DNA of 64,000 bases from Thiohalomonas denitrificans (GTDB lineage Bacteria > Pseudomonadota > Gammaproteobacteria > Thiohalomonadales > Thiohalomonadaceae). The stretch spans positions 1 to 64,000 of the forward strand of contig DYFR01000021.1 in the NCBI GenBank assembly GCA_020725115.1. Reading direction: 5' to 3'. Shown piece after piece: positions 1-64,000 of this stretch (its first letter is position 1; the number at the start of each line of letters is the position of its first letter). The translations under genes and the position numbers were made by a program. The notes under the pieces were generated by a model. That model saw only the letters and a list, made by a program, of their open reading frames with translations, was not told the origin of the DNA and ran no database searches.

Positions 1-155
1 GGGGCTAGGGGCTAGGGGCTAGGGGCTAGGGGCTAGGGGCTAGGGGCTAGGGGCCGAATTATAACGGTTCTATCGTTCCCACGCCGTGCATTAAGAGTGA
101 CAAATAACTGTGCGCGCCGCGCACTCATTCCCTAGTCCCTAGCCCCTAGTCCCTG
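1..155. repeat. Heptamer tandem array with inverted partner (locus A)
   Basis: Positions 1-53 are seven perfect copies of the 7-mer GGGGCTA plus a partial eighth; the array may continue left of the window. At 130-155 the complementary 7-mers (TAGTCCC and TAGCCCC variants) follow, so the two arms could pair across about 75 bases of unique sequence. The element lies just 3' of the cobC-like gene. No coding capacity is seen. The same layout recurs at 10564-10691, 23405-23490 and 45781-45894 with different heptamers. Confidence 0.9.
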
Positions 156-159
156 CCTT

Positions 160-771
160 TCACAGCCGTCCGTCGTGGAATACCAACTGAGGCAACGCCT
201 CGGCGCCGCTGCCGTCGATGCGGATGCGGCTGATGGCGGCATTGCCCACCTGGAGGCGGAACATCCTGTCCAGTGGCATCTCCAGCACCTCGCGGATGAT
301 CATGCGCATCATGCCGGCATGGCCCACCACCAGCACATGCCGTCCGGCATGACATTCCAGCAGTGCATTCCAGCCGGCGGTGATGCGTTCCCGGAATGCA
401 TGCAGGGTTTCGGCGCCGGGCGGCGTATGGTTGATCGGATCGCGCCAGAAACGCGCCAGACGCTCCGGGTCATCGGCCAGCAGCTCCGTTGCCGTCTTGC
501 CCTCCCAGGCACCGAAGCCGATCTCTCGCAGACGATCATCAAAGTACAGCGGCAGGCCGTGGCGCTCCGCCAGCTCCCCGGCAAAGGCGGAACAGCGGGC
601 AAGCGGGGAACTGACGATGGCGCTCCAGGGGCAGTGATCACCTACCGCCTCGCGCATCTGCCGCCAGCCTTTCTCGCTCAGCGGGTCGTCCAGCTGGCCG
701 CGGTACTTGCGGCCGCCCACCGGCTCGCCGTGGCGGATCAGATCAATGAGAGTGGTCGTGTATTCAGACAT
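160..771 (-). CDS. Histidine phosphatase family protein, probable alpha-ribazole phosphatase (CobC-like)
   Basis: This is a phosphoglycerate-mutase-fold phosphatase of about 203 residues. The catalytic signature LIRHGEP lies near the N-terminus, and the second active-site histidine is in VVGHAGMM near the C-terminus. In the cobalamin pathway CobC removes the phosphate from alpha-ribazole phosphate, and cobT and cobU lie on the same strand about 10 kb away, which supports this role; other small-molecule phosphatases of the family cannot be excluded. The ATG at 771 gives the usual family start but has a weak ribosome-binding site. An in-frame TTG at 807 preceded by AGGAGG would add 12 residues. 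Confidence 0.75.
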   Translation of the reverse strand: MSEYTTTLIDLIRHGEPVGGRKYRGQLDDPLSEKGWRQMREAVGDHCPWSAIVSSPLARCSAFAGELAERHGLPLYFDDRLREIGFGAWEGKTATELLADDPERLARFWRDPINHTPPGAETLHAFRERITAGWNALLECHAGRHVLVVGHAGMMRMIIREVLEMPLDRMFRLQVGNAAISRIRIDGSGAEALPQLVFHDGRL

Positions 772-860
772 GCGCCACACCGTACTGACCCGGTACGGGA
801 AACACAAGAGGCCTCCTGCCTGCGTCACGCCCGTACCGCGCAGTGTGTGAGGGTATTGCG

Positions 861-3800
861 TCAGTCGTCCGTCGCCGGCTCCAGTACGCCGCCGGTCAAC
901 AGACGGGTGAATTCCTCGGCATCGACCGGCCGGCTGAACAGGTAGCCCTGGGCGTAGTCACAACCCAGCTCCAGCAGCAACTGCCTTTGTCCTTCGGTCT
1001 CCACGCCCTCGGCTACTACCGTCATGCCGAGGTCGTGGGCCAGAGCTATGGTATTGCGCACAATGGTGACGCTATGTGCCACCTCCGGCAGCCCCATGAC
1101 GAAGGAGCGATCGATCTTGAGACGATCGGCGGTGATCTCCTGCAAGCGCCTCAGGCTGGAATGGCCGGTACCAAAATCATCGATGGACAGGCGCACGCCG
1201 CGCTGCCGCAGCCAGCGGATGGTGCGGCGGGCGCGGCGCGGCAGTGACATGGTGACGGTCTCGGTAATCTCCAGTTCCAGCGCACCCGGAGAGAGACCAT
1301 GCGCCATCATGGCGCCGCACAGGCCGCGCAGCAGGCCGCGGCCGAACAATTGGCGGGGCGACAGGTTCACCGCCAATACGAAATCGGGCGCCAGGACGCG
1401 CCACTGCGCCGCCATCCTGCAGGCTTCGGCGTTGATCCAGGCGCCGATGGGTATGATCTGTCCGGTCTCCTCGGCGATGGGAATCAACAGGTCCAGCGCA
1501 ATGACGCGTCCCCCATCACTCCAGCGCAGCAAGACCTCGCCGCCGACGACACGACCGCCGGCCAGTTCCACCACCGGCTGCACCACCAGCCGCAAATCAT
1601 TGCGTGCCAGCGCACCGCGCAACCGCGTTTCCAGCGCCAGCCGGTCCTGCAGAAGGCGTTCGTCGCCCGGCGTATAGACCGCGGTATCAACCCCTGTATT
1701 CTTGGCCTGGTACATCGCCTGATCGGCATGGCGCAACAGGGTATCGGCGTCGCCGCCATGCTCCGGCAGGCAACTGATGCCGATGCTGGCACCGATATAC
1801 AGTTCCCGGCCGTCGATCACGAATGGCGGCGCCAGCACCGCATGTGTCTTGTCCGCCACGCTCATGGCGGATGGGCACACCGCCGCGCTGTCGTCGTCAT
1901 CCGCCGTCGCGGCACAGATCACGATGAACTCGTCGCCGCCCTGGCGCGCCAGCAGATCGCCTTCACGCAGCACCCCGCGCAACCGTTGCGCCACCTCCAC
2001 CAACAGGAGGTCGCCGACGTGGTGACCGAGAGAGTCGTTGATCTGCTTGAACCGATCGAGGTCGAGAAACAGCACCGCCAGCGGGACATGGCGCCGATGC
2101 CCCTGAGCGATGAGCAGGCGCAGGTGCTGCAACATGAAACTGCGATTGGCCAGACCGGTGAGGCTGTCGTGATAGGCCAGATGCAGGATACGCTGCTCAT
2201 CCTTCTTGCGCTGGCTGATGTCGGTAAAGGCCACGACCGCGCCGGTGAGCATGCCGTTTTCGCGCAGCGGCGTGGAATGACATTCGACGGGAAAGCGGCT
2301 GCCGTCCCGGCGCGTGAATACTTCTTCACCCTGATAGACGATCCCGTCGCGGAATACGCCCAGCAGCGGACATTCTCTGCGCGGCAGCGGCGTGCCATCG
2401 GCGCGCCATTGATGGAAGGCATCGTGGGCGTTGCGGCCGAGCAGCTCCTCCTCGCGCCAGCCCAGCATTTGCTCCGCCGCCGGATTGAGGAAACGCAGCA
2501 CCCCCTCGCCGTCGACGCAATACAGGCCCTCGCCCAGCGCCGCGATGACCGTACGGTGATAGGCATGGGCGCGGTTCAGTTCGTCCGTGGCGTGCCGCTG
2601 TTCGGTCACGTCGCTGTAGATGCCGATGTAGCGCAGAACCGTCCCGGCGCCATCGCGCACTGCGGCGATGGACAGGCGCAGCAGCGCCAGCTCCCCGTCA
2701 CCGCGCCGGTTCCATATTTCTCCACTCCACTCGCCCCGCTCGCGCAGCGCCTGCCACATGGCGCGGTAAAAGGCGGCGTCGTGTTTGCCCGACTTGAACT
2801 GGCGCACGTTGCAATACATCAGCGTACGCCCCGGATATCCCAGCATGGCGCCCAGCGCAGGATTGACCGCCTGTATGGTGCCGTCGGCATCGGTGATCAG
2901 GATGCCGTCCAGGGCATGCTCGAACACGCTGTCCGACAGGCGCTGGTACTGCTCATGCTCCTGCCGCGTGTCCACCAGTTCATTGAAGGCGGCGGCCAAC
3001 AGCGCCATGTCACTGTCCCCCACCGCCTCGGCCCGCGCCGTGGCGGCGGGATCCTGCCGCAGGATCCGCACCGTTTGCACCAAACCGATCAGCGGCCGAC
3101 CGTAGGCACGCGACAGATAGAATCCGAACAACGCCAGCAACAGCAGCAAGCCCCCTCCCGCCACCAGCATTATGAGCCCGCGCGCCCAGGCCTTCAGCAG
3201 CTGCTCCTGTGCCTGGTGATCGATCCACGACAGCAACTGGCGCTCGATAGCCGCCAGGGCATTGAGCCGCGCCAGCGCCACCCCGTCGCCGCTCCGAAGC
3301 GCCGCGCCGGCAACGCCGTCCTGCCGGGCACAACGCCGCGCCGCCGGATCCCGCTCGCCGTGCTCAATGGTCGATACTGCGAATGCCAGTGCCGGCGGCA
3401 ATTCCTGCGCCAGCCGCTGTTTCAGCTGCTCGTCCAGGCGCACCGTCAGGCTGCACAGTTCGAGTACCATGTCGCTGTCCGCCGCCGCGATGGTGGAGGT
3501 GAGCAGCCAGGCAATATCCCGTTCCTGCGCTGCATAGTCCACACTGCGCAGCAGAGCCGGCCACGAGCGCAACGGACCGACCAGCCGTGCCGGGAGCGAC
3601 ATGCCGTCGGGCATGTGCGCCGCCCGCTCCAGCACTCCCGCCGTGAAGGCGCGATAGCCACGCCATGTCTCCAGGGAATCAATTGACGGGTCATCGACCA
3701 GGCGGCGCAGATGCTGCAGCGTCGATGCGACGCCGCCGTCGGTGCGTAGCGTGACGGCATAGGCCCCCGCCACCACCGGTCGACGGGATGCCGAGCCGGA

Positions 3801-4085
3801 CTCCACGTCCACGGCACGCAACAGCGCCGCATCCGTGGTATCGCGTCGCATGGCCAGAACGGCGCGCCCGGCGCTGCCCGGTACGTGCAGTCGCACGCTC
3901 GCAGCCTGCTCCTCGCGCAGCGCATGCAGCAAGTCCGAAACGAGGCGTAGACGCTCGGCCAGCATTCCGGCTTCGCGCACCCCATGCAGCCGCTCCGCCG
4001 CGTCCACCAGCGCCAGCGCGGCAGGCACGGCCAGAAGCGCAGCGACGATCAATGCGAACAGGAAGTAAAGTCTGATCAGTGGCAT
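861..4085 (-). CDS. Membrane PAS-PAS-GGDEF-EAL cyclic-di-GMP protein
   Basis: This 1074-residue inner-membrane signalling protein has a membrane segment at 4-27, a periplasmic sensing region of about 275 residues, a second membrane segment near 303-323, a HAMP-like linker, two PAS domains (about 385-497 and 505-625), GGDEF (635-800) and EAL (810-1065). The cyclase signature GGDEF is intact at 716-720, with an RxxD inhibitory site (REGD, 707-710) at the canonical five-residue spacing. The phosphodiesterase half keeps DDFGTG and AEGVET but begins EVLLRW instead of EALLRW. It could therefore make or degrade cyclic-di-GMP. The periplasmic ligand is not recognisable. The adjacent CZB gene lies upstream on the same strand. 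Confidence 0.93.
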   Translation of the reverse strand: MPLIRLYFLFALIVAALLAVPAALALVDAAERLHGVREAGMLAERLRLVSDLLHALREEQAASVRLHVPGSAGRAVLAMRRDTTDAALLRAVDVESGSASRRPVVAGAYAVTLRTDGGVASTLQHLRRLVDDPSIDSLETWRGYRAFTAGVLERAAHMPDGMSLPARLVGPLRSWPALLRSVDYAAQERDIAWLLTSTIAAADSDMVLELCSLTVRLDEQLKQRLAQELPPALAFAVSTIEHGERDPAARRCARQDGVAGAALRSGDGVALARLNALAAIERQLLSWIDHQAQEQLLKAWARGLIMLVAGGGLLLLLALFGFYLSRAYGRPLIGLVQTVRILRQDPAATARAEAVGDSDMALLAAAFNELVDTRQEHEQYQRLSDSVFEHALDGILITDADGTIQAVNPALGAMLGYPGRTLMYCNVRQFKSGKHDAAFYRAMWQALRERGEWSGEIWNRRGDGELALLRLSIAAVRDGAGTVLRYIGIYSDVTEQRHATDELNRAHAYHRTVIAALGEGLYCVDGEGVLRFLNPAAEQMLGWREEELLGRNAHDAFHQWRADGTPLPRRECPLLGVFRDGIVYQGEEVFTRRDGSRFPVECHSTPLRENGMLTGAVVAFTDISQRKKDEQRILHLAYHDSLTGLANRSFMLQHLRLLIAQGHRRHVPLAVLFLDLDRFKQINDSLGHHVGDLLLVEVAQRLRGVLREGDLLARQGGDEFIVICAATADDDDSAAVCPSAMSVADKTHAVLAPPFVIDGRELYIGASIGISCLPEHGGDADTLLRHADQAMYQAKNTGVDTAVYTPGDERLLQDRLALETRLRGALARNDLRLVVQPVVELAGGRVVGGEVLLRWSDGGRVIALDLLIPIAEETGQIIPIGAWINAEACRMAAQWRVLAPDFVLAVNLSPRQLFGRGLLRGLCGAMMAHGLSPGALELEITETVTMSLPRRARRTIRWLRQRGVRLSIDDFGTGHSSLRRLQEITADRLKIDRSFVMGLPEVAHSVTIVRNTIALAHDLGMTVVAEGVETEGQRQLLLELGCDYAQGYLFSRPVDAEEFTRLLTGGVLEPATDD

Positions 4086-4112
4086 GTATGCGCGCGTCCG
4101 TGCGAGGACGCC

Positions 4113-4586
4113 TCAAGCAGGACGTCTATCCTGCGCCGAGGCATAGAGACGTATCAGGGCCAGTTGTACCTCGCCTGATTTTTGACGCACAGCCTTGAGC
4201 GTCTTGTCGACGCTGACCTGCTCCTTGTTGTTCACTTCATTCAGCGCCGCACCCACGACGAGATGGAACTCGGCATGAACCTGCCGCAGTTCGGCATATT
4301 CCGCTACGCCGCCGAACTCATGCCGGCCGACACCGTGAATCCATTTGCCCAATGTGCACAAGTGGTCGACAGCGACCTCCGCCACTTCGTAACGGGCGGT
4401 GTCAGTACCCTTTAAGTGATTTTCCAGCCGCCGCGCCCAGGCAACGTGTGCATCCAGCGCCTCCTTCATGTTCAATCCGCGGAACTCCTCTTCACCCGCG
4501 GCAAACTGCAGCGGCTGGAGCGCAATGGTGTCGTTTACATTGCCGCCACCCTGCGTTACGTTCTTCAGCCATGAAAGTATGCCCAT
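4113..4586 (-). CDS. Stand-alone CZB (chemoreceptor zinc-binding) domain protein
   Basis: This soluble helical protein of 157 residues is essentially one CZB domain. Candidate zinc ligands are His47 (AHVAW), Cys77 in the family motif CTLGKW, and His104/His108 in HAEFH. Known CZB domains bind zinc through three His and one Cys and control chemoreceptors or diguanylate cyclases. Here the domain stands alone, 27 bases upstream of a GGDEF-EAL gene, suggesting a trans-acting sensor for cyclic-di-GMP signalling (inference). The start is set by AGGAGG seven bases before the ATG at 4586; an ATG five codons earlier lacks such a site. Confidence 0.87.
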   Translation of the reverse strand: MGILSWLKNVTQGGGNVNDTIALQPLQFAAGEEEFRGLNMKEALDAHVAWARRLENHLKGTDTARYEVAEVAVDHLCTLGKWIHGVGRHEFGGVAEYAELRQVHAEFHLVVGAALNEVNNKEQVSVDKTLKAVRQKSGEVQLALIRLYASAQDRRPA

Positions 4587-4644
4587 ACGTGCCTCCTGCA
4601 ACCATTTATTGATCTTTAAGTTCTGCCGATTCAGGAACCGGGAT

Positions 4645-5289
4645 TTAGATGGCGATCAGCCCCTGCTGGAATGCCAGGCGCACCAGCTGCGCCGGTGAAC
4701 GGATATCCAGCTTGTGCATGATGCGGGTGTGATGCACACCGGCGGTCTTGGGGCTGATGGAAAGGATGGCCGCGATATCATTGACCGAATGGCCCTCGGC
4801 CAGCAGGCGAAACACCTCGAATTCGCGCGGCGTCAGCACCGACAGAACCGAGGAGGACGCCGCCCCGCTGCCGCTGCCGAACAGGCGCCCGGCCAGGGCC
4901 GTGTCGAAATGTTTTTCGCCCGCGGCGACCCGACGCACGGCGGCGACGATCTCGCCCGGCGCCGCGCTTTTGGTGAGATAGCCCGCGACGCCCATCCCCA
5001 CCGCCTGGCTGAACAGGGCATCGCTGTCGGAAATACTGAGCATCATGATCTTTGCATCCGCATCCCGGCGCCGTATGCGACGCACGGCTTCCAGGCCGCC
5101 GATGCCGGGCATGCGCATGTCCATCAACACCATATCGGGACGATGGATATCGTACAGGCGGTAGGCCTCTTCCCCCGTGGCCGCCTCGGCCACGACGCCG
5201 ATGTCGTTGGTCTCCAACAGGCGACGCATGCCTATGCGCACCACGGGATGATCGTCCGCCACCAGGGCGGAAATACGCTTGCTGCTCAT
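4645..5289 (-). CDS. NarL/FixJ-type response regulator (first paralogue)
   Basis: It has an N-terminal receiver domain (acidic DD near residue 12, phospho-acceptor Asp in LMDMRMP near residue 54, conserved Lys in YLTKS) and a C-terminal LuxR-type helix-turn-helix opening with LTPREFEVFRLLAEG. It is a transcription regulator phosphorylated by a histidine kinase. It is a close paralogue of the regulator at 5546-6178; the DNA-binding halves are nearly identical through the recognition helix. The likely partner is the kinase at 6168-7493. The ATG at 5289 is preceded by GGAAAG; an adjacent GTG at 5292 is in the same frame. Its targets are unknown. Confidence 0.93.
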   Translation of the reverse strand: MSSKRISALVADDHPVVRIGMRRLLETNDIGVVAEAATGEEAYRLYDIHRPDMVLMDMRMPGIGGLEAVRRIRRRDADAKIMMLSISDSDALFSQAVGMGVAGYLTKSAAPGEIVAAVRRVAAGEKHFDTALAGRLFGSGSGAASSSVLSVLTPREFEVFRLLAEGHSVNDIAAILSISPKTAGVHHTRIMHKLDIRSPAQLVRLAFQQGLIAI

Positions 5290-5292
5290 CAC

Positions 5293-5545
5293 TTTCCATT
5301 GTCAATGAAGGATGCGGCAGCCACTGCCGCCTGCAATGCACGCAAGATGCCTTCTGACGGAAAGTAGTGGAATAGGCAAAAGGCGTATTTTCTGTTATGG
5401 AATTTGCCTAGTGCCCATTGACTTGAAACAAGTCAAAAAAAGCAGGCGCACTGTAAAGCGCAATCGCACCGCGCCGTGCGATGCGATTTATCAGAAATCG
5501 ATTACAACACCGGCCTCCGGCACCGCCGGTTCGCGTGCCGCCCCC
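5293..5545. other. Spacer between the two response regulators
   Basis: This stretch of 253 bases holds no supportable gene. It is less GC-rich than the flanking genes in its middle part (about 5385-5450) and should carry the promoter of the downstream regulator at 4645-5289, but no clear promoter pair was identified. Confidence 0.5.
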
Positions 5546-6178
5546 TCACGGCGTGATGATACCGTGACGCAACGCCAGCCGTACCAGCTGTACCGAGGTG
5601 GTCACTTCCAGCTTGTGCATGATGCGAGTGTGGTGCACCCCGGCGGTCTTGGGACTGATGCTGAGTATGCCGGCGATCTCGTTCACTGAATGACCCTCGG
5701 CCAGCAGCCGGAACACCTCGAACTCGCGCGGCGTCAACCGCTCCAGCAGGCCGCCCCGACCGCCGCCGAGGGCACGGCCGACCAGATCGGGATCGATGTA
5801 CATCTTTCCCTCCGCCACCGCGCGTACCGCGTCGATGAGGATCGACGGCGCCGACTGCTTGGTCAGGTAGCCCAGCACCCCCGCCTGCAGCGCGCGCGAC
5901 AGCATCGCCTCGTTGTCGTGCACGCTGAACACCAGGATGCGCGCCTCGGCATCGTGGGTCAGGATGCGCCGCGCGGTTTCCAGTCCGCCGATGCCCGGCA
6001 TGGAAAGATCGAGCACCACCACGTCCGGCGCCGTTTCCTTGTACAGGTGAACGGCCTCCTCGCCGTTGTCGACCTCCGCGACGACAACACCGGTATTGAC
6101 CTCCAGCAGGCGGCGGAACCCGGCGCGTACCACGGGATGGTCATCCACCAGCAACACCCTAATCGGATCATTTTTCAT
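5546..6178 (-). CDS. NarL/FixJ-type response regulator (second paralogue)
   Basis: This 210-residue two-domain regulator has a receiver domain with LLVDDHPVVRAG at the N-terminus, phospho-acceptor Asp in VVLDLSMPG and Lys in YLTKQ, then a LuxR-type helix-turn-helix (LTPREFEVFRLLAEG, SISPKTAGVHHTR). Its start overlaps the 3' end of the sensor-kinase gene by 11 bases, so the two are probably translationally coupled and form the cognate pair. GGAG lies seven bases upstream of the ATG. The DNA-binding domain is almost the same as that of the downstream paralogue, so both may bind the same sites. Confidence 0.94.
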   Translation of the reverse strand: MKNDPIRVLLVDDHPVVRAGFRRLLEVNTGVVVAEVDNGEEAVHLYKETAPDVVVLDLSMPGIGGLETARRILTHDAEARILVFSVHDNEAMLSRALQAGVLGYLTKQSAPSILIDAVRAVAEGKMYIDPDLVGRALGGGRGGLLERLTPREFEVFRLLAEGHSVNEIAGILSISPKTAGVHHTRIMHKLEVTTSVQLVRLALRHGIITP

Positions 6179-7493
6179 GCCGTATCTCCCGTTCCGTCAA
6201 CGGCAGCGAGACATGGATGGTCGTGCCCATGCCCGGTGCCGTGGTCAGATGAAATTCCCCGCTGGCCGCCAGGGCACGCTCGCGCATGCCGATCAGGCCA
6301 TAGCCGCCCTCGCCGGTACCATTGCCGATACCGTGGCCGTCATCGCGCACGTGCAGCTCCAGCCTGTGGTCACGCACGTGCAAGTCCAGCTCCACGCGGC
6401 TCGCGTCCGCGTGCCTGGCGATATTGGTCAGCGCCTCCTGGGCGATGCGGTAGGCGGCCAGCTCCAGGTCGTGCGACAAGGCCGGCAACGGCTCCAGCGC
6501 GGCCTCGACCGTCAGTTCGGGATGATGGCCGCGCCACTGGCGCAGCAGCTCGTTCAGCGCCTCCACCAGACCGAGATCGTCCAGCAGCGCCGGCCGCAGG
6601 CGGCGCATCATTTCGCGCACCACCCCATACACCTGACCCGCCACCGCATTGATCGAACCGGCGCATTCACTGATGGCCGGGCTGCGATTGCGGTTGATCT
6701 GCAATACGCATTCTGCCTCGGCACGGATGGCGGTGAGAGACTGGCCCAGTTCATCGTGCAGTTCGCGCGCCAGATTGGCGCGTTCCTCCTCCTGGATCGC
6801 CAGCGCCATGCGTGCCAAGTGGCGGTTTTCCTCCAGCAGCCGCGCGGTCTCCTGCTCGGCGTGTTTGCGCGCCGTGATGTCTTCGCCGATGGACTGGAAT
6901 TCGCGGATCGAGCCGTCGTCATCGAACAGGGCGCGATCCACCCAGCGCTCCCAGCGCTGCGTGCCGTCCCCCTGCGTCACCGGGTACTCCATCACCACCA
7001 CTGGTTGCGCGCGATACAGGGCTGCATCGTAGCGATCGGCACCGTGGTGAAACAGGGGAAAGCCACCCTCCTGCATCAACTCCTCGCGCGATACCTGGAA
7101 ATGCCGGCAATAGGCCTCATTGACGTAGCTGATGCGGCCGTCGGGATACCAGCGGCAGATCATCTCGGGAATGTCTTCCAGGATGGTGTGGTAGAAATGT
7201 TCGCGCCGCTGCAACACCTGCTCGGCGGCACGGCTCTGCGCCAGCGCCTCCCGCACCCGGTACAAGGCAGCCGCATCGCGCCGCTGTAAGCCACGCAGAC
7301 GCCACAGGCACCACGCCACCACCGCCGCGCTCAACAGCAGGCCGGCGCCCGCCGTCAGCAGCTCCGGCGGATCGAGGGGCGCGTCGCCGCTCAGCCAGCC
7401 GCCCACTCCTCCCCCAAAGGCAGCCGCCGCCACCAGCGCCGTCAGGCCGGGCCAGCGGTCGCGCCAGGCAGGGATGCGCTCGGTGTCCAGCAT
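6168..7493 (-). CDS. PAS-containing sensor histidine kinase, NarX/HisKA_3 family
   Basis: This 441-residue membrane kinase has hydrophobic segments near 18-35 and 44-63, one PAS domain (about 100-208), a HisKA_3 dimerisation domain with phospho-acceptor His246 in RELHDELGQ, and a HATPase_c domain ending with DDGHGIG and GYGLIGMRERA. It would autophosphorylate and pass phosphate to the overlapping regulator gene. The start at 7493 is chosen because AAGGAGG stands five bases upstream. The frame stays open a further 56 codons, but that stretch is repeat DNA and encodes a direct repeat. The PAS ligand is unknown. Confidence 0.93.
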   Translation of the reverse strand: MLDTERIPAWRDRWPGLTALVAAAAFGGGVGGWLSGDAPLDPPELLTAGAGLLLSAAVVAWCLWRLRGLQRRDAAALYRVREALAQSRAAEQVLQRREHFYHTILEDIPEMICRWYPDGRISYVNEAYCRHFQVSREELMQEGGFPLFHHGADRYDAALYRAQPVVVMEYPVTQGDGTQRWERWVDRALFDDDGSIREFQSIGEDITARKHAEQETARLLEENRHLARMALAIQEEERANLARELHDELGQSLTAIRAEAECVLQINRNRSPAISECAGSINAVAGQVYGVVREMMRRLRPALLDDLGLVEALNELLRQWRGHHPELTVEAALEPLPALSHDLELAAYRIAQEALTNIARHADASRVELDLHVRDHRLELHVRDDGHGIGNGTGEGGYGLIGMRERALAASGEFHLTTAPGMGTTIHVSLPLTEREIRHEK

Positions 7494-7518
7494 GGTTCCT
7501 CCTTGGCGGGGCCAGGGG

Positions 7519-7803
7519 CCAGGTATAGGGCGCCCCATGGGCGCCGTGCTTATGTCCATGGATGGACGGTATTTGGCGAGAGGCAGGACGCCGGTAGCCA
7601 AGATGTCCATGGATGGACGGTATTTCGGCGCGCTAAACAGGTGTTCCGAATTGGTATCCATCTCATCTTCGATGCGTCATAGGGCGGGCCGTGCCCGCCG
7701 CAGCACGGCGCCCATGGGACGCCCTATGCCTGGTTACGCATTCGGAACACTTATTTAGGAGGAAGCGCGCCGAAGCGGCGGGCACGGCCCGCCCTTCTAT
7801 GAG
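7519..7803. repeat. Nested inverted and direct repeats upstream of the sensor-kinase gene
   Basis: The 346-base spacer 7494-7839 holds no gene but several ordered repeats. A 32-base arm at 7519-7550 is repeated inverted at 7702-7733 with two mismatches. Between them a 23-base sequence containing the palindrome GTCCATGGATGGAC occurs twice, at 7552-7574 and 7603-7625. A second inverted pair (about 7677-7700 and 7774-7803) carries GGGCGGGCCGTGCCCGCC. A shorter pair (GTGTTCCGAAT near 7641 and its complement near 7741) sits inside. The arrangement looks like stacked non-autonomous repeat elements. Confidence 0.85.
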
Positions 7804-7839
7804 GCTGACGCAGGGTGCGCAATGCGCACCCTGCACCCC

Positions 7840-10392
7840 CTAACCAAGCACCTCGCCCGGCCGTCCGAGGTAATAACCCTGTACATAGTCGACACCGGCC
7901 TCGCGCACGTGCGCCATCACCTCGGCGTCCTCGACGAATTCGGCAATGGTACGGATACCGAGATCGCGCGCCATGGCGGCCATGTGGCGCACAAACACCA
8001 GGTCGCGCTCGTCATGCATCAGGTTGATGATGAACTCGCCGTCGATCTTCACGTAGTCGATGGGGAAATGCTTGAGATAGTGGAAGGAGGAGAAACCGGA
8101 GCCGAAGTCGTCGATGGCGAACTGGAAACCGTGCGCCTTCAGCTCGCTGACAAAACTTTGCAGCAGGGCCAGGTTGCGCACCGTCTCGCGTTCGGTCAAC
8201 TCGAACACCACCTGCCCCGGGTTGATGCCGCTGCTCGCCACCAGACGCTCCACCGTGGGCACGAATTCGGCCAGGATCAGCGCCTTGGGCGACAGGTTGA
8301 CAAACAGCTTGCCCGTGTAGCCGGTGCGGCGTACCGCCTCGAAGGCGTGCTCCATCACCTGGTAGTCCAGCTTGTGCACCACACCCATGCGTTCGGCCAC
8401 GTCGATGTAGTCGCCGGCCACCGTCACCTCGCCTTTCTCACCCAGCATGCGGCTCAATACCTCGAAGGCGAAGGGCTCGCTGCCGGCGGTGGTGACGATG
8501 GGCTGGAAATAGGGCACGAAACGCTTTTCCTCCAGCGCCGCCAGGATGCTGAAGCTTTGCGCGCCGATGCCGCGGTAGATCTCGGCCACATCCTCATGGC
8601 CGGCGAGCAGCACGCGGTTCTTGCCCTCGCTCTTGGCGCGGTACATCAGATTGTCGGCGATGAGGAACAGGTCGCGCACCGCCTCGGCGTGATCCGGGCA
8701 CAGCGCGATGCCGATGGAGATGGTGACGCGCACCGCCTTGCCGTCGGGCGCCGTCAGGCTGAGCTGGGCGGTTTCCTCCACCAGGCGCTGCGCCGCGGTC
8801 CAGGCCTGGTTCTCCGGCGCGTCGGTAACCAGCACCACGAATTCGTCGCCGCCATAACGCGCTACCACGTCGCCCTGGCGGAACACCTGCTTGAGCAGGT
8901 TGGCGAAGGCCTGCAGGAAGGCGTCGCCGAAGGTGTGGCCGTAGGTATCGTTGACACCCTTGAAGTTGTCCACGTCGATCATCAGCAGACCGATGCGCTC
9001 TTCCTTGCGCTTGGTGCGATCCATTTCATATTCCAGCAATTCCCAGAAGGCGCGCTGGTTGTAGAGATGGGTAAGCGGGTCGCGCGTGGCGTAGTACTCC
9101 AGCTCCTTGGTGTATTTGTAGATGGCCTTCACCGAGCCGACCACGTTGAGCAGGGTGGAGAGGATACTCTCCATCACCAGCAGGCGCATCGGGTCCCGGC
9201 CCAGGCCGGCCTGCACGCCGATGCCGACAATGCCGCCGATCTTCGGCGTCTCCACGAACAGGCTCTTGCTCTGCAGTTCGATGTCGCTCTCGGACAGGTT
9301 CGGCATGTCGCGGCTGGCATCGGCGGTGTTGTGATTGACCTCCACCGAGGCCACGCCCTTGAAGTAAGGATGGCGCTGCAGCACCGCGCGCACACTGCGT
9401 TCCAGCACCTGGGTCATGTGCGGCGTGGGGCGGTTGCGCCAGAATATTTCCAGATCGAAGACTTCCTCTTCCACCTTGAACACGGAGAACAGCACATAGG
9501 CCTCCATTACCTTGTTGATTTCCAGCAACAGGTGATTGACGTATTCGTGCCAGTCGCGCACCACCTCGGAGGTGATGATGAAGCGCTCCAGCAGGCGGAT
9601 TTCGAACTCCAGCAGGTCCTTGTCCACGGCGAACTCGCGCAACCGTTCCACCAGGGCGCGCACCTCGGCCAGGATATCGTCCAGCTCGCGGAAGCCCACC
9701 TGCGAGTCGTCCATGGCGAAGTGCGCCAGGTCGGACACCTTGTTGACCTGGCCGACGCGGCCGCGCAACAGCTGCACCGAGTGATCGATGCGGCCATGGA
9801 TGAACATCGCCACCAGGAAGGCGCCCACCAACATCACCGGCACCACCAGCCACAGCGCCGCCATGAAGCCGGAGCGGGCCCGCTCCAGTACCGGTCGCAG
9901 ATCCTGGCGCAGGTCGATCACCCCCAGGGTGTCGCCCACCGTGGCATTACTGTGGCACCCCAGGCACTCCTGGCGCGCACGCAGCGGATAGACATGGCGC
10001 AGGCCGCTGTCGTCCTCGTATACCCCATTGCGACCGTCGCGGAAGGCCTGGCTGATGGCCGTGTCGGGCAGCGGCTGGTCGATGGTGCCGTACAGTGCAT
10101 CGACCAACTCGCCGCGGTAGATCTCCAGACTGTAGGGGGTATCGGTGAAACGGCCGCGCATGGCGGCGAGGAATTCTTCCAGTTCGGCACGGGTCCAGCC
10201 CTTGCGCATCACCTGGAACATGGCGTCGAAGGTCTGCCCCGCCAGCACACCGGACACCTCGCGCGCATCCTCGCGCACCGTGCGATCGTAAAGCGATGCC
10301 ACCACGGCGTAGGCCCCCGCAAACAACAGCAGGGAACCGGCCAGGGCGGCGAGCAGCATGAAGCCTTTGATGGTACGAAACAGGTGCCACAT
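7840..10392 (-). CDS. Membrane GGDEF-EAL protein with periplasmic c-type haem motif
   Basis: This 850-residue protein has a membrane helix at about 10-33, a periplasmic domain, a second helix at about 176-198, a long coiled/GAF-like region (about 255-440), GGDEF (440-595) and EAL (610-850). The periplasmic part ends with CLGCH at 143-147, the CxxCH attachment site for covalent haem, in a context resembling the Tll0287-like/DUF3365 family. It may sense redox state or a gas ligand. GGDEF (514-518) and an RxxD inhibitory site (505-508) are intact. The EAL signature reads FEVLSRM, while DDFGSG and AEFVED are kept. The C-terminus stops soon after GYYLGRP, close to the end of the EAL fold. Confidence 0.92.
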   Translation of the reverse strand: MWHLFRTIKGFMLLAALAGSLLLFAGAYAVVASLYDRTVREDAREVSGVLAGQTFDAMFQVMRKGWTRAELEEFLAAMRGRFTDTPYSLEIYRGELVDALYGTIDQPLPDTAISQAFRDGRNGVYEDDSGLRHVYPLRARQECLGCHSNATVGDTLGVIDLRQDLRPVLERARSGFMAALWLVVPVMLVGAFLVAMFIHGRIDHSVQLLRGRVGQVNKVSDLAHFAMDDSQVGFRELDDILAEVRALVERLREFAVDKDLLEFEIRLLERFIITSEVVRDWHEYVNHLLLEINKVMEAYVLFSVFKVEEEVFDLEIFWRNRPTPHMTQVLERSVRAVLQRHPYFKGVASVEVNHNTADASRDMPNLSESDIELQSKSLFVETPKIGGIVGIGVQAGLGRDPMRLLVMESILSTLLNVVGSVKAIYKYTKELEYYATRDPLTHLYNQRAFWELLEYEMDRTKRKEERIGLLMIDVDNFKGVNDTYGHTFGDAFLQAFANLLKQVFRQGDVVARYGGDEFVVLVTDAPENQAWTAAQRLVEETAQLSLTAPDGKAVRVTISIGIALCPDHAEAVRDLFLIADNLMYRAKSEGKNRVLLAGHEDVAEIYRGIGAQSFSILAALEEKRFVPYFQPIVTTAGSEPFAFEVLSRMLGEKGEVTVAGDYIDVAERMGVVHKLDYQVMEHAFEAVRRTGYTGKLFVNLSPKALILAEFVPTVERLVASSGINPGQVVFELTERETVRNLALLQSFVSELKAHGFQFAIDDFGSGFSSFHYLKHFPIDYVKIDGEFIINLMHDERDLVFVRHMAAMARDLGIRTIAEFVEDAEVMAHVREAGVDYVQGYYLGRPGEVLG

Positions 10393-10563
10393 GACGATGG
10401 CCTTTAGTTATTTTTATGGAAAACCGGCAGCGGGACGATGACTCAGCTCTCCCCCAAACCTGTGGCGGCAACTATCACATACCCGCCATATACCCAGATA
10501 TTGGGATATTCCTTATCGGTAAGAGTAGCTTAGTAAAACGGTAAAGAAAGTGGCGGGACACCA

Positions 10564-10691
10564 GTGACAAGTGACAAGTGACAAGTGACAAGTGACAAGT
10601 GACAAGTGACAAGCAAAGAAGGTTTGGCTTTTTCTTGCAACTTGCAACTTGCAACTTGTCACTTGCAACTCACATGTCACTTGTCACTCAC
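10564..10691. repeat. Heptamer tandem array with inverted partner (locus B)
   Basis: Seven perfect copies of GTGACAA occupy 10564-10612. At 10634-10691 follow complementary-type heptamers (TTGCAAC three times, then TTGTCAC variants), so the arms could form a long hairpin. The right arm overlaps the last codons and the stop codon of cobT (stop at 10677-10679). The rest of the spacer 10393-10563 holds no gene. Confidence 0.9.
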
Positions 10692-11726
10692 ACCGGCCTC
10701 GGCGAACGTCGCCATCTCGCCGTGCAGGCGACAGGCCAGCTGCAACAGTGGCAACGCCAGCGCCGCGCCGCTACCCTCGCCCAGGCGCATGCCCAGACTG
10801 AGCAGCGGATGCGCTTCCAGCGCCGCCAGCAGGCGGCCGTGGCCACGTTCGGCGGAGTGATGGGAAAACAGCAGCCACGGACGTACGGAAGGATTGATCT
10901 GCACCGCCATCAGTGCGGCGGCGGTGGTGATGAAACCATCCACCAGCACCGGCACACCGGCCTGGGCGGCGGCGATGCAGGCACTGCTGAGCGCGGCGAT
11001 TTCGAAGCCGCCCACGCAGCGCAGGATGTCCAGCGGCTGCTCCAGATCATCGCGGTGCAGCGCCAGGGCGCGCCGCACCACCTCGGCCTTGTGGCCGATG
11101 CCGGCCGCGTCGAGCCCGGTGCCGGCGCCGGCCACCAGGGCCGGATCCAGGTGCAGCACGGCACAGGCCACGGCAGTGGCCACCGTGGTGTTGGCGATGC
11201 CCATCTCGCCGCCGATGAACAGATCCATGCCGTCGGCCACAGCCCGCTCGATGGCCTCACGCCCGGCCTCCAGGGCGATGTGCAGTTGTTCCGCGCTCAT
11301 CGCCGGATGACGGCAGAAGTTGGCGCTACCGTTGCCGGCGCGCCGGCTTACCACGCCGGGCAGCGGCTCGACCTCGCCGGCCGCCCCCACGTCCACCACC
11401 TCCAGCGTGGCATTCAGATGACGCGCCAGTACGCTGATGGCCGCGCCGCCGCGGGCGAAATTGCGGATCATCTCCACCGTCACCGCCTGCGGAAAGGCCG
11501 ACACCCCCTCGGCAGCCACGCCGTGATCGGCGGCAAACACCACGATGCGCACCCGATCCAGTTGCGGCCGCTCGCGCCGCTGCAAGCCCGCCAGCTCGAC
11601 CGCCAGTTCCTCCAGCCGTCCCAGCGCACCGGGCGGCTTGGTCAACACCCCCTGTCGCGCCTGGGCGGCGGTGATGGCGGTCTCATCGGGCGCAGAAACG
11701 GGCTGGTGCAACCAGGCAGCAGACAT
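10677..11726 (-). CDS. cobT: Nicotinate-nucleotide--dimethylbenzimidazole phosphoribosyltransferase
   Basis: CobT transfers the phosphoribosyl group of nicotinate mononucleotide to 5,6-dimethylbenzimidazole, giving alpha-ribazole phosphate for the lower ligand of cobalamin. The protein of about 349 residues matches the family along its length: the [10 protein letters not shown] motif near the N-terminus, [15 protein letters not shown], and GEMGIANTT in the centre. The start at 11726 has AAGGA eight bases upstream; an upstream in-frame start runs into spacer sequence. It lies downstream of cobU on the same strand. The last codons and stop lie inside heptamer repeat DNA, so the C-terminal tail may be recently altered. 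Confidence 0.96.
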
Positions 11727-11855
11727 TGACGTAATCCTTGTATGGAAATTATCGAAGGGGCGCATTTTCACCCAAACGGGCGCCAATGCAAAAGATTTGG
11801 ATCAAGAGTTCCTTCCCTTGCATCTTTCCTCTTGTATCTTTTCTCTGCGTTCAGT

Positions 11856-11915
11856 GGTGGATGCGCTGCGCTTATCCCCCTGCATCTTCTCTGTGTCTCC
11901 GCGTCTCTGCGGCAG
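11856..11915. repeat. Two dispersed repeat fragments between cobU and cobT
   Basis: Positions 11856-11877 are the exact reverse complement of 21951-21972, a 22-base sequence containing GATAAGCGCAGCGCATCC. At about 11889-11915 lies a single CGCAGAG-type arm (complement of GCAGAGACGCGGAGACA) related to the paired arms at 16981-17103 and 40092-40549. The cobU-cobT spacer (11727-11928) thus seems built from repeats, with no gene or clear regulatory RNA. Confidence 0.75.
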
Positions 11916-11928
11916 GTGTTGCCTTCAG

Positions 11929-12435
11929 TCACTTCAGCGCCAGCGGCAGACCCGCCACCACCAGGGTGACGCGGTCGCACAGTTCCGCCAGGCGCTGGTG
12001 CAGGCGGCCCGCCTCGTCACGGAAACGGCGCGCCAGGGGATGATCGGGGACGATGCCCCAGCCCACTTCGTTGCTGACCAGCAGGATTTCGCCGGGCAGG
12101 GCGGGCAGGGTGGCATACAAGGCATCGAGTTCCTGCTGCATGCACGGCGCCTCTGCCGCCAGCAGATTGCTGAGCCACAGGGTAAGACAGTCGACCAGCA
12201 GACAGTGATCGGCGGCAGCGTGGGCGCGCAGCGCCTGCGCCAGTGCCAGCGGTTCCTCCACCAGCAACCATTCACCAGGGCGCTGCGCGCGATGATGGGC
12301 AATACGCGCCGCCATCTCCGCGTCCAGCGCCTCGGCAGTGGCGATGTACACCACGGTGCGACCGGATTGCTCCGCCAATTGTTCCGCGTGGCGACTCTTG
12401 CCCGAACGGGCGCCGCCGAGGATGAGGGATATCAT
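11929..12435 (-). CDS. cobU: Adenosylcobinamide kinase / guanylyltransferase
   Basis: CobU phosphorylates adenosylcobinamide and then attaches GMP to give adenosylcobinamide-GDP, the partner substrate for joining to alpha-ribazole. The 168-residue protein begins with the nucleotide-binding P-loop GGARSGKS at 7-14 and has the family motifs VDCLTLWLSNLL and VSNEVGWGIVP. It matches the family's usual length. It sits between ampE and cobT on the same strand; the cobalamin synthase gene cobS that normally completes this set is not in the window. Confidence 0.96.
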   Translation of the reverse strand: MISLILGGARSGKSRHAEQLAEQSGRTVVYIATAEALDAEMAARIAHHRAQRPGEWLLVEEPLALAQALRAHAAADHCLLVDCLTLWLSNLLAAEAPCMQQELDALYATLPALPGEILLVSNEVGWGIVPDHPLARRFRDEAGRLHQRLAELCDRVTLVVAGLPLALK

Positions 12436-12480
12436 GCTAAGACAACAGGGTGAAACCCGGCCTTCTTTCTGCCGGCAAGA

Positions 12481-13344
12481 TCAGGCGGCCCAGCCGGCGA
12501 GGGTGAAGACGGCCAGCAGCGCCAGCCACACCAGGGCCGCGCGGCGGATCAGGGCCAGGGTCTCACGGATATAGCTGTCCTCCTCGGCCAGATCCAGCGG
12601 TACATCCTCATCCTCCACTGGCTGGTAGCGCAGGGCACCGAAGCCGCTGGCGATGAGAATGAAGCGGCTGTCCTCCAGCCACTTGGGTGCCTCTTCGCGC
12701 CAGTAATGCATGGCATCGACGAAGCTGCCGCTGAGGGCATAGCCGAGGGCGGTGAGACGGGCCGGCAGCCAGGCCAGGATATGGTGCATACGCTGCGCCG
12801 CAGCGGTAAAGGCGGACTGTTCGGTCTCGGCCCCGCGCCGCAGGCGGCAGGACAGGCGATACAGCAGTGCGCCCACCGGACCGAGCAGGATGAACCAGAA
12901 GATCACACCGAGAAAGCGCTCGTTGGCCTCCACCAGCATGGTCTCCAGCATGGCACGGGTCAGTTTGCGCGAGCTCTCCACCTGCGCGCTGCCCAGCAGA
13001 TCGCCGGCATGGAGAAAGGCCGACTCCTCGTCGCCGCGTTCGCGGGCATCGAGAAAGGCCTCGACCTCCGCCTCCAGATCGCGCGGGCCAAAGCTGTACA
13101 GCAACACCAGCACGGCGAACAGGAAGAACAGCGGCCAGCCGAGGGCATTGAACAATGCGCCCAGCAACAGCACGGCCACCACCGGCACCAGCAGCACGGC
13201 CGCCACCCCGGCGGAGCCATCGGCCCAGGGCTGGCGCCGGATCCGGGTGAGCAGGACATCGAACCAGCCGAAGCGGCGCATCTCCTCCAGTGAGCCGAGG
13301 AAGCGTTCGAGCAGGATGCTGAGCAATATTGCGATCAGAGTCAT
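12481..13344 (-). CDS. ampE: AmpE-like inner-membrane protein
   Basis: This 287-residue polytopic membrane protein resembles AmpE, a relative of the CobD/CbiB superfamily linked to ampD in gammaproteobacteria. Hydrophobic segments lie near residues 45-85, 160-180 and at the C-terminal end. The family motif LYSFGPRDLEAEVEAFLDA lies near residue 85, and a small-residue-rich stretch with FVDAMHYWREEAP is near residue 210. In enterobacteria AmpE is proposed as a membrane sensor in beta-lactamase regulation; its exact role is unsettled. Here a Usp gene separates it from ampD. Confidence 0.85.
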   Translation of the reverse strand: MTLIAILLSILLERFLGSLEEMRRFGWFDVLLTRIRRQPWADGSAGVAAVLLVPVVAVLLLGALFNALGWPLFFLFAVLVLLYSFGPRDLEAEVEAFLDARERGDEESAFLHAGDLLGSAQVESSRKLTRAMLETMLVEANERFLGVIFWFILLGPVGALLYRLSCRLRRGAETEQSAFTAAAQRMHHILAWLPARLTALGYALSGSFVDAMHYWREEAPKWLEDSRFILIASGFGALRYQPVEDEDVPLDLAEEDSYIRETLALIRRAALVWLALLAVFTLAGWAA

Positions 13345-13380
13345 GACGCTAGTTTCGAGTTTCGGGCCGTGAGTTGCAAG

Positions 13381-14334
13381 CTATAGCATCACCGGAGAGA
13401 CAAATCCGGGCGGCTTGAGCGCCAGCACGGCGCATTCGACCTTGTGCAATATCGTCTCCGCCGTGTTGCCGATGAGCAGGCCGGGGATGCCGCTGCGACC
13501 CAGGGTACCCATGACGATGAGATCGGCAGCCAGTTCATGAGCCAGAAGCGGCACCTCCTTGCCCGCATTGCCGCGCGGCAGGTACAGGCGCGGCTTGAGA
13601 TAATCCATCGCCTCCTGGCCGATCCAGCCGGCCGCCGATGCCATCAGTTCGTTCAGCCACAGCTCATGCCGTTGCCGCTCCAGCCCCACATATTCGGCGA
13701 TGTTCGTCTCGCTCGAACTGGAACCCCATACCCGCAACACGTTCTCCGCCGCCGCTTCCCACACGTGTACCACATGCAGCTCGGCAGACTCTGCCAGCGC
13801 CTGCGCCGCGGCCAGCGTCAGGATCTGGCGATTGAGCGCCTGTGCCGTATCGTCCGGCCTGGACGGATCGAAATCCACTGCTGCCAGGATGCGCCGGTAC
13901 GGTACGCGTCCGCCCTCCTTCAACAGCCACACCGGCACCGGACACTTGCGCAGCAGGTGCATGTCGCTGCTGCCGAACAGCAGAGCCTTGAGATCGGTGT
14001 CGGCCATGGCAGGCTTCAGCACCAGGTCATAACCATGGCGCAATACCTCGTGAATCACCTCCAGATAACCACGCCCGAAGGCAAGCTTCACCTGCGGCGA
14101 CATCTCTCCGCCGATGCCCTGCAGCAACGCAGTCACATGGTCGGTAAAACGCTGCCGCAGCGCCTGTTCCACCGTCGCCGGCACGATGCCCGCCACCGCC
14201 GGCACCGGTTCCAGCACCGTCAGTACGGTGAGCCGCGCCTGGTTGTTCTGCGCCAGCGCCACGGCGCGTTCCAGCACCCAGCGCTGTTCCGCCTCCGCAT
14301 CGATCACACACAGGATGTTCTTGAACCGCTGCAT
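13381..14334 (-). CDS. Tandem universal stress protein (UspE-like)
   Basis: This cytoplasmic protein of 317 residues is made of two Usp domains (about 1-145 and 150-312). The second ends with the nucleotide-binding signature VMGTLGRSGIPGLLIGNTAETIL. Tandem Usp proteins such as E. coli UspE respond to stress and may bind ATP; no enzymatic role can be read from the sequence. It lies between ampD and ampE, 36-39 bases from each, so it is probably part of their transcript. Confidence 0.9.
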   Translation of the reverse strand: MQRFKNILCVIDAEAEQRWVLERAVALAQNNQARLTVLTVLEPVPAVAGIVPATVEQALRQRFTDHVTALLQGIGGEMSPQVKLAFGRGYLEVIHEVLRHGYDLVLKPAMADTDLKALLFGSSDMHLLRKCPVPVWLLKEGGRVPYRRILAAVDFDPSRPDDTAQALNRQILTLAAAQALAESAELHVVHVWEAAAENVLRVWGSSSSETNIAEYVGLERQRHELWLNELMASAAGWIGQEAMDYLKPRLYLPRGNAGKEVPLLAHELAADLIVMGTLGRSGIPGLLIGNTAETILHKVECAVLALKPPGFVSPVML

Positions 14335-14373
14335 GGCTTGCTCCTCAATGCATCTTGTCGTTCTTGGCCGGCA

Positions 14374-14949
14374 TCACGCCAGGACATTGCCATCCTCTTC
14401 CAGCGCAGCGTATAGCCGCGGCCAGTCGAAACACGGGCCGGGATCGGTCTTGCGTCCCGGCGCAATGTCGCTGTGGCCGGCGATCTGCCCGAACGCCAGC
14501 GACGGATAGGCGGCGCGCAGGGCGGCGATGACGGCGCCCAGCCGCTGGTATTGCACCGGCTCGTAGGGCAGATCGTCGCTGCCCTCCAGCTCGATGCCGA
14601 TGGAAAAATCGTTGCAGCATTCACGGCCGCAATGGGACGACACGCCGGCATGCCAGGCGCGCCGGTGGAACGGCACGTACTGCACCAGCTCACCGTCGCG
14701 GCGGATCAGCAGGTGTGACGACACCCGCAACTGATGGATGTCCTGAAAATAGGGATGGGCCGCCGGGTCGAGGGTATTGGTGAACAGTGCATCGATCCAC
14801 GGGCCGCCGAACTCACCCGGCGGCAGGCTGATGCCGTGGATGACGATCAGGTCGGGCTGCACCTCCGCGGGCCGTTCGTCGCAATTGGGCGAAGGCTGCT
14901 GGCGCGCCTCCAGCAACAGGCCGCCGGCAGCGTCGACATGCAGGCTCAC
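14374..14949 (-). CDS. ampD: 1,6-anhydro-N-acetylmuramyl-L-alanine amidase
   Basis: AmpD is the cytoplasmic zinc amidase that cleaves the peptide from anhydro-muropeptides during cell-wall recycling; its loss induces AmpC beta-lactamase in many gammaproteobacteria. The 191-residue protein has His38 (VIHGIS), Glu120 (IGIELEG), His159 (AGHSDI) and the C-terminal GRKTDPGPCFDW block with Lys167 and Asp169, which cover zinc ligands and catalytic residues. Its start overlaps the stop of the thioredoxin-like gene by four bases, so translation is probably coupled. Confidence 0.96.
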   Translation of the reverse strand: MSLHVDAAGGLLLEARQQPSPNCDERPAEVQPDLIVIHGISLPPGEFGGPWIDALFTNTLDPAAHPYFQDIHQLRVSSHLLIRRDGELVQYVPFHRRAWHAGVSSHCGRECCNDFSIGIELEGSDDLPYEPVQYQRLGAVIAALRAAYPSLAFGQIAGHSDIAPGRKTDPGPCFDWPRLYAALEEDGNVLA

Positions 14950-15287
14950 GGCGCCTCCTCGGCCGGCCGGGCCAGGGCGGCATCGATGGCTGCGCGCAAC
15001 CGCTCGGCGGCGGCCTCGCTGTGCAGCTCGCAGTGATAATCGCCGTCGCGGAACAGAAACATCGCCGGCAGGTGGAACACGCCGAACTCGCGGGTCAGCG
15101 CCATGTCACGTTCGGCATCCACCTCGAACAGGTGGATATCGGCAAACATGTCATGCCGCTCGTGCACTACCTGCTTCAGGCGCTTGCAGGCACCGCAGGC
15201 CGGCCCGGTGAACAGCACCAGACTGATGCCCGGCGTCGCCGCCAGGTGGTGATGGAACTCACCGGCCAGGGATTTCAGAACCGGCAT
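14946..15287 (-). CDS. Thioredoxin-fold protein with CGAC active site
   Basis: This 113-residue protein has a thioredoxin fold with the redox pair Cys31-Gly-Ala-Cys34 (GPACGACKRLK) and the cis-proline region FHLPAMFLF. There is no signal peptide, so it should act in the cytoplasm. It overlaps the upstream CBS gene by 13 bases and the downstream ampD by four, implying one transcript. The active site CGAC differs from classical CGPC, so the redox potential may differ. A specific substrate cannot be named. Confidence 0.9.
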   Translation of the reverse strand: MPVLKSLAGEFHHHLAATPGISLVLFTGPACGACKRLKQVVHERHDMFADIHLFEVDAERDMALTREFGVFHLPAMFLFRDGDYHCELHSEAAAERLRAAIDAALARPAEEAP

Positions 15288-15676
15288 AGACCGCCCAGCA
15301 CCATGTCGGTGAAGCTGACGATGCCGATCACCTTGCCGTTCTCGATCACCGGCGCACGGGTGAGGTCGAAGCGGGTGAACAGGCGCGCGCAGTAGCGGAT
15401 ATCCATCTGCGGGTCCACCGAGATCACCGGCTTGGCCGTCACCTCATACACATTGACCCGCTCCGGCGCACGGTCCTGTCCCAGCACATGGCGGGCGATG
15501 TCGGACACCAGCAACATGCCGTACTCGTCGTCTTCGTGCCGCTTGTTGACGATCAGGCACTCGGCGTTGACCTTGCACATCAGGGCCAGGGCCTCGCTCA
15601 CCGTCACCATGCCGTCCACCGTCTCGAAGCGGGTGGTCATCACATCACGCACCCGCACTATGCTGCGCTCGCTCAT
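15275..15676 (-). CDS. Two-CBS-domain (Bateman) protein
   Basis: This soluble 133-residue protein consists of a single Bateman module: CBS1 at about 8-65 (VRDVMTTRFETVDG) and CBS2 at about 75-133 (APVIENGKVIGIVSFTDM). Such modules bind adenine nucleotides and sense energy state. It overlaps the P-II-like gene by four bases and the thioredoxin-like gene by 13, so all three are probably co-translated. Together with the P-II-like protein it may form the ligand-sensing part of the neighbouring DUF1538 membrane module (inference from position). Confidence 0.92.
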   Translation of the reverse strand: MSERSIVRVRDVMTTRFETVDGMVTVSEALALMCKVNAECLIVNKRHEDDEYGMLLVSDIARHVLGQDRAPERVNVYEVTAKPVISVDPQMDIRYCARLFTRFDLTRAPVIENGKVIGIVSFTDMVLGGLCRF

Positions 15677-16023
15677 AGCTCGTCCTCCACTACCGGGGTC
15701 AGTTTCTGTACCTGCTGGGCCACGCCCACGGCATCCTCCACATCGAGCTGGAAGGCGATGCCGGTACCGGGTGTGGCATCAAACTGCCCCACCGCGGCGA
15801 TCTTCTCCAGTATCTTGCGCGCCAGGTGTTCCTCCACCAGGAACAGCACCATGTCGCGTTGTGTCTCCAGGCTCAGGCCGAAGAAGCTCTTGGCCTGCTT
15901 CAAGCCCTCGCCGCGCGCCTGATTCAGCACCGTGGCGCCGGTGGCGCCGGCCTCGCGCGCGGCCTTGAGCACGGCATCGGTCTTGTCGTCCTCCACCAGC
16001 GCAATCAACAGTTTGAAGTGCAT
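15673..16023 (-). CDS. P-II-like signalling protein
   Basis: This 116-residue protein has the P-II ferredoxin-like fold: N-terminal FKLLIALVEDDKTDAVLKAA, a T-loop region around residues 36-50, and a C-terminal PGTGIAF strand. Classical P-II proteins bind ATP/ADP and 2-oxoglutarate and regulate transporters by direct contact. The typical uridylylated-tyrosine context is not present, so this is a divergent P-II-like member. The start is fixed by GAGGAGG six bases before the ATG at 16023. It lies between a DUF1538 gene and a CBS gene, suggesting control of that membrane protein. Confidence 0.8.
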   Translation of the reverse strand: MHFKLLIALVEDDKTDAVLKAAREAGATGATVLNQARGEGLKQAKSFFGLSLETQRDMVLFLVEEHLARKILEKIAAVGQFDATPGTGIAFQLDVEDAVGVAQQVQKLTPVVEDEL

Positions 16024-16061
16024 GGTCGTCCTCCTCGGTAAATGAACCTTAAAGCAGCTGA

Positions 16062-16171
16062 GTCCGCAAATGCACGCAAATAGACGCAAATATTCATGGC
16101 ATTACATGAGGGCGGGGCACTCGCCACGTGCCTTCGTCATTATTCGCGTCGATTGGCGTGCATTTGCGGAC
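16062..16171. repeat. GCAAATG-type inverted repeat
   Basis: A 31-base arm at 16062-16092 (core CGCAAATGCACGC) is repeated inverted at 16141-16171 with 28 of 31 positions identical. The 48-base centre is non-coding. It fills the spacer between the DUF1538 gene ending at 16179 and the P-II-like gene starting at 16023. The arms contain short direct repeats (ACGCAAAT). It could fold into a strong hairpin and may be a miniature mobile element or a transcript-processing signal. Confidence 0.9.
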
Positions 16172-16178
16172 ATGCCAA

Positions 16179-16964
16179 TCAGGATTGTTCATTGCGCTGC
16201 GCCCGCCGCGCGCGCCAGTGGCTGAGCTGGGCGTAGCCCATCACCATCATGATCGGGAACAGGCAGGCGAAGGCCACCAGGCCGAAGCCGTCCAGCAGCG
16301 GACTGCGCCCCGGAATGGTATTGGCCAGCCCCAGCCCCAGCGCCGTCACCAGCGGCACGGTGACGATGGAGGTGGTGACGCCGCCGGAATCGTAGGCCAC
16401 CGGGATGATGCTGCGCGGGGCAAACCAGGTCTGGAAGATGAGCAGCAGATAGGCCGGGATCATGAAATAGTGCAGCGGCGTGCCGGTAACCAGCTTGAGG
16501 GTACCGAGGATCAGGCCCACCGCCACGCCGAAGGCCACCACCAGGCGCAGACCCCACACGTTGATGGTGCCGCCGGACACGTCGCGCACCTTCATCGCCA
16601 CCGCGATCACCGCCGGCTCGGCGATGGAGCTGGCGAAGCCGATGGCGGCGGCGAATACGTACACCCACAGATAGTCATGCCAGCGCACCGTGTCGGGCAC
16701 GGCACCGTCACCGAACAGGAACGACGGCGCGGTGAGCTGATCGGCCATCATGGTGCCGAGGGGAAACAGCGCCATGTCCAGCCCCTCCAGAAACACCACC
16801 AGGCCCACCACCACATAGCCGAAGCCCGCGGCGGCCCGCTTCCAGTGCGGAAACGGCCGGCGGATGACGAACAGCTGGAACACCACCACCACGATCACGA
16901 TGGGCAGCACGTCCAGCGCCGTCACCAGCAGAGTACCGAGTCCCGTGTAGATGGTTTCAATCAT
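16179..16964 (-). CDS. DUF1538 family membrane protein (first copy)
   Basis: This 261-residue protein has at least six hydrophobic segments and matches the DUF1538 family, whose function is unknown. Family-type motifs include RRPFPHWKRAAAGFGYVVVG near residue 35, IAEPAVIAVA near 115, AYDSGGVTTS near 192 and [15 protein letters not shown] near 220. It is paralogous to the gene at 17110-17844, and the two probably make a two-subunit or heteromeric membrane complex. The conserved charged and small residues within membrane stretches suggest transport. Neighbours are a cation/proton antiporter upstream and P-II-like and CBS genes downstream. Confidence 0.88.
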   Translation of the reverse strand: MIETIYTGLGTLLVTALDVLPIVIVVVVFQLFVIRRPFPHWKRAAAGFGYVVVGLVVFLEGLDMALFPLGTMMADQLTAPSFLFGDGAVPDTVRWHDYLWVYVFAAAIGFASSIAEPAVIAVAMKVRDVSGGTINVWGLRLVVAFGVAVGLILGTLKLVTGTPLHYFMIPAYLLLIFQTWFAPRSIIPVAYDSGGVTTSIVTVPLVTALGLGLANTIPGRSPLLDGFGLVAFACLFPIMMVMGYAQLSHWRARRAQRNEQS

Positions 16965-16980
16965 TCTTCAAGCCCAGTTC

Positions 16981-17103
16981 TCACCGCCGAGACGCAGAGG
17001 ACGCCGAGAAAACCGCTGTATTTGCACAATGCACGGCGCCGCACGGGATCAGCAAAGATTGCGCGACACAAAACACTCTGCGAACTCTGCGCCTCGGCGG
17101 TGA
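16981..17103. repeat. CGCAGAG-type inverted repeat, non-coding copy
   Basis: Left arm 16981-17009 begins TCACCGCCGAGACGCAGAGG; right arm 17077-17103 is its complement over the first 19 bases with one mismatch. The centre is about 67 bases without a coding frame. It occupies the spacer between the two DUF1538 genes. The arms are nearly the same as those bracketing the GxxExxY gene at 40092-40549, so this may be a miniature derivative. Confidence 0.88.
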
Positions 17104-17109
17104 AATGAT

Positions 17110-17844
17110 TCATGACAGCATCCCATAGGCCATGACGAAGATCATCGGCATCACCGAGGCGAAGGCCACCAGGCCGAAGCCGTCCACCATGGGATTGCGC
17201 CCCTTGATCGACGAGGCCAGACCGACGCCCAGCGCCGCCACCAGCGGCACGGTGATCTCCGAGGTGGTCACGGCGCCGAAGTCATAGGCGATGGCCATGA
17301 TCTCGCGCGGCGCAAACGGCGTCAGCGCCACCATGAACAGATAGGCGATGCTGATGAGGATATGCATGGGCCAGCCCTTGATGATGCGGATCACGCCGAT
17401 GAGCAGGCCCACGCCCACCGCCAGGCCGACCACCACGCGCAGCTCCCAGGCGGCGGCGAAACGGGCGCTGTCGGTATCGGCCACCAGGCCTGCCCCGACC
17501 ATGGCCGTAGTCGCCTTGTTGGCCACGGCGATCAGCGCCGGCTCCGCCACCGTGGTGCCGAAACCGAGGGCAAAGGCGAAGACCAGCAGCCAGGCCACGC
17601 TGCCCTTGCGGGCAAAGGCGTAGGCCATGTTCTCGCCCACCGGAAACAGCCCCAGCTCCAGCCCGCGCACGAACAGCGCCAGCCCCGCCGCCACCAGCAG
17701 CGTGCCCAGTACCAGTTGCGTGAAATCGGGAAACGGCTGGCGCAGCACCAGCAACTGAAACACCGCAATCACACCAATGATCGGCAGCAGATCGCGCAGG
17801 CTCTGCAGGAACAGCTTGCCCAGCGCCAGTACAACCTCTTTCAA
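17110..17844 (-). CDS. DUF1538 family membrane protein (second copy)
   Basis: This protein of 244 residues with several membrane segments is a paralogue of the DUF1538 protein at 16179-16964. Shared motifs are [41 protein letters not shown] and [17 protein letters not shown]. No function is established for the family; the two genes together with P-II-like and CBS genes suggest a regulated transporter (inference). The start is uncertain: a TTG at 17844 follows AGAGGGGG closely and removes the overlap with the antiporter gene, while a GTG at 17895 would give 261 residues with an Arg-rich, unusual N-terminus. Confidence 0.85.
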
Positions 17845-17866
17845 CCTGCCCCCTCTGCGTCGTCGA

Positions 17867-19579
17867 TCATTCCGGCACCAGCTTGAGGCCGACACGCGTC
17901 ACTTCATGCCCCTGCATCTCGCGCACCACCAGTTCCATATTACCGAATCGTATGCGATCGCCCACCACATGGCGATTGCCGGCCCGTTGCGCGATGAACG
18001 CCGTCAGCGTGCGGTCAAGCTCCTCCGGCGGAAAGGTTATGCCGTAGACGGCGGCCAGTTCACCCAGCGTAGCACCGCCGTCGATAACGAATTCACCGAA
18101 GTAGCGCCGTTCCTCCCGCTCGCGCCGCGCCGCGCCCGGCGCGAACATCCGCTCCAGGCCGTCGAGGCGATGGCGCGCTGCGGCTATGTAGACATAGTCG
18201 CCCACGCGCAGTTCACCGTCGCTGCACAGCGCCCCCTGCCGGATCACCGCCGCCACCGAGGCCCCTTCCGGCAGAGTCAGCGCCGCCGCCGTCCGGCCGA
18301 CCGCAATGCTGTCCTCCTCCACCTGGAATGCCACCATCTCCAGCCCGGCCTGGCCCGGGATGTCCAGCTCCATGCGCTGAATGGCGCCGCGCTGCGACGG
18401 CAGTTGCAGGCGCAGCAGCCGCGCCAGCGGCGGGATGGTCCAGCCCTGCAACAGCAGGGAGATGAACACCACGGCAAAGGCGATGTGAAAGAAGGTGTCC
18501 GCCGCACCGATGCCGGCCAGCAGGGGAAACATGCTGAGCACGATGGGTACCGCGCCGCGCAGCCCCACCCAGGAAATGTACACCTGCTCGCGCCAGGGGA
18601 AGCGGAACGGCAGCAGGCACAGCATCACCGCCAGCGGTCGCGCCACCAGCATCAGCCCCAGGGCGATGAACAACGCCGGCCACAGATCCGGCAGCAGTGC
18701 GGTCGGCGTCACCAGCAGGCCGAGGACGAGAAACATGCCGATCTGCGCCAGCCAGGCCATGCCGTCGTGGAAGCGGCGGATGTTGTGTCCCGACTGCAAC
18801 GGCCGGTTGCCGAGCAGCAGACCGGCCAGGTACACGGCGAGAAAGCCGCTGCCGCCGACCACGGCGGTGAGACCGAAGATGCTCAGACTGCCGGCCAGTG
18901 CGGTCACCGGATACAGGCCGCTGCGCAGCGGCACGCGATTGATGATCAGTGCCAGCAGCCGGCCGCCGCCCAGACCGGCGACGGCGCCGATACCCATCTG
19001 CCAGATGAAGGTGACGATCACGTCCCACTGCAGCATGTCCTGCCCGCGCACCAGTGCCTCCACCAGCACGATGGTGAGAAACACCGCCATCGGGTCGTTG
19101 GTACCCGACTCGATCTCCAGCGTCGAGGCGACGCGCTCCTTCAGCTGCAAGCCCTTGGCGCGCAACAGGGCAAACACTGCCGCCGCATCGGTGGAGCCGA
19201 CGATGGAGCCGACCAGCAGCGCCTCCAGCCAACTCAGCTCCAGCACCAGGCGGGCGATGGCGGCGGTGAGCACCGCGGTGAGCAGCACGCCTACCGTGGC
19301 CAGCACCACCGCCGGGCGCAGTGCGACGCGGAAAGTCTTGATCTCGGTGTTGAGGCCGCCGTCGAACAGTATGACGGCCAGGGCCAGGTTGCCGACCAGA
19401 AAGGCCAGCTCGGCATCGTCGAAATGAATGCCGCCCAGGCCGTCCACGCCCAGCAGCATGCCCAGCACCAGGAACACCAGCAGCACGGGCATGCCGAGCC
19501 GGCCCGAGATGCTGGTGGTCAGCAGCGTGCCGAGCAGCACCACGCCGACGGTGGCGATGAGTTGGCTGGTATAGTCCAT
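17867..19579 (-). CDS. CPA1-type cation/proton antiporter with RCK_C domain (NhaP2/CvrA-like)
   Basis: This 570-residue protein has a 12-13 helix Na+/H+-exchanger domain (about 1-385; motifs [37 protein letters not shown] and the C-terminal helix motif VGLRGAVPI). A cytoplasmic TrkA-C/RCK_C domain (about 400-480) and a small C-terminal transporter-associated domain follow. The layout and length match E. coli CvrA (578 residues), a K+/H+ antiporter used at low osmolarity. Motifs ESGTNDP and DGGLN hold the ion-binding acidic residues. It is divergent from the Usp gene at 19654. The ion selectivity is inferred from the family. Confidence 0.92.
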
Positions 19580-19653
19580 GGGAAAACAGGCCTTGCAGGA
19601 GATGCCGGTAAGGTTACCATGGGCGTCAACAATCCACCCCCACGAGGCGCGCA

Positions 19654-20520
19654 ATGCCACTGACTGCGATCCTGACCGCCACGGACTTCTCCAGCGGCGG
19701 CGACCACGCCCTGCAACGGGCCTGTCATCTGGCCGCCGAACACGGCGCTGCCCTTACCGCACTGCACGTCGTCGCCACCACGGAAGACAGCGAGCAGGCC
19801 TGGCTGCCGCCGGAACTGGCCCTGCCGGAGGGCGACGTGGCCGAGTTGCAGGACCTGCTCAACGAGCGCATCAGCGCCCTCTGCCCCCACGCCCCGCCGC
19901 TGCATACCGCGGTGCGGCGGGGCCGCCCCTGCGAACTGATCACTGCCGCCGCCGAGAAGGTCGATCTGATCGTGGTGGGGGCGCACGGTGCCCACCGCTG
20001 GATGGACGGCCTCATCGGCAGTACGGCGGAGCGCGTGCTGCACCGTGCCCGGCAGCCGGTGCTGATGGTGCGCCGGCCGCCGCAGGATGCCTACCGCCGG
20101 GTGGTGATCGCCACTGATTTCTCCGCCTATTCGGCGCGCGCCCTGGCGGCGGCGGCACAACTGGCACCGCAGGCCGAGCTGCACCTGCTGCACGTGCACC
20201 ACGCCTGGTACACCTACCGCCTGCGCGCCAGCCCGGAGCACACTACCGTACCCGAGGGTGCGCTGCGCGCCCTGGAACAGGCGGCGCAGGCGCCCCTGCA
20301 AACCCTGCTGCAACGGGCCGGGGTAGACGCCGTGCGTGTACGCCTGCACCTGCGCTTCGGCCACCCTGCTGCCGAGATCAGCGCCTTCGCCGCCGCCCTG
20401 GATGCCGATCTGGTGGCCGGTGGCACTCACGGTTACTCCCATGCCGCCGGCATCCTGCTCGGCAGCACCAGCGCGGCCCTGCTGCGCGCGGCGGAATCGG
20501 ATATGCTGCTGTGCCCCTGA
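19654..20520 (+). CDS. Tandem universal stress protein
   Basis: This 288-residue protein has two Usp domains. The first contains VVGAHGAHRWMDGLIGSTAE, a nucleotide-binding type signature, and the second ends with GGTHGYSHAAGILLGSTSAA. It starts 75 bases from the divergent antiporter gene and 30 bases before the AGCS symporter gene, with which it is likely co-transcribed. It is the second tandem Usp protein in the window but not an obvious recent duplicate of the first. The role in stress is known only at family level. Confidence 0.9.
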   Translation: MPLTAILTATDFSSGGDHALQRACHLAAEHGAALTALHVVATTEDSEQAWLPPELALPEGDVAELQDLLNERISALCPHAPPLHTAVRRGRPCELITAAAEKVDLIVVGAHGAHRWMDGLIGSTAERVLHRARQPVLMVRRPPQDAYRRVVIATDFSAYSARALAAAAQLAPQAELHLLHVHHAWYTYRLRASPEHTTVPEGALRALEQAAQAPLQTLLQRAGVDAVRVRLHLRFGHPAAEISAFAAALDADLVAGGTHGYSHAAGILLGSTSAALLRAAESDMLLCP

Positions 20521-20550
20521 GTACCGCCACCACAATAAACAGAGAGCGTC

Positions 20551-21903
20551 ATGCAACCATCCATTGATTGGCTGACCGCCTTCACCGGCCAGATCGCCGG
20601 CCTGCTGTGGGGCAATCCCCTCACGCTATTGCTGCTGCTCGGCACCGGGCTGTATCTCACCCTGCGCCTCGGCCTGGTACAGCTGCGCGGCTTCCGCCAC
20701 GCCACCCACATCCTCGGCGGCCGTTACAGCGATCCGACCCACCAGGGCGAGGTGTCGCACTTCCAGGCCCTGGCCACCGCCCTCTCCGCCACCGTGGGCA
20801 CCGGCAACATCGCCGGCGTCGCCACCGCCATCACCCTGGGCGGCCCCGGCGCCCTGTTCTGGATGTGGATGACCGCCTTCTTCGGCATGGCCACCAAATT
20901 CACCGAATGCACCCTGGCGCTGAAATTCCGCGAGGTGGCACCCGACGGCACCGTCGCCGGCGGCCCCATGTACACCCTGCTGCACGGCCTGAAGATGAAA
21001 CGCATGGCAGTGCTGTTCGCCGTATTCGCCCTCATCGCATCCTTCGGCATCGGCAACATGGTGCAGGCCAATTCGGTGGTGGACGGCATCGCCTTCATCT
21101 GGCCCGAACTGCGCCAGGATGCCTGGCTGGTGGGCGTGGTGATGGCGATCCTGGTGGGCCTGGTGATCCTCGGCGGCGTCAAGCGCATCGCCCGCGTCGC
21201 CGGCACCCTGGTGCCCTTCATGGCCATCCTCTACATCGCCGCCGCGCTGATCGTGCTGTTCAACCACATCGAAGCCATCCCCGGCGCCTTCGTCACCATC
21301 TTCAACTACGCCCTCAACCCCTGGGCGGTGGGCGGCGCCGCGGTGGGCGAGGCGATCCGCTGGGGCGTGGCGCGCGGCCTGTTCTCCAACGAGGCCGGCC
21401 TCGGCTCCTCGCCCATGGCCCACGCCGCGGCCAAGACCAACGAGCCGGTGCGCGAGGGCCTGGTGGCGATGCTGGAGCCGTTCATCGACACCCTGGTGAT
21501 CTGCACCATGACCGGCCTGGTGATCGTGGTCAGCGGCGCCTGGGAGGTGCGGCCGGAGGAGATGAAGGGCGCCGCCTTCACCGCCTTCGCCTTCAGCGAA
21601 ACCCTCGGCGCTGCCGGCGCGGTGGTGGTGGGCGTGGGCCTCGCCCTGTTCGCCTTCTCCACCATCATCGCCTGGTCCTACTACGGCGACCGCTCCGCCT
21701 ATTTCCTGTTCGGCGAGAAGGCGGTGATGCCCTACCGCGTGGTGTTCACCCTGCTGGTGGTGGTGGGCGCCGCGGTGCCGCTGGAACTGGTGTGGAACAT
21801 CGCCGACATCACCAACCTGCTGATGGCCCTGCCCAACCTGCTGGCGCTGGTGCTGCTGGCCGGCCTGGCGAAGAAACTGAAGGACAACTATTTCAAATCG
21901 TAG
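20551..21903 (+). CDS. Sodium:alanine symporter family protein (AGCS)
   Basis: This 450-residue inner-membrane protein has about 11 hydrophobic segments. It matches the AGCS family throughout: GEVSHFQALATALSATVGTG and NIAGVATAI near residue 68-90, KFTECTLALKFRE near 112, and SNEAGLGSSPMAHAAAKT near 288. The family imports alanine or glycine with sodium; some members take glutamine. It follows a Usp gene by 30 bases. Its stop codon lies inside the GTAG head of a REP-like repeat starting at 21900. Confidence 0.94.
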   Translation: MQPSIDWLTAFTGQIAGLLWGNPLTLLLLLGTGLYLTLRLGLVQLRGFRHATHILGGRYSDPTHQGEVSHFQALATALSATVGTGNIAGVATAITLGGPGALFWMWMTAFFGMATKFTECTLALKFREVAPDGTVAGGPMYTLLHGLKMKRMAVLFAVFALIASFGIGNMVQANSVVDGIAFIWPELRQDAWLVGVVMAILVGLVILGGVKRIARVAGTLVPFMAILYIAAALIVLFNHIEAIPGAFVTIFNYALNPWAVGGAAVGEAIRWGVARGLFSNEAGLGSSPMAHAAAKTNEPVREGLVAMLEPFIDTLVICTMTGLVIVVSGAWEVRPEEMKGAAFTAFAFSETLGAAGAVVVGVGLALFAFSTIIAWSYYGDRSAYFLFGEKAVMPYRVVFTLLVVVGAAVPLELVWNIADITNLLMALPNLLALVLLAGLAKKLKDNYFKS

Positions 21904-22090
21904 GAGCCCACTCCGTGGGCGAAGCGGTGCCGATTCAGCTTTTGTAGGGTGGATAAGCGCAGCGCATCCACCAAGAGCGGAGAGACAAGATACAAGAGTA
22001 ACTACTCGCCCCCGTTGTTGGGAGCCCGGTTTACCGGGCGAAAGCGGCGCCGGAATGGCCGCCATCGCCCGATGAATCGGGCTCCCACAT
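21900..22090. repeat. REP/BIME-like repeat cluster between alsT-type gene and FKBP gene
   Basis: The cluster starts with a GTAG-headed imperfect palindrome at 21900-21923 (stem GCCCACTCCGTGGGC) that overlaps the TAG stop of the symporter gene; the same 24-base unit recurs inverted at 37201-37224 with one mismatch. At 21944-21972 lies another short palindromic repeat, shared with 11856-11877. At about 22020-22040 and 22072-22090 two further units (GGAGCCCGGTTTACCGGGC and GGGAGCCCGATTCATCGGGC, the latter inverted) face each other as in a BIME. No gene is seen in 21904-22137. Confidence 0.85.
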
Positions 22091-22137
22091 TCCATGTACA
22101 ATCGCACCACTCCAACATCAACCATGAGACCCATCCC

Positions 22138-22482
22138 ATGACTGCAAAGATCACCGATTCCGGACTGAAGTACGAAGACCTCGTCAGCGGCGAGGGTGAC
22201 GAGGCCAAGGCCGGACAGATGGTTACCGTGCACTACACCGGCTGGCTGGAGAACGGCCAGAAATTCGACTCCAGCAAGGACCGCAACGACCCGTTCCGCT
22301 TCAAGCTGGGCGCCGGCCAGGTGATCCGCGGCTGGGACGAGGGCGTGGCCGGCATGAAGATCGGCGGCACGCGCAAGCTCACCATCCCCGCCAACCTCGG
22401 CTACGGTTCGCGCGGCGCCGGCGGCGTGATCCCGCCCAATGCCACGCTGATCTTCGACGTGGAACTGCTGGCGGTTAACTGA
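22138..22482 (+). CDS. FKBP-type peptidyl-prolyl cis-trans isomerase
   Basis: This 114-residue single-domain FKBP catalyses proline isomerisation during protein folding. Motifs include VTVHYTGWLENGQKFDSS, FRFKLGAGQVIRGWDEGV and LTIPANLGYGSRGAGGVIPP, with the active-site aromatic and acidic residues present. There is no signal peptide, so it acts in the cytoplasm. The start at 22138 gives the normal family N-terminus (MTAKITDSGLKYED); the frame is open upstream but that part is REP-like repeat DNA. Confidence 0.95.
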   Translation: MTAKITDSGLKYEDLVSGEGDEAKAGQMVTVHYTGWLENGQKFDSSKDRNDPFRFKLGAGQVIRGWDEGVAGMKIGGTRKLTIPANLGYGSRGAGGVIPPNATLIFDVELLAVN

Positions 22483-22496
22483 GCCAGTCGCAACCA

Positions 22497-22545
22497 TAGG
22501 GCGCCCTGCGGGCGCCGGCTCACGGCGGGCACGGCCCGCCCTGTC
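22497..22545. repeat. GGGCGGGCCGTGCCCGCC-type palindromic repeat
   Basis: The spacer before nadC begins with ATAGGGCGCCCTGCGGGCGC (about 22498-22517) and continues with GGCGGGCACGGCCCGCCC (about 22527-22544). Both pieces have relatives in the repeat nest at 7519-7803: the first resembles the arm at 7519-7550, the second is the complement of the unit at about 7681 and 7780. It could form a hairpin between the FKBP and nadC genes. Confidence 0.75.
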
Positions 22546-22559
22546 CGGGCGAAGAGAAT

Positions 22560-23405
22560 ATGCCAAGCAACGACATCGCCATCCACGATGTGCGCGAGGA
22601 TGTGCGCCGCGCCCTGCAGGAAGACGTGGGCGGCGGCGACATCACCGCTGCGCTCATCGACACCGACCGCCAGGCCGAGGCCACGGTCATCAGCCGCGAG
22701 CACGCCGTGCTCTGCGGCCGCCCCTGGTTTGAACAGGCCTTTCTGCTGCTGGACCAATCGGTGCGCATCGCCTGGCGCGCCCAGGACGGCGACAGCGTGG
22801 AGCCGAATCAGATCCTGTGCGTGGTCTATGGCCCGGCCCGCGTGCTGCTCACCGGCGAACGCACCGCCCTCAACTTCCTGCAAACCCTGTCCGGCACCGC
22901 CACTGCGGCGCGGCGCTATGTGGAGGCCCTGGGCGACAGCGGAGTGGAACTGCTCGACACGCGCAAGACGATTCCCGGCCTGCGCCAGGCGCAGAAATAC
23001 GCCGTGCGTTGCGCCGGCGGCCGCAACCATCGCATGGGGCTGTATGACGGCGTGTTGATCAAGGAAAACCACATTGCCGCCGCCGGCTCCATCGGCCGCG
23101 CGGTGGATCAGGCACGTCATCACGCGCCGCGTGACATTCCGGTGGAGGTGGAGGTGGAGGATTTGCAGCAATTGCACGAGGCACTGGCCGCCGGTGCCGA
23201 CATCGTGTTGCTCGACAACATGGAGCCTGACCTGTTGCGCCAGGCGGTGGCCATTAACAATGGCCGGTCCAGACTGGAAGCATCGGGTGGAATCACCCTC
23301 GACAACATTCGTGCCGTCGCCGACACCGGCGTCGACTACATCTCCATCGGCGCCATCACCAAGCATGTGCGGGCGGTGGATCTGTCGATGCGGATCGTTA
23401 TCTAA
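22560..23405 (+). CDS. nadC: Nicotinate-nucleotide pyrophosphorylase (quinolinate phosphoribosyltransferase)
   Basis: NadC converts quinolinate and PRPP to nicotinate mononucleotide, the last step of de novo NAD synthesis before adenylylation. The 281-residue protein has the family motifs [37 protein letters not shown]-like block at 142-162 (here ending RCAGG), [16 protein letters not shown], and [12 protein letters not shown] near the C-terminus. Lys, Arg and Glu residues for PRPP and quinolinate binding are visible in these blocks. Its product is also a substrate of CobT encoded in this window. The stop codon abuts a heptamer array. Confidence 0.97.
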
Positions 23406-23490
23406 TTCAAGATTCAAGATTCAAGATTCAAGATTCTTGCAAGAGGTTGAGTGCGCCTATTCGCGATTACAATTCTGAATCTTGAATTTT
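23405..23490. repeat. Heptamer tandem array with inverted partner (locus C)
   Basis: Four perfect copies of ATTCAAG (23405-23432) plus a degenerate fifth are followed at 23475-23490 by complementary sequence (CTGAATCTTGAATTTT). The element fills exactly the gap between the stop codons of two convergent genes, nadC and the CBS-GGDEF-EAL gene. The A/T-rich arms could act as a two-way terminator. Confidence 0.88.
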
Positions 23491-26075
23491 CAAAGCAGCT
23501 TTTCGAACTCCACGGCCGGCACCGGAGCGCTGAAGTGAAACCCCTGCACGTAATCACAGCCCTGTTGCTGCAGGAATGCAAGCTGTGCCGCCGTCTCCAC
23601 CCCCTCCGCCACTACCCGCAGACCAAGGCTGTGCGCCAGGCCGATGGTGGCGGAGACGATGGCAGCATCCTCCTGGCTGCGCTCGATGTCGCGAATAAAT
23701 ACGCGATCGATCTTCAGCTCATCGAGAGGAAAGCGTTTCAGGTAGCTGAGCGATGAGTAACCCGTGCCGAAATCGTCCATGGCCATGCCAAAACCCAGCG
23801 CGTGCAGTTGTGCCAGCATGCGACTGGTCTCCAGCGCGTCATCCATCAACATGCTCTCGGTCAACTCCAGCGTGAGCTGGCGTGGGCTGATGCCGGCCTC
23901 CTGCACGATACGTCCCGCCTGCGCAATGAAATCCGGCTGATGAAACTGGCGCGCGGAAATATTCACTGACACACGCAGTTCGTCGTGCCCCTGCTTTCGC
24001 CACTGTGCCAGCTGGCGACAGGCATCGCGCAACACCCACTCGCCGATGGGAATGATCAAGCCGGTCTCTTCCGCCAGTGGGATGAAATCGGCGGGAGGAA
24101 CCAAACCCAGTTCAGGGTGATGCCAGCGCAGCAGCGCCTCGGTTGCCACCACCCGGCATTGTGCGGCATCAAGCAGCGGCTGGTAATACAGTTCGAACTC
24201 GCCGCGTTCCAGGGCCCGATGCAGCGCACTCTCCAGCGCCAGATGCTCCAGTGAGCGGGCATTCATCGCCGGAGCATAAAGCTGAAAACTGTTGCGGCCG
24301 GTATCCTTGGCACGATACATGGCGATGTCGGCATTCTTGACAAGCGCCAGTGCCGAGTCACAGTCATCGGGATAGATGCTGATGCCAATGCTGGTAGTTA
24401 CCACCAGCTCATGTTCATCCACCCGTACCGGCCGCTTCAGCGACTCGATCAGACGCCGCGCAATCAGCGCTGCGTGTTCAGGATTATCGATATCACTCAG
24501 CACTGCGACGAATTCATCGCCGCCCATGCGTGCCACCGTGTCATCCTCGCGCAACCCATCACGCAGGCGCTGCGCAATGGCTACCAGCAGTTGATCACCT
24601 ACCTCGTGACCAAGACTGTCGTTAATGCGCTTGAAACGATCCAGATCGATAAACAGCAGCGCCAACTGGCGCCGGTTGCGATGGGCATGGGCCAGTGCCA
24701 CCCGCAGACGATCTTCCAGCAGGCGGCGATTGGGCAGGCCGGTAAGCGCATCGTAATAGGCGAGATGGCGGATGCGCTCCTCGTTTTCCTTCAGTTCGGT
24801 GATGTCGCTGAACAGCGCCGCATAATGCGTCAGCCTGTTGTCACGATCGGTGATGGCGGCAATGGTCAGCCTTTCCGGGTATATCTCGCCGCTCTTGCGC
24901 CGGTTCCATACTTCGCCCTGCCAATGGCCGGTCTGCCGCAAACATTGCCACATGGCATCATAAAAGGCCTTGTCGTGCCGTCCCGAGCTGAGCAGCGCCG
25001 GACTCTTGCCAATCACATCTTCGGCAGTGTAGCCGGTGAGTCGGGTAAAGGCGGGATTGACTGACATGATGACGACCTGCTCGTCGGTAATCATGATGCC
25101 TTCCAGAGAACTCTCGATGACCTTTTCGGCCAGGTGCAGATTGCGTTGCGAAATACTGAGCGCAGCATCGCGCTCGCGCAGGGCATGCTGCAGTTCCTGC
25201 ACGTACATCAGCTCCATCCCGCTCAGGATGTCGCTGAAGCTGACCACGTCAGCCAAGGTGCCGTCATCACGCAGCACACCGATGTGACGCAGCCGACTTT
25301 CGCTCAGCAGATTCCGTACCCGATACAGGCTGGTACGCTGATCCACTGTCAGCAGCGGGCGGCTGGCCAGAACGCCCACCGTCTCGTCACCACACTGCCG
25401 CGCCACCAGACGCACCACATCACGCTCGGTCAGAATGCCCCATGTACCGTCGGCATAACTCACCACCACCGCATCGACCGCCGCCTGGCGCATCAGTGCC
25501 GCCGCTTGTGCCAGGGTGTCCGACTCCGCCAGCAACTGCAAACGGCCGCGCACCACCGAATCGACGCTGCGCAGGCGCAGATAGTGCTCGATGCCCTGAT
25601 TGAGCACGACATCGGTCTGCGACACCACACCGCAGCGCCGACCATCGGCATCTGTCACCAGATAGTGGCGCACATGCTCTTCCTGGAACCTGACCGCCAG
25701 CTCCTGCAGGGAGAGCCGCTCCGACACGGTCTTCACCGGCGCGCTCATCACCTCTCGCACCGGCCGTGAAAATGCCGCCGCATCACGGAAATCCACCGCC
25801 AGGGCATCGCGCTCGGTCCATATCCCCAGCACCGCATCACCATCCACCACCAGGATCGAGCTGACCCGCACCTCGCTCATGCGCTGCGCCGCCTCGTACA
25901 GCGGCAAGTCGGGGGAACACTCAAGAATGAAGGGCTTGACGATCTGTCCGACGGACACGTCAGAGGAAATCAGGGAATCGAGGGGTCCCCCCCCAGCCTG
26001 GGAAGTGCGCGGTTCTGCGGCAAGTTTTGCCATAGGGATTGCAGCCTCATTCCCGAGGTCGTACCGCAATTCCAT
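23490..26075 (-). CDS. Soluble four-CBS-PAS-GGDEF-EAL cyclic-di-GMP protein
   Basis: This 861-residue protein has no clear membrane segment. Two Bateman modules (four CBS domains, about 40-290) precede a PAS domain (about 315-430), GGDEF (435-600) and EAL (610-861). GGDEF is intact at 518-522 with an RxxD inhibitory site at 509-512. The phosphodiesterase signature EALLRW (646-651), DDFGTG and AEGVET are all intact, so both activities are possible. The CBS modules suggest control by adenine nucleotides. The ATG at 26075 lacks a strong ribosome-binding site; an in-frame ATG at 26033 would remove 14 residues without touching a domain. Confidence 0.94.
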   Translation of the reverse strand: MELRYDLGNEAAIPMAKLAAEPRTSQAGGGPLDSLISSDVSVGQIVKPFILECSPDLPLYEAAQRMSEVRVSSILVVDGDAVLGIWTERDALAVDFRDAAAFSRPVREVMSAPVKTVSERLSLQELAVRFQEEHVRHYLVTDADGRRCGVVSQTDVVLNQGIEHYLRLRSVDSVVRGRLQLLAESDTLAQAAALMRQAAVDAVVVSYADGTWGILTERDVVRLVARQCGDETVGVLASRPLLTVDQRTSLYRVRNLLSESRLRHIGVLRDDGTLADVVSFSDILSGMELMYVQELQHALRERDAALSISQRNLHLAEKVIESSLEGIMITDEQVVIMSVNPAFTRLTGYTAEDVIGKSPALLSSGRHDKAFYDAMWQCLRQTGHWQGEVWNRRKSGEIYPERLTIAAITDRDNRLTHYAALFSDITELKENEERIRHLAYYDALTGLPNRRLLEDRLRVALAHAHRNRRQLALLFIDLDRFKRINDSLGHEVGDQLLVAIAQRLRDGLREDDTVARMGGDEFVAVLSDIDNPEHAALIARRLIESLKRPVRVDEHELVVTTSIGISIYPDDCDSALALVKNADIAMYRAKDTGRNSFQLYAPAMNARSLEHLALESALHRALERGEFELYYQPLLDAAQCRVVATEALLRWHHPELGLVPPADFIPLAEETGLIIPIGEWVLRDACRQLAQWRKQGHDELRVSVNISARQFHQPDFIAQAGRIVQEAGISPRQLTLELTESMLMDDALETSRMLAQLHALGFGMAMDDFGTGYSSLSYLKRFPLDELKIDRVFIRDIERSQEDAAIVSATIGLAHSLGLRVVAEGVETAAQLAFLQQQGCDYVQGFHFSAPVPAVEFEKLL

Positions 26076-26184
26076 AAGGCCGACACGCGGAGGACAGAAG
26101 GGACATCCATGAATCAGGCGCCACGAACTACAGACGCCTGAAGCCGTAGCAGGGTAACACGAGCACTACGGTAAACGCAGAAGT

Positions 26185-26260
<76 letters not shown>

Positions 26261-26392
26261 GAAGTCAGGCTGGATCGCGAAGGGCGCAAGTATACTGAAA
26301 ACCTGGGCGGGGGCAAAGAAATGAGGAGGGAATAACCACAACGCCGCGCTCCCGCGCCGAAACGGCAGCGGTCGCCCGGGAGATAGTGAGGG

Positions 26393-26824
26393 TTACTCCG
26401 CCGAACGCAGGCGGATGATGACATCAACCCCCGCCGCCACAGTTCCCTGCGGCAGCGGCGGCAGCTGTTCCATGGTCAGCGTGGGCAGCGGCACATCGGT
26501 CAGTTCACCGGTATCGATATTGAAAAAGTGGTAGTGCTGTGAGGTAGTTGAATCGTAGAACACCCTGGCCGGATCGACGATGACTTCCCGCACCAGACCC
26601 TTGCGGGCAAACAGGTTGAGGGTGTTGTAGACCGTCGCCTTGGAGACATGGCTACCCGTGCTGTTGACCTGGGCCATCAACTGATCTGCCGACAGATGCT
26701 GCGGACGTGCAAACAGCATTTGTCCGATCTCAACCCGCTGCTGGGTCGGGGTCACCCCATGCTGTTGCAGCATGTCGATAACCTCATGTCGATCAAGGGT
26801 TTGTTTTTCCATTGCTTTTTTCAT
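26393..26824 (-). CDS. Fur-family transcriptional regulator
   Basis: This 143-residue protein has a winged-helix domain (about 10-90; GVTPTQQRVEIGQMLF and SKATVYNTLNLFARKGLV) and a short dimerisation domain with HYHFFNIDTGELTDV. The C-terminal CxxC zinc pairs of classical Fur and PerR are absent, and the HYHFFN stretch resembles Irr-like members, so iron or haem sensing is possible but unproven. A TATACT box 13 bases before the ATG at 26824 suggests a near-leaderless transcript or autoregulation. A second in-frame ATG four codons later (MEKQTL) is an alternative start. Confidence 0.9.
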   Translation of the reverse strand: MKKAMEKQTLDRHEVIDMLQQHGVTPTQQRVEIGQMLFARPQHLSADQLMAQVNSTGSHVSKATVYNTLNLFARKGLVREVIVDPARVFYDSTTSQHYHFFNIDTGELTDVPLPTLTMEQLPPLPQGTVAAGVDVIIRLRSAE

Positions 26825-26907
26825 GTACCCGAGTATAGCGATGGGATTAGATGAAGTCTAGGCCTGCCCAATGGCCCATATCCCGTTCTTTCCACAGATC
26901 ACATCAG

Positions 26908-28020
26908 CTACCGCTGCACGCCTCGCCCGCTCACGGCATAAGGCGCCGGGTCAAGGATCGGCACCCGACCCAGGACGCTGTCCGCCAGCAGCCGCGCCGA
27001 GGCCGGCGCCATCACGACACCGTTGCGGAAGTGCCCGCTGTTGATGAAAAGCCCCGCGACCTGCGGATGTTTCCCTATATAAGGAACGCCGCTGGGCGAG
27101 CCGGGCCGCAGCCCGGCCCAATGGCGCTCCCGCCCGAAACTGCGCAAGGCTGGCACCAGGCGGAAGGCCGCCTCCAGCAACTCGTCCCGGGCCGCCTCGG
27201 TGGTGCCCGCATCGAACCCCACCTCCTCCATGGTGCTCCCCACCAGCACCCGCCCGTCACGGCGCGGGATCACGTAATGCCGAGGCCCCAGAATAATCCG
27301 CGACACCACCCCCGGCGCTCCCTTGAACAGCAGCATCTGCCCCCGCACCGGCCGAATGTCGGGGACAATACCCAGTCCCGCCAGCAACCGGCCGCTCCAG
27401 GCACCGGCCGCCACCACCACCACATCAGCCCCTATCTCGCCTCGCGCCGTGCGCACCCCGGCAATCCGGCCACCTCGCGCCAGCAGCTCAGTTACCTCGG
27501 ACTCCTCCTCGATAACCACGCCCTGCCGCAGCAGGCTGTTGCGGGCGGCCTGCACCAGCCGCGGATTGCGCACCTGCGCCACCTCCGGCATCCACAAAGC
27601 CGTCCCATCGCCCACCCTCAATGCCGGTTCGCACCGCCGCAGAGCCTCTCCCGCCAGTTCGTCCAACCGGTAGCCGAATCGCCCCGCCCAGTCCTCCCCC
27701 GTCGCACGGTCGGAGGTGTCGACCATCAGCATCCCGCTCCGCGTCCATTCCGGATCCACCCCGCCCTCATCGCGCAGCCGCACCGCCAAATCCTCATAGC
27801 CCCCCTGGCTCCAGCGCGCCAGCTCCGTCACCGCATCGGGATAACGCCAGGGATAGAGCGGCGACAGTATGCCGCCCCCTGCCCATGAGGAGGCCCGCCC
27901 GACTCCGGCCATTTCCACCAGGCGCACCCTCGCCCCCGCCGCCGCCAGTTCTCGTGCCGACAGCAAACCGATGATCCCGCCACCCACCACCACACAATCA
28001 GACAACTCGGACACTCCCAT
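26908..28020 (-). CDS. thiO: Glycine oxidase ThiO
   Basis: ThiO oxidises glycine to dehydroglycine (iminoacetate) for the thiazole ring of thiamine. The flavoprotein of about 370 residues has the FAD-binding GxGxxG motif at its N-terminus (VVVGGGIIGLLSARELAAAG), the family motif SSWAGGGILSP, and the C-terminal GHFRNGVVMAPASARLLAD block. The chosen ATG at 28020 places the FAD motif at the usual distance; an ATG five codons upstream is also possible. Other DadA-like amino-acid oxidases are alternatives, but the match to ThiO is good. No other thiamine gene is nearby. Confidence 0.88.
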   Translation of the reverse strand: MGVSELSDCVVVGGGIIGLLSARELAAAGARVRLVEMAGVGRASSWAGGGILSPLYPWRYPDAVTELARWSQGGYEDLAVRLRDEGGVDPEWTRSGMLMVDTSDRATGEDWAGRFGYRLDELAGEALRRCEPALRVGDGTALWMPEVAQVRNPRLVQAARNSLLRQGVVIEEESEVTELLARGGRIAGVRTARGEIGADVVVVAAGAWSGRLLAGLGIVPDIRPVRGQMLLFKGAPGVVSRIILGPRHYVIPRRDGRVLVGSTMEEVGFDAGTTEAARDELLEAAFRLVPALRSFGRERHWAGLRPGSPSGVPYIGKHPQVAGLFINSGHFRNGVVMAPASARLLADSVLGRVPILDPAPYAVSGRGVQR

Positions 28021-28187
28021 CAATCCTGCGGTCATCGCCTCGCAACAACCGGTTTACAACAGCAGACGCAGGGTAAAACAATCCACCGCCGACCGGTAGC
28101 ACAGCGCACCCGCCCATCCGTCGCGCCATCCGCGCCGCCCGTCGACTGCCCATTCCCCTGCCCTGCCGCTGTGCTAGTGTTCTGCTC

Positions 28188-28637
28188 ATGAAAAACGTAC
28201 GCGGATTTACCTTGATCGAGTTGATGGTCACCTTGGCGGTGCTGGCCATCGTCCTCTCGTTAGCGGTTCCGAGCTTCAACACGTTGATCCAGAACAACCG
28301 TATGACCACGCGTGCCAACGATATGGCCACGGCACTGCACCTGGCGCGCAGCGAAGCAATCAAGCGCGGGACAGCCGTGACAGTCACAGCGGTGGGCGGT
28401 AACTGGAATAACGGCTGGGTCGTTGCGACTGGCGGCACCGACCTCCGCGTCTTCCCGGCCGTCGCCGGTACCGTAAGTATCACAGGAAGCGCAACCACCA
28501 TCACCTACCGCGGGAGCGGCATGGCAGCTGCCCTGACCATCAATGTCTGCGATACCGGCCGGACCGGCGAAACCGGCCGCCAGATCACCGTCGCGGCTGC
28601 CGGGCGGACGAGCATGGCAAATTTCGTGTGTGACTAA
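28188..28637 (+). CDS. fimT: Type IV minor pilin FimT/GspH family
   Basis: This 149-residue prepilin has the leader MKNVRG cut before FTLIELMVTLAVLAIV, with Glu at mature position 5. The C-terminal half is the GspH/FimT fold with a likely disulphide between the cysteines of NVCDTGR and NFVCD. FimT is a minor pilin and in some gammaproteobacteria binds DNA during natural transformation. It is the first gene of the fimT-pilV-pilW-pilX-pilY1-pilY2-pilE operon. The spacer to thiO (28021-28187) shows no other gene. Confidence 0.93.
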   Translation: MKNVRGFTLIELMVTLAVLAIVLSLAVPSFNTLIQNNRMTTRANDMATALHLARSEAIKRGTAVTVTAVGGNWNNGWVVATGGTDLRVFPAVAGTVSITGSATTITYRGSGMAAALTINVCDTGRTGETGRQITVAAAGRTSMANFVCD

Positions 28638-28662
28638 TAACCCAATGGAACCGATACCAACC

Positions 28663-29127
28663 ATGAACCGGCAGAATCCGCGGATAGGGCAACAAGGCTT
28701 CAGCCTGATGGAAGTCTTGGTCACCGTGCTGATCCTGGCCATCGGCCTGCTCGGTCTGGCCAGCCTGCAACTCAATGCCCTGCGCAACAACACCAGTGCT
28801 CAGGAGCGTTCCCAGGCCACTGTTCTCGCCTATGAAATCGTGGATCGTATGCGCAGCAACCGCATAGTAGCCAGCGCCGGAGCTTACAGTATCGGGTTAG
28901 GAGTCGCTGCAGGGGCAGCTACCGACTGTACCGTAGGAGCATGCTCCACTGCCCAGTTGGCAGGGTTTGATATCGCGCAGTGGAAGGATGACGTGGCAAG
29001 ACTCCTCCCCGCCGGTGACGCAGCCATCGGTACTGATGCCAGCGGCCTCACAACCATCACCATCCAGTGGCTTGACGATCGCACCGCTGGTTCCACCGTC
29101 ACGTTCACAATGAACACGGTACTGTGA
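28663..29127 (+). CDS. pilV: Type IV pilus minor pilin PilV
   Basis: This prepilin of 154 residues has leader MNRQNPRIGQQG cut before FSLMEVLVTVLILAIGLLGL, with Glu at mature position 5. PilV primes pilus assembly together with FimT, PilW, PilX and PilE. Paired cysteines in DCTVGAC are typical of this protein. The start is placed at 28663; an in-frame ATG at 28645 would lengthen the leader by six residues, and neither has a strong ribosome-binding site. It overlaps the pilW region by its stop codon. Confidence 0.93.
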   Translation: MNRQNPRIGQQGFSLMEVLVTVLILAIGLLGLASLQLNALRNNTSAQERSQATVLAYEIVDRMRSNRIVASAGAYSIGLGVAAGAATDCTVGACSTAQLAGFDIAQWKDDVARLLPAGDAAIGTDASGLTTITIQWLDDRTAGSTVTFTMNTVL

Positions 29128-29129
29128 CC

Positions 29130-30086
29130 ATGAAGCATCGTGTAACTACCCGCCAAAACGGCCTCAGCCTCGTAGAAATGATGGTGGCCATCACCATAAG
29201 CCTGATCCTTTTGGCTGGCGTCATTCAGATTTTCCTCGGCAGCAAGCAAAGCTACCGTCTCAACGAGAACATGTCACGCATCCAGGAAAGCGGGCGCTTC
29301 GCCATGGAGTTTCTGGCCCGGGATATACGCATGATCGGCTATCAGGGATGCGCCAGTCTGGACTCCGTGCAACCCAATATCATCGCCAATCCAGCACCTG
29401 CCGGAGGCTTCAACAATGACGTTGTCGTCACCGGCGCGGATAACGTCAACAACGTAATTATCGGCACCCTCCCAGTCAGGGATGGTACGGATACGATCAA
29501 CATACGTCGTGGAGGGGGATGTCAGGCGCGACTGGCAGGCAACATGACGGCCAACAACGCCAATGTCCAGCTCACCGCTGACCCATCCTGCTTTGCGGCC
29601 GGGGATGTGTTGCTGATAACCGACTGCAAGGATGTCGATATCTTCCGGGCCACCAACGTCTCGCAGGCCGCCGGCACCATAACTATTGCCCACGCCTCCG
29701 GCGCCAACACAACCAACTTCCTCTCCAAGGCATACTCCACTGAAGCCTTTGTGATGAAATACATCGATTTTACTTATTTTCTTTCTGGCGAAACGCTATA
29801 CCGTGACAACCAGCCACTGGTCGACGGCGTGCTCGACATGCAGGTTCTCTATGGAATAGACACCGACAATGATCGTGCCCCCAACCAATACGTCCCGGCG
29901 GTAACCGTAGCCAATTGGAGCGAGGTCGTTGCCCTGCGCGTCAGCTTGTTGCTGGCCGGCCCTGATAACGGCGTGGTGACCGCTGCCCAAACCGTCTTCT
30001 ATGATGGTCTGGATCAGGTCATGCCCGATCAGCGCCTGTACAAGACCTTTACTACCACCGTCGGCATTCGCAACCGCCTGCCCTGA
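29130..30086 (+). CDS. pilW: Type IV pilus minor pilin/assembly protein PilW
   Basis: This protein of 318 residues has prepilin leader MKHRVTTRQNG cut before LSLVEMMVAITISLILLAGV. PilW is one of the larger minor pilins and cooperates with PilX and PilY1. The family region RIQESGRFAMEFLARDIRMIGYQGC lies near residue 50. Cysteines near 70 and in SCF/DCK may form disulphides. The ATG at 29130 is chosen; a GTG at 29124 overlapping the pilV stop is an alternative, and either implies coupled translation. Confidence 0.93.
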   Translation: MKHRVTTRQNGLSLVEMMVAITISLILLAGVIQIFLGSKQSYRLNENMSRIQESGRFAMEFLARDIRMIGYQGCASLDSVQPNIIANPAPAGGFNNDVVVTGADNVNNVIIGTLPVRDGTDTINIRRGGGCQARLAGNMTANNANVQLTADPSCFAAGDVLLITDCKDVDIFRATNVSQAAGTITIAHASGANTTNFLSKAYSTEAFVMKYIDFTYFLSGETLYRDNQPLVDGVLDMQVLYGIDTDNDRAPNQYVPAVTVANWSEVVALRVSLLLAGPDNGVVTAAQTVFYDGLDQVMPDQRLYKTFTTTVGIRNRLP

Positions 30087-30097
30087 GGTATGACCAA

Positions 30098-30628
30098 ATG
30101 GAACGGCTTATCAAAACGAGTACCCTGCAACACGGCTCTGTCAATCGTCCTCGGTCAGAACAGAGGGGCGCCACGTTGGTTGTTGCGCTCATCATCCTGT
30201 TGCTGATGACCATCATCGGTACCGTTGCCATGCAGGCAACCACGCTGGAAGAGCGGATGGCCGGTAACACCCGTGACATGAATCTTGCCTTCCAGGCCTC
30301 CGAAGCCGCATTGCGCACTGGTGAAGCTTGGCTGACCAGTACCGCCAACCTGATAACCGCCGAGTCCAGTTCACCGTTGCGCTGCCCTACTAACTGCCCG
30401 GATCCAGAGGACTGGGATAGCGTTACTCCGGCGCCTACCGGCACGGTGGCAGGTGTTGGCCATGTAGCAGCGGCCCCGGCCTATCATGTTGGACCGCCCA
30501 TCCTGATACGCATCAATCCGGGCGTTCTGCCACCGAAGTTTCGCAAGCGTTATGAAGTTACGGCATACGGCGTCGGTGGCAGTGCGACGACGGTTGCCAT
30601 CGTGCAATCGTCCACGCTTGACCCCTAA
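30098..30628 (+). CDS. pilX: Type IV pilus minor pilin PilX
   Basis: This 176-residue protein has an N-terminal membrane/pilin helix preceded by a longer leader; the segment RGATLVVALIILLLMTIIG is the PilX N-terminal signature and lacks the usual Glu at position 5. Next comes TTLEERMAGNTRDMNLAFQA, the PilX family motif, and a C-terminal globular part with a likely CPTNC disulphide. In Pseudomonas PilX works with PilW and PilY1 at the pilus tip. It sits 11 bases after pilW. Confidence 0.92.
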   Translation: MERLIKTSTLQHGSVNRPRSEQRGATLVVALIILLLMTIIGTVAMQATTLEERMAGNTRDMNLAFQASEAALRTGEAWLTSTANLITAESSSPLRCPTNCPDPEDWDSVTPAPTGTVAGVGHVAAAPAYHVGPPILIRINPGVLPPKFRKRYEVTAYGVGGSATTVAIVQSSTLDP

Positions 30629-30692
30629 TCACACGCCACTGCCCGCATAACTGTCGACACCCCATCAAGGAGTGTTCTCAAGGAGAATCATC

Positions 30693-33600
30693 ATGAAGAC
30701 CCATATGACCCATCTCCGTCGTTTCAAGGGACTGACCCTGGGTCTGGCCCTGGGCCTCGCTACCATTACACCCGCGCAGGCCCAGGTCGATATCGCCAAC
30801 TCACCGCTGTTCGTCACCTCGAGCATCGAACCAAATATCATGTTCATCCTCGATGACTCCGGCTCGATGCATTTCGAAGTCACACCGGATGACATTGCCT
30901 TTCCTGGCACGGCCTATGCGGCCTTTGTCTTTCCGCGGGCCAATCAGGTCTATGGTGCTGAGGACTATGCACAGAGCTTCCTTCAGGTCGCAACAGTCGC
31001 AGACAACAATGCCTATAACGCCAGGCTCCGTTCACCACAGGTGAATGCGACCTACTACAATCCATCGGTCACCTACACGCCGTGGACGAAGCATGACAAC
31101 ACCCTGTATCCCGTTGCGTCACCCAGCTGCGCCCCGCACAATCCCGAAAAGTCAGGCACCTGCCCTACCGGATCGGTAAACGGATATGCACGCAATCTTA
31201 CCGTCACCAACGGCAGCTACAATTCCAACTACTGGCGCAGCTGCGACAGCGCCGGCTCATGCACGTCAAGCGACTCAAGCACACCAACATTCTGGCCCGC
31301 CACCTATTTCTGGTACGACGGCTCTGACGCATGGGGTTGGAACGATTACACCAAAATTGAAATCAAGGCTGGCACGCCTTCCTACTCCGGTCACGGCCGC
31401 GAAAACCGCACCGACTGTGCTGGTGGCATCTGCACCTATGCACAGGAAATCCAGAATTTCGCCAACTGGTACACCTATTACCGCTCACGCATCCTGGCGT
31501 CACGGGCCGCCATTGGAAAGTCCTTTGCGCAACAGAGCGAAGGCATGCGCGTCGGCTTTGGCGCAATCAACAAGGGCTCGAGCTATGTTGACAGCCTAAC
31601 CATAAGCACCGACACCATCGTACTCGGGGTACGCCCCTTCAGCGGCGCCAACCGGCAAGCGTTCTTTTCCGAACTCTACACCCGTGACATACCTCGCCTT
31701 GGCACGCCGTTGCGCAAGGCGCTGGATGACGCCGGAAAGTACTTCAGTCGCACCGACAACCGCGGGCCTTGGGGTGCGGTACCGGGAACCAACGACTCTA
31801 CCACGCACCTGCAATGCCGCCAGAGCTACACCATCCTGATGACCGACGGCTACTGGAGCGGCACTAGCACTCACCAGGCCGGCACCTCGGCCGCCAGAGA
31901 CAATGTGGACAATCTCGATGGTCCGGTTATTTACGACCCGGAGGGAAATAGCTACCAATACGTCCCCAAAGACCCGTTCAGAGACAGTGCGTCGAATACG
32001 CTGGCCGACGTCGCCATGTATTACTGGAAGCGCGATCTGCGCACCGATCTTGCCAATGAAGTACCCACTAGCCCGAGCAATCCCGCCTTCTGGCAGCACA
32101 TGGTGACTTTTGGGGTCGGACTGGGAGTCAGCGGCTCCATCGACCCGCAGACAGCCTGGGCAGCGGTAGAGAACGAAACGGCTATTGCCTGGACCAACAC
32201 CGATCCAAACTCGGTCAACTGTTCCGGTACCGCGTGCGCGGCGAGACTTGACGATCTTCTGCACGCGGCCATCAACAGCCATGGCGGCTTCTTCAGCGCG
32301 GCCGATCCGCAAACCTTTGCTACAGAGCTTAGCGGCGTACTGGATGCCATCGTGGCCCGCGTAGAGAGTTCCGCCACGGCTGCCGCCGCAAGCTCTGCGT
32401 TCCTGCACACCGGCACCAAACTCTATACCGCCGGTTTCCGCAGCGGCGACTGGTCAGGCATGCTGTCCGCACACAACATCAACCCGGACGGCAACCTGGG
32501 TGGTCTGGCGTGGGATGCGGAAACGCAGCTGCGGGCGACAACGCCTGCCGCACGCAATATTTTCACCCGCAACAACACCACCAATGCCACCGTTGCCCTT
32601 GAGCTGGCCAACCTGAGCGCCGCGCAGCAGACCGCACTCAATCGCTCCCTGACCAATACCACGGACAGCCTGGGCGCCAACCGTATCGACTGGCTGCGCG
32701 GCAACGATGCTGCCCACACGTCCTTCCGCAGCCGTTCGGGTAGCGGTGACCTGCGCCGCCTGGGCGACATCATCAACTCCAACCCCCAGTTCTCCGGCAA
32801 CATCGACTTTGGCTACCGCCTGCTCCCCGGTGCCGAGGGCACGAGTTATATCACCTTCCGCACCACATCGCCCATCACCACCCGGCCCGACATGATCTAT
32901 GTGGCCGCCAATGATGGCATGTTGCATGCCTTCCACGGCGAAACCGGCGCAGAAGTCTTTGCCTACATACCCAGTTCTCTGCTGTTGCCCGAGGGGACGG
33001 ATACATTTTCCCGTATCAACCGCCTGATGGATCCGGACTATACCCATCGTTATTTCATGGACGGTACAGCGGCGGTCAGCGATGCCTACGCCACCTCCTG
33101 GGCCAACGGCGGCAGCGCCGGCTGGCGTACGGTATTGGTGGGCTCCATGGGTGCCGGCGGGCGCACCGTATATGCACTCGATGTCACTGATCCCACCGCC
33201 ACGGGCAACAAAGTGCTGTGGGAGTTCAATGACGCAGATCTCGGCTATAACGTCGGCCAACCCGCCATCGTACGCATGACCAACGGCGACTGGGCCGCAA
33301 TCTTCGGCAACGGCTATAACAGTGCCAATCATCGTGCTGTGCTGTACATCGTGCGCCTGCGCGACGGTGCCCTGCTATCCAAAGTGGATACCGGTGTCGG
33401 CAGCGCCGCAGCCCCCAACGGCATGGCCTCACCGCTGGCCTCCGACTGGACCGAGAGCGATCTGATAACTCGCCGCGTCTACGCCGGTGATCTGCAGGGT
33501 AACCTGTGGCGCTTTAACGTCTCGGGCAATGTCAGCCAGTGGAATCAATCCGGCAATCGCATGGTACTGTTCCAGGCCAAGGATGCCGGGGGAACACCGC

Positions 33601-34283
33601 AACCCATCACCACGCGGCCTGGCGCACGCCCGTTGCTGAATGTGGAATATAACCCGCTGATGATCGTTTTCGGCACGGGTAGTTTCTTCCGCGATCAGGA
33701 CAGCACGTCAACCCAGGTACAGACGTTGTACGGCATCATCGATAACGCAACCCTCGTCACTAATCGCAGCGAGTTGCTGCAGCAGGAAATTACCTGGCAG
33801 GGCGACGTCACTTTCGACAGCTACACGTACACCGTACGGTCCGTCTCCAGTAATGATGCCTTGGCGACCCATAAGGGCTGGTATCTCGACCTCATATATG
33901 CCGGCAATGCCGAGGGTGAACGTGTAATCAGTGCGCCTACGTTCCCGACCGGACTTACTCAGGATCGGGTACGTTTCAGCACATTGATACCTAACGACGA
34001 TCCCTGCAGCAGTGGACGCAGTGGCTTCATCATGGATCTCATGCTGGCCGATGGCGGAGCCAACCAATACGCCGTGTACGATTTGAACCGGGATGGTTAT
34101 TTCACTGCCAACGAAAACTATAGCGGCCTGGGTGGCGGCACCGGCGAGGAACTGGTTACCATCCGCGATGCTGGCATCGAACGTGGTTATCTTGGTGATG
34201 GCACGGTCTTGCCGCCGATGAGTATCGGTGGCAAGGAGGGACGCGAATCCTGGAGGCAGCTGCGCCCGGCCATTGATGATTAA
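30693..34283 (+). CDS. pilY1: Type IV pilus tip protein PilY1
   Basis: This secreted protein of 1196 residues has a signal peptide ending at AQA (residues 28-30). The N-terminal half contains a von Willebrand A-like domain with the metal site DDSGS at 54-58 and ILMTDGYWSG near 388. The C-terminal half is a beta-propeller (YVAANDGMLHAFHGETG, RVYAGDLQGNLWRF) followed by DLNRDGYF near 1129, a likely calcium-binding loop. PilY1 controls pilus extension, adhesion and surface sensing. The start at 30693 has AAGGAG seven bases upstream; an earlier in-frame GTG does not. Length matches Pseudomonas PilY1 (about 1160). Confidence 0.95.
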   Translation: MKTHMTHLRRFKGLTLGLALGLATITPAQAQVDIANSPLFVTSSIEPNIMFILDDSGSMHFEVTPDDIAFPGTAYAAFVFPRANQVYGAEDYAQSFLQVATVADNNAYNARLRSPQVNATYYNPSVTYTPWTKHDNTLYPVASPSCAPHNPEKSGTCPTGSVNGYARNLTVTNGSYNSNYWRSCDSAGSCTSSDSSTPTFWPATYFWYDGSDAWGWNDYTKIEIKAGTPSYSGHGRENRTDCAGGICTYAQEIQNFANWYTYYRSRILASRAAIGKSFAQQSEGMRVGFGAINKGSSYVDSLTISTDTIVLGVRPFSGANRQAFFSELYTRDIPRLGTPLRKALDDAGKYFSRTDNRGPWGAVPGTNDSTTHLQCRQSYTILMTDGYWSGTSTHQAGTSAARDNVDNLDGPVIYDPEGNSYQYVPKDPFRDSASNTLADVAMYYWKRDLRTDLANEVPTSPSNPAFWQHMVTFGVGLGVSGSIDPQTAWAAVENETAIAWTNTDPNSVNCSGTACAARLDDLLHAAINSHGGFFSAADPQTFATELSGVLDAIVARVESSATAAAASSAFLHTGTKLYTAGFRSGDWSGMLSAHNINPDGNLGGLAWDAETQLRATTPAARNIFTRNNTTNATVALELANLSAAQQTALNRSLTNTTDSLGANRIDWLRGNDAAHTSFRSRSGSGDLRRLGDIINSNPQFSGNIDFGYRLLPGAEGTSYITFRTTSPITTRPDMIYVAANDGMLHAFHGETGAEVFAYIPSSLLLPEGTDTFSRINRLMDPDYTHRYFMDGTAAVSDAYATSWANGGSAGWRTVLVGSMGAGGRTVYALDVTDPTATGNKVLWEFNDADLGYNVGQPAIVRMTNGDWAAIFGNGYNSANHRAVLYIVRLRDGALLSKVDTGVGSAAAPNGMASPLASDWTESDLITRRVYAGDLQGNLWRFNVSGNVSQWNQSGNRMVLFQAKDAGGTPQPITTRPGARPLLNVEYNPLMIVFGTGSFFRDQDSTSTQVQTLYGIIDNATLVTNRSELLQQEITWQGDVTFDSYTYTVRSVSSNDALATHKGWYLDLIYAGNAEGERVISAPTFPTGLTQDRVRFSTLIPNDDPCSSGRSGFIMDLMLADGGANQYAVYDLNRDGYFTANENYSGLGGGTGEELVTIRDAGIERGYLGDGTVLPPMSIGGKEGRESWRQLRPAIDD

Positions 34284-34339
34284 TCTGAAATTTGGCGCGG
34301 TAACTCTACACACACAAGGTGTCATTGAGGATACATATC

Positions 34340-34633
34340 ATGCTCAAATCCGTGATCGCAGTAGCCGCACTACTCTGCCTCGTGCCGGCCAGCGTACTGG
34401 CACAACCCGAACTGCAGGGTTTTCTAGAACATTCCGACAACAAGCAGCGGATCATCCAGGTAGATGGCGTTACGTATAAGATGGCGCATGACGTGAAGGT
34501 CACGGCGGATGGCGGTCGCACCATCGATCTGTTTCTGCTCCGGCCGGGCCAACCTCTTGGACTGTTCTGGCGCAAGGAAGACAGTTCCAGGACGATCACA
34601 CGCATCCATGTTTATGATCAGTTCCCGTTGTAA
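34340..34633 (+). CDS. pilY2: Small secreted PilY2-like protein
   Basis: This 97-residue protein has a signal peptide (MLKSVIAVAALLCLVPASVLA) and a short mature domain with GFLEHSDNKQRIIQVDGVTYKM, a small beta-fold typical of PilY2-like proteins. It lies between pilY1 and pilE, exactly where PilY2 stands in Pseudomonas. PilY2 is needed for normal pilus production there, but its mechanism is unknown. GAGG about nine bases upstream supports the ATG at 34340. Assignment rests mainly on position and size. Confidence 0.75.
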   Translation: MLKSVIAVAALLCLVPASVLAQPELQGFLEHSDNKQRIIQVDGVTYKMAHDVKVTADGGRTIDLFLLRPGQPLGLFWRKEDSSRTITRIHVYDQFPL

Positions 34634-34671
34634 GTTTGCAACGGATATCTCACCTTTGAGGACAGTACGCC

Positions 34672-35103
34672 ATGACCGATAAGTCACACGGATTCACCCT
34701 GATTGAATTAATGATCGTGGTAGCCATAGTCGGCATACTTGCCGCCATCGCCTATCCAGCCTACACGGAACAGGTACGCAAATCGAAGCGGGCCGATGCG
34801 CAAGCCGCCCTGATGGGACTCGCCAACGCCATGGAGCGCCACTTCACGGCCAACAGCACTTATGCGACTGCGGCAGATGGCGCGGGTGTTCCGCTGGTTT
34901 ATGCGGCGCAGGTTCCCATTGATGGCGGCACCGCTTATTACAACTTGCGTGTCACTGCCGCCGACGGTACGAGTTACACGCTACAGGCCACGGCTACCGG
35001 CAGCATGGCCAGTGACGCAGACTGCGGCAACCTGACCCTCACCTCCACCAGCGTTCGCGGCAAGTCAGGTACTAACACCGTGGATTACTGCTGGCGTCGT
35101 TAG
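34672..35103 (+). CDS. pilE: Type IV minor pilin PilE
   Basis: This 143-residue prepilin has leader MTDKSHG cut before [20 protein letters not shown], with Glu at mature position 5. The region [20 protein letters not shown] is characteristic of PilE minor pilins. C-terminal cysteines (ADCGNL and DYCWRR) should form the D-region disulphide. It is the last gene of the operon and is followed by a strong hairpin terminator. The final CWRR tail is typical. Confidence 0.95.
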
Positions 35104-35179
35104 AGGGGAGTCGTTCTGCGAAAAAGTCTGGTGATCGTGGCTACTCTAGGCGCAGACCAGCAACCTGCCGAGTAACAAG

Positions 35180-35206
35180 AACCGGGCTTTGCGGCCCGGT
35201 TTTTTC
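35180..35206 (+). terminator. Intrinsic terminator of the pilus operon
   Basis: The stem AACCGGGC/GCCCGGTT with loop TTTGCG is followed by a run of six T. It lies 77 bases after the pilE stop and just before the convergent ispH gene. Confidence 0.92.
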
Positions 35207-35225
35207 TTAAGCACATCTAGCAGAA

Positions 35226-36164
35226 TCAACCCTGGCGTAACTCCTTCGGCAACGGAAAGGCATGACTCTCCGTCACGCCGGCGTCTATTGAGAACTCATT
35301 GGCACCCAGGGTACGCAGACGATCAAGCACCTGCTGCACAAGTATTTCCGGTGCGGAAGCGCCGGCGGTGACACCAACGACTTCTTTCCCTTGCAGCCAC
35401 TCCGGCTGCAATTCTTCGGCGGTATCTATCAGATAGGCCGGCGTGCCACTGCGTTCGGAAACCTCGCGCAGGCGGTTGGAGTTGGAGCTGTTGGGAGAAC
35501 CGACGACCAGCACCATATCGCACAACGAGGCCAGGCGCTTCACAGCGTCCTGCCTGTTCTGGGTGGCATAGCAGATGTCATCCTTGCGTGGCCCCTGAAT
35601 GGCGGGAAAACGCTGGCGCAGTGCAGCTACCACGGCGGCGGCATCATCCACCGACAGCGTGGTCTGGGTGACGTAGGCAAGATGTTCCGGGAAGTTCACC
35701 TTTAACGCGGCGACATCAGCCACGTCCTCCACCAGATAGATCGCCCGGCCATCATTACCATCGTACTGCCCCATGGTGCCCTCCACCTCAGGGTGACCCG
35801 CATGGCCGATCATGATGACCTCATGGGCGGCATGGGCGTGGCGATCGACTTCGATGTGCACCTTGGTCACCAGCGGACAGGTAGCATCGAATACGCGCAG
35901 CCCGCGCCGCTGTGCTTCCTGCTGCACTGCACGAGGCACACCGTGGGCACTGAAGATGACCGTGGCACCATCGGGCACTTCATCCAGCTCATCGACGAAC
36001 ACCGCGCCCTTGGCGCGCAGGTCTTCCACCACATAGCGGTTGTGCACCACTTCATGGCGTACATAGATGGGGGCACCAAACAGTTGCAGTGATCGCTCGA
36101 CGATGTCGATGGCCCGGTCGACACCGGCACAGAAACCACGCGGACTGGCGAGGATGACCTTCAT
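35226..36164 (-). CDS. ispH: 4-hydroxy-3-methylbut-2-enyl diphosphate reductase
   Basis: IspH (LytB) carries out the last step of the non-mevalonate isoprenoid pathway, giving IPP and DMAPP, with a 4Fe-4S cluster. The 312-residue protein shows the three cluster cysteines Cys12 (RGFCAGV), Cys96 (ATCPLV) and Cys198 ([10 protein letters not shown]), and catalytic Glu in the VEGTMGQY region. Its start overlaps the fkpB stop by four bases. It is the last gene of the ileS-lspA-fkpB-ispH run. The product feeds IspB, also encoded here. Confidence 0.97.
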
Positions 36165-36601
36165 GCGTCTACCGCCAGGATTTCCACGTCGAAGGTCAAG
36201 GTGTGTCCCGCCAGCGGATGATTGAAATCCACCGTAACGCGCGCCTCGTCAATCTCTGTCACCGTTCCGGGCACTTCATCGCCTGCCGGCGTGGTGAAAC
36301 CGACGATCACGCCCGGCGCCAGATCCATGTCAACAGGGAAATCATCGCGCGGCATCACGTGTACAGCACCTGCATCGGGATAACCGAAACATTGTTCCGG
36401 GCTGACGCTGTAGGTGGCGTGCTGACCGGCATGCATACCTGATAAAAAGTTTTCCAGCCCCTCCAGCATGGTGCCGTCACCCAGGGTAAAAACGAGTGGC
36501 TCACCGTCACGGCTGGTGTCGGCCTCGGTGCCGTTCTCCAGGGTCAGGGTGTAGTGCAGCGTGATGCGGCTGCCGGGGTTGATTACAGGTGCCGTATTCA
36601 T
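36161..36601 (-). CDS. fkpB: FKBP-type peptidyl-prolyl isomerase FkpB (SlyD-like)
   Basis: This 146-residue SlyD/FkpB-type isomerase has an FKBP core interrupted by an IF chaperone insert. Motifs are [30 protein letters not shown] and [15 protein letters not shown]. It lacks the His-rich metal tail of SlyD. The position between lspA and ispH is conserved in gammaproteobacteria. The ATG at 36601 gives the usual N-terminus; upstream sequence to lspA is non-coding. Confidence 0.95.
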
Positions 36602-36665
36602 CGGCGACTCCAAGGATTCATGTGCAACAGAGTTTAGATGGGAAGCCAGGCCCCGCCGAAGGGCG

Positions 36666-37130
36666 CTATGACTTGTGCTCACCGCGGAAGGCATCGACCA
36701 GCAACATGACTGCCCCGACGCTGATGGCAGAATCAGCCACATTAAAGGCGGGCCAATGCCACGAACCATAGTAGATATCGACAAAATCCACTACGTAACC
36801 CAGGGTGACGCGATCCCACACATTGCCCAACGCGCCGCCGAGCACCAGCGCCAGCGCCACCGCCAACCACCGCTGGTTACGCTGCAGCTGGTGCAGCCAC
36901 CAGATGAGCGCCACGCTCACGCCGATGGCGACCACGACAAAGAACCAGCGCTGCCAGCCGCCGGCCTGGCTGAGAAAACTGAAAGCGGCGCCTGAATTGT
37001 GCATCAGGGTAAGGTTGAACAACGGCAGCACCGGCACCGGGTCGTGCAGCACCAGGTGCGCGCTGGCCAGCACCTTGGTGATCTGATCCAGGGCGATCAC
37101 GACAATGGAAAGCCACAGCCACTTCAGCAT
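36666..37130 (-). CDS. lspA: Lipoprotein signal peptidase (signal peptidase II)
   Basis: LspA cleaves signal peptides of prolipoproteins in the inner membrane. The 154-residue protein has four membrane segments and both catalytic aspartates: NVWDRVTLGYVVDFVD and FNVADSAIS. The N-terminal motif ALDQITK and the NSGAAFSFL motif are present. The start at 37130 matches the family (MLKWLWLS); the frame extends upstream only into repeat DNA. The gene normally sits directly after ileS, but here a repeat pair at 37158-37224 is inserted. Confidence 0.96.
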   Translation of the reverse strand: MLKWLWLSIVVIALDQITKVLASAHLVLHDPVPVLPLFNLTLMHNSGAAFSFLSQAGGWQRWFFVVVAIGVSVALIWWLHQLQRNQRWLAVALALVLGGALGNVWDRVTLGYVVDFVDIYYGSWHWPAFNVADSAISVGAVMLLVDAFRGEHKS

Positions 37131-37157
37131 CTGAACACCGTTCCATCTTGAACACAG

Positions 37158-37224
37158 GAGCCGGGTCCTCTCGGCGAGCCGTGCCAAAGATGGAGGCCGG
37201 TTCGCCCACGGAGCGGGCTCCTAC
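37158..37224. repeat. REP/BIME-like inverted pair between ileS and lspA
   Basis: A GGAGCCGGGTCCTCTCGGC-type unit at 37158-37177 faces an inverted GTAG-headed unit at 37201-37224. The latter is 23 of 24 identical to the unit at 21900-21923. The spacing and facing orientation resemble a BIME of two REP sequences. It fills most of the 109-base ileS-lspA spacer. Confidence 0.85.
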
Positions 37225-37239
37225 CATGTAGAACAGACA

Positions 37240-40080
37240 TCACGCGAAACATCGTACTTCGCCTGCACCGCTGACATTTTCCACGCAGCGGCCACACAGC
37301 TCCGGATGCTCGGCGTGGCTGCCCACATCCTCGCGCAGGTGCCAGCAGCGTACGCACTTGGTGTGCGCCGACGGCGTTACCTGTACCCACATATCATCCT
37401 TGCCGCTCAGGGTAAAATGCAGCGCATTGTCCGGCGGGCTATCCGCCTGATGTACGCGGGCATAGGAGGTGATCAGCACGAAACGCAGCTCATCACCCAG
37501 CCTGGCGAGGGCGTCGTGGAGTTCGCGGCCGCAGTAGAGGTCTACCTCCGCTTCCAGGCCGGAGCCGATGCCGCCGGCGACGCGCACGCGCTCCAGTTCC
37601 TTGTACACCAGCTCGCGCACTTCCATTATCTGCGCCCAGTAAGCCATATTCATGCCCTGCTCGTCGCCCAGCGCCGGGAAGTCGTACCAGGTGGCGAGGA
37701 ACACAGACTCACCACGCTGTCCCGGAACCGCCGCCCAAATCTCTTCCGCAGTGAAGCTCAGGATCGGTGCCAGCCAGCGCGTCAGCGCCTCGACGATGTG
37801 ATATAGCGCGGTCTGCGCCGAGCGGCGCGCCAGCGAATCATGCGGCGTGGTGTACTGGCGATCCTTGATGATGTCGAGATAGAAGGCACCAAGCTCAACC
37901 GAACAGAAGTTGTGCACCTTCTGATAGATAAGATGGAACTCGTAATCGTCATAGGCTGCGATGACTTCCTGCTGCAACTGCTGTGCGCGGGCCACCGCCC
38001 AGCGATCCAGCGGCAGCAGATCGGCGGCAGCGATGGCATCGCGTCCCGGATCGAAACCGGCCAGGTTGGCGAGCAGGAAGCGCGCAGTATTGCGGATGCG
38101 ACGGTAGGCATCGGCGGTACGCTTCAGAATTTCATCGGACACCGTCATCTCGCCGCGATAGTCGGTGGAGGCCACCCACAGGCGCAGGATGTCGGCGCCG
38201 AGATTGCTCACCACCTTCTGCGGTGCCACCACGTTGCCCTTGGACTTGGACATCTTCTGGCCCTTGGCATCGACGGTGAAGCCGTGGGTCAGCACCTGTT
38301 CGTAAGGTGCGCGGCCGTGGATGGCGACCGAGGTGAGCAGCGAGGACTGGAACCAGCCGCGGTGCTGATCGGAGCCTTCCAGATACAGGTCGGCCGGGCT
38401 GCGCAAATCGCCACGCCGCTCCAGCACGCAGGCATGGGTCACACCGGAGTCGAACCACACGTCCAGGGTATCGGTAACCTTGTCGTAGTCGGCTGCCTCG
38501 GCGCCGAGCAGTTCGCTGGCCTCCAGGTCGAACCAGGCATCGATGCCCTTCTGTTCCACACGCTGGGCCACTTCCTCGATCAGTCGTGCGGTATCCGGGT
38601 GCAATGCGCCACTGGTTTTGTGCACGAACAATGCGATGGGTACACCCCAGGTGCGCTGGCGCGAGATGCACCAGTCGGGGCGCTTGTCCACCATGCCCTC
38701 GATGCGCGCCTGACCCCAGCTCGGGATCCAGCGCGTGTGGCGAATGGCATCCATCGCCGCGGTGCGCAGGCTGCTCTGTTCCATGCTGATGAACCACTGC
38801 GGCGTGGCGCGGAAGATGATCGGCGTCTTGTGGCGCCAGCAGTGCGGATAGCTGTGGCGCAGGGCATGGGCATGCACCAGCGCGCCGCGCGTGCGCAGCA
38901 CCTCCAGCACCGAATCATTCGCCTTGAATACATGCTGGCCCTCGAACAGCGGCGTGCCGGGCAGGAACTTGCCGTCGCCGCCCACCGGGTTCTCCACCTT
39001 GAGGTTGTAGCGCGAGCCGACCACGTAGTCTTCCTGGCCGTGGCCCGGCGCGGTGTGCACCGCGCCGGTACCGGCCTCGAGGGTAACGTGTTCTCCGACG
39101 ATGATCGGAACCTCGCGGTCATAGAACGGGTGTTGTAGTTTCAAACCCTCCAGTGCCGCGCCCTTGCAGTAGGCGATGACCCGATAATCGCTCACGCCGT
39201 AGCGTGCCATGGCATCCTTCACCATCGGCTCGGCCAGCACCAGCCGTTCCGGGCCATGCTCGCCAACACCGTCACACTGCACCACGGCATAATCAAAGTC
39301 GGCATTGAGCGCCACCGCCTGGTTGGCGGGCAGGGTCCACGGTGTGGTGGTCCAGATCACCACGCTGATCGGCCCTTTTCCCTCGTGTTCCGCCACATGA
39401 TGGGCGCGCACCATGAAGGCTTCATCATCAAGTACGGCGAAGCGCACATCGATGGCCGGCGAGGTCTTGTCCTCGTACTCCACCTCGGCCTCGGCCAGGG
39501 CCGAGCCGCAATCCACACACCAGTGCACCGGCTTGGAGCCCTTGTGCAGATGGCCACGCTCGATGATGCGACCAAGGGAGCGGATGATGTCGGCCTCGAA
39601 CCTGAAGTCCATGGTGAGGTAGGGATGGTCCCAGTCACCGAAGACGCCGAGGCGCTTGAAATCCTCGCGCTGGCCGCTCACCTGCTCCTGCGCGTATTCG
39701 CGGCAGGCCTTGCGGAAGGCCGCCGGCGTCACCGCCACACCAGCCTTGCCGATCTTTTTCTCCACCTGCAATTCGATGGGCAGTCCGTGGCAGTCCCAAC
39801 CCGGCACATAGGGCGCATCGAAGCCGCTCATCGTGCGCGCCTTGACGATGATGTCCTTCAGCACCTTGTTCACCGCATGGCCGATGTGGATGCTGCCGTT
39901 GGCATAGGGTGGGCCGTCGTGCAGGATGAACTGGTCACGCCCTGCGCCAGCCTGACGCAGCTTGCCGTACAGATCCATCGTCTCCCAGTGCCTCAGCATC
40001 TCCGGCTCACGCCGGGCGAGATCGCCGCGCATGGGGAAACCGGTTTCCGGCAGGTTCAGTGTGTGCTTGTAGTCTTTCAC
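37240..40080 (-). CDS. ileS: Isoleucine--tRNA ligase
   Basis: IleS charges tRNA-Ile and edits misactivated valine. The 946-residue class I synthetase shows the HIGH motif ([11 protein letters not shown] near residue 60), the KMSKS motif ([12 protein letters not shown] near 605) and a C-terminal zinc ribbon ([12 protein letters not shown] and CGRCVENV). The start is taken as the GTG at 40080 ([20 protein letters not shown]), which matches E. coli; a GTG five codons upstream lies at the edge of an inverted repeat. In relatives ileS follows ribF directly; here a GxxExxY gene intervenes. Confidence 0.96.
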
Positions 40081-40091
40081 AATATATCTAC

Positions 40092-40508
40092 TCACCGCAG
40101 AGACGCAGAGGGCGCCGAGTTATATTCATTCACAATACGTTTGATGCCGTCTCGCAAGACCGGCACATTGAAGTTGATTAGCAGCCCCCGTTTTAGTCCG
40201 GACAGTTTCAAATAACTAATCACCTGCGCCTGGTGCACGGGGACGAACTTTTCAACGGACTTCAGTTCAAGCAGCACCTGCTGCGCAACCACTATATCCA
40301 AACGATAGCCACACTCCAGCAAAGAGTCTTTATACCGTACCGGCAATGGCACTTGGCGCTCAAAGGCAAGACCGATGTTCTTTAGCTCCCAACATAAACA
40401 CTCTTCGTATGCCGACTCCAACAACCCTGGACCAAGGTGGCGATGTACTTCAATGGCACACGCAATCACGCCTTGCATTAATTCATCAACAGCATGCTCC
40501 TTCATCAT
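40092..40508 (-). CDS. GxxExxY protein (PD-(D/E)XK nuclease-like)
   Basis: This soluble 138-residue protein belongs to the GxxExxY family (PDDEXK_3). The name motif is Gly28-x-x-Glu31-x-x-Tyr34 (GLLESAY), and the nuclease-type motif is Asp71 plus Glu81-Leu-Lys83 (YRLDIVV and [10 protein letters not shown]). No activity is established for the family; a role in nucleic-acid cleavage is inferred from the fold. The last residues (APSASLR) and stop codon come from the left inverted repeat. The gene start overlaps the extended ribF end by 23 bases. Two ATG codons in tandem could both initiate. Confidence 0.88.
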
Positions 40509-40549
40509 CCTTATGATTCTCCTCTGCGTCCTCTGCGTCTCGGCGGTAA
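40092..40549. mobile_element. Putative mobile cassette: CGCAGAG inverted repeats around a GxxExxY gene
   Basis: Left arm 40092-40119 (core CCGCAGAGACGCAGAGG) and right arm 40522-40549 are inverted repeats identical at about 24 of 28 positions. They enclose one gene, 40092-40508, almost exactly. The block separates ribF from ileS, which are adjacent in most gammaproteobacteria. The right arm has become the coding end of ribF (residues RRDAEDAEEN) and the left arm holds the stop codon of the cassette gene. No transposase is present, so mobilisation would be in trans or by the nuclease-like protein (inference). Confidence 0.6.
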
Positions 40550-41475
40550 ATCCTGTTGAAATAATCGCGCGCCTGTTGCGCGTCCACGTGGATCTGCTGC
40601 TTCAGCGCCTCGAATGAATCGAAGCGCTGCTCGTCACGGACCTTGTGCAGGAAATCCACGTACACATGGTGGCCGTAAAGATCGCCGCTGAAATCGAACA
40701 GGTGTACCTCCAGCAGCGGCCGCAGCCCCTGCACCGTCGGCCGCACGCCGACATTGGCCACTCCGCGCCACGGATCGCCCTCGACGCCAAACAGTTCCAC
40801 CGCGAACACGCCGCTGATGGGCGACGCCTTGCGGTGCAGGCGGATGTTGGCGGTTGGAAAACCGATGGTGCGGCCGCGCTTGTCGCCATGAACCACGCGG
40901 CCGCACATGCGGTAGGGCCGTCCCAGCAATTGCTCCGCCGGTTCCATCGCGCCACGCGCCAATTCGGCACGAATGCGCGTGCTGGACACACGTTCACCGC
41001 CCAGGGCGAAGGTGTGCATGTGCGCCACCTGAAAGCCGTACTTCTCACCCGCTGCCTGCAGCAGGGAAAAGTCACCGCGACGTCCGGCACCAAAACGAAA
41101 ATCGTCACCCACCACCAGATAGCGCACGCCCAATCCGTTGACCAGGATGTGCTCGATGAACTCCTCGGCCGGCAATGCCGCCAGCATGCGATTGAACGAC
41201 AGGCACAACACCCGATCCACCGAAAAGCGGCGCAGCGCCAGCAGTTTCTCGCGCAGGCGCGTCAGCCGCGGTACCGCATTGTCCGGCGCAAAGTATTCCT
41301 GCGGCTGTGGCTCGAAGGTGATCACCGTGGTGGGTACGCCGAACTCGTCGGCCTTCTCCGCCAGTTGTCCCAGCACGGCCTGATGCCCCAGATGCACGCC
41401 GTCGAAATTGCCGATGGTGGCGACACAGCCGTGATGGCGGTCGGAAAGATTGTGCAGGCCGCGAATGAGCTCCAT
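40486..41475 (-). CDS. ribF: Bifunctional riboflavin kinase / FAD synthetase
   Basis: RibF makes FMN and then FAD from riboflavin. The 329-residue protein has the FAD-synthetase nucleotidyl-transferase motif IGNFDGVHLGHQ, the STRIRAELARG motif, and the flavokinase block GRVVHGDKRGRTIGFPTANI. The normal family end is near QQARDYFNRI; here it continues for about 20 residues ([20 protein letters not shown]) encoded by the CGCAGAG repeat arm and the start of the GxxExxY gene. The extra tail is unlikely to be functional. The start at 41475 matches the family; the frame extends upstream without support. Confidence 0.95.
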   Translation of the reverse strand: MELIRGLHNLSDRHHGCVATIGNFDGVHLGHQAVLGQLAEKADEFGVPTTVITFEPQPQEYFAPDNAVPRLTRLREKLLALRRFSVDRVLCLSFNRMLAALPAEEFIEHILVNGLGVRYLVVGDDFRFGAGRRGDFSLLQAAGEKYGFQVAHMHTFALGGERVSSTRIRAELARGAMEPAEQLLGRPYRMCGRVVHGDKRGRTIGFPTANIRLHRKASPISGVFAVELFGVEGDPWRGVANVGVRPTVQGLRPLLEVHLFDFSGDLYGHHVYVDFLHKVRDEQRFDSFEALKQQIHVDAQQARDYFNRIYRRDAEDAEENHKDDEGACC

Positions 41476-41521
41476 GACTACCAACGAAAACCAAAAAGGG
41501 GGGTGATTATAAAGGAGTTTG

Positions 41522-43084
41522 TCACTGACTGCGCCCCAGCAGCTGCCGCGGTCGTACCCCAAGCGCCAACAGCACCGCGAAATAAACGGCGGCGCCTGCC
41601 GGTACCCACAGCAGCAGCTGCTCCGCCCGTTGCGCCGTGCTCATCACGATCCACTGTCCCAGTCCACCCAGGCCCCACCACAGCAGCAAGCCCATAGTCA
41701 GCGCCGCCACCGTCACCTGCGCCAGCAGGCGCCCCCAGCCGGGCTGGGCGCGATACACACCGTCGCGGCGCAGGTGGTGAAACAGCAGGCCGGCATTGAG
41801 ATAGGCCGCCAGGGAGGTGGCCAGGGCCAGTCCTGCATGCGGCCCTTCCCAGCCGGCCAGCACCATGGGTACCACCAGGCTCAGGTTCAGCACCATATTG
41901 GCCACCATGGCATAGATACCGACCCGCACCGGGGTGCGGGTATCCTGACGGGCATAAAAGCCCGGGGCAAGCACCTTGACCAGGATGAAGGCAGGCAGAC
42001 CGACTCCGAAGGCCATCAGGCTCAGGGTCGCCATACGCACGTCGTGGGCACCGAACTCACCGTGCTGGAACAGGGTAACCAGCAGCGGCCCGGCCAGCAG
42101 GATCAGGCCCACGGTGGCCGCTGTGCCGATGAGGATCACCCAGCGCAGGGCCCAGTCCAGGGTACGGGCAAAGGCCTCCGGATCGGACGCCGCATGCTTC
42201 TGCGACAGGCTGGGCAGGATCACCGTCGCCAGGGCGATGCCGAATACACCGAGGGGAAATTCCACCAGCCGATCCGAGTAATACAGCCAGGACACGCTGC
42301 CACTGACCAGGAAGGAGGCGATGATGGTGTCGAGCAACAGATTGATCTGCACCACTGACGAACCGAAGATCGCCGGCAGCATCAGCTTCAGGATACGTTT
42401 CACATCCGGGTCGGCCCAGCCCCAGCGCGGGCGCGGCAACAGGCCGAGCCGGGCCAGGAAGGGCAACTGGAACAGCAGTTGCACCACACCGGCGGCAAAC
42501 ACACCCCAGGCCAGTGCCAGGATCGGCGTGTCAAACAGTGGTGCCGCCCACCAGGCCGCGGCGATCATGCACAGGTTCAACCACACCGGGGTAAAGGCCG
42601 GTACCGCAAAACGACCGTAGGTGTTGAGAATGCCGCCGGCCAGGGCGGTCAGCGATATGAACAGCAGGTAGGGGAAGGTGATGCGCAGCATCTCGCTGGT
42701 GAGCGCAAACTTTTCCGGATCACCGAGAAACCCCGGGGCAAACAACGTCACCACACCCGGCGCCGCCAGCAATGCAGCGGCCGTCAGCAGCAACAACACC
42801 CCGCCCAGTGCGCCCGACACATCAGCCACCAGACGTCGCGTCTCGGCCAGACTGCGCCGGGTCTTGAACTCGGCAAGCACCGGCACGAAGGCCTGGGAAA
42901 AGGCCCCCTCGGCAAACAGCCGGCGCAGGAAGTTGGGGATCTTGAAGGCAACGAAGAAGGCGTCGGTTCCTGCCCCTGCGCCAAACACATTGGCAAATAC
43001 CATGTCGCGCAACAGCCCGAGCACCCGCGACAGCAGGGTCATCACGCCCACCACAGCGGTGGATTTCAGCAGCTTGGCGCTCAT
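41522..43084 (-). CDS. murJ: Lipid II flippase MurJ
   Basis: MurJ (MviN) flips lipid II across the inner membrane for cell-wall synthesis. The 520-residue protein has about 14 membrane segments and family motifs SRVLGLLRDMVFANVFGAG near the N-terminus, FFVAFKIPNFLRRLFAEGAF near residue 45, and the conserved SWLYYSDRLVEFPLGVFG near 250. Arg and Asp/Glu residues in the central cavity region are kept. The start at 43084 matches the family. It lies directly before ribF on the same strand and divergent from rpsT. Confidence 0.96.
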   Translation of the reverse strand: MSAKLLKSTAVVGVMTLLSRVLGLLRDMVFANVFGAGAGTDAFFVAFKIPNFLRRLFAEGAFSQAFVPVLAEFKTRRSLAETRRLVADVSGALGGVLLLLTAAALLAAPGVVTLFAPGFLGDPEKFALTSEMLRITFPYLLFISLTALAGGILNTYGRFAVPAFTPVWLNLCMIAAAWWAAPLFDTPILALAWGVFAAGVVQLLFQLPFLARLGLLPRPRWGWADPDVKRILKLMLPAIFGSSVVQINLLLDTIIASFLVSGSVSWLYYSDRLVEFPLGVFGIALATVILPSLSQKHAASDPEAFARTLDWALRWVILIGTAATVGLILLAGPLLVTLFQHGEFGAHDVRMATLSLMAFGVGLPAFILVKVLAPGFYARQDTRTPVRVGIYAMVANMVLNLSLVVPMVLAGWEGPHAGLALATSLAAYLNAGLLFHHLRRDGVYRAQPGWGRLLAQVTVAALTMGLLLWWGLGGLGQWIVMSTAQRAEQLLLWVPAGAAVYFAVLLALGVRPRQLLGRSQ

Positions 43085-43170
43085 AAAAGGGGCTTCAACC
43101 GGCCTGTTCCGCAAAACGGCTATACTACCCCGCCGGCCTGCTGCCCCGCCAATTTTCTCGCATCACGGCA

Positions 43171-43201
43171 TTGACAGCGGGGGTCAAAAAAAGCATATTA
43201 T
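43171..43201 (+). promoter_or_regulatory. Candidate sigma-70 promoter of rpsT
   Basis: TTGACA at 43171-43176 and TATTAT at 43196-43201 are separated by 19 bases (17 if the box is read as CATATT). It lies about 43 bases upstream of the rpsT start. The match at both boxes is good but the spacing is long for TATTAT. Confidence 0.55.
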
Positions 43202-43243
43202 GCGCCCTTCGACTTTTTAGACCGATTTTCTGGGAGTACCGTC

Positions 43244-43504
43244 TTGGCCAATTCCGCACAAGCAAAGAAGCGCGCGCGTCAGGCTGAAAAGCACCGCGAG
43301 CACAACACCGGCATGCGTTCCATGCTGCGCACCTTCGTCAAGAAGGTTCTCAAGGCGATCGGTAGCGGCGACAAGGCCCAGGCCGAGACCGCTTACAAGC
43401 AGGCCGTACCGGTGGTGGACAAGATGGCCGGCAAGGGCATCATCCACAAGAACAAGGCCGCCCGCTACAAGAGCCGTCTGAATACCCGCATCCGCGCCCT
43501 GTAA
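43244..43504 (+). CDS. rpsT: 30S ribosomal protein S20
   Basis: This is an 86-residue helical, Lys/Arg-rich protein that binds 16S rRNA early in 30S assembly. The sequence [17 protein letters not shown] and RSRLN-like C-terminal [10 protein letters not shown] match the family end to end. The start codon is TTG (43244-43246) with GGGAG eight bases upstream. E. coli rpsT also uses UUG, and there the weak start takes part in autoregulation by S20. It is followed by a hairpin terminator. It is divergent from murJ. Confidence 0.97.
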
Positions 43505-43526
43505 ATTGCTGCGCATGCGATACGAA

Positions 43527-43552
43527 AAAGCCGGTCGATGACCGGCTTTTTT
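43527..43552. terminator. Terminator between convergent rpsT and proB
   Basis: The stem AAGCCGGTC/GACCGGCTT with loop GATG-like centre is flanked by A-run and T-run, so it can work for rpsT on the plus strand and proB on the minus strand. Confidence 0.9.
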
Positions 43553-43572
43553 ATTTCCGCCATACGGGCCGT

Positions 43573-44697
43573 TTATACCAAAATCAGATTGTCGCGGTGG
43601 ATGAGCTCTTCCTCACCCACATAACCGAGCAGGCTCTGGATGCGGTTGCTGGGTTGCCCCATAAGCTTGTGCGTTTCCTCGGCGCTGTAATTGACCAGAC
43701 CACGCGCCACTTCTTTCCCCTGCTCATCGATGCAGGACACCATTTCACCGCGCAGGAAACGCCCCTCCACCGCCTTCACGCCGACGGCAAGCAGACTGCG
43801 CCCCGACTCCCGCAATACCCGCACCGCACCCGCATCCAGCGTGAGCTTGCCGCGCAGTTGCAGATGGCCGGCCAGCCAGCGCTTGCGTGCCACCATCGGC
43901 TCCAGATCCGGGGTAAACAGGGTACCGAGCAACTCGCCGCCAAGCACCCGCTCCAGCACGTTTTCCTCACGGCCATAGGCGATCACGGTTTCGGTACCCG
44001 AACGGGCGGCGAGCCGTGCCGCGCGCACCTTGGTCAGCATGCCGCCACGCCCCAGGGCACCGGCACTGCCGCCGGCCATGGACTCCAGCGCCGGATCACT
44101 GGCCTGCACCTCATGCAGCAAGGCCGCATCCGGATTGCTGCGCGGATCCTTGTCGTACATGCCGGCCTGATCGGTCAGGATCACCAGCAGGTCGGCCTCA
44201 ACCAGATTGGCCACCAGCGCCGCCAGGGTGTCGTTGTCACCAAAGCGGATTTCGTCGGTGACCACGGTATCGTTTTCATTCACCACCGGCACCACGCCCA
44301 GCTCCAGCAAGGTACGCAGCGCACTGCGTGCATTGAGGTAGCGCATGCGGCTGGAGAGGTCATCATGGGTAAGCAGGATCTGCGCGGTGTGCAGCCCAAA
44401 ATTCTTGAAGCGCGACTCGTAGGCCTGCACCAGCCCCATCTGGCCCACTGCCGCCGCCGCCTGCAACTCGTGCAATGCCTGCGGCCGCTTCTTCCAGCCC
44501 AGCCGGCTCATCCCTTCCGCCACGGCGCCGGACGATACCAGCACCACTTCGATACCATGCTTGCGCAGGGCGGCCATCTGCTCCACCCAGGCGCTGATAC
44601 CGTCGAGATTGAGTCCGCGCCCGTCATTGGTGAGCAGTGCACTACCGATCTTCACTACCCAGCGCCGGGTTTGGGCAAGCTGCTGCCGTCTGTTCAA
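43573..44697 (-). CDS. proB: Glutamate 5-kinase
   Basis: ProB phosphorylates glutamate in the first step of proline synthesis. The 374-residue protein has the amino-acid-kinase domain (about 1-260; [46 protein letters not shown]) and a C-terminal PUA domain (about 275-360). Length and domain order match the E. coli enzyme (367). It follows cgtA by four bases, so the two are probably co-transcribed. proA is not in the window. Confidence 0.97.
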
Positions 44698-44701
44698 CTG
44701 G

Positions 44702-45893
<1,192 letters not shown>

Positions 45894-45894
<1 letters not shown>

Positions 45895-45927
45895 AAAAAA
45901 CCCCGCCATGGAAGACGGGGCTTTCTG
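45894..45927 (-). terminator. Intrinsic terminator after rpmA
   Basis: On the minus strand CCCCGTC and its partner CGGGG form a stem around about nine bases, followed by a run of six T. It lies 21 bases after the rpmA stop and ends the rplU-rpmA transcript. Confidence 0.88.
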
Positions 45928-45947
45928 CGTTGCCATCCACTGCCGGC

Positions 45948-46208
45948 TCACTCGGCGGTGATGACGCTCACAAACTTGCGGTTATTCGGCCCCTTGGTCT
46001 CGAACACCACACGGCCATCGGCTTTGGCGAACAGCGTGTGGTCTTTGCCACAGCCGACGTTGAGGCCCGGATGGAAGTGGGTGCCGCGCTGCCGCACCAG
46101 GATATTGCCGGCGATGACCGCCTGGTCGCCGAAGCGCTTGACGCCAAGACGCTTGGAATGCGAATCGCGACCGTTACGTGTGGAGCCGCCTGCCTTCTTA
46201 TGTGCCAT
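45948..46208 (-). CDS. rpmA: 50S ribosomal protein L27
   Basis: L27 (86 residues) reaches the peptidyl-transferase centre with its N-terminus. [20 protein letters not shown] and [15 protein letters not shown] match the family exactly in length. There is no N-terminal extension needing cleavage, unlike Firmicutes. It follows rplU by 18 bases, the standard pair. Confidence 0.98.
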
Positions 46209-46226
46209 TGCTCTTTACTCCCGCGT

Positions 46227-46541
46227 TCAACCGGCCTTGATGCCGGTGATCTGCAGCTCGGTGTAATACTGACGGTGTCCCTGCTGCTTGCGATGGTGCT
46301 TGCGGCGACGGAACTTGATGATCATCACCTTGTCGTCGCGTCCCTGGGACTTGACGCTGGCAGTGACCTTGCCACCGGTCACATAGGGTGCGCCGACCTT
46401 GATGTTGTCGCCGTCGGCGACCATCAGAACCTGCTCGAATTCGATGTTGCCACCCGCATCAACGGGGAGCTTTTCCACCTTAAGGGTCTGACCTTCGGTC
46501 ACCCGGTACTGCTTGCCGCCGGTTACGAATACCGCGTACAT
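46227..46541 (-). CDS. rplU: 50S ribosomal protein L21
   Basis: L21 (104 residues) binds 23S r[17 protein letters not shown] at the start and [15 protein letters not shown] near the end are diagnostic. The ATG at 46541 matches the family; the frame extends upstream over the promoter. It is the first gene of rplU-rpmA and divergent from ispB. Confidence 0.98.
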
Positions 46542-46600
46542 GACTAAATCTCCACAAGACCAACCCGTCCCCGGGCCGGAACCTAATCGAAAGACCGGCG

Positions 46601-46629
46601 ATTCTAGCGACTTCACCGCCCAAGGTCAA
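46601..46629 (-). promoter_or_regulatory. Candidate sigma-70 promoter of rplU-rpmA
   Basis: Reading the minus strand, TTGACC (46624-46629) and TAGAAT (46601-46606) are 17 bases apart, near-consensus. It lies about 60 bases upstream of the rplU start. Confidence 0.75.
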
Positions 46630-46695
46630 ACACTCCGTGGGGCAATAAAGCGTGCGACACCGGAAGGCGGCAAGTATAGCGCCGCTCGGCGCCGC

Positions 46696-46724
46696 TTGAC
46701 ACTCCCCCGGGCCTTACCTAGCAT
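46696..46724 (+). promoter_or_regulatory. Candidate sigma-70 promoter of ispB
   Basis: TTGACA (46696-46701) and TAGCAT (46719-46724) are separated by 17 bases. It lies 43 bases upstream of the ispB start and is divergent from the rplU promoter. Confidence 0.75.
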
Positions 46725-46767
46725 GCCCTGCTTTACCTCCCAGCCAAATAGCCGCCGACCACACACC

Positions 46768-47736
46768 ATGGAAATCCAAGACGTACTGGATCTGATCGCC
46801 GACGACAAGCAGGCCGTCGACCGGCTGATCCAGGCTCGTCTGGCCTCCAACGTGGTGCTTATCGACCAGATCAGCCACTACATCATCAATAGCGGCGGCA
46901 AACGGCTGCGCCCGGTACTGGTATTGCTGGCCGCCCGCGCCCTGGGTTACCAGGGGCCGCACCATATCGACCTGGCTGCGGTGATTGAATTTATCCACAC
47001 CGCCACCCTGCTGCATGATGACGTGGTCGACGCCTCGGAGCTGCGCCGCGGCAAACAAAGCGCCAATGCCGTCTTCGGTAACGAGGCCAGCGTGCTGGTG
47101 GGTGATTTCCTCTACTCCCGCGCCTTCCAGATGATGGTCGACGTGGGCAGCATGCGGGTGATGCAAATCCTCTCCGACGCCACCAATACCATCGCTGAAG
47201 GCGAGGTGCTGCAGCTACTCAACTGCCACGACCCCGACACCACCGAACAGCGTTACATGGACGTGATTCACTACAAGACGGCCAAGCTGTTCGAGGCCGC
47301 CAGCCAGCTGGGGGCAGTGCTGGCCGGCAGGCCCGCAGCAGAGGAGCAGGCCATGGCACGCTACGGCATGCACCTGGGTACCGCCTTCCAGCTGGTGGAC
47401 GACGTGCTCGATTACAGCGCCTCCTCCGAGCAGCTGGGCAAGAATATCGGCGACGATCTGGCCGAGGGCAAACCCACCCTGCCGCTGATCTACGCCATGC
47501 GCCAGGGTACGCCCGCACAGGCGGCACTGATCCGCAGTGCCATCGAAAACGGCGGCCGTGACAACATGATGGAAATCACCGCGGCCATTGAATCCACCGG
47601 AGCCATCGCGTACACTTCGCGCTCCGCACGGCAGGAAGCCGATCGCGCCTTGGCCGAGCTGGCGAATTTCCCGGATTCGCCCTACAAGCAGGCACTGGTG
47701 GCGCTGGCGGAATTCTCGGTCGCCCGCGCGTACTGA
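46768..47736 (+). CDS. ispB: Octaprenyl diphosphate synthase
   Basis: IspB elongates farnesyl diphosphate with IPP to the long prenyl chain used for ubiquinone. The 322-residue protein has the first Asp-rich motif LLHDDVVDASELRRG near residue 85 and the second in QLVDDVLDYSAS near 212, plus GGKRLRPVLVLL. The ATG at 46768 matches the family start (MEIQDVLDLIADD). Exact chain length (C40 or other) cannot be told from sequence alone. tRNA-Pro follows nine bases after the stop. Confidence 0.96.
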   Translation: MEIQDVLDLIADDKQAVDRLIQARLASNVVLIDQISHYIINSGGKRLRPVLVLLAARALGYQGPHHIDLAAVIEFIHTATLLHDDVVDASELRRGKQSANAVFGNEASVLVGDFLYSRAFQMMVDVGSMRVMQILSDATNTIAEGEVLQLLNCHDPDTTEQRYMDVIHYKTAKLFEAASQLGAVLAGRPAAEEQAMARYGMHLGTAFQLVDDVLDYSASSEQLGKNIGDDLAEGKPTLPLIYAMRQGTPAQAALIRSAIENGGRDNMMEITAAIESTGAIAYTSRSARQEADRALAELANFPDSPYKQALVALAEFSVARAY

Positions 47737-47745
47737 TTAAATTTT

Positions 47746-47822
47746 CGGGGTGTAGCTCAGCCCGGTAGAGCACTGCGTTCGGGACGCAGGGGCCGTAGGT
47801 TCAAATCCTATCACCCCGACCA
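47746..47822 (+). tRNA. tRNA-Pro (anticodon CGG)
   Basis: A 77-base cloverleaf begins CGGGGTG and ends CACCCCG plus A and encoded CCA. The anticodon stem CTGCG/CGCAG encloses TTCGGGA, giving anticodon CGG (proline). The T arm has GGTTCAAATCC. It is nine bases after ispB and may share its transcript. Confidence 0.97.
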
Positions 47823-47866
47823 ACACCGTCGCTCCTGGCCTTCCCTGGCCTTCACGACACAAGACA

Positions 47867-47903
47867 TAAAAAACCCGCTGTCGCAAGACAGCGGGTTTTT
47901 TAT
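47867..47903. terminator. Strong bidirectional terminator between tRNA-Pro and ssb
   Basis: A perfect 11-base stem AACCCGCTGTC/GACAGCGGGTT with tetraloop GCAA is flanked by A-run and T-run. It can end the ispB/tRNA transcript and the convergent ssb transcript. Confidence 0.95.
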
Positions 47904-47944
47904 TGCAGAGCCTTCCAGGCGACGAACCTGGTATCAGGTAAACG

Positions 47945-48427
47945 TCAAAAGGGGATATCGTCGTCAAATTCGTCAAAATTGCTGCGACCGCTGCCCTGCG
48001 CCTGCGGTGCGGACTGGGACTGAGGCACGGACTGGGCCGTCTGGCCGCCCTGTTCCTGGGGAAACTCGGCACTGGAGCTGCCGCCACGGCCACCGCCGCC
48101 AAGCATCTGCATTTCGTTGGCCACGATCTCCGTGGTGTAACGGTCGGAGCCGTCCTTGTCCTGCCACTTGCGGGTCTGCAGGCGGCCCTCAATATAGACC
48201 TGCGAGCCCTTCTTCAGATACTCACCAGCGATTTCCCCGAGACGTCCGAACATCACTACGCGATGCCACTCGGTGCGGTCCTGATTCTGGCCGGTCTGCT
48301 TGTCTTTCCACTGATCGGTCGTGGCAATGGTGATATTGGCGATGGCGCCGCCATTAGGTGTATAGCGTACCTCGGGGTCGCGCCCCAGATTGCCGACCAG
48401 GATTACTTTGTTCACGCCTCGTGCCAT
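47945..48427 (-). CDS. ssb: Single-stranded DNA-binding protein
   Basis: SSB (160 residues) coats single-stranded DNA in replication and repair. It has an N-terminal OB fold ([40 protein letters not shown]), a Gly/Gln-rich linker with [14 protein letters not shown], and the intact C-terminal DDDIPF tip that recruits partner proteins. It lies 64 bases downstream of the MFS gene on the same strand. No clear LexA operator was found nearby. Confidence 0.98.
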
Positions 48428-48490
48428 GCTGCTCTCTCCGCTTGCCTTGGTTAATTATTGCCCGTCCGTTGAGCCTGACGGGGGATTGTA

Positions 48491-49861
48491 TCAGGACTCG
48501 GCCACCGAATACTTCCCCAGGGCGGCGCCGTCCAGTCGCTGGTTGTCGACCTTGAGGTAAGCCACCCCCTCCTCTCCGTTGACCACAGCATCCTCCACAC
48601 CGGGGACACGCAGCAGTTCCGCACCCAGCACGGCGGCCTGGACGGAATCCAGTGGGCCGACCTTGAGCAGATGGCTGGCAAGGTAACGCGGTTGCCGCAT
48701 GCCCAGAGCCGCCAGCCACCACAGCCCCAGTACCACGGCGCAGAACAGGAACACGCTGTGCAGCCCGAACTGCCCGTGCAGCCAGCCTCCGCTGGCGCCA
48801 CCGATGAAGGCTCCCACGAACTGCGAGCTGCTGTAGACGCCCATGGCGGTGCCGCGTGCATCGGCCGGGGCAAACTTCGAGACCAGCGACGGCAGGGTGG
48901 CCTCCAGCAGATTGAAGGCGGTAAAGAACAGCAGCAGCAGCAAGGCCATGTTTCCCAGGCTGTCCCCCAGTCCGGCCATGCCGGCTGCGGCCAGTGCCAG
49001 CGCGGCAACCGCCCCGAGCAGCACCTGTTTCAGGCGGCGCTTCTTCTCCGCAACGATGATGAAGGGGATAGCCAGGGTGATCGCCAACACCATCACCGGC
49101 AGATAGAGCAACCAGTGCCGCGCCGGGGCGAACCCAACATCCCGCAACACCAGCGGCACCACCACAAAGCTGGCGGTAAGTACCAGGTGCAGCACCAGGA
49201 TACCGAGATCGAGACGCAACAGCTGGCCGTCGCGCAGGATGCGTCCGAACTGGCCGGCCACCGGCTCGGCATCGCGGTGGCGCTGCGTTACCACCGGATT
49301 GGGAACCGCCAGATACAGCAACCCGATGGCCGCCAGCGCCAGCAGGGCGGTGAGCCAGAAGATACCGGGCACACCGAACCATTGGTTGAGCAATGGCCCC
49401 AGCACCATCGCCACCACAAACGACATGCCTATGCTCATGCCGATAAAGGCCATCGCCTTGGTGCGGTGTTCCTCGCGGGTGAGATCGGCCGCCAGTGCCA
49501 TCACCGCCGCCGCCACCGCGCCGCTGCCCTGCAGGGCACGGCCGATGATCACGCCTTGGATGGAATCGGCCAGCGCCGCCAGCACACTGCCCACGGCAAA
49601 GATCAGCAGCCCCACGGCAATCACCGGCTTGCGGCCAAGGCGGTCAGATGCCATGCCGAAGGGGATCTGCAGCAGGGCCTGGGTCAGACCGTAGATACCG
49701 ATGGCCACACCGATCAGCAGTGGCGTGACGTCCTCCAGATGCTCTGCATACAGCGCAAATACCGGCAGGATCATGAACATACCCAGCATGCGTACGGCAA
49801 AGATGCCGGCCAAAGAGGTTGCGGCACGGCGCTCATGGGCCGTCATGGAAGTAGAAATCAT
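48491..49861 (-). CDS. MFS transporter with C-terminal ferredoxin-like domain (YajR-like)
   Basis: This 456-residue protein has 12 membrane segments of the major facilitator superfamily (motif A GMASDRLGRKPVI near residue 67; ALQGSGAVAAAVMALAADLT near 110) followed by a small C-terminal domain (about 385-450; PGVEDAVVNGEEGVAYLKVD) resembling the YAM domain of E. coli YajR (454 residues). YajR's substrate is unknown. The start at 49861 is chosen by family length; an ATG at 49846 is also possible. It separates ssb from uvrA, which are divergent neighbours in E. coli. Confidence 0.9.
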   Translation of the reverse strand: MISTSMTAHERRAATSLAGIFAVRMLGMFMILPVFALYAEHLEDVTPLLIGVAIGIYGLTQALLQIPFGMASDRLGRKPVIAVGLLIFAVGSVLAALADSIQGVIIGRALQGSGAVAAAVMALAADLTREEHRTKAMAFIGMSIGMSFVVAMVLGPLLNQWFGVPGIFWLTALLALAAIGLLYLAVPNPVVTQRHRDAEPVAGQFGRILRDGQLLRLDLGILVLHLVLTASFVVVPLVLRDVGFAPARHWLLYLPVMVLAITLAIPFIIVAEKKRRLKQVLLGAVAALALAAAGMAGLGDSLGNMALLLLLFFTAFNLLEATLPSLVSKFAPADARGTAMGVYSSSQFVGAFIGGASGGWLHGQFGLHSVFLFCAVVLGLWWLAALGMRQPRYLASHLLKVGPLDSVQAAVLGAELLRVPGVEDAVVNGEEGVAYLKVDNQRLDGAALGKYSVAES

Positions 49862-49962
49862 CGCTGGGCAGGTTCCTGACCCTGTAAGTGACAGGGTATT
49901 ACTTTGCGTCGTGGATTGGCTCGGGCGTATATTAACAAGTTCTTTTGAACGCGGAAAACGGC

Positions 49963-52818
49963 ATGGACACAATACGCATACGCGGCGCGCGCACGCACAA
50001 CCTGCAGAACATCGACATCGAACTGCCGCGCGACAAACTTATCGTTTTTACCGGTCTGTCTGGCTCCGGCAAGTCATCACTCGCCTTCGATACCATTTAT
50101 GCCGAAGGCCAGCGCCGCTATGTGGAGTCACTCTCCGCCTATGCCCGCCAGTTCCTGTCGATGATGGAAAAACCCGATGTGGATCACATTGAGGGGTTGT
50201 CACCCGCCATCTCCATCGAACAGAAATCCACTTCGCACAACCCGCGCTCCACTGTCGGCACCGTCACCGAGATCCACGACTATCTGCGCCTGCTTTATGC
50301 ACGGGCCGGTGAACCACGCTGTCCCGAACACGGCACCGTGCTGGAGGCACAAACCGTCAGTCAGATGGTGGATCAGGTGTTGGCCCTGAGCGAAGGCACA
50401 CGACTGATGCTACTCGCTCCCATCGTGCAGGATCGCAAGGGTGAACATCTGCAACTACTGGATGAATTGCGCGCGCAGGGCTTTGTTCGCGCCCGCATCA
50501 ATGGCGAGGTGATGGAGCTGGATGCTGCGCCAAAACTCGATCTGCGCCGCAAACACACCATCGAGGCGGTGGTTGATCGTTTCAAGGTGCGTCCCGATAT
50601 TGCACAACGCTTAGCCGACTCGTTTGAAACTGCACTCAAGCTGACTGATGGCATTGCCCGCATCGTGTTCATGGACAGTGAGCAGAATGACCTGTTGTTC
50701 TCCGCCCGCTTTGCCTGCCCGATCTGCGGCTATTCATTGACTGAACTCGAGCCACGTCTGTTTTCCTTCAACAACCCGGCCGGTGCCTGTACCGCCTGCG
50801 ACGGCCTGGGCGTGAAACAGTTTTTCGATCCCACCCGGGTGGTGGTGCATCCCGAACTGAGCCTGGCAGAAGGCGCCATCCGCAGCTGGGATCGACGCAC
50901 CGTCTATTATTTTCAGCTGCTCACATCACTGGCTGACCACTACGGTTTCGATATCGATACGCCATTCAACCAGCTGGTGCACGAAGTGCAGCAGGTAATC
51001 CTTTACGGTAGCGGTGAGGAGGAAATTGAATTCACCTATCTCTCCGAACGCGGCCTGAGCCGGCAACGCCGCGAGCCCTTCGAGGGCGTCCTCCCTAATA
51101 TGGAACGACGCTATCGCGAAACAGACTCCAATATGGTGCGGGAGGAGCTGGCAAAATATCTGAGCCAGCAATCCTGCCCCGAATGCCATGGCGCACGTCT
51201 GAATCATTCCGCACGTCATGTCTACGTTGCGGACAAAAATCTGCCGGAAGTATCCGCCATGGCGGTAGGGCGTGCACGCGAATTTTTCAGCACCCTGACC
51301 CTGCCTGGACGTCGCGGCGAGATTGCCACGAAAATCCTTAGCGAAATCGGTGAACGCCTCAGTTTCCTGGTCAACGTCGGTCTCGATTATCTGTCACTGG
51401 ATCGCAGCGCCGACACACTATCCGGCGGTGAAGCCCAGCGCATTCGCCTGGCCAGCCAGATTGGTGCCGGCCTGGTGGGCGTCATGTACATCCTGGATGA
51501 ACCCTCCATCGGCCTGCATCAGCGCGACAATGAACGTCTGCTGGAAACGCTGACGCGGCTGCGCGACCTCGGCAATACGGTGATCGTCGTGGAACATGAT
51601 GAAGAGGCCATTTTGCGTGCCGATCACGTGGTGGACATAGGTCCCGGTGCCGGCGTACACGGTGGCCGCATCGTGGCACAGGGCACCCCACAGCAGATAC
51701 TGACCAATGCCGACTCACTCACCGGCCAGTATCTCTCCGGCCGCAAGCGCATAACCATGCCGGAGAAACGTTCACCGTTCGATACCAGCCGGCAGCTCAA
51801 CATCCGCGGTGCCTGTGGCAACAATCTCAAGGGGGTAAATGTCGACATCCCCCTTGGCCTCTTGACCTGCGTCACCGGCGTCTCCGGCTCGGGCAAGTCC
51901 ACCTTGATCATCGACACCCTGTATCGCCATGCCGCGCTTGCTCTCAACGGTAGCGGCGACGATCCGGCGCCCTGCGCCGAAATCATTGGTCTGGATCAAT
52001 TCGACAAGGTGGTAGATATCGATCAAAGTCCCATCGGCCGTACTCCACGCTCAAACCCGGCCACCTATACCGGCCTGTTTACACCGATTCGCGACCTGTT
52101 CGCCGGCACCCAGGAGGCACGCACCCGCGGCTACAATCCCGGCCGCTTCTCCTTCAACGTCAAGGGAGGCCGTTGCGAAGCCTGCCAAGGTGATGGTCTG
52201 ATAAAAGTTGAAATGCATTTCCTGCCCGATATCTACGTGCCCTGCGACGTTTGCAAGGGAAAACGTTATAACCGAGAGACGCTGGAGGTACGCTACAAGG
52301 GCAAGAATATTTACGAGGTGCTGGAGATGACGGTGGAGGACGCACGTCCATTTTTCGATGCCGTGCCGCCCATCGCACGCAAGCTGCAGACCTTGATGGA
52401 TGTGGGTCTTACCTACATCAAGCTCGGCCAGAGCGCTACTACCCTGTCAGGAGGTGAGGCGCAACGCGTCAAGCTGGCACGCGAACTGTCCAAGCGCGAC
52501 ACCGGTAACACCCTCTATATTCTCGATGAACCGACCACCGGCCTGCACTTCCACGATATCCAGCAATTGCTCGACGTATTGCACCGGCTGCGCGACCACG
52601 GCAACACTCTCGTGGTGATTGAACACAATCTGGATGTGATCAAGACTGCCGACTGGATCATCGACATGGGGCCGGAGGGGGGGGATAAAGGCGGTACCCT
52701 GCTCGTCGCCGGCACCCCGGAACAGGTGGCCGCCTGCGCCGAATCACACACCGGTCGCTTCCTCAGGCCACTGCTGGAGCGGGAAAGCAAAAGCCGTTCA
52801 ACGCAAAAGTGCGACTGA
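49963..52818 (+). CDS. uvrA: Excinuclease ABC subunit A
   Basis: UvrA recognises DNA damage in nucleotide excision repair. The 951-residue protein has two ABC ATPase modules with Walker [13 protein letters not shown] near 31 and [11 protein letters not shown] near 640, two signature motifs LSGGEAQRI and [12 protein letters not shown], and zinc sites (CPICGY...; CEACQGDG and CDVCKGKRY). The ATG at 49963 matches E. coli ([14 protein letters not shown]-like); an in-frame TTG six codons upstream is less likely. It is convergent with the SAM hydroxide adenosyltransferase gene. Confidence 0.98.
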
Positions 52819-52824
52819 AGGCTT

Positions 52825-53556
52825 TTATCTTCTATCAGTAACGAGCACCACAGGCGTGCCGATGGCGAGGCCCAGTTGCTGCGCTGCGCTGCCCTGGTTA
52901 ACGGCCAACTCGATCAGGCCATTGGCATTTTCGTACCAGAAGGCATCTCCTGCCGCCACCTCACCGAAGGTCACTGCACGACACAGGCGCCGCCCGGCAA
53001 CGTCGATGATGGCCGTAGGCGACACGCCCGCGGCACGCAGGCCGGTTATGGCATTGCCGAAGTGATCCACGTAGATCACCTCGCCCAAGTCGTCCGGCCA
53101 GTCGTTAACGGCACAAGCCACCTCGTGTCCGGGCGGTGTATCACTCCGCGCCAGACGCGCCGCCACCGGGGCAAACAGATCGCGGCCATGAAAACTGGTG
53201 GAAAGATGGGGAGGTTGCCAGGTAATTTCCCAGCAACGGCAGGCAGCAGCACGCCGCGCGACCAGGGTAAACAGTCCATTATCGGGGCCAACGAACCAGC
53301 GACCATCTGCCGCCATTGCAATCGGCTTGCGCTGAGCTGTGCCAACACCCGGATCGACGACCGCTAGAAACACACTGCCCGCAGGAAAGTCTGCTGCATA
53401 AGCCGCAAGCAGATAGGCGGCGGCACGCGGATTGTAGCGCGGCGCATCATTAAACAGTTCAACAACCGGCACACCGGGCGCCTCCCGATACAGCACTGCC
53501 TGCACCTGACCCACATACGGCCCTGTGGGGCCGAAATCGGTCATCAGAACCAGCAT
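52825..53556 (-). CDS. S-adenosyl-L-methionine hydroxide adenosyltransferase (DUF62)
   Basis: This 243-residue protein of the fluorinase/chlorinase-like DUF62 family hydrolyses SAM to adenosine and methionine. Motifs: LMTDFGPTGPYVGQVQAVL at the start, VDPGVGTAQRKPIA near residue 68, WFVGPDNGLFTLV near 87, and HGRDLFAPVAARLA near 123. The Asp-Arg-His triad reported for SAM hydroxide adenosyltransferases is consistent with these blocks. Its physiological role is unclear. The gene ends six bases from the convergent uvrA stop. Confidence 0.93.
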   Translation of the reverse strand: MLVLMTDFGPTGPYVGQVQAVLYREAPGVPVVELFNDAPRYNPRAAAYLLAAYAADFPAGSVFLAVVDPGVGTAQRKPIAMAADGRWFVGPDNGLFTLVARRAAACRCWEITWQPPHLSTSFHGRDLFAPVAARLARSDTPPGHEVACAVNDWPDDLGEVIYVDHFGNAITGLRAAGVSPTAIIDVAGRRLCRAVTFGEVAAGDAFWYENANGLIELAVNQGSAAQQLGLAIGTPVVLVTDRR

Positions 53557-53591
53557 TGCATCCCTCCCACAGAAGCAGCAATTCCAGAAAC

Positions 53592-53617
53592 AAAAAAGCC
53601 GGGCTAAGCCCGGCTTT
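53592..53617 (-). terminator. Terminator of the ribosomal block after rplQ
   Basis: On the minus strand the stem AAGCCGGGC/GCCCGGCTT around TTA is followed by a T-run. It lies about 24 bases beyond the rplQ stop. Confidence 0.93.
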
Positions 53618-53640
53618 CTGTCAGCGCAACAACTGCGCGC

Positions 53641-54036
53641 TTATTCCTCGGCAGTATCGACCACTTCACCCGCCATTTCCGGGCGATCGACCAGCTCCAC
53701 GATAGCCATCGGTGCGGCATCACCAGCACGGTAACCGCACTTGAGGATGCGCAGATAGCCACCCGGGCGAGCCTGATAACGCGGACCAAGCTCGTTGAAC
53801 AGCTTGGTTACCACATCACGGTCACGCAGACGGGCGAAGGCCAAACGACGCTTGGCCACGGAGTCTTCCTTGGCCATGGTGATCAGGGGCTCAGCCACGC
53901 GACGCAACTCTTTCGCCTTGGGTAGAGTGGTCTTGATGATCTCGTGCTGCAGCAGCGAGGCGGCCATGTTTTTCAGCATCGCCTTGCGGTGGCTGCTGTT
54001 GCGGCTCAGTTGCCGTCCTATGTTACGGTGACGCAT
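53641..54036 (-). CDS. rplQ: 50S ribosomal protein L17
   Basis: L17 (131 residues) sits near the tunnel exit of the 50S subunit. [20 protein letters not shown] and [21 protein letters not shown] are diagnostic. The C-terminal tail ends with an acidic stretch. It is the last gene of the alpha operon, 53 bases after rpoA, and is followed by a terminator. Confidence 0.98.
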
Positions 54037-54089
54037 GGGCGTATCCTTAAAATCAGAAACTTACGTTGCTTGAGGGCACCCGGTCGGCG

Positions 54090-55097
54090 TTATGCGCCGA
54101 CCTTGTCTTCATCCTTGCTCTTCAGGCTAGCCGGCGGCCAGTTCTCCAGGCGCATGCCCAGCGACAGACCACGGGATGCCAGAACGTCCTTGATCTCGGT
54201 CAGTGACTTCTTGCCGAGGTTAGGCGTCTTGAGCAGTTCAACCTCGGTGCGCTGAATCAGATCACCGATGTAGTAAATATTCTCCGCCTTGAGGCAGTTG
54301 GCCGAGCGCACGGTCAATTCCAGGTCATCCACCGGACGCAGCAGAATCGGGTCTATGGCAGGCTCGGACAGCTCCTGATGCGACTCCTTCTTGCCCTGCA
54401 GATCGACAAAGGCCGACAGCTGCTCCTGCAAGATGGTGGCGGCGCGACGGATAGCCTCATCCGGCTCGATGGTACCGTTGGTCTCCAGCTCAATAATGAG
54501 CTTGTCCAGATTGGTACGCTGCTCGACACGGGCGCTATCAACCGTATAGGCCACGCGGCTCACTGGACTGAATGATGCATCTAGCTGCAGACGTCCAATG
54601 GGACGGCTTTCATCTTCACTGTTGAAGCGCTGATTGGCCGGCTGATAACCACGGCCGGTTGCCAGCTTCAGTGTCATGTTCAGCTCACCTGACTTGGTGA
54701 GGTGGGCAATGACATGCTCAGGATTCAGCACTTCGACGCTGTGATCCAGAACGATATCACCTGCCGTAACCGGACCCGGCCCCTTCTTGCTCAGCTTCAG
54801 AGTCGCTTCGTCACGACCGGCCATGCGCAATGACACGCCCTTGAGGTTGAGCAGGATTTCGATGACATCTTCCTGCACGCCTTCAATGGTGGTGTACTCA
54901 TGCAGCACACCATCGATTTCAACCTCAACAATGGCACTGCCGACCATGGACGACAGCAAAATTCGACGCAACGCATTGCCTAAAGTATGACCGAAACCAC
55001 GTTCAAGCGGCTCCAGCGTAACCTTGGCACAAGTGTCGCTGATCTTTTCCACGCCAACCAGACGCGGCTTGAGTAATTCTCCAACTGAGCCCTGCAT
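54090..55097 (-). CDS. rpoA: RNA polymerase alpha subunit
   Basis: RpoA (335 residues) starts RNA polymerase assembly with its N-terminal domain (1-235; [20 protein letters not shown]) and contacts activators and UP elements with its C-terminal domain (about 250-320; [27 protein letters not shown]). The length is nearly that of E. coli (329). Arg and Asn residues that bind DNA in the C-terminal domain are present. It lies in the usual place between rpsD and rplQ. Confidence 0.98.
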
Positions 55098-55174
55098 GTA
55101 CAGTCCTCTCTCGTATCTGCTGGACCGAATTCCGAACGGTGGCTGCGCCAGTTATTGACGCAAGTCTCGGCTCC

Positions 55175-55801
55175 TTATTTGGAGTAGAGTTCGACCACCA
55201 ACTGCTCCTGAATTTCGGGGGGCAACTCGCTGCGTTCCGGCTTGGCCTTGTAGACGCCCTGCAGCTTGCTTGCGTCAACCTCGATCCACTCCGGGAAGCC
55301 ACGCTGCTGAGCCATTTCAAGCGCCGACTTGATACGCAGCTGCTCCTTGGCGCGTGCGGCGATAGCAATCACATCACCGGGCTTGACCACATAGCCCGGA
55401 ATGTTCACCTTGCTGCCGTTCACGGTGACACCGTTGTGGCGCACAAGCTGGCGCGCCTCGGTGCGTGAAACACCAAATCCCATGCGGAACACGACGTTAT
55501 CCAGACGTGACTCCAGCAGCTGAAGCAGATTCTCACCAGTGCTGCCCTTGATGCGATCAGCTTCAGCGTAATAACTGCGGAACTGACGCTCCAGCACACC
55601 ATAAATACGGCGCATCTTCTGCTTCTCACGCAGCTGACGCGCGTAATCGGACAGGCGGGAACGACGCTGACCATGCTGTCCAGGCGGGAACGGGCGATTT
55701 TCGATAGCGCACTTGCTGCCGAAACACTTTTCGCCTTTAAGGAACAGTTTCACGCCTTCACGGCGGCACTGGCGACACTTGGAACCGATATACCTAGCCA
55801 A
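55175..55801 (-). CDS. rpsD: 30S ribosomal protein S4
   Basis: S4 (208 residues) starts 30S assembly and in E. coli represses the alpha operon. The start is a TTG at 55801 with AGGAG about eight bases upstream, giving the family N-terminus [16 protein letters not shown]; a longer frame overlaps rpsK and is not expected. Cysteines 9, 12, 26 and 31 form the zinc-binding site seen in many bacterial S4 proteins, which E. coli S4 lacks in part. The S4 RNA-binding domain contains [20 protein letters not shown]. Confidence 0.96.
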
Positions 55802-55815
55802 TTTTGCTCTCCTGC

Positions 55816-56211
55816 TTACACGCGACGCTTTTTGGGCGGACGGCAACCGTTATGCGGAATCGGCGTCACGTCGGAAATGCTCATAATCTTGAATCCCTTG
55901 GCGTTCAAGGCACGCACGGCGGATTCGCGACCCGGGCCGGGGCCCTGCACACGCACTTCAAGATTTTTCATACCGAACTCAAGCGCCTTGGTGCCGCAGG
56001 TCTCGGCAGCAACCTGGGCCGCAAACGGTGTGCTCTTGCGCGAACCACGGAAGCCGGAGCCGCCGGAAGTCGCCCAGCACAGAGTGTTGCCCTGGCGGTC
56101 GGTAATGGTAACGATGGTATTGTTGAAGGACGCGTGAACGTGCGCGATGCCGTCTGCCACGTTCTTCTTGACCTTCTTGCGAGTGCGTGAAGCCGCTGCT
56201 GCTTTTGCCAT
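55816..56211 (-). CDS. rpsK: 30S ribosomal protein S11
   Basis: S11 (131 residues) lines the mRNA path of the 30S platform. [32 protein letters not shown] and [17 protein letters not shown]-type C-terminal end match. Spacing to rpsM is 58 bases and to rpsD 14 bases. The start ATG at 56211 is unambiguous. Confidence 0.98.
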
Positions 56212-56269
56212 GTGTAAGTCCTAGTTAACAGCCGTGTCCGACACCCAGCGGGGCGGACTATTGTGCCGA

Positions 56270-56626
56270 TTACTTCTTGATAGCGCGACGCGGACCCTTG
56301 CGGGTACGCGCATTGGTGCGGGTGCGCTGGCCGCGCACCGGCAAACCGCGACGATGGCGCAAGCCGCGATAGCAGCCCAGATCCATCAGACGCTTGATAT
56401 TCATGGAAATTTCACGACGCAGATCGCCTTCCACAGTGAACCTGGCCACCTCAGCGCGCAAACCCTCTACCTCTGCCTCGCTCAGATCCTTGACCTTGGT
56501 CTCGGGACGAACGCCGGCGGCGGAGCAAATCTTCTGGGCGCGGGTGCGACCGATACCGTAAATTGCGGTCAGCGCAATGACGGCATGCTTCTGCACCGGA
56601 ATGTTAATGCCTGCAATACGGGCCAT
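56270..56626 (-). CDS. rpsM: 30S ribosomal protein S13
   Basis: S13 (118 residues) contacts the P-site tRNA with its C-terminal tail. [20 protein letters not shown] and [20 protein letters not shown] are diagnostic. The ATG at 56626 fits the family; a frame extension of five codons upstream does not. It is the first gene of the alpha operon here, and a promoter candidate lies about 60 bases upstream. Confidence 0.98.
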
Positions 56627-56683
56627 CGAGCCTATCCTCAACTATCAAACGAACGCCACCACACCAAGGCGGTGAAACGCGCA

Positions 56684-56712
56684 ATGTTACTGTTCAAACC
56701 TTACGTGGTCAA
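56684..56712 (-). promoter_or_regulatory. Candidate alpha-operon promoter between rpmJ and rpsM
   Basis: On the minus strand TTGACC (56707-56712) and TAACAT (56684-56689) have a 17-base spacer. It sits in the 118-base gap before rpsM. The leader downstream of it could carry the S4-binding repressor structure known from E. coli, but such a fold was not shown here. Confidence 0.7.
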
Positions 56713-56744
56713 GCGCCTAGCCGCAGATAGAACGCTTAATTACC

Positions 56745-56861
56745 TTATCCCTGACGCTGCTTGTGCCGTGCGTCAGAAGAGCAGATCACCCGAACCACAC
56801 CCTTGCGTCGGACAATCTTGCAATTACGGCAAACCTTTTTGACAGATGCCTGAACCTTCAT
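56745..56861 (-). CDS. rpmJ: 50S ribosomal protein L36
   Basis: This small gene encodes 38 residues beginning [17 protein letters not shown] and ending ARHKQRQG. Cys11, Cys14, Cys27 and His33 form the zinc ribbon of the C+ type L36. It lies 32 bases downstream of secY, the standard position at the end of the spc operon. Confidence 0.96.
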
Positions 56862-56893
56862 CGTCGTTCTCCCAGATAAAAATGCCAACGGGC

Positions 56894-58246
56894 CTAACGG
56901 GGGAAACCCGCGCCGCCATGCCCCTTAAGATTTGCTTTCCTCATCAAACCCTCGTACTGATGAGACATCAGATGCGCCTGAACCTGCGCCATGAAGTCCA
57001 TGGTCACCACTACGATAATCAGCAGCGAGGTACCGCCGAAGTAAAACGGAACATTCCAGTACAGAATCAGGAATTCGGGCAACAAACACACGAGAGTGAT
57101 GTAAATGGCACCAGCCAGTGTCAACCTGCTCAAAATTCCGTCAATGTAGCGTGCCGTTTGTTCTCCCGGACGAATCCCCGGGACAAAGGCCCCTGACTTC
57201 TTCAGATTATCCGCCGTATCCTTGGGGTCAAACATCAGGGCGGTATAGAAGAAGCAAAAAAACATGATCGCAGCTGCATACAACCCCACATACAGCGGCT
57301 GCCCCGGGGACAGGGTCGAAGCAAGATCCGACATCCAGCTCATTCCCTCGGCGCTACCGAACATCCCGCCCAGCGTGGCTGGGAACAAAATGATGCTGGA
57401 GGCAAAAATCGGAGGGATTACCCCGGCCATATTCAGCTTCAACGGCAGATGACTGGTCTGCCCTGCATACATTTTGCGACCCATCTGCCGCTTGGCATAA
57501 TTAACCGTTATACGACGCTGTCCACGCTCCACGAATACCACGAAGGCAGTTACCGCAAGCGCCCCTGCAAACAGCAGCAGGATCAGAATGGCATTCAGCT
57601 CACCGGTGCGGGCCAACTCCAGTGTTCCGCCGATGGCAGACGGCAGGCCAGCGACAATACCGGCGAAAATAATCATCGAAATACCATTACCGATACCACG
57701 CTCGGTAACCTGCTCGCCCAGCCACATCAGGAACATCGTGCCCGTAACCAGGGTTACCACTGTGACCAGGCGGAAAGCGAGGCCCGGATCGATAACCAAG
57801 GGCAAATTACCCGCCTTCTGGCTCTCCAGCATGATTGCTACACCAATGCCCTGAAAGGTTGCCAGTGCCAGTGTGCCGATACGGGTGTACTGCGTAATCT
57901 TGCGACGTCCAGCGGCACCTTCCTTGTTCAGCTGCTCCAGGTAAGGCGACACCTTGGTCAATAGCTGCATGATGATCGATGCCGAGATATACGGCATGAT
58001 ACCCAGTGCAAAAACACTCAAGCGTTCCAGCGCGCCACCTGAGAACATATTGAACATGTCCAGGATTGAACCGCGTTGCTGCTCGAATAGCTGAGCCAGG
58101 GCGATCTGATCGATGCCAGGCACCGGAATATGCGCACCGATACGGAAAACCAACAACGCCCCCAGCAAAAACAGGAGGCGTTGTTTGAGTTCAGTCAGTT
58201 TCCCTCCAGCGAGGGAACTGGCCAGTGCGGCACGGCTGGCGCCCAC
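56894..58246 (-). CDS. secY: Protein translocase subunit SecY
   Basis: SecY (450 residues) is the channel of the Sec translocon in the inner membrane, with ten membrane segments. Motifs: [20 protein letters not shown] at the start, [15 protein letters not shown] in helix 2, and [20 protein letters not shown] near residue 340. The start codon is GTG (58244-58246), sharing one base with the rplO stop, which implies coupled translation. Confidence 0.97.
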
Positions 58247-58680
58247 TATTCTTCGACCTTGCCGCCGGCGGCCTCTATGGCTGCACGCGCGCCCTTGGTC
58301 ACAGCGATACCCTTCACGGTAACAGCCTTGTCAACCTTACCGGAGGAGATCACCTTGACTCGCTTAATTTCCTGACCGATGACGTTGGCTGCCTTCAGTG
58401 CCAGCATATCCACAACGTCACCTTCGACCTTGAGCAGCTCGTGCAGACGCACTTCGGCGGTGTCGGCCGCCTTGAGCGAACGGAATCCCATCTTGGGCAA
58501 GCGACGCTGCAAAGGCATCTGACCGCCTTCGAAACCGACCTTGTGGAAGCCGCCGGCACGGGCCTTCTGACCTTTGTGACCACGACCGGAGGTCTTGCCG
58601 AGTCCCGATCCGATACCACGACCAAGGCGTTTGCCAGCCTTCTTCGACCCTTCACCGGGTTTTAGCATATTCAGGCGCAT
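58246..58680 (-). CDS. rplO: 50S ribosomal protein L15
   Basis: L15 (144 residues) is a late 50S assembly protein. [20 protein letters not shown] and [20 protein letters not shown] are diagnostic Gly/Lys-rich stretches. Its stop overlaps the secY GTG start. It is two bases from rpmD. Confidence 0.98.
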
Positions 58681-58682
58681 GT

Positions 58683-58871
58683 TCAGGCTCCTTCAACCTT
58701 CAACAGGTAAGACACCTTGTTGATCATGCCGCGGGTACACGGGGTATCTTCAACCTCCACCGTCTGGTGCATGCGACGCAGTCCAAGACCTGATACACAG
58801 GCCTTGTGGGCGGCGAGACGACCGTGGATGCTGCGAACCAGCGTAATCTTCAGCGTATTATTCTGTGCCAT
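58683..58871 (-). CDS. rpmD: 50S ribosomal protein L30
   Basis: L30 (62 residues) has the family core [20 protein letters not shown] and [16 protein letters not shown]. The length is normal for bacteria. It lies between rpsE and rplO with gaps of three and two bases. Confidence 0.97.
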
Positions 58872-58874
58872 GGT

Positions 58875-59381
58875 TTATTCCAGAATTTCTTTCACAGACT
58901 TGCCGCGCTTGGCAGCGGCCTGCTCGGGAGAAATCATGTCAATCAGGCCGTTCATGGTTGCGCGCACCACGTTGTTCGGGTTGCTCGAACCGATGCACTT
59001 GGCCAGGACGTTACGTACGCCCGCCATCTCCAGCACGGCGCGCATGGCACCACCGGCGATAATGCCAGTACCCTCGGAGGCCGGCTGCATGAACACTTTG
59101 GCAGCGCCATGTCGCGCTGTTACCGGATGCTGCAAGGTACCATCGGCAACAGTGACCTGGGTCATGTTCTTGCGCGCCTTCTCCATCGCCTTCGCGATGG
59201 CCGCAGGCACTTCACGCGCCTTGCCGGTACCGATACCGACCTTGCCCTGACCATCACCAACCACGGTAAGCGCGCTAAACGCAAACTGGCGACCGCCCTT
59301 GACCGTCTTGGACACGCGATTGACCGTGATGAGCTTCTCGTTCAGGCCATCACTGCTCGGAGTTACGTCAAATCCCGCCAT
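58875..59381 (-). CDS. rpsE: 30S ribosomal protein S5
   Basis: S5 (168 residues) affects translational accuracy. [40 protein letters not shown] and [16 protein letters not shown] match the family in both its N- and C-terminal domains. It sits between rplR and rpmD. Confidence 0.98.
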
Positions 59382-59391
59382 AATCTAACCC

Positions 59392-59748
59392 TTAGAATTC
59401 CAGACCGTTTTCACGAGCGGCATCCGCCAACGCCTTGACTCGACCATGATATTTGAAGCCGGCGCGGTCGAAAGCCACCCGCGTGATACCAGCAGCCTTG
59501 GCCTTTTCCGCCACGGCCTTGCCCACGGCAACAGCCGCTTCGATATTGCCGGTGGACTTCAGTCCACCTTTGATCTCTGCCTGCAGCGTAGAGGCAGAGG
59601 CAACGACTTCGGAACCATTGGGCGCGATAACCTGCGCATAGATATGGCTCGGAGTACGGTGAATACACAGGCGATAGGTACCCAGTTCCCGAATCTTGGA
59701 ACGGGCACGCAGAGCGCGGCGCAAACGGGCAGTTTTCTTTTCGTTCAT
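59392..59748 (-). CDS. rplR: 50S ribosomal protein L18
   Basis: L18 (118 residues) binds 5S r[23 protein letters not shown] near the start and [20 protein letters not shown] near the end are diagnostic. Spacing to rplF and rpsE is about ten bases. Confidence 0.98.
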
Positions 59749-59759
59749 ATCGTAAGACC

Positions 59760-60290
59760 CTACTTCTTCTTGGCCTCTTTGCGGATGATTTTCTCACCCG
59801 CGTACTTGATACCCTTGCCCTTGTACGGCTCGGGGGGACGATAGGCGCGAATCTCCGCGGCCACCTGCCCTACCTTTTGCTTGTCGACACCCTTGATCAG
59901 GATTTCGGTCTGACTCGGTGTCTCGATGGTAATGCCCTCCGGAGCGTCGTACTTCACCGGGTGGGAAAAACCAAGAGTAAGATTCAGCGTCTTGCCCTGA
60001 GCCTGGGCACGATAACCGACGCCCACCAGTTCAAGCTTGCGTTCAAAACCACTGGTCAGGCCGCGAAAGATATTACCTACCAAGGCGCGCGTGGTACCTA
60101 CCATCGCCACATTGGAGGGTGTCTGCAGCTGGGGAGAGAAGCGCAGTTCATTACCTTCCTGCTTGATCAGAACATCGCCACGAACCACATGGGTAACTGC
60201 ACCCTTGGCCCCCTTGATGTTGATTGCCTGCCCGTCGACACTAACCTGTACGCCGGAGGGGATCACAACGGGATTGAGAATTCTTGCCAT
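59760..60290 (-). CDS. rplF: 50S ribosomal protein L6
   Basis: L6 (176 residues) binds near the sarcin-ricin loop with two similar domains. [20 protein letters not shown] and the C-terminal [18 protein letters not shown] are diagnostic. It follows rpsH by 12 bases. Confidence 0.98.
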
Positions 60291-60302
60291 GTCACGCCAC
60301 CT

Positions 60303-60698
60303 TTAAGAGACAAAGCACAGGACTTCACCACCGTGCCCAGCCTTGCGGGCAGCACGGTCGGTCATCAAGCCGGCGGAAGTGGAAACAATGGCGATACCCA
60401 GACCGCCCTGAACTTTCGGCAGCTCACCCTTGGTCTTGTACTGCCGCAGACCAGGACGACTGACACGACGCAGACTCTCGATTACCGGCTTGCCCTGGTA
60501 ATACTTCAGGGTAACCTTCAATACCGGCTTACCGCCAGCAGCATCTACCGAAAAATCGGAAACATAGCCCTCATCCTTGAGCAGCTGGGCAATATTTACC
60601 TTCAGTTTGGAAGAAGGCATCGTAACCTCAGGCTTGTTCGCACCCAGCGCATTGCGGATGCGGGTCAGCATGTCGGCTATCGGATCAGTCATACTCAT
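60303..60698 (-). CDS. rpsH: 30S ribosomal protein S8
   Basis: S8 (131 residues) binds the central domain of 16S rRNA and in E. coli represses the spc operon. [20 protein letters not shown] and [20 protein letters not shown] are diagnostic. The start equals that of the E. coli protein, including the MSM N-terminus. Confidence 0.98.
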
Positions 60699-60726
60699 TG
60701 TATCGATATCCCCTGTTTAAAGTTTC

Positions 60727-61032
60727 TTACCAGCTGGCCTTGCGCAGGCCAGGAACGTCACCACGCATAGTAGCTTCACGCAGCTTGTTACGGCCAAGGC
60801 CGAACTTGCGATAGAATCCATGCGGACGACCGGTCAGGCTGCAGCGGTTGTGCTGACGCACCGGACTGGAATCACGCGGCATCTTCTGCAACTGCAGCTG
60901 AAGAACATCGCGATCCTCCTGGCTCGTTCCCGGATTCTGCAGTTTCGCTTTGATGTCGGCACGCTTGGCTGCGTACTTTTCCACCAGCTTTGCGCGCTTC
61001 AACTCGCGCATTTTCATGGATGTCTTCGCCAT
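60727..61032 (-). CDS. rpsN: 30S ribosomal protein S14 (non-zinc type)
   Basis: S14 (101 residues) is the long form without CxxC zinc pairs. [20 protein letters not shown] and [20 protein letters not shown] match. It follows rplE by 11 bases and precedes rpsH. Confidence 0.98.
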
Positions 61033-61043
61033 GGCTTAAGTCC

Positions 61044-61583
61044 TCAAGACTTGAACGGGAAGTTGAAGGCGCGCAGAAGAGCGCGGCCATCATCATCATT
61101 CGTTGCACTGGTGGTGATGGTGATATCCATGCCACGCAGCGTATCAATCTTGTCGTAATCGATTTCCGGGAAAATGATCTGTTCCTTGACGCCCATGCTG
61201 TAGTTGCCTTGTCCATCGAAGGATTTGGCGCTCACACCACGGAAATCACGCACACGCGGAATAGCGATGCTGACCAGACGATCCAGGAATTCGTACATAC
61301 GGATTCCCCGCAGGGTGACCTTGCAGCCGATGGGCCAGCCCTCACGAATCTTGAACCCGGCAACGGACTTCCGGGCCTTGGTTGCCACCGGCTTTTGACC
61401 GGCAATCTTGGTCATGTCGGCCAGCGCATGCTCCAGCACCTTCTTGTCGCTGGCGGCCTCACCCACACCCATATTAAGAGTGATCTTGGTGATGCGCGGC
61501 ACCTGCATGATGTTGGCGTAACCGCGCTCTTTCATCAGCTGCGGAACCACCGTCTCATTATAATACTGCTTCAGTCTAGCCAT
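61044..61583 (-). CDS. rplE: 50S ribosomal protein L5
   Basis: L5 (179 residues) joins 5S rRNA to the central protuberance. [20 protein letters not shown] and [20 protein letters not shown] are diagnostic. Two ATG codons are in tandem; the second fits the family start. Confidence 0.98.
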
Positions 61584-61598
61584 CATTGCCTACCCGAC

Positions 61599-61916
61599 TT
61601 ACGCGTCCACGACTTCGCCGTTGGACTTGAAGTAACGTACCTTGCGACCATCCTCAAGAACCTTGATGCCAACCCGGTCACCCTTGCCGACAGCACTGTT
61701 GAACAAGGCGACATTGGACACATGGAGAGAGGTTTCCTTCTCCACGATACCGCCAGGAGCACCCTTGAGAGGGTTGGGCTTCTGGTGCTTTTTCACCATG
61801 TTCACGCCTTCAACGAGCACGCGGTCGGTCGGCAGGACGCGTAGCACATTACCACGACGACCTTTGTCTCTGCCGGTGAGGACGATTACCTCGTCACCTT
61901 TCTTAATCTTGCGCAT
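61599..61916 (-). CDS. rplX: 50S ribosomal protein L24
   Basis: L24 (105 residues) initiates 50S assembly. [20 protein letters not shown] (KOW motif) and [18 protein letters not shown] are diagnostic. It lies between rplN and rplE. Confidence 0.98.
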
Positions 61917-61932
61917 CTTTTTAGTCTCAGCC

Positions 61933-62301
61933 TTACAGCACCTCAGGTGCCAGCGACACGATCTTCATAAAACGCTCACCGCGCAACTCGCGGGTCACGG
62001 GCCCGAAGATACGGGTACCAATCGGCTCAAGCTTATTGTTGAGCAGCACAGCAGCATTGCCATCGAAGCGAATCAGGGAGCCGTCGGCGCGACGCACGCC
62101 CTTGGCGGTACGTACCACCACAGCATTGTACACCTCCCCCTTCTTGACTTTGCCACGGGGGATGGCTTCCTTGATGCTTACCTTAATAACATCGCCAATG
62201 TTGGCATAACGGCGGTGCGAACCGCCCAGTACCTTGATGCACTGGACGACACGGGCCCCGCTGTTGTCGGCCACATCCAGCTTTGTCTGCATCTGTATCA
62301 T
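61933..62301 (-). CDS. rplN: 50S ribosomal protein L14
   Basis: L14 (122 residues) lies at the subunit interface. [20 protein letters not shown] and [20 protein letters not shown] are diagnostic. It is the first gene of the spc operon, with a promoter candidate about 48 bases upstream. Confidence 0.98.
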
Positions 62302-62348
62302 GGTTGTGTCTCCACAGAATCACACTAGCCGGATTGTAAAGGGGCGGC

Positions 62349-62377
62349 ATACTAACACCAAACGACGCCAAGCCCAA
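62349..62377 (-). promoter_or_regulatory. Candidate spc-operon promoter upstream of rplN
   Basis: On the minus strand TTGGGC (62372-62377) and TAGTAT (62349-62354) have a 17-base spacer. The -35 box matches weakly. The position in the 139-base rpsQ-rplN gap is where E. coli has its spc promoter. Confidence 0.5.
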
Positions 62378-62440
62378 ACAGTTTTTCAACTGGGTCCTGG
62401 CGCCGGCCCGCTTCCGGCAGAATGACGGGTTGTCTATCGT

Positions 62441-62701
62441 TCAGCTGGCCTTCTCAACCACCTTGACCAGGCGCCAGGCCTTACTCTTGGAGAGCGGACG
62501 GCACTCCTCGATGGTCACCACATCCCCTTCCTTGCATTCATTCTGCTCGTCATGGGCATGCAGTTTGGTGGAACGCTTTACATATTTCCCGTAGAGCGGA
62601 TGCTTCACGCGCCGCTCAATCAGGACGGTAATGGTCTTGTCCATCTTGTCGCTGGTGACGCGGCCCGTTACGGTACGCGTCAGCTTGGTTTCTTCGCTCA
62701 T
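62441..62701 (-). CDS. rpsQ: 30S ribosomal protein S17
   Basis: S17 (86 residues) has an OB fold binding 16S r[23 protein letters not shown] and [20 protein letters not shown] are diagnostic. It overlaps the rpmC stop by four bases. Confidence 0.98.
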
Positions 62702-62898
62702 TCTGCCTTACCTGCCTTCTGTTCCAGAATGGTCTTGATCCGGGCGATGTCACGGCGCACAGCCTTAACACGGTGTGGCTGAGACAGCTGACCGGTGCCC
62801 TTCTGCATACGCAGGTTGAACTGCTCGCGCAGCAGGCCGAGCAACTCCTGGTTCAGTTCCTCGACGCCCTTCTGCCTGATTTCATTAGCTTTCATCAC
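62698..62898 (-). CDS. rpmC: 50S ribosomal protein L29
   Basis: L29 (66 residues) is a two-helix protein near the tunnel exit and a contact for trigger factor. [20 protein letters not shown] and the C-terminal [16 protein letters not shown] match. It overlaps rplP and rpsQ by four bases each. Confidence 0.97.
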
Positions 62899-63308
62899 AG
62901 CACCGTACGGGTTACAAATGCGGTCTTCAGAGGCAGTTTGGCAGCCGCAAGGCGGAATGCCTCACGTGCGATATCCTCACCGACCCCCTCCATTTCATAC
63001 AGCATCTTGCCGGGCTGGATCTGGGCCACCCAGTACTCCACGTTACCCTTGCCATTACCCATACGTACTTCCAGGGGCTTCTGGGTAATCGGTTTGTCCG
63101 GGAACACACGGATCCATATCTTGCCGCCACGTTTGACATGGCGGGTCATGGCACGACGTGCGGCCTCGATCTGACGGGCAGTGAGACGGCCGCGCTCGAC
63201 ACTCTTGAGGCCGAACTCGCCGAAGCTCACCTTATTGCCGCTGTTAGCCAGACCACGGTTGCGGCCCTTGTGCTGCTTGCGGAATTTTGTGCGTTTGGGC
63301 TGAAGCAT
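62895..63308 (-). CDS. rplP: 50S ribosomal protein L16
   Basis: L16 (137 residues) helps position the A-site t[43 protein letters not shown] and [20 protein letters not shown] are diagnostic. It lies 17 bases after rpsC. Confidence 0.98.
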
Positions 63309-63325
63309 CTTCCCTACTCCTCAAA

Positions 63326-64000
63326 TCAGTTGGCCGCGGCCTTTTCGGGCTGCGCACCGGCGGCTTCGCCGCGGTCAAACACTTCACCCTTGAATATCCA
63401 CACCTTGACGCCGATCACGCCATAGGTGGTATTCGCCTCGGCGACACCGTAATCGATGTCTGCACGCAGTGTGTGCAGGGGTACACGCCCCTCACGCACC
63501 CACTCGCTCCGTGCGATTTCGGCGCCATTAAGCCGGCCACCGACGTTGATCTTCACACCCAGGGCACCGAGGCGCATGGCATTCTGTACGGCGCGCTTCA
63601 TGGCACGACGGAACATGATGCGTCGCTCCAGCTGCTGGGCAATGCTCTGTGCCACCAACGTGGCATCCAGCTCGGGCTTGCGCACTTCCTCGATGTTGAT
63701 GTGCACAGGCACCTTCATCAGGTCGGCGACTTCCTGACGCAGACGCTCTATATCCTCACCCTTCTTGCCAATCACCAGACCGGGACGGGCAGTGTAAATG
63801 GTAATACGAGCGTTACGTGCCGGCCGCTCAATCTGAACACGGCTGATGGATGCCTGAGCCAGCTTCTTCTGCAGGAACTCGCGCACCTTGAGATCCATAT
63901 GCAGAAACTCAGGGAAGTTCTTGCTGTCGGCATACCACTTGGAGGTCCAATCCTTGGTGATGCCAAGGCGGAATCCGGTCGGGTGAACTTTGTGTCCCAT
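63326..64000 (-). CDS. rpsC: 30S ribosomal protein S3
   Basis: S3 (224 residues) has an N-terminal KH domain ([18 protein letters not shown]) and a C-terminal domain with [20 protein letters not shown]. The start codon occupies the last three bases of the window, so the gene is complete but its ribosome-binding site is not visible. It belongs to the S10 operon continuing beyond the window. Confidence 0.98.

Follow-up and report, generated by a model that had tools for sequence, protein, structure and literature searches.

The gene at positions 7840..10392 on the minus strand of the window, i.e., of the whole 64,000-nucleotide stretch of DNA that was analysed, encodes a membrane protein in which, very probably, a covalent haem outside the inner membrane serves to adjust cyclic-di-GMP (c-di-GMP). 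The sensor type as such is already known; the window protein is a divergent addition to it, well supported but not unprecedented. The architecture, the fold, the conserved and the intact catalytic residues, and the occurrence of haem-c maturation genes were read from sequences or from models. The features of the gene are the following.

7840..10392, minus strand: sensor gene, 850 aa, in the order TM1, haem-c Cache domain, TM2, HAMP-like helices, GAF-fold domain, GGDEF, EAL
9853..10311, minus strand: extracytoplasmic sensor of the sCache_heme type with the ends of the flanking TM helices, residues 28-180 as modelled (AF2, Foldseek, profile)
10207..10209, minus strand: codon of Met62, the predicted distal haem ligand (alignment with Met60 of GSU0935)
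9952..9966, minus strand: CLGCH, predicted haem-c attachment motif, residues 143-147, proximal ligand His147
9796..9873, minus strand: TM2, about residues 174-199 (hydropathy)
9091..9615, minus strand: GAF-fold cytoplasmic domain, residues about 260-434, its C-terminal helix continuing into GGDEF
8614..9090, minus strand: GGDEF domain, residues 435-593, with RYGGDEF active site and RxxD I-site R505/D508 (Pfam)
7858..8544, minus strand: EAL domain, residues 617-845, with motif residues E644, FVNLS, ELTER, DDFGSG, K, E and QG (Pfam)

Hydropathy places TM1 at about residues 10-33 and TM2 at about 174-199. CLGCH lies between both, about 26 residues N-terminal of TM2, and is taken as extracytoplasmic because the two predicted helices enclose it. 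The initial annotation had located this motif at residues 143-147, before the second TM helix of a GGDEF-EAL protein; its coordinates and numbering are correct, and both output domains were found by Pfam (435-593 and 617-845). The whole protein has three Cys, C143 and C146 (both in CLGCH) and a cytoplasmic one at position 565. The CxxCH count expected from the protein's own composition is about 0.0003; by this expectation and by the conservation of the motif (95/96, see below) a chance occurrence was rejected. An open frame of 861 aa (7822-10407, plus strand) runs antisense to the entire gene; it is most likely explained as a side effect of the GC-rich codon usage.

Relatives with the whole sensor region were drawn from 369 genomes of the same class, 398 of the same phylum and 80 named loci of the genome collection, and were aligned in a set of 96 sequences, the window protein included. 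CxxCH is present in 95 of the 96 sequences sharing the sensor region (His147 in 95/96, the two Cys in 96/96), a figure that is not a count of independent events, since the set holds a few near-duplicates. After filtering at 85% identity the motif is present in all 62 sequences, and paralogues at 38-40% identity retain it as well. According to the initial annotation, absence of CxxCH from close homologues would speak against the haem; this check was run, and the motif is kept throughout the family with a single exception. Near-constant in the 96-sequence alignment are also M58, M62, G65, W66, R68, R93, V97, G102, A139, L156 and G157. The exception (L016 of genome G160) reads CSDCP, has V in place of M58 and Q in place of M62, lacks the stretch around R93-G102, and retains the cytoplasmic GAF-GGDEF-EAL part. 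This natural variant without the haem motif is a ready-made control. The family occurs in Gamma- and Betaproteobacteria, and further hits come from MAGs that carry the labels Nitrospirae and Epsilonproteobacteria.

The AF2 model of the sensor (residues 28-180) has a pLDDT of 91.7 and is haem-free. In the model, CxxCH sits on a short helix preceding the last beta-strand (strand 103-111, helix 114-118, motif 116-120, strand 128-137; model numbering). When the domain profile was run against all PDB sequences, the first matches were 3b47 (E 0.0028) and 3b42 (E 0.013), the sensor domains of Geobacter chemoreceptors. The top three Foldseek rows of the AF2 model were 3b42 (two chains) and 3b47, with 5b82 (Tll0287) at rank 5, all with a probability of 1.00. 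The superpositions on 3b42 and 3b47 have an rmsd of 13-17 A over the whole chain, probably because those crystals contain domain-swapped dimers. VIA-align of the sensor model gave a Z of 10.0 to 5b82 (rmsd 3.6 over 126 residues), and the other rows were Cache domains. The Tll0287/DUF3365-like context that had been noted earlier is right, but not by the Pfam threshold: the window domain reaches 13.5 bits against PF11845 (Tll0287-like; E 0.096), below the gathering cut-off of 24.1, and is therefore not counted as a member. PF11845 matches at E<=1 were obtained for 55 of 62 members, the best at 1.3e-5. The protein has a canonical CxxCH, a single Cache fold with the motif helix before the last strand, and a TM-linked signalling output, three traits described for sCache_heme, the last of them for its signalling cluster; the covalently bound haem c that also belongs to the family is predicted here. 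It represents a divergent sCache_heme subfamily that the Pfam cut-off misses, and the Tll0287-like cut-off of Pfam overlooks at least the window protein. Two further proteins encoded in the same genome (L116 and L117) lie above the PF11845 cut-off; L117 has a signal-peptide-like start and CMGCH, and is possibly a stand-alone haem-c Cache protein.

The haem of GSU0935 is ligated by His144 and, in the low-spin form, by Met60 (PMC8396549). In the profile alignment His144 corresponds to chain position 110, so that Met60 is position 26, which falls ungapped on profile position 35, i.e., on Met62 of the window protein. Met62 is predicted from this alignment to be the distal haem ligand. It is kept in 94/96 sequences of the family alignment, in 16 of 17 alignable distant CxxCH sensors and in 5/5 further family members. 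M58 is likewise kept in the family but, unlike M62, is replaced by L, I or V in most distant relatives, and was rejected as a general distal ligand. Axial ligation by His and Cys as in Tll0287 was also rejected; the sole Cys outside the motif is the cytoplasmic Cys565, and a distal Cys is therefore impossible. Among the 20 checked genomes carrying the protein, CcmE was found in 14 and ResB in each of the six others, so that a cytochrome c maturation system is present in 20/20; this evidence is permissive only, because CcmE alone is common in the class (278/369 genomes). Together, conservation, fold, conservation of the distal ligand and maturation genes strongly support what had been proposed earlier, namely that a periplasmic Tll0287-like sensor ahead of GGDEF-EAL binds haem c covalently.

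On the cytoplasmic side, GGDEF and the Glu of the EAL motif are conserved in all 95 sequences that reach these domains. RYGGDEF and the I-site R505/D508 are intact and conserved, and the EAL residues E644, FVNLS, ELTER, DDFGSG and others are invariant or nearly so in the alignment. As the GGDEF, EAL and I-site residues are intact, both diguanylate cyclase and phosphodiesterase activities appear possible. Residues about 260-434 have no Pfam match. The model of this region (pLDDT 74) is a GAF fold by structural comparison: VIA returned mostly GAF or GAF-like LuxR-type rows (best 4g3k, Z 11.1, 144 residues, rmsd 3.5), with DosP, NifA, PDE6 and phytochrome-linked proteins among further rows. The assignment rests on these VIA rows, since Foldseek on the HAMP+GAF segment gave nothing significant. 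The GAF-fold domain, with its PKIGGIVGIGV motif, is strongly conserved, more so than the haem sensor. Two loci (L018 and L021) match residues 236-434 only, and not the haem sensor.

The proposed mechanism is that of an inner-membrane c-di-GMP enzyme whose periplasmic single-Cache fold would hold one covalent haem c, bound by Cys143 and Cys146 with His147 as proximal ligand. Met62, in the long N-terminal helix, would be the distal ligand, to be displaced by a redox change of the haem or by binding of NO. The displaced helix, which is continuous with TM1, may then shift against TM2, the helix that comes after the last beta-strand. This movement could be passed through the HAMP-like helices and the GAF-fold domain to the GGDEF-EAL pair, so that the net synthesis or breakdown of c-di-GMP would be altered. 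For the window protein we infer the covalent haem, the ligation by Met62, the stimulus and the direction of the output. We regard this explanation as a whole, a redox- or NO-driven haem-c/Met62 Cache sensor controlling c-di-GMP turnover by GGDEF-EAL, as likely to be correct.

As to the stimulus, a sensor of redox potential like GSU0935, with Met62 bound in Fe(II) and released in Fe(III) and no gas needed, has close to an even chance of being the true case. In favour of this are the alignment of Met62 with Met60, which in GSU0935 is the ligand switched by redox state, and the retention of Met62 both within the family and in more remote sensors; in GSU0935 and GSU0582 the Met is released on oxidation (PMC8396549). 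Many of the relatives are sulfur-oxidising or sediment bacteria. However, NO and CO are ligands of GSU0935 and GSU0582 as well, and redox and NO are therefore not separable by sequence. The physiological signal could instead be NO, as in a sensor of the P. azotoformans type, with the redox change incidental, which we hold to be well possible, at somewhat under an even chance. The signalling-associated sCache_heme of P. azotoformans releases NO slowly (koff 6.25e-4 per s) and does not form a stable complex with O2 (PMC12889525), and the three strong Cytochrom_D1 matches in the window's genome, cd1-type nitrite reductase genes, point to a likely source of NO. Against this, a Met-ligated haem in the reduced form is to be expected from the strict conservation of Met62, while the ligand inferred in P. 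azotoformans is water. Moreover, just 4/20 genomes with the protein have clear cd1 hits, so that the protein is not tied to cd1 denitrification, and a link to cd1 nitrite reductase was rejected; no enrichment is claimed for cd1, because PF02239 also gives many weak matches in the background of the class. The gene neighbourhood across the relatives holds no conserved neighbour that would name the signal, only generic response regulators and lineage-specific synteny.

Sensing of O2 or CO is improbable. Reduced GSU sensors do bind CO, but we know of no precedent for periplasmic CO signalling. None of the sCache_heme proteins tested gave a stable complex with O2 (PMC12889525), which speaks against O2 among the stimuli considered in the initial annotation (redox state, NO, CO or O2), while redox or NO fits the characterised relatives. 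Least probable is a thiol-disulfide or metal site without haem, a reading that has in its favour that the haem of the window protein is itself deduced, but that has against it the match of fold and sequence to solved haem-c domains, the conservation of His147, whose one loss coincides with the loss of Met62, and the maturation genes in 20/20 genomes.

The sCache_heme family (DUF3365/Tll0287) was described by Deshpande et al. in a preprint of February 2026 as a large family of haem-c Cache sensors with GGDEF/EAL among the listed outputs, and NO is favoured there over O2 (PMC12889525). The window protein shares with it the single Cache fold, the position of CxxCH on a short helix ahead of the final beta-strand, the two TM helices and the fusion to a c-di-GMP enzyme (PMC12889525); it differs in falling below the PF11845 cut-off and in the extra GAF-fold domain between membrane and GGDEF. 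No GGDEF/EAL member is characterised in that paper (PMC12889525). The closest solved sequences and folds are the sensor domains of GSU0935 and GSU0582 of Geobacter sulfurreducens (PDB 3B42, 3B47; Geobacter haem-c sensors are reviewed in PMC8396549). GSU0935 would also share the distal Met in the N-terminal helix, to judge from the alignment of Met60 with Met62. Sensors of the GSU0935 type are domain-swapped dimers in which the spin state of the haem changes with redox state. Both are only about 17-23% identical to the window domain, and they signal through an MCP domain instead of GGDEF-EAL. Tll0287 of Thermosynechococcus (PDB 5B82) has a Cache-type fold and CxxCH too, but is a stand-alone protein with His/Cys axial ligation, for which the window protein has no free Cys. 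In DosP (EcDOS), a haem PAS-GGDEF-EAL protein, a haem sensor likewise controls GGDEF-EAL; unlike the window protein, DosP is cytoplasmic, binds non-covalent haem b in a PAS domain and is regulated by O2. The periplasmic domain of another c-di-GMP enzyme, the CHASE4 diguanylate cyclase PA14_53310, also interacts with haem, but it has a CHASE4 fold, and the added b-type haem is a ligand and not a covalent cofactor (PMC13277305).

A literature search, which mostly did not reach subscription papers, found no characterised haem-c Cache GGDEF-EAL protein. That haem-c sensors coupled to GGDEF-EAL are little described, as the initial annotation had it, was a fair statement as regards characterised proteins; the architecture itself, however, is named explicitly in the preprint of February 2026 (PMC12889525). 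If the explanation is true, sulfur-oxidising and denitrifying bacteria have here a direct link from redox state or NO on the outer side of the inner membrane to c-di-GMP, through which biofilm and motility would probably be affected. Met62 is a clean, testable candidate for the ligand switch. A further generalisation, which we put forward tentatively and consider rather unlikely as it stands, is that of a widespread, uncharacterised orthologous family in which an external covalent haem would toggle a bifunctional GGDEF-EAL pair between synthesis and degradation of c-di-GMP through redox- or NO-driven release of Met, with the GAF domain as a second input.

No riboswitch or structured RNA was found at the sensor gene in Rfam. 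Upstream of the gene start, between the sensor gene and cobT, lies a perfect 7-bp tandem repeat (AGTGACA x7.3, 10563-10613), and a second 7-bp array (CTTGCAA x5.3, 10634-10670) lies likewise between these genes; both arrays could be length-variable. A second GGDEF-EAL protein is encoded nearby (861-4085, minus strand, 1074 aa) and has tandem PAS domains. Two adjacent DUF1538 proteins are encoded at 16179-16964 and 17110-17895, both on the minus strand.
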